From contig JAJYDP010000255.1 in NCBI GenBank assembly GCA_021777365.1, forward strand, positions 1-7,082: 7,082 bases of DNA, in the 5' to 3' direction. The translations under genes were made by a program, and so were the position numbers. Shown here one piece after another: positions 1 through 7,082 of the stretch. The DNA comes from Chloroflexota bacterium (lineage in GTDB: Bacteria; Chloroflexota; Limnocylindria; Limnocylindrales; CSP1-4). How positions within the stretch are numbered: position 1 is the first letter of the stretch; every line of letters begins with the position of its first letter. Under the pieces are notes generated by a model that worked only from the letters and a program-made list of their open reading frames with translations, was not told the origin of the DNA and did no database searches.

Positions 1-204
1 GGTCTCGATCCCCTCGCGCCGGAGTGCCCAGACGGCCTCACGAATGCCCGGATCGAGCCCCTTGATCTTCCACTTCGGGCGGCTTGGCATGGCCGCTGCA
101 CGCCCATCCCGATACCCCTGCTCGTAACTACGGGACGGTGCCTGAAAGAGCCGCTCGGGGCGTCGCCTCCCGATGACGCGTCCCATCCCGGTGTTCTTAC
201 TCAT
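1..204 (-). CDS. Small phage-type protein of unknown function, 3' end outside window
   Basis: An ATG at 204 in an 8-base overlap with the preceding stop opens a frame that stays open to the left edge, giving 68 visible residues. The start MSKNTGMGRVIGRRRPERLF is basic. The visible end, LDPGIREAVWALRREGIET, resembles a short phage family in which a 'D..I...V..L...GIET' segment is followed by a cysteine/glycine motif. That continuation is outside the window, so the family is only suggested. It continues the same coupled operon. Confidence 0.65.
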   Translation of the reverse strand, partial: MSKNTGMGRVIGRRRPERLFQAPSRSYEQGYRDGRAAAMPSRPKWKIKGLDPGIREAVWALRREGIET

Positions 205-505
205 GCTCGGCCTCCGCTCGTAGGGCGTCGAGGATGGCGGCGGCGTCAGTGGACCAGCCGCCCGCAGCCTCCCATGAGCCGGTGCCGGGCATGGAGCCAT
301 CGTTGGACCACCACTCCGCCAGCGCCTGCGCCAGTTGCTCGACGGACGGTAGTGCCGAGGCCCTGATGTGCTCGACGGACCGTTCGACGCGCCCGACGAT
401 CACTGCCAGTCGGGGATCGTCCGGCTCCATGAACGCGAGCAGCACGCCCCGAACGTAGAGCGCGATATTGCGGGCCTCGGCGGAAGTCATATGGGGCTCA
501 GTCAT
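197..505 (-). CDS. Small protein of unknown function (102 aa)
   Basis: The ATG at 505 is in an 8-base overlap with the micro-ORF; an in-frame ATG six codons in is an alternative. The N-terminal half is helical (SAEARNIALYVRGVLLAFME). The C-terminal half has LPSVEQLAQALAEWWSNDG (52-70) and GWSTDAAAILDALRAEAEHE (83-102), a pattern of short helices ending in an 'A..IL..L' helix that recurs in small phage proteins of unknown role. No catalytic or metal motif is seen. The stop overlaps the next gene in an ATGAGTAA, the same style of junction as upstream. Confidence 0.7.
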   Translation of the reverse strand: MTEPHMTSAEARNIALYVRGVLLAFMEPDDPRLAVIVGRVERSVEHIRASALPSVEQLAQALAEWWSNDGSMPGTGSWEAAGGWSTDAAAILDALRAEAEHE

Positions 506-533
506 GGTCGGTCTCCGTCGGCTCGGCGAGGGC
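498..533 (-). repeat. Direct repeat, copy 2 of a gene-junction sequence
   Basis: On the plus strand this begins TCAGTCATGGTCGG and continues to GCTCGGCGAGGGC. It matches 801-833 with one substitution and a 3-base insertion (TCG at 518-520). It includes the ATGACTGA stop/start overlap and the codons for LAEP...DHD. Confidence 0.8.
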
Positions 534-545
534 CAGAGGCTTCAT
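498..545 (-). CDS. 15-codon micro-ORF, remnant or translational-coupling ORF
   Basis: ATG at 545 in an ATGA overlap with the preceding stop, ending in TGA within an ATGACTGA overlap with the next gene. It encodes MKPLALAEPTETDHD. The tail matches the C-terminus of the 107-residue protein (ALAEPEADHD). It is best read as a truncated copy of that gene's end left by duplication. Because it is coupled at both ends it may still be translated and carry ribosomes to the next start. Expression is inference. Confidence 0.45.
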   Translation of the reverse strand: MKPLALAEPTETDHD

Positions 546-808
546 GGCGCGAACGCCCACACATCGACGGACGGGCACTGGCACTCGCCGCGGTAGCAGC
601 GGCTCTCCTCCGACTCGTGAAGGGGGACCGTCTGGGCCTCGCCCACGATACCGTCGATGTCGTCCTCGTCGAGCCCGAGGTCATCGAGGCTGATGCGCCG
701 GAACGCCTCAGTTGCCGCCTCCATGGTCGAGCACTCGGCCCGCCGGATGTAGACCGTCTCCCCGTCCCAGCCCATGAAGTACTCGGGGGGCGTGCGCGGT
801 TCAGTCAT
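542..808 (-). CDS. Small acidic protein with C-terminal Cys motif, unknown function (88 aa)
   Basis: The ATG at 808 lies in an ATGACTGA overlap with the preceding gene. The protein begins MTEPRTPPEYFMGWDGETVY and is acidic in its middle (SLDDLGLDEDDIDGIVGE, about 40-57). It ends with a short cysteine motif (CYRGECQCPSVDVWAFAP) that could hold a metal or form disulfides. I do not recognise a family. The stop overlaps a 15-codon micro-ORF (ATGA). Its first four residues, MTEP, are shared with the next gene because both starts lie in the two copies of a repeat. Confidence 0.7.
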   Translation of the reverse strand: MTEPRTPPEYFMGWDGETVYIRRAECSTMEAATEAFRRISLDDLGLDEDDIDGIVGEAQTVPLHESEESRCYRGECQCPSVDVWAFAP

Positions 809-833
809 GGTCGGCCTCCGGCTCGGCGAGGGC
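801..833 (-). repeat. Direct repeat, copy 1 of a gene-junction sequence
   Basis: The partner of 498-533, covering the end of the 107-residue gene and the start of the 88-residue gene. A weaker third resemblance is at about 202-219, at the next gene junction (CATGCTCGGCCTCCGCTCG on the plus strand). Confidence 0.8.
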
Positions 834-1124
834 GGCACGCACACGGGCCACGGCTTCCGCTAGGAGGGGCGAGAACGGGCGCGTCCGGTATCGCGCGTCC
901 AAGGCCAACTCCACGAGGAGGTTCGCGATGACATCCCGCAGCCGCGCCTCGCGCCCCTCGATGGCGCGGAGGGCGTCGAGGGCATCGTCTAGTGCGAAGT
1001 GCAGTCTCGTGGCCGCTTGATCTGGCATCAGGTAGCGACGCCTGCCCGACAGGCCATCCATGTCGTAGTGCGCGTTCCGGCTCACCTCGCGGAGCCGCGC
1101 CTCGATGGCGTCGAGGTCACTCAT
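801..1124 (-). CDS. Small helical protein of unknown function (107 aa)
   Basis: The ATG at 1124 overlaps the preceding stop (ATGA). The product starts MSDLDAIEARLREVSRNAHY and is mostly helical. A central helix (about 38-56: AATRLHFALDDALDALRAI) and a C-terminal one (LLAEAVARVRAALAEPEADHD) have regular Leu/Ala spacing. Small proteins with the 'DLDAIEARL' opening and a 'LLAE...VR.AL' ending are common in phage genomes and are usually left as hypothetical. The last 11 codons belong to a repeat also found near 498-533. The stop overlaps the next gene by 8 bases (ATGACTGA). Confidence 0.72.
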   Translation of the reverse strand: MSDLDAIEARLREVSRNAHYDMDGLSGRRRYLMPDQAATRLHFALDDALDALRAIEGREARLRDVIANLLVELALDARYRTRPFSPLLAEAVARVRAALAEPEADHD

Positions 1125-1489
1125 GGGGACACCTGTGCGTTCGCCTGTCTGAACAAGTTGGCGCAGATGGTGGTCCCGTACGTGTCGAGCAGCCCCGAGT
1201 CGCGCACGTCGATCACGTCGCCGGAGAGCGCCACCTGACACACCAGCGGCGCCGTCGGCTGCTCACCGGACGCGTAGACGTACCACGTCCCCCCGTTGGT
1301 CGTCTGCGTCAGGAACGAGTTGCACGCTCCCATCGCGCCCGGTCCCTGCACCGTCACCGACACGGCCGCGCCGTTCAGGCCGACCGAGCACCGGGCCGGG
1401 GCAAGGGTCGGGAGCAGCAGGGCGAACCCGCCCGACAGCCACGCGTACGCCCCCACCAGCACGATTGCCACGACCACCACGCGCCGCAT
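1121..1489 (-). CDS. Membrane-anchored or secreted four-cysteine protein of unknown function
   Basis: A 122-residue protein. The ATG at 1489 has a strong SD, GGGGAGG, seven bases upstream. Residues 1-32 (MRRVVVVAIVLVGAYAWLSG onward) form a basic start and a long hydrophobic segment, so it is an N-terminal anchor or uncleaved signal. The outer part is beta-rich with four cysteines at 34, 56, 84 and 109, well placed for two disulfides. The sequence around them (CSVGLNG..., GACNSF, LVCQVALSGDVIDVRDSG, TYGTTICANLF) resembles small exported domains I have seen in high-GC Gram-positive and Chloroflexota phages, but I cannot name a family. The stop overlaps the next start in an ATGA. Together with the RlpA-like protein it gives this operon two exported products. 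Confidence 0.7.
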   Translation of the reverse strand: MRRVVVVAIVLVGAYAWLSGGFALLLPTLAPARCSVGLNGAAVSVTVQGPGAMGACNSFLTQTTNGGTWYVYASGEQPTAPLVCQVALSGDVIDVRDSGLLDTYGTTICANLFRQANAQVSP

Positions 1490-1510
1490 AGAACTGCCTC
1501 CCCTCGTCGC

Positions 1511-1548
1511 TCGCCCCTGCCCTAAGGGTTTCCCCGGGGCAGGGGCGA
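1511..1548 (-). terminator. Strong stem-loop around the stop codon (terminator-like, no U-tract)
   Basis: A perfect 12-bp inverted repeat (1511-1522 and 1537-1548; arms TCGCCCCTGCCC and GGGCAGGGGCGA) encloses a 14-base loop that can add a GGG/CCC helix. The 5' arm on the coding strand is in the last codons of the 206-residue gene, and its TAG stop falls at the loop/3'-arm boundary. No T-run follows, so it is not a canonical intrinsic terminator. It could be a pause, a 3'-end stabiliser or an insulator between two translation units. The next gene restarts with its own strong SD. Confidence 0.45.
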
Positions 1549-2142
1549 GTACAGCCACCACAGCCGCGAGAGCGCGCCCCGCACGACGAACGGCACGGCC
1601 CACTCGGGATGTATCCCGTGCGACGACCCGATGGCCGGCAGGCCCTCCCGCGAGGCCGCCACGTCGAGCAGCAGGTCGGCCAGCCACGCTCCCTCGGTCC
1701 CCTCCACGCGGCCGTGCATCTGCCACAGCGCGTACCGCAGGGGCCAGCGGTAGTAGCAGCGGCACTCGCCCCGCACCCCGAGGTCCCGCGCCGCCTTCGT
1801 GACGCCGTAGCGCCACGGGCACGACTCCTCGTGGTCCTGCCTGCCGGTGGACGGGGAGCCGATGCCCTCGATCCAGTCGAGGAACTCGCCCGAGAGCGCC
1901 GGGTCGCCGCCCGCGTCGGTGCGGAAGCTCGCGTGGATGCGGAACGGGGGCTCCTGCTCGTAGGCCCAGCGGACCCACCGCAGCGAGCGCGCCAGCCCGA
2001 CCGGCTCCTTCGCGTTCTCCCAGTTGCGCGCCATCGACTCCGCGTATTCGTCGGCGTACGGGTACGCGGCGCGGGCACGGTTGGCCTCCTGCAGCCGTCG
2101 TCTGGCGGCGGCGGTCAGATGCTCGACGGGGACGGCGACCAC
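1522..2142 (-). CDS. Protein of unknown function (206 aa)
   Basis: The GTG at 2142 has SD GGAGG nine bases upstream, inside the end of the HNH gene. A GTG at 2160 would overlap that gene and lacks a clear SD. The product is soluble-looking, with many Trp, Tyr and Arg residues. The helical N-terminal third (1-60) is followed by a mixed region with Cys108 (ESCPWRYG) and Cys127/Cys129 (GECRCYYRWP), possibly a metal-binding or disulfide cluster. The C-terminal part reads GAWLADLLLDVAA and PEWAVPFVVRG, ending in WWLYSPLPRGNP. I do not recognise the family. Its last codons and stop lie in a 12-bp inverted repeat (1511-1548), and it is the only non-HNH gene here separated from the next gene by a real gap (32 bases). 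Confidence 0.75.
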   Translation of the reverse strand: MVAVPVEHLTAAARRRLQEANRARAAYPYADEYAESMARNWENAKEPVGLARSLRWVRWAYEQEPPFRIHASFRTDAGGDPALSGEFLDWIEGIGSPSTGRQDHEESCPWRYGVTKAARDLGVRGECRCYYRWPLRYALWQMHGRVEGTEGAWLADLLLDVAASREGLPAIGSSHGIHPEWAVPFVVRGALSRLWWLYSPLPRGNP

Positions 2143-2146
2143 GGGA

Positions 2147-2602
2147 TCACTCCTCCGCACTGACGGACCCTGACGTCATGCCCTCTCTCATAAGCGTGTG
2201 AGCCCTAGCGTGATGCAGCGGACAGAGCCATACCACATCCAACCAGTGCTCTTCTACATAGCCAAGAAAGTGGTGCGCGTGCACCGGCAGAGCACCACAT
2301 TCCAAACAAGGCTGCCGCGTGAGAATACCGGCTCCTAGTGCCACGCGAACGGCCACCCTCGCTCTCTGTTGCCCCGTAACGCGGCTTCGCTCTCGGTGTC
2401 GAAGCTCTTTGGCGTAGCCCTTCTCTGTCTGGCAATACCGACGAACACGAACAGCTAGACGCGCTTTAACAGCTTCGGGATGGCGCTCCGCATAGCGCCG
2501 GACTGCAGCCGCGCGAATGAGCTTTCCCTTCTCCGAATGGAAGTAGCGCTTGCAATATATCCGTGCCATTTCACGGCGTTTCTCAGGATCCTTGAACGGC
2601 AT
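2147..2602 (-). CDS. HNH endonuclease, zinc-finger type, second mobile unit
   Basis: A 151-residue protein from the ATG at 2602, which lies at the end of the leader hairpin with GGAGGG ten bases upstream. The start MPFKDPEKRREMARIYCKRY is typical of small phage HNH proteins. Two similar basic aromatic segments (about 11-40 and 48-75; 'KRYFHSEKGK' and 'RRYCQTEKGY') probably bind DNA. The nuclease domain runs from about 84 to 136: PCLECG (98-103), HAHHFLGY (108-115), VVWLCPLHH (123-131) and His135. Cys99, Cys102, Cys127 and His130 are likely zinc ligands, and the HH pair at 110-111 probably holds the catalytic histidine. An in-frame ATG at 2707, in an ATGA overlap with the upstream gene, would add 35 residues encoded by the leader; I rate it less likely. 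GC is in the 50s by eye, clearly below the neighbours, which supports recent transfer. Confidence 0.85.
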   Translation of the reverse strand: MPFKDPEKRREMARIYCKRYFHSEKGKLIRAAAVRRYAERHPEAVKARLAVRVRRYCQTEKGYAKELRHRERSRVTGQQRARVAVRVALGAGILTRQPCLECGALPVHAHHFLGYVEEHWLDVVWLCPLHHARAHTLMREGMTSGSVSAEE

Positions 2603-2700
2603 CGGAGCTAGGCCCTCCGAGAAACGCGAACGCCATCCGACAGGACCTAGCTGACGGATGGCGTTCGCGCAGTATATCTGGCTCGCTGCTAGGTCCAGCG
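2602..2700 (-). promoter_or_regulatory. Structured RNA leader of HNH gene: three hairpins with complementary 7-base loops
   Basis: Read on the minus strand. H1 (2700-2684) is a 5-bp stem CGCTG/CAGCG with loop GACCTAG. A 14-base linker containing ATAT follows. H2 (2669-2625) is a 15-bp perfect stem, a T-T mismatch, three more pairs (CAG/CTG) and loop CTAGGTC. After linker TTTC, H3 (2620-2602) is a 6-bp stem TCGGAG/CTCCGA with loop GGCCTAG. The H2 loop is the exact reverse complement of the H1 loop and pairs with all seven bases of the H3 loop if one G-U is allowed. The last base of H3 is the A of the ATG at 2602, and the SD-like GGAGGG is inside H3. The layout matches the leader at 5329-5418 despite almost no sequence identity. 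The pairing is seen directly; a translational-switch role is inferred. Confidence 0.8.
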
Positions 2701-2703
2701 CAT

Positions 2704-3339
2704 TCATGGTACTACGACTTCCACCTCGAATACGCCTCTCGCCGGGTCCAATCCCAGCCCGAGGATCGTGTCGAGCGACAGGTCGACCAGCCTCGTCCCG
2801 AGGCACTGACAGGAAGTCGTGATCGGCACCGCGAGGCACCGCCCAGTATCGACCGAGCACACCGTCACGATCTCTCCCAGCCACTGCCCGACGCGCAGCC
2901 TCGGACCCGCCGCGGCGTAGAGCCCGTGCCCCCACGAATCCCACCACGAGGCCACGCCCCGGATTGCCGGACCGGCCGCCATGCTCCCCGAGCCCGACGG
3001 CGCCGATGGCGCTGGGGTTGCTGCCGTCGCGGCGATCCTCGGCTCCGAAACGCCGACGTGAGTGTCATCCGGTCTCGACGGTCCTCCGGTCGCCGCGGTT
3101 CTCGCGGACGGCGGCCGAGGGGGTGCAGCAGACGGTGACGCCGCGCCGCTCGCCGGAGTCGTCGTATCCAGTACGGCACGGGCCTGCTGCCCCCCCTCGG
3201 GCGTCGGCACGGGAGCGATCTGCGACCGCGGCACGGGTGCGTAGGCGTAGGGCTGCTCGCCGCCCGCGCGGGACGCGCGGAGGGTCAGGCACATCGCCGC
3301 TGCCACCGAGAGCGCCAGCACGAGTCGTGCATGCTTCAC
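2704..3339 (-). CDS. Secreted RlpA-like double-psi beta-barrel protein
   Basis: A 211-residue protein from the GTG at 3339 (GTGA overlap). Residues 1-25 form a signal peptide: basic start, hydrophobic core LVLALSVAAAMCLTL, then SRA. Cys17 is not in a proper lipobox. Residues 26-125 are a Pro/Ala/Ser/Thr-rich linker. The C-terminal domain (127-211) reads GVASWWDSWGHGLYAAAGP, then a strand with Cys161 and Cys168, then TSCQCLGTRLVDLSLD (175-190) and a final EVEVVV strand. This follows the RlpA barrel (GxASWY...TAxGE...GxxIDLS). The RlpA 'NDRGP' aspartate is replaced by Thr/Ser/Cys, so lytic transglycosylase activity is doubtful; four cysteines may form disulfides instead. It likely acts outside the membrane on or near the cell wall. 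Its role in a phage operon, perhaps altering the host envelope, is inference. Confidence 0.75.
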   Translation of the reverse strand: MKHARLVLALSVAAAMCLTLRASRAGGEQPYAYAPVPRSQIAPVPTPEGGQQARAVLDTTTPASGAASPSAAPPRPPSARTAATGGPSRPDDTHVGVSEPRIAATAATPAPSAPSGSGSMAAGPAIRGVASWWDSWGHGLYAAAGPRLRVGQWLGEIVTVCSVDTGRCLAVPITTSCQCLGTRLVDLSLDTILGLGLDPARGVFEVEVVVP

Positions 3340-3698
3340 TCAGCCTCCTCTCGCCCCTCGGCGCTCCACGCCTCGGGGTACCGCTCGGCTAGGTACTCGC
3401 GCAGCTTGGCCCGCTCCGCCTTCGAGGGCGGCTTGCCGTTCGTCCCGGCACAGATGATCACGGTGAACGCCGGGATACTGTCGGCGCGACGACCGGCGCG
3501 GAGGTCGCGCTTCACGTGCTCGACCGACAGCCCCCGCGGGTCCCACGGGTGCGTGCGGTAGCCCCAGCGGTCGGTGCAGCCGTGCGACGGGTCGAGCTTC
3601 GCCAGTACGCACCCGCGGTCGCGCCCCAGCAGCAGCCGGTACAGCTCCGGGGTCACCGGGTCGGCCTGCGGCTTGGCGCGGAGGGGCGTGCGCTTCAC
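3336..3698 (-). CDS. Small HNH-like protein with degenerate last motif
   Basis: A 120-residue protein from the GTG at 3698 (GTGA overlap). After a basic start (VKRTPLRAK) come Cys30, Cys41, then LSVEHVKRD (58-65), ICAGTN (82-87) and a C-terminal helix AKLREYLAERYP (97-108). The spacing of Cys pairs, the E-H dipeptide and a Cys...Asn motif followed by 'RxxIREYL'-like sequence resembles small phage proteins annotated as HNH endonucleases. The usual third histidine after the Asn is not evident; Lys/Pro residues occupy that position. It may be a divergent nuclease or an inactive DNA-binding relative. Unlike the two other HNH genes here it has no structured leader and its GC matches the neighbours, so it looks like a resident operon gene. 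The family call is tentative; the reading frame is solid. Confidence 0.6.
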   Translation of the reverse strand: MKRTPLRAKPQADPVTPELYRLLLGRDRGCVLAKLDPSHGCTDRWGYRTHPWDPRGLSVEHVKRDLRAGRRADSIPAFTVIICAGTNGKPPSKAERAKLREYLAERYPEAWSAEGREEAE

Positions 3699-4075
3699 GG
3701 CTTCCACGTCCACAGGCCGAGGCGTCCGACCGCCGGGATCGGCCGTGAGTAGATCGACGGCGCGATCAGCTCCCACGCGAAGCGTCCGGGACCGAAGTCA
3801 CCCATGCGCTCCTCGGCCACGCCGACGTGTCGCACCACGTCCTCCGTCCGGTACGTTCCCTGCAGGTACACCTCACCGATCATCGCGCCGCGCGGCATCG
3901 CCGCCGGGTCGAAGCCCAGCTCGCGGGCGTACTGACGGTCCTCCGCCGTCCATCCCTTCGCGGCGTGGATCGCCAGCCGGCCCCGATACCGCGTATCCCA
4001 GCCGCGCGTCTCGAACCGCTTGTGGCCGGCCACGACGAGCGTCGCCCACGGCTGCGTCAGGGTCAGCGCCTTCAC
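3695..4075 (-). CDS. ASCH-domain protein
   Basis: A 126-residue protein from the GTG at 4075, in a GTGA overlap with the preceding gene. It carries the whole small ASCH fold signature: LTLTQPWA (4-11), GHKRFETRGW (17-26), RGRLAIHAAK (31-40), RGAMIGEV (62-69), GPGRFAWEL (95-103) and a final P..G..GLWTW (114-124). The E-T-R motif and the IHAAK strand are typical of phage and bacterial ASCH proteins. The ASCH fold is PUA-like and is generally thought to bind RNA or modified nucleosides; some members hydrolyse N4-acetylcytidine. Its substrate here cannot be told from sequence. In a phage operon it might act on RNA, on modified bases or on translation. Length is normal for the family and no key residue appears to be missing. 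Confidence 0.87.
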   Translation of the reverse strand: MKALTLTQPWATLVVAGHKRFETRGWDTRYRGRLAIHAAKGWTAEDRQYARELGFDPAAMPRGAMIGEVYLQGTYRTEDVVRHVGVAEERMGDFGPGRFAWELIAPSIYSRPIPAVGRLGLWTWKP

Positions 4076-4311
4076 CGCTCCAGCGCCTCCACGAGCCGCG
4101 CCGTGGCCTCCGCGAACGACACGCTCACCGCGGCGAACGTGTCGGCCAGCCGTCGCAGGGCCGGCGTCACTTCTTCGGCCACGGTCCAGCCCAGTTCCAG
4201 CATCGCCTGCTCGAAGGCCCGGGCGCGATACAGGTCGTCGGGCGGGTCCGCCCAGCGCCACGCGTTCCCGGCGTACCACGCGAGGAACGCGGCCCACGGG
4301 TCAGTCCACAT
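4072..4311 (-). CDS. Small helical protein of unknown function (79 aa)
   Basis: The ATG at 4311 shares one base with the preceding stop (TGATG) and has a strong SD, GGGAGG, eight bases upstream. A GTG at 4314 is a possible one-codon-longer start. The N-terminal part is tryptophan-rich (MWTDPWAAFLAWYAGNAWRW). The rest is predicted by eye to be two or three amphipathic helices (about 25-79) with regular Ala/Leu/Glu spacing. There are no cysteines, no signal peptide and no recognised domain. The stop overlaps the ASCH gene start by 4 bases, so the two are probably translated together. Confidence 0.7.
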   Translation of the reverse strand: MWTDPWAAFLAWYAGNAWRWADPPDDLYRARAFEQAMLELGWTVAEEVTPALRRLADTFAAVSVSFAEATARLVEALER

Positions 4312-4586
4312 CACGCGATCCTCCCTGACGCCTCGGCCTGCTTCCACTCCGGCCCTCCGAAGCGGAACGGCAGCAGGAACGAGGGGTGCATGACGACGTG
4401 ATCGCCCTTATGCGGTCCCGGCCGGCCGAACGGCCCGCCGGCATCGTCCGTCAGGCGCTCGATGATCGGCTGACCGGCGCGATCCTGCCCCTCCGGCACG
4501 AAGCCCACGACCTTGCCCTCGGGCTCGTCGGCGTCGGGATAGTTCAGCCACACCACGTCTCCGAGCTTCGGCGTCCAGTACGTCAC
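4311..4586 (-). CDS. Small protein of unknown function (91 aa)
   Basis: The GTG start at 4586 overlaps the previous stop in a GTGA. The product begins TYWTPKLGDVVWLNYPDADE, followed by a short beta-rich stretch with many Gly and Pro residues and ending in FGGPEWKQAEASGRIA. The opening 'GDVVWL' followed by acidic residues and 'GKVVGFV' is reminiscent of small SH3/KOW-like barrel proteins in phage operons, but that is a loose resemblance only. Gly/Pro-rich residues 50-62 suggest a flexible middle. No catalytic motif, signal peptide or membrane segment is visible. It is coupled to genes on both sides. Confidence 0.7.
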   Translation of the reverse strand: MTYWTPKLGDVVWLNYPDADEPEGKVVGFVPEGQDRAGQPIIERLTDDAGGPFGRPGPHKGDHVVMHPSFLLPFRFGGPEWKQAEASGRIA

Positions 4587-4747
4587 CGCCACGCCACCCC
4601 CGTGAACGTCGTGTGGCCGTCGAGGTCCCCCACCGTGATCGTGATCGCCCGGCCCCGCAGCGCGCCCCACGCCAGCCACGCGGCGAGTCGGACGCGATGG
4701 GCAAGCTCGTATACGGGGTCGCGCATCCGCCAGCGAAGGCGTCTCAC
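4583..4747 (-). CDS. Small protein of unknown function (54 aa)
   Basis: The GTG start at 4747 lies two bases after the stop of the HNH gene, with a weak GGAG/GGTG upstream; an ATG at 4726 is the alternative. The product is basic at the N-terminus (RRLRWRMRDP). A Trp/Ala/Leu-rich stretch (about 20-30) follows, then a beta-like tail (ITITVGDLDGHTTFTGVAWR). The stop overlaps the next gene's start by 4 bases (GTGA), which supports it being translated. I do not recognise a family. If the HNH unit was inserted here, this gene may once have followed the SbcC-like gene directly. Confidence 0.55.
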   Translation of the reverse strand: MRRLRWRMRDPVYELAHRVRLAAWLAWGALRGRAITITVGDLDGHTTFTGVAWR

Positions 4748-4749
4748 TG

Positions 4750-5331
4750 CTACACCAGCTCCGCGTGGCGTGAAAGGACAGTACCGGACTGGACCTTCCC
4801 GCAGTAAAGGCAATGGCCAGTCGGCGAGGGATGATGCGTCCCGTAGACACACGCCTTCCCGTCAAAGTGGCCCGTCAAAAGCGGTAGGCCGGTCCGAACC
4901 AGCCCCGCACGTTCTCGGCGTCGGCGGTGCGACAGAGCATCGCAAGTCGGGCACGACCGCCGAATACGAGGATCAGTATGACTACGTGGTCGGGGATCCC
5001 GAAACTCGTGACCATGGACACAGGAGAGCATCCGCGCGTGCTTCGCCGGAGCGCTATTGCCTCGCAGGGCATTTGCCCCTCGCGTAGCAACCGTCAAGTG
5101 ATCGAGATTGACGCAGGCCCTGTGCGGGTCACCCGGCCCGCCCGGGCAGACGAGCGGGTCGTGACAGAGATGGTCGAGCGTCAGTCCCTTAGGGATAGGC
5201 CCTCGTATCCGCTCCCAGAGAAGGCGCGTCGCGAGCTTCTGATGTTGCGTCGCTGGATCATAGCCAATCCCGTACCCCATACGGGTTAGGCGTCCGCGCC
5301 ACGGAATACAATCGCCCGCTGGTGCGTCCAC
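4750..5331 (-). CDS. HNH homing-type endonuclease with two extra zinc-ribbon motifs
   Basis: A 193-residue protein from the GTG at 5331. Near the N-terminus is DCIPWRG...GYG (7-21), then ATRLLWE (35-40), GPIPKGLTLDHLC (44-56), Cys62, Cys73 and NLDHL (75-79) with Asn87. This is the order seen in phage HNH_3-type endonucleases, where the LDH histidine and downstream Asn/His form the beta-beta-alpha metal site. A zinc-ribbon-like segment follows (Cys104, His106, Cys127, Cys130), common after this domain, then an additional one (Cys161, Cys174, Cys177). Such proteins nick or cut DNA and spread as free-standing homing endonucleases. An in-frame ATG at 5427 with SD GGAGAG would add 32 residues encoded by the structured leader. 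I prefer 5331 because the recognisable domain starts there and the leader is conserved as structure. GC content is visibly below that of the neighbours, suggesting transfer. Confidence 0.85.
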   Translation of the reverse strand: MDAPAGDCIPWRGRLTRMGYGIGYDPATQHQKLATRLLWERIRGPIPKGLTLDHLCHDPLVCPGGPGDPHRACVNLDHLTVATRGANALRGNSAPAKHARMLSCVHGHEFRDPRPRSHTDPRIRRSCPTCDALSHRRRRERAGLVRTGLPLLTGHFDGKACVYGTHHPSPTGHCLYCGKVQSGTVLSRHAELV

Positions 5332-5418
5332 GGATCTCACTCTCCCGTGTACGGCGCGACCCCGACGCGGAGTGAGCGCAGTCGGGGTCGCCGATATGGT
5401 AACGCCGCTCACTCCGGC
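5329..5418 (-). promoter_or_regulatory. Structured RNA leader of HNH gene: three hairpins with complementary 7-base loops
   Basis: Read on the minus strand. H1 (5418-5404) is a 4-bp stem GCCG/CGGC with loop GAGTGAG. A 12-base linker containing ATAT follows. H2 (5391-5356) is an 11-bp perfect stem, an unpaired T on the 5' side, three more pairs (GCG/CGC) and loop CTCACTC. After a 6-base linker, H3 (5349-5329) is a 5-bp stem CACGG/CCGTG enclosing an 11-base loop with GAGTGAG at its centre. The H2 loop is the exact reverse complement of the H1 loop and of the H3 heptamer. The last three bases of H3 are the candidate GTG start (5331), and the SD-like GGGAGAG sits inside H3. The same architecture with different sequence precedes the HNH gene at 2147. 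The fold is seen directly; the regulatory role is inferred. Confidence 0.75.
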
Positions 5419-5441
5419 TCCGTTCATTCTAGTCTCTCCGT

Positions 5442-7082
5442 TCACTGACGCGATAGTACGGCCCTGCTGGCATCGCCTTCCTTGGTGACCCGCAGAGTCC
5501 ACGGGAGCGCATCGGCAAAGTCGGTGTCATGCGACATGACCATGATCAGACCGTACTCCTCCGCGAGCGTAGAGATGGCCTCCAGCACCGCCTCCCGCTC
5601 CTGCTCGTCGCCGGGTGCTAAGGGCTCATCAAAGATAGCCGTCTGGACCTTCCGGCCGGTGCGCTCGGCCAGCAGTCCGGCGATCCCCAGCCGCAGCGCG
5701 AGGTCGACGCGGAACCGCTCCCCGCCCGACAGCAGCCCGTAGTCGCGCTCTCGACCGCCGATCTCCACCACCACGTCGAGCGTGTCCATGCTGCCGCCCG
5801 CGCGCTTCTCGCGGCTCGTCGAGAGGCGCAGCGTGAAGCCGCCGGGCAGCCGCTGCAGCGCCTCGTTGGCGTGCGCCTCGATGCGGGGGATGGCCTCCTC
5901 CACGATCAGCCGGGGGATGCCGTAGGGGTGCCACGCCTCGGCCAGCGCGGCGTACGACTGAGCGAGCCCCGACTGGCGTGCAGTCTCTGCCTGCGCCTCC
6001 TCCGCCTCGCGGGTCGCCTGCTCGGCCCGGTCCGTCTCGCGGGCCGTGACCGCCGCCTGCTCCCCCAGCCGACGCGCTGCGGCGGTAGCCTGCTCCGCGT
6101 CCGTCCGCAGCGCGTCGATCATCGCCTCTCGCGCGGCCAGCCGCTCTGCCTCCGGGCCGGACAGGGCCGCCAGCTCCGCCCGAGACGCGGCCTCCACCGC
6201 GGCGAGCGAGCCCAGCCGCTCGGTCGCGTCGGCGAGCGCCTGCCGCGCCTCCAGCCTGCGCTGGGACGCCGCCTGCACCGTCGCCGCGTGGACGGCGGCG
6301 TCTCGCTCGTACGCGTGCCACTCGTCCCGCAGCCGCTCCGCCTCCTCGCGCAGCGGCCCCACCCGAGGTGCGAACGCCTCGCCGGTCCGCACGCGCTCGG
6401 CGATGCTCGCCGTCCACTCCGCCGCCGCGATGAGCTGCTCGGCCGTCGGGATCGCGGCCAGCAGCGGACAGGCAGCGTAGACGCCGCGACCGCCGCAGGG
6501 AACCCCGGCTCGCGCCAACGCCATGTCGCGAACGCGAGCCTCGTCGTCCATCGCGCGCCGCAGGGCCTCTCGGTCTCCGCGTAGATCGGCAGACGCTGCC
6601 CGGGCGTCCTCCGCGTCGTCCTCCGCTGCGCGCAGCGCGCCGGCGTCGGGCCGGACAGGGGGGGCCGGATCGGGCTGGGCCGCGACGGAGCGCAGTCGCT
6701 CGCACTCAGCCTCCAGCCGCTCACGCTCCGTCGCGGCCCGCTCCGCCTCTGCCGCCAGCCGCGCTCGCTGCTCCTCGGCCGCCCGCAGTCCCGCCGTGGC
6801 GACCTCGGTCTCGCGCAGGGCACGCAGGCTGGCCGCCGCCTCCTCCCGCGCCACCACTGCCGCCGCTGCTTGCCGCAGGGCCGCCTGCCGATACTCCTCG
6901 GCGTGCTCGCCCTGCTCGGCCAGCAGCGCCCGGCGAGCCTCCGCCGTGGCAGCCGTCTCGCGCGCCTCGTCGCGGCGCCGCTTCGCCTCCTCGTGCCACG
7001 CGGGGTACGGGTCCTCCACCACGAGGTCCGACAGCAGCGCCATGCGCTCGGCCGGGCGCAGCCGCACGAACTCGTCGCTGCG
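5442..7082 (-). CDS. SbcC/Rad50-like SMC-type ATPase, C-terminal part (5' end outside window)
   Basis: The frame is open to the right edge, so the Walker A region lies outside; about 546 residues are visible. The first visible residues (SDEFVRLRPAERMALLSDL) match the segment after the Q-loop in SbcC/Rad50. Numbering from the in-frame GTG at 7067, a long Ala/Glu/Arg coiled coil covers about 25-380. It is split by a Pro-rich break (about 131-140) and a two-cysteine turn at Cys191 and Cys200, the likely zinc-hook apex. The C-terminal ATPase lobe has the ABC signature LSGGE (446-450), Walker B ending in Asp480-Glu481, a D-loop near 484-488 and the H-loop histidine at 513. Family members work with an SbcD/Mre11 nuclease on DNA ends; phage homologues include T4 gp46. 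The nuclease partner is not in view and may lie upstream. The C-terminus looks complete. The GTG at 7067 is internal, not the real start. Confidence 0.9.
   Translation of the reverse strand, partial: RSDEFVRLRPAERMALLSDLVVEDPYPAWHEEAKRRRDEARETAATAEARRALLAEQGEHAEEYRQAALRQAAAAVVAREEAAASLRALRETEVATAGLRAAEEQRARLAAEAERAATERERLEAECERLRSVAAQPDPAPPVRPDAGALRAAEDDAEDARAASADLRGDREALRRAMDDEARVRDMALARAGVPCGGRGVYAACPLLAAIPTAEQLIAAAEWTASIAERVRTGEAFAPRVGPLREEAERLRDEWHAYERDAAVHAATVQAASQRRLEARQALADATERLGSLAAVEAASRAELAALSGPEAERLAAREAMIDALRTDAEQATAAARRLGEQAAVTARETDRAEQATREAEEAQAETARQSGLAQSYAALAEAWHPYGIPRLIVEEAIPRIEAHANEALQRLPGGFTLRLSTSREKRAGGSMDTLDVVVEIGGRERDYGLLSGGERFRVDLALRLGIAGLLAERTGRKVQTAIFDEPLAPGDEQEREAVLEAISTLAEEYGLIMVMSHDTDFADALPWTLRVTKEGDASRAVLSRQ

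What the first reader, a model, noticed from the sequence alone, without database searches (positions are those of the whole stretch)
2602..5418. Two HNH genes share a three-hairpin, complementary-loop leader with no shared sequence
The leaders at 2602-2700 and 5329-5418 have the same order: short hairpin, linker with ATAT, long hairpin with an unpaired U three pairs below a 7-base loop, short linker, short hairpin ending at the start codon. In both, the middle loop is complementary to the heptamers of both outer hairpins (CTAGGTC against GACCTAG/GGCCTAG; CTCACTC against GAGTGAG twice). Stems and loops differ almost entirely in sequence, which amounts to covariation within one window. I cannot match it to a named RNA class. 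The known HNH-associated RNA, HEARO, goes with IscB-type proteins, which these are not.
Basis: partly seen in the sequence, partly recalled or inferred. Interest (0 to 1): 0.93.

Follow-up and report, generated by a model that had tools for sequence, protein, structure and literature searches.

The report
Self-matching three-hairpin phage RNA switch
Phages linked to Chloroflexota bacteria carry a roughly 100-base, three-hairpin leader just ahead of some genes, with a middle loop that matches both outer loops, and it is predicted to act in the RNA so that each such gene limits its own protein output through a private loop code.

Summary
Both window leaders have three hairpins, and loop 2 is complementary to loops 1 and 3. 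I found 15 further distinct members, 17 in all: 9 in 8 IMG/VR records and 6 in genomes of one Chloroflexi class. None matched Rfam. Six were found by a covariance model with no loop-pairing term: loop 1-loop 2 is perfect in 6 of 6; loop 2-loop 3 is perfect in 4, 6/7 in one, absent in one (the last two are the weakest hits). Hairpin 3 holds the Shine-Dalgarno and ends at the start codon. A -10-like TANNNT lies 5-7 nt before hairpin 1 in 12 of 17, so the RNA probably starts there. A related contig lacks leader plus nearly all of HNH1 (540 nt versus 9 nt), so the two behave as one cassette. The window and one virus with two copies use mismatched loop codes. Most likely it is a translational switch built on mutually exclusive loop-loop pairing, probably self-antisense; switching is inferred. 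Nearest precedents: phage P4 CI RNA and T4 RBS-sequestering hairpins.

The parts
2706..2711 (-). -10-like hexamer TACCAT, 5 nt before hairpin 1 of leader 1; overlaps the stop codon of the upstream gene
   Evidence: TANNNT at 5-7 nt in 12 of 17 members versus 0.35% of random windows in 13 of the contigs
2684..2700 (-). Leader 1, hairpin 1; loop GACCTAG at 2689-2695
2671..2676 (-). Leader 1, TANNNT (TATACT) in the H1-H2 linker
2624..2670 (-). Leader 1, hairpin 2; loop CTAGGTC at 2644-2650
2602..2620 (-). Leader 1, hairpin 3; loop GGCCTAG at 2608-2614; Shine-Dalgarno-like GGAGG at 2614-2618
   Evidence: sequence
2147..2602 (-). HNH1 gene, ATG at 2602; endonuclease family phrog_2340
2164..2703 (-). 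540-nt stretch (leader 1 + HNH1 except its last codons) absent from the relative G470:C78, which has 9 nt here; boundaries set by matching flank words
5426..5431 (-). -10-like hexamer TAGAAT, 7 nt before hairpin 1 of leader 2
5404..5418 (-). Leader 2, hairpin 1; loop GAGTGAG at 5408-5414
5396..5401 (-). Leader 2, TANNNT (TACCAT) in the H1-H2 linker
5356..5391 (-). Leader 2, hairpin 2; loop CTCACTC at 5370-5376
5329..5349 (-). Leader 2, hairpin 3; loop GAGTGAG at 5336-5342; contains a Shine-Dalgarno-like GGGAG and ends with GTG
   Evidence: sequence
4750..5331 (-). HNH2 gene, likely GTG start at 5331; HNH_3 (PF13392), phrog_826

Best explanation
It is a family of roughly 100-nt three-hairpin phage leaders whose middle loop is complementary to both outer loops in nearly all members, and it likely works as an RNA switch that lets a gene limit its own translation. 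Shown by sequence: hairpin 3 carries the Shine-Dalgarno sequence and ends at the start codon; loop 2 could pair with loop 1 or loop 3 but not with both at once; the loop code changes in step in the hairpins; in the window and in one virus, two copies carry mismatched codes. Inferred: transcription starts at hairpin 1. In one molecule loop 1 caps loop 2, leaving hairpin 3 weak (mostly 4-7 pairs) and translation on. As transcripts build up, or when an RNA lacking hairpin 1 is made, loop 2 of one molecule pairs with loop 3 of another, locks the ribosome site and turns translation off. The private code would keep each copy from silencing the other. The module serves replication-type operons and can also come and go together with a homing-type nuclease gene.
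For: Covariation on 13 members (A10): loop 1-loop 2 and loop 2-loop 3 pairs form in 100% of cells, 6 of 7 pairs in each changed on both sides, and 0 of 500 shuffles reach the covariation scores. Cleaner test: six members found by model R2, which has no loop-pairing term: loop 1-2 7/7 in 6 of 6; loop 2-3 7/7 in 4, 6/7 in 1, absent in 1. Start codon 3-6 nt after loop 3 in 16 of 16 members with a loop 3; TANNNT 5-7 nt before H1 in 12 of 17 and in the linker in 12 of 17; in-frame stops inside the leader in 9 of 17, so it is not coding in general. Own-loop 9-mer duplexes -13.8 to -16.0 kcal/mol against -1.4 to -5.9 for the other copy of the same record. In the 11 loci examined (7-21 kb) the 9-mers occur only inside the element. 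Straight-helix geometry on 13 members: loop 1-2 reachable in cis (at least 95% of span) in 8, loop 2-3 in 0. Empty site for leader + HNH1.
Against: No expression, probing or transcript data. L191 has no matching loop 3 and L192 only 6 of 7. L190 is followed by an open frame of only 27 aa. Hairpin 3 itself shows no double change in the three pairs aligned in A10 (one further pair does in A7). The geometry assumes rigid straight helices and fully formed hairpin 2, and 5 of 13 fail even for loop 1-2. No clear U-tract follows hairpin 2, so a short antisense RNA has no obvious end. -35 boxes are not evident by eye. Eleven of the 13 members in the covariation count were kept with complementarity in view, and R2's loop consensus was learned from them. 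Between different phages some codes do cross-pair strongly (for example L126 with HNH1, -12.0).
Confidence: 0.5

Rival explanations
1. P4-CI or c4-like immunity: hairpin 2 is cut out as a trans-acting antisense RNA that stops transcription or translation of the same leader in a superinfecting phage.
For: Same order as P4, where CI RNA pairs with seqA upstream and seqC downstream, and replication genes are kept silent (passage of PMC4825925). In L151 and L155 the leader directly precedes the MSRDDGF protein family, and in L124 it heads an operon with a DnaB-like second gene (the replication and DnaB labels are recalled from sequence, no family search supports them). The record of L155/L181b carries an integrase.
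Against: Two window copies precede HNH genes, which need no immunity. No terminator was recognised by eye. Five members from different records share GTAGTAG loops, little diversification for immunity groups.
Confidence: 0.2
2. Cis-only switch: a ligand, protein or temperature shifts one molecule between loop 1-2 and loop 2-3 pairing.
For: Linker lengths fit loop 1-2 in cis in 8 of 13 members examined; all parts lie next to each other.
Against: Loop 2-3 is out of reach in cis in 13 of 13 with hairpin 2 intact, in a rough model; no conserved pocket was seen; a cis switch does not need different codes in two copies.
Confidence: 0.17
3. Protein-binding hairpins: a phage RNA-binding repressor reads the identical loops 1 and 3.
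For: Loops 1 and 3 are identical in 14 of the 16 members with a loop 3, and loop ends are mostly conserved.
Against: Loop sequence varies while complementarity is kept, and loop 2 is the inverse sequence; a protein site predicts the reverse.
Confidence: 0.06
4. DNA-level site: a cruciform or single-stranded DNA hairpin array used by the nuclease or in recombination.
For: Leader + HNH1 is gained or lost together.
Against: The ribosome site, start codon and -10-like box keep fixed spacing to the hairpins, and non-nuclease genes have it too.
Confidence: 0.05
5. Guide RNA of an HNH nuclease, as in HEARO/OMEGA systems.
For: Leader directly upstream of HNH genes in the window.
Against: 13 of 17 members precede other, unknown or unclassified genes; 0 of 100 other viral records, 81 fetched through HNH proteins, have it; no Rfam hit.
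Confidence: 0.02

Closest known systems
Phage P4 CI RNA with seqA and seqC (immunity)
   Same: One antisense segment complementary to a site upstream and a site downstream on the same transcript, controlling replication genes (passage of PMC4825925)
   Different: Here all three partners are hairpin loops of usually 7 nt, the downstream partner holds the ribosome site, the unit is about 100 nt with the start codon attached, and it also serves nuclease genes. No Rfam match.
RBS-sequestering hairpins of T4-type homing endonucleases (I-TevI, segB, mobE)
   Same: An RNA structure hides the ribosome site of a mobile nuclease gene, with a promoter close by (passages of PMC2988022)
   Different: No three-loop code is described in the passages read; in I-TevI the local promoter makes transcripts without the structure, here the promoter-like box lies upstream of all three hairpins
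c4 antisense RNA of phages P1/P7 (Rfam RF01695)
   Same: Phage antisense RNA acting in its own immunity region (passages of PMC8201110, and PMC2864571)
   Different: Listed there for Proteobacteria and phages; no Rfam match at the gathering score in the window or 16 member loci
ColE1 RNA I/RNA II kissing loops (recalled, not from a call)
   Same: 7-nt loops fully complementary; loop changes make orthogonal groups
   Different: There the antisense RNA comes from the opposite strand; here sense and antisense loops are on one strand
HEARO / IscB RNA (recalled)
   Same: RNA next to an HNH gene
   Different: No IscB-type protein among those tested, no Rfam hit, not nuclease-specific

Membership tests
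Rfam families in general (incl. HEARO, c4 RF01695) | Score at or above the gathering threshold | tested here: not met
   Window and 16 loci with members: only hit a tRNA in L183; window 2580-5450 at E up to 5: two unrelated weak hits
HEARO | Companion IscB-type ORF | tested here: not met
   Downstream proteins tested are HNH_3/phrog_826, phrog_2340, GIY-YIG-like or without a clear family; those of L155 and L189-L192 were not run
P4 CI / seqA / seqC | One segment complementary to an upstream and a downstream site of the same leader | tested here: met
   Full in 15 of 17 members (one G-U in HNH1), one with 6/7 for loop 3, one without loop 3; covariation
P4 CI / seqA / seqC | Sequence or structure homology to P4 CI RNA | not tested
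   No P4 model was built or fetched
P4 CI / seqA / seqC | Processed stable RNA that causes premature termination | not testable with these tools
   needs RNA data
RBS-sequestering leader hairpin | Shine-Dalgarno inside a hairpin next to the start codon | tested here: met
   16 of 16 members with a loop 3 have the start codon I chose 3-6 nt after it; Shine-Dalgarno-like sequence in the 5' arm by inspection
RBS-sequestering leader hairpin | Hairpin lowers translation | not testable with these tools
   needs a reporter assay
Mobile nuclease cassette | Empty site in a relative | tested here: met
   Leader 1 + HNH1: 540 nt in window, 9 nt in G470:C78. HNH2 is in both, so no empty site for it

The most novel reading that the evidence does not exclude
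A new class of address-coded self-antisense RNA: each transcript carries its own antisense loop, a cis cap for that loop and a matching lock on its ribosome site, so that translation falls as copy number rises. Loop codes drift as matched triplets and stay mismatched between copies of one genome, like incompatibility groups built into one mRNA. Phages reuse the module for replication operons and package it with homing nucleases as a ready-made dose limiter.
Probability: 0.35. Interest if true: 0.87.

Novelty: new variant of a known kind. Interest (0 to 1): 0.74.

Why it matters
It is an RNA family with no match in Rfam 15, in phages of a poorly studied bacterial phylum, with a compact, readable loop code. 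If the mechanism holds, it is a minimal natural self-limiting translation device with orthogonal variants already present in nature, it shows antisense control packed into one mRNA leader, and it gives a concrete way to ask how phages keep mobile nucleases and replication genes from being overexpressed.

Tried and rejected
HNH specificity: rejected (genes). Coding leader: gene models start HNH1 and HNH2 at an ATG before H1 (P0001, P0006), but that ATG is the end of the -10-like box plus G (for HNH2 the P0006 model starts a few codons earlier still), and 9 of 17 leaders have in-frame stops; in HNH1 and HNH2 themselves the frame is open. Intrinsic terminator at H2: no U-tract seen by eye. HNH1 relatives in IMG/VR: by eye no element upstream in the 16 loci. 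Six actinophage loci with HNH2 relatives: none by descriptor or R2. Isolate phages as carriers: no match for two downstream proteins and one 27-nt match at E 4 for the leader. L107, with a 59% homologue of the L099 downstream protein, lacks the leader; L184 and L186, relatives by the MSRDDGF gene, lack it too, though L184 is a 6-kb fragment. Weak R2 matches on the opposite strand of the L099, L146, L151 and L166 elements (E 0.04-0.84) and L115 (E 0.86) were not counted as members. Alignment A11 (17 members) misplaced HNH2 and was not used for counts. A HEARO-type guide role was considered and set aside. Papers: nine searches were answered; no listed title or abstract start describes this element; I read passages, not whole papers, and the library lacks most subscription papers. 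Pattern hits dropped: searches gave 59 different stretches (several near-copies of one another); 9 were kept (one of them L099 again) because all three loops matched; 50 were dropped, among them L144, which matched 5 and 7 letters under loose settings.
Full report
Observation. The window looks like a stretch of a tailed-phage genome or prophage with its recognised genes on the - strand. A descriptor of this shape scored them 44 and 38, while the best of 39 hits in 23.05 Mb of simulated sequence scored 35. By energy alone HNH1 is unusual (z -3.85) and HNH2 is not (z -0.81).

Finding the family. The descriptor, run over 105 loci (1.59 Mb), gave one strong hit, L099, upstream of a gene without a PHROG or Pfam family. 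From the three examples I wrote patterns that fix loop ends and parts of the stems and scanned IMG/VR and the GTDB contigs: 59 different stretches, of which 9 had all three loops matching, 8 of them new (L124, L125, L126, L146, L151, L155, L161, L166). The other 50 were dropped. A covariance model R2 was built from these 11 with the hairpins as structure. R2 has no term for loop-loop pairing, but its loop consensus was learned from matched loops. That makes 17 distinct members: 2 in the window, 9 in 8 viral records, 6 in genomes.

The cleaner test. The first 11 were chosen with complementarity in view, so the six R2 finds weigh more. Loop 1 and loop 2 match at 7 of 7 in all six, with loop 1 sequences GGTCTAT, GTAGTGG, GGCTTAG (twice), GTACAAG and GGATAAG. 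Loop 2 and loop 3 match at 7 of 7 in four, at 6 of 7 in L192, and L191 has no matching loop 3. L191 and L192 are also the weakest hits (E 0.0028 and 0.0065 for one genome; over 177 genomes about 0.5 and 1.2 such hits would be expected by those rough E-values), so their status rests on the loop match and linker rather than on the score. On the 13-member alignment A10 both loop helices form in 100% of cells, 6 of 7 pairs in each have changes on both sides, no shuffle of 500 reached the covariation scores, and slid controls fall to 13-59% paired. Stems covary in hairpin 1 (3 of 4 pairs) and the top of hairpin 2 (2 of 3); the three aligned pairs of hairpin 3 show no double change, one further pair does in the 11-member alignment.

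Specificity and range. R2 hit 7 of 177 genomes in the class of G001 and G002, these two being seeds of the model (one search covered the same class again); 1 of 301 drawn from the whole phylum, that one being the seed G001; 0 of 169 genomes in the class of a Mesorhizobium genome; 0 of 2 further genomes; and 0 of 100 other viral records, 81 fetched through HNH proteins. Over 40 genomes the tool uses stricter filters that lose weak matches. No isolate phage was found to carry it in three searches.

Anatomy. In 16 of 16 members with a loop 3 the start codon lies 3-6 nt after loop 3, so hairpin 3 holds the Shine-Dalgarno-like sequence in its 5' arm and ends at the start codon. An open frame of 38-243 aa follows in 16 of 17 members, one of only 27 aa in L190. 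A TANNNT hexamer ends 5-7 nt before hairpin 1 in 12 of 17; random windows in 13 of the contigs have it in 0.35%. This puts the expected start of transcription at hairpin 1 (inference). A second TANNNT lies in the linker in 12 of 17 (random 1.7%). The binomial figures treat members as independent, which they are not fully. In-frame stops occur in 9 of 17 leaders, so the leader is not in general a protein N-terminus, although gene models read it so in the window. In the 11 loci examined the 9-mer loops occur only inside the element, so no outside target was seen there.

Genes served. HNH1 and HNH2, an HNH protein in L183 (phrog_826), a GIY-YIG-like protein after L181b, the MSRDDGF family directly after L151 and L155 and further down in L099, L124 and L183, and proteins without a recognised or tested family elsewhere. 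The leader is therefore a portable regulator, not an HNH partner.

Mobility. In G470:C78 the sequence runs from the stop codon of the gene before HNH1 to the flank behind it with 9 nt between, where the window has 540 nt holding leader 1 and HNH1 except its last codons. The -10-like box itself overlaps the stop codon of the upstream gene, just outside the 540 nt, and the relative has no TANNNT there. Leader and nuclease were gained or lost together; the direction is not known. HNH2 with its leader is present in both, leader 100% and gene 98.8% identical.

How it may work. Loop 2 can serve only one partner at a time. With hairpin 2 intact and straight A-form helices, the short hairpin 2-hairpin 3 linker lets loop 2 reach loop 3 of its own molecule in 0 of 13 members examined, while loop 1 is reachable in 8 of 13 (a rough model, three of the five failures come from predicted pairing inside the linker). 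I therefore favour loop 1 as a cis cap and loop 3 as a target in trans. The window and one virus with two copies carry codes that hardly cross-pair: own 9-mer duplexes -13.8 to -16.0, crossed -1.4 to -5.9 kcal/mol. A cis-only switch would not need that. Between different phages some codes cross-pair well. The outcome, lowered translation at high transcript number, is inferred.

What is known. P4 prevents expression of its replication genes through CI RNA that pairs with seqA and seqC on either side of it (passage read in PMC4825925); that is the closest logic. T4-type homing endonucleases hide their ribosome site in an RNA structure (passages read in PMC2988022). The new element combines the two in one unit with a loop code. 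It has no Rfam match and no P4 homology was tested, so I do not file it under either family. The search for prior description covered only the open-licence library, by titles, abstract starts and a few passages.

Verdict. Real structured leader family: about 0.95. Translational control by competing loop-loop pairing: about 0.5 for the stated form. HNH-specific RNA: rejected.

Noticed in passing
window 3702-4738: A second stretch of about 1 kb that includes an ASCH-like gene is present in the window but has no counterpart at the same place in G470:C78 (L193).
   Followed up: partly
L002:9900-10000 (also L003): Another MPFKDPEK-type HNH gene has a different leader: by eye, a hairpin with loop CCTTCC complementary to GGAAGG of its own Shine-Dalgarno hairpin. 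It may be an independent solution of the same kind.
   Followed up: no
L181:15246-15346: Second element of the virus that also carries L155; it lies just after the integrase gene and before a GIY-YIG-like gene, with entirely different loops (GGTCTAT).
   Followed up: partly
H1-H2 linker in 12 of 17 members: A TANNNT box, often within CGAATA, sits between hairpins 1 and 2. It may be a second promoter that would make transcripts without hairpin 1.
   Followed up: partly
L191:146-247: Weak R2 hit with perfect loop 1-loop 2 match but a short unrelated hairpin 3 (TTTG..CAAA), perhaps a decayed or different form.
   Followed up: no
L190:1500-1625: Element with three matching loops followed by an open frame of only 27 aa; it may serve a very small protein or none.
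   Followed up: no
window 5283-5642 versus L193: Leader 2 is 100% and HNH2 98.8% identical to the relative; the upstream SbcC-like gene is 79% identical overall but 97-100% over its last 200 bases, so the block may mark recent exchange.
   Followed up: partly
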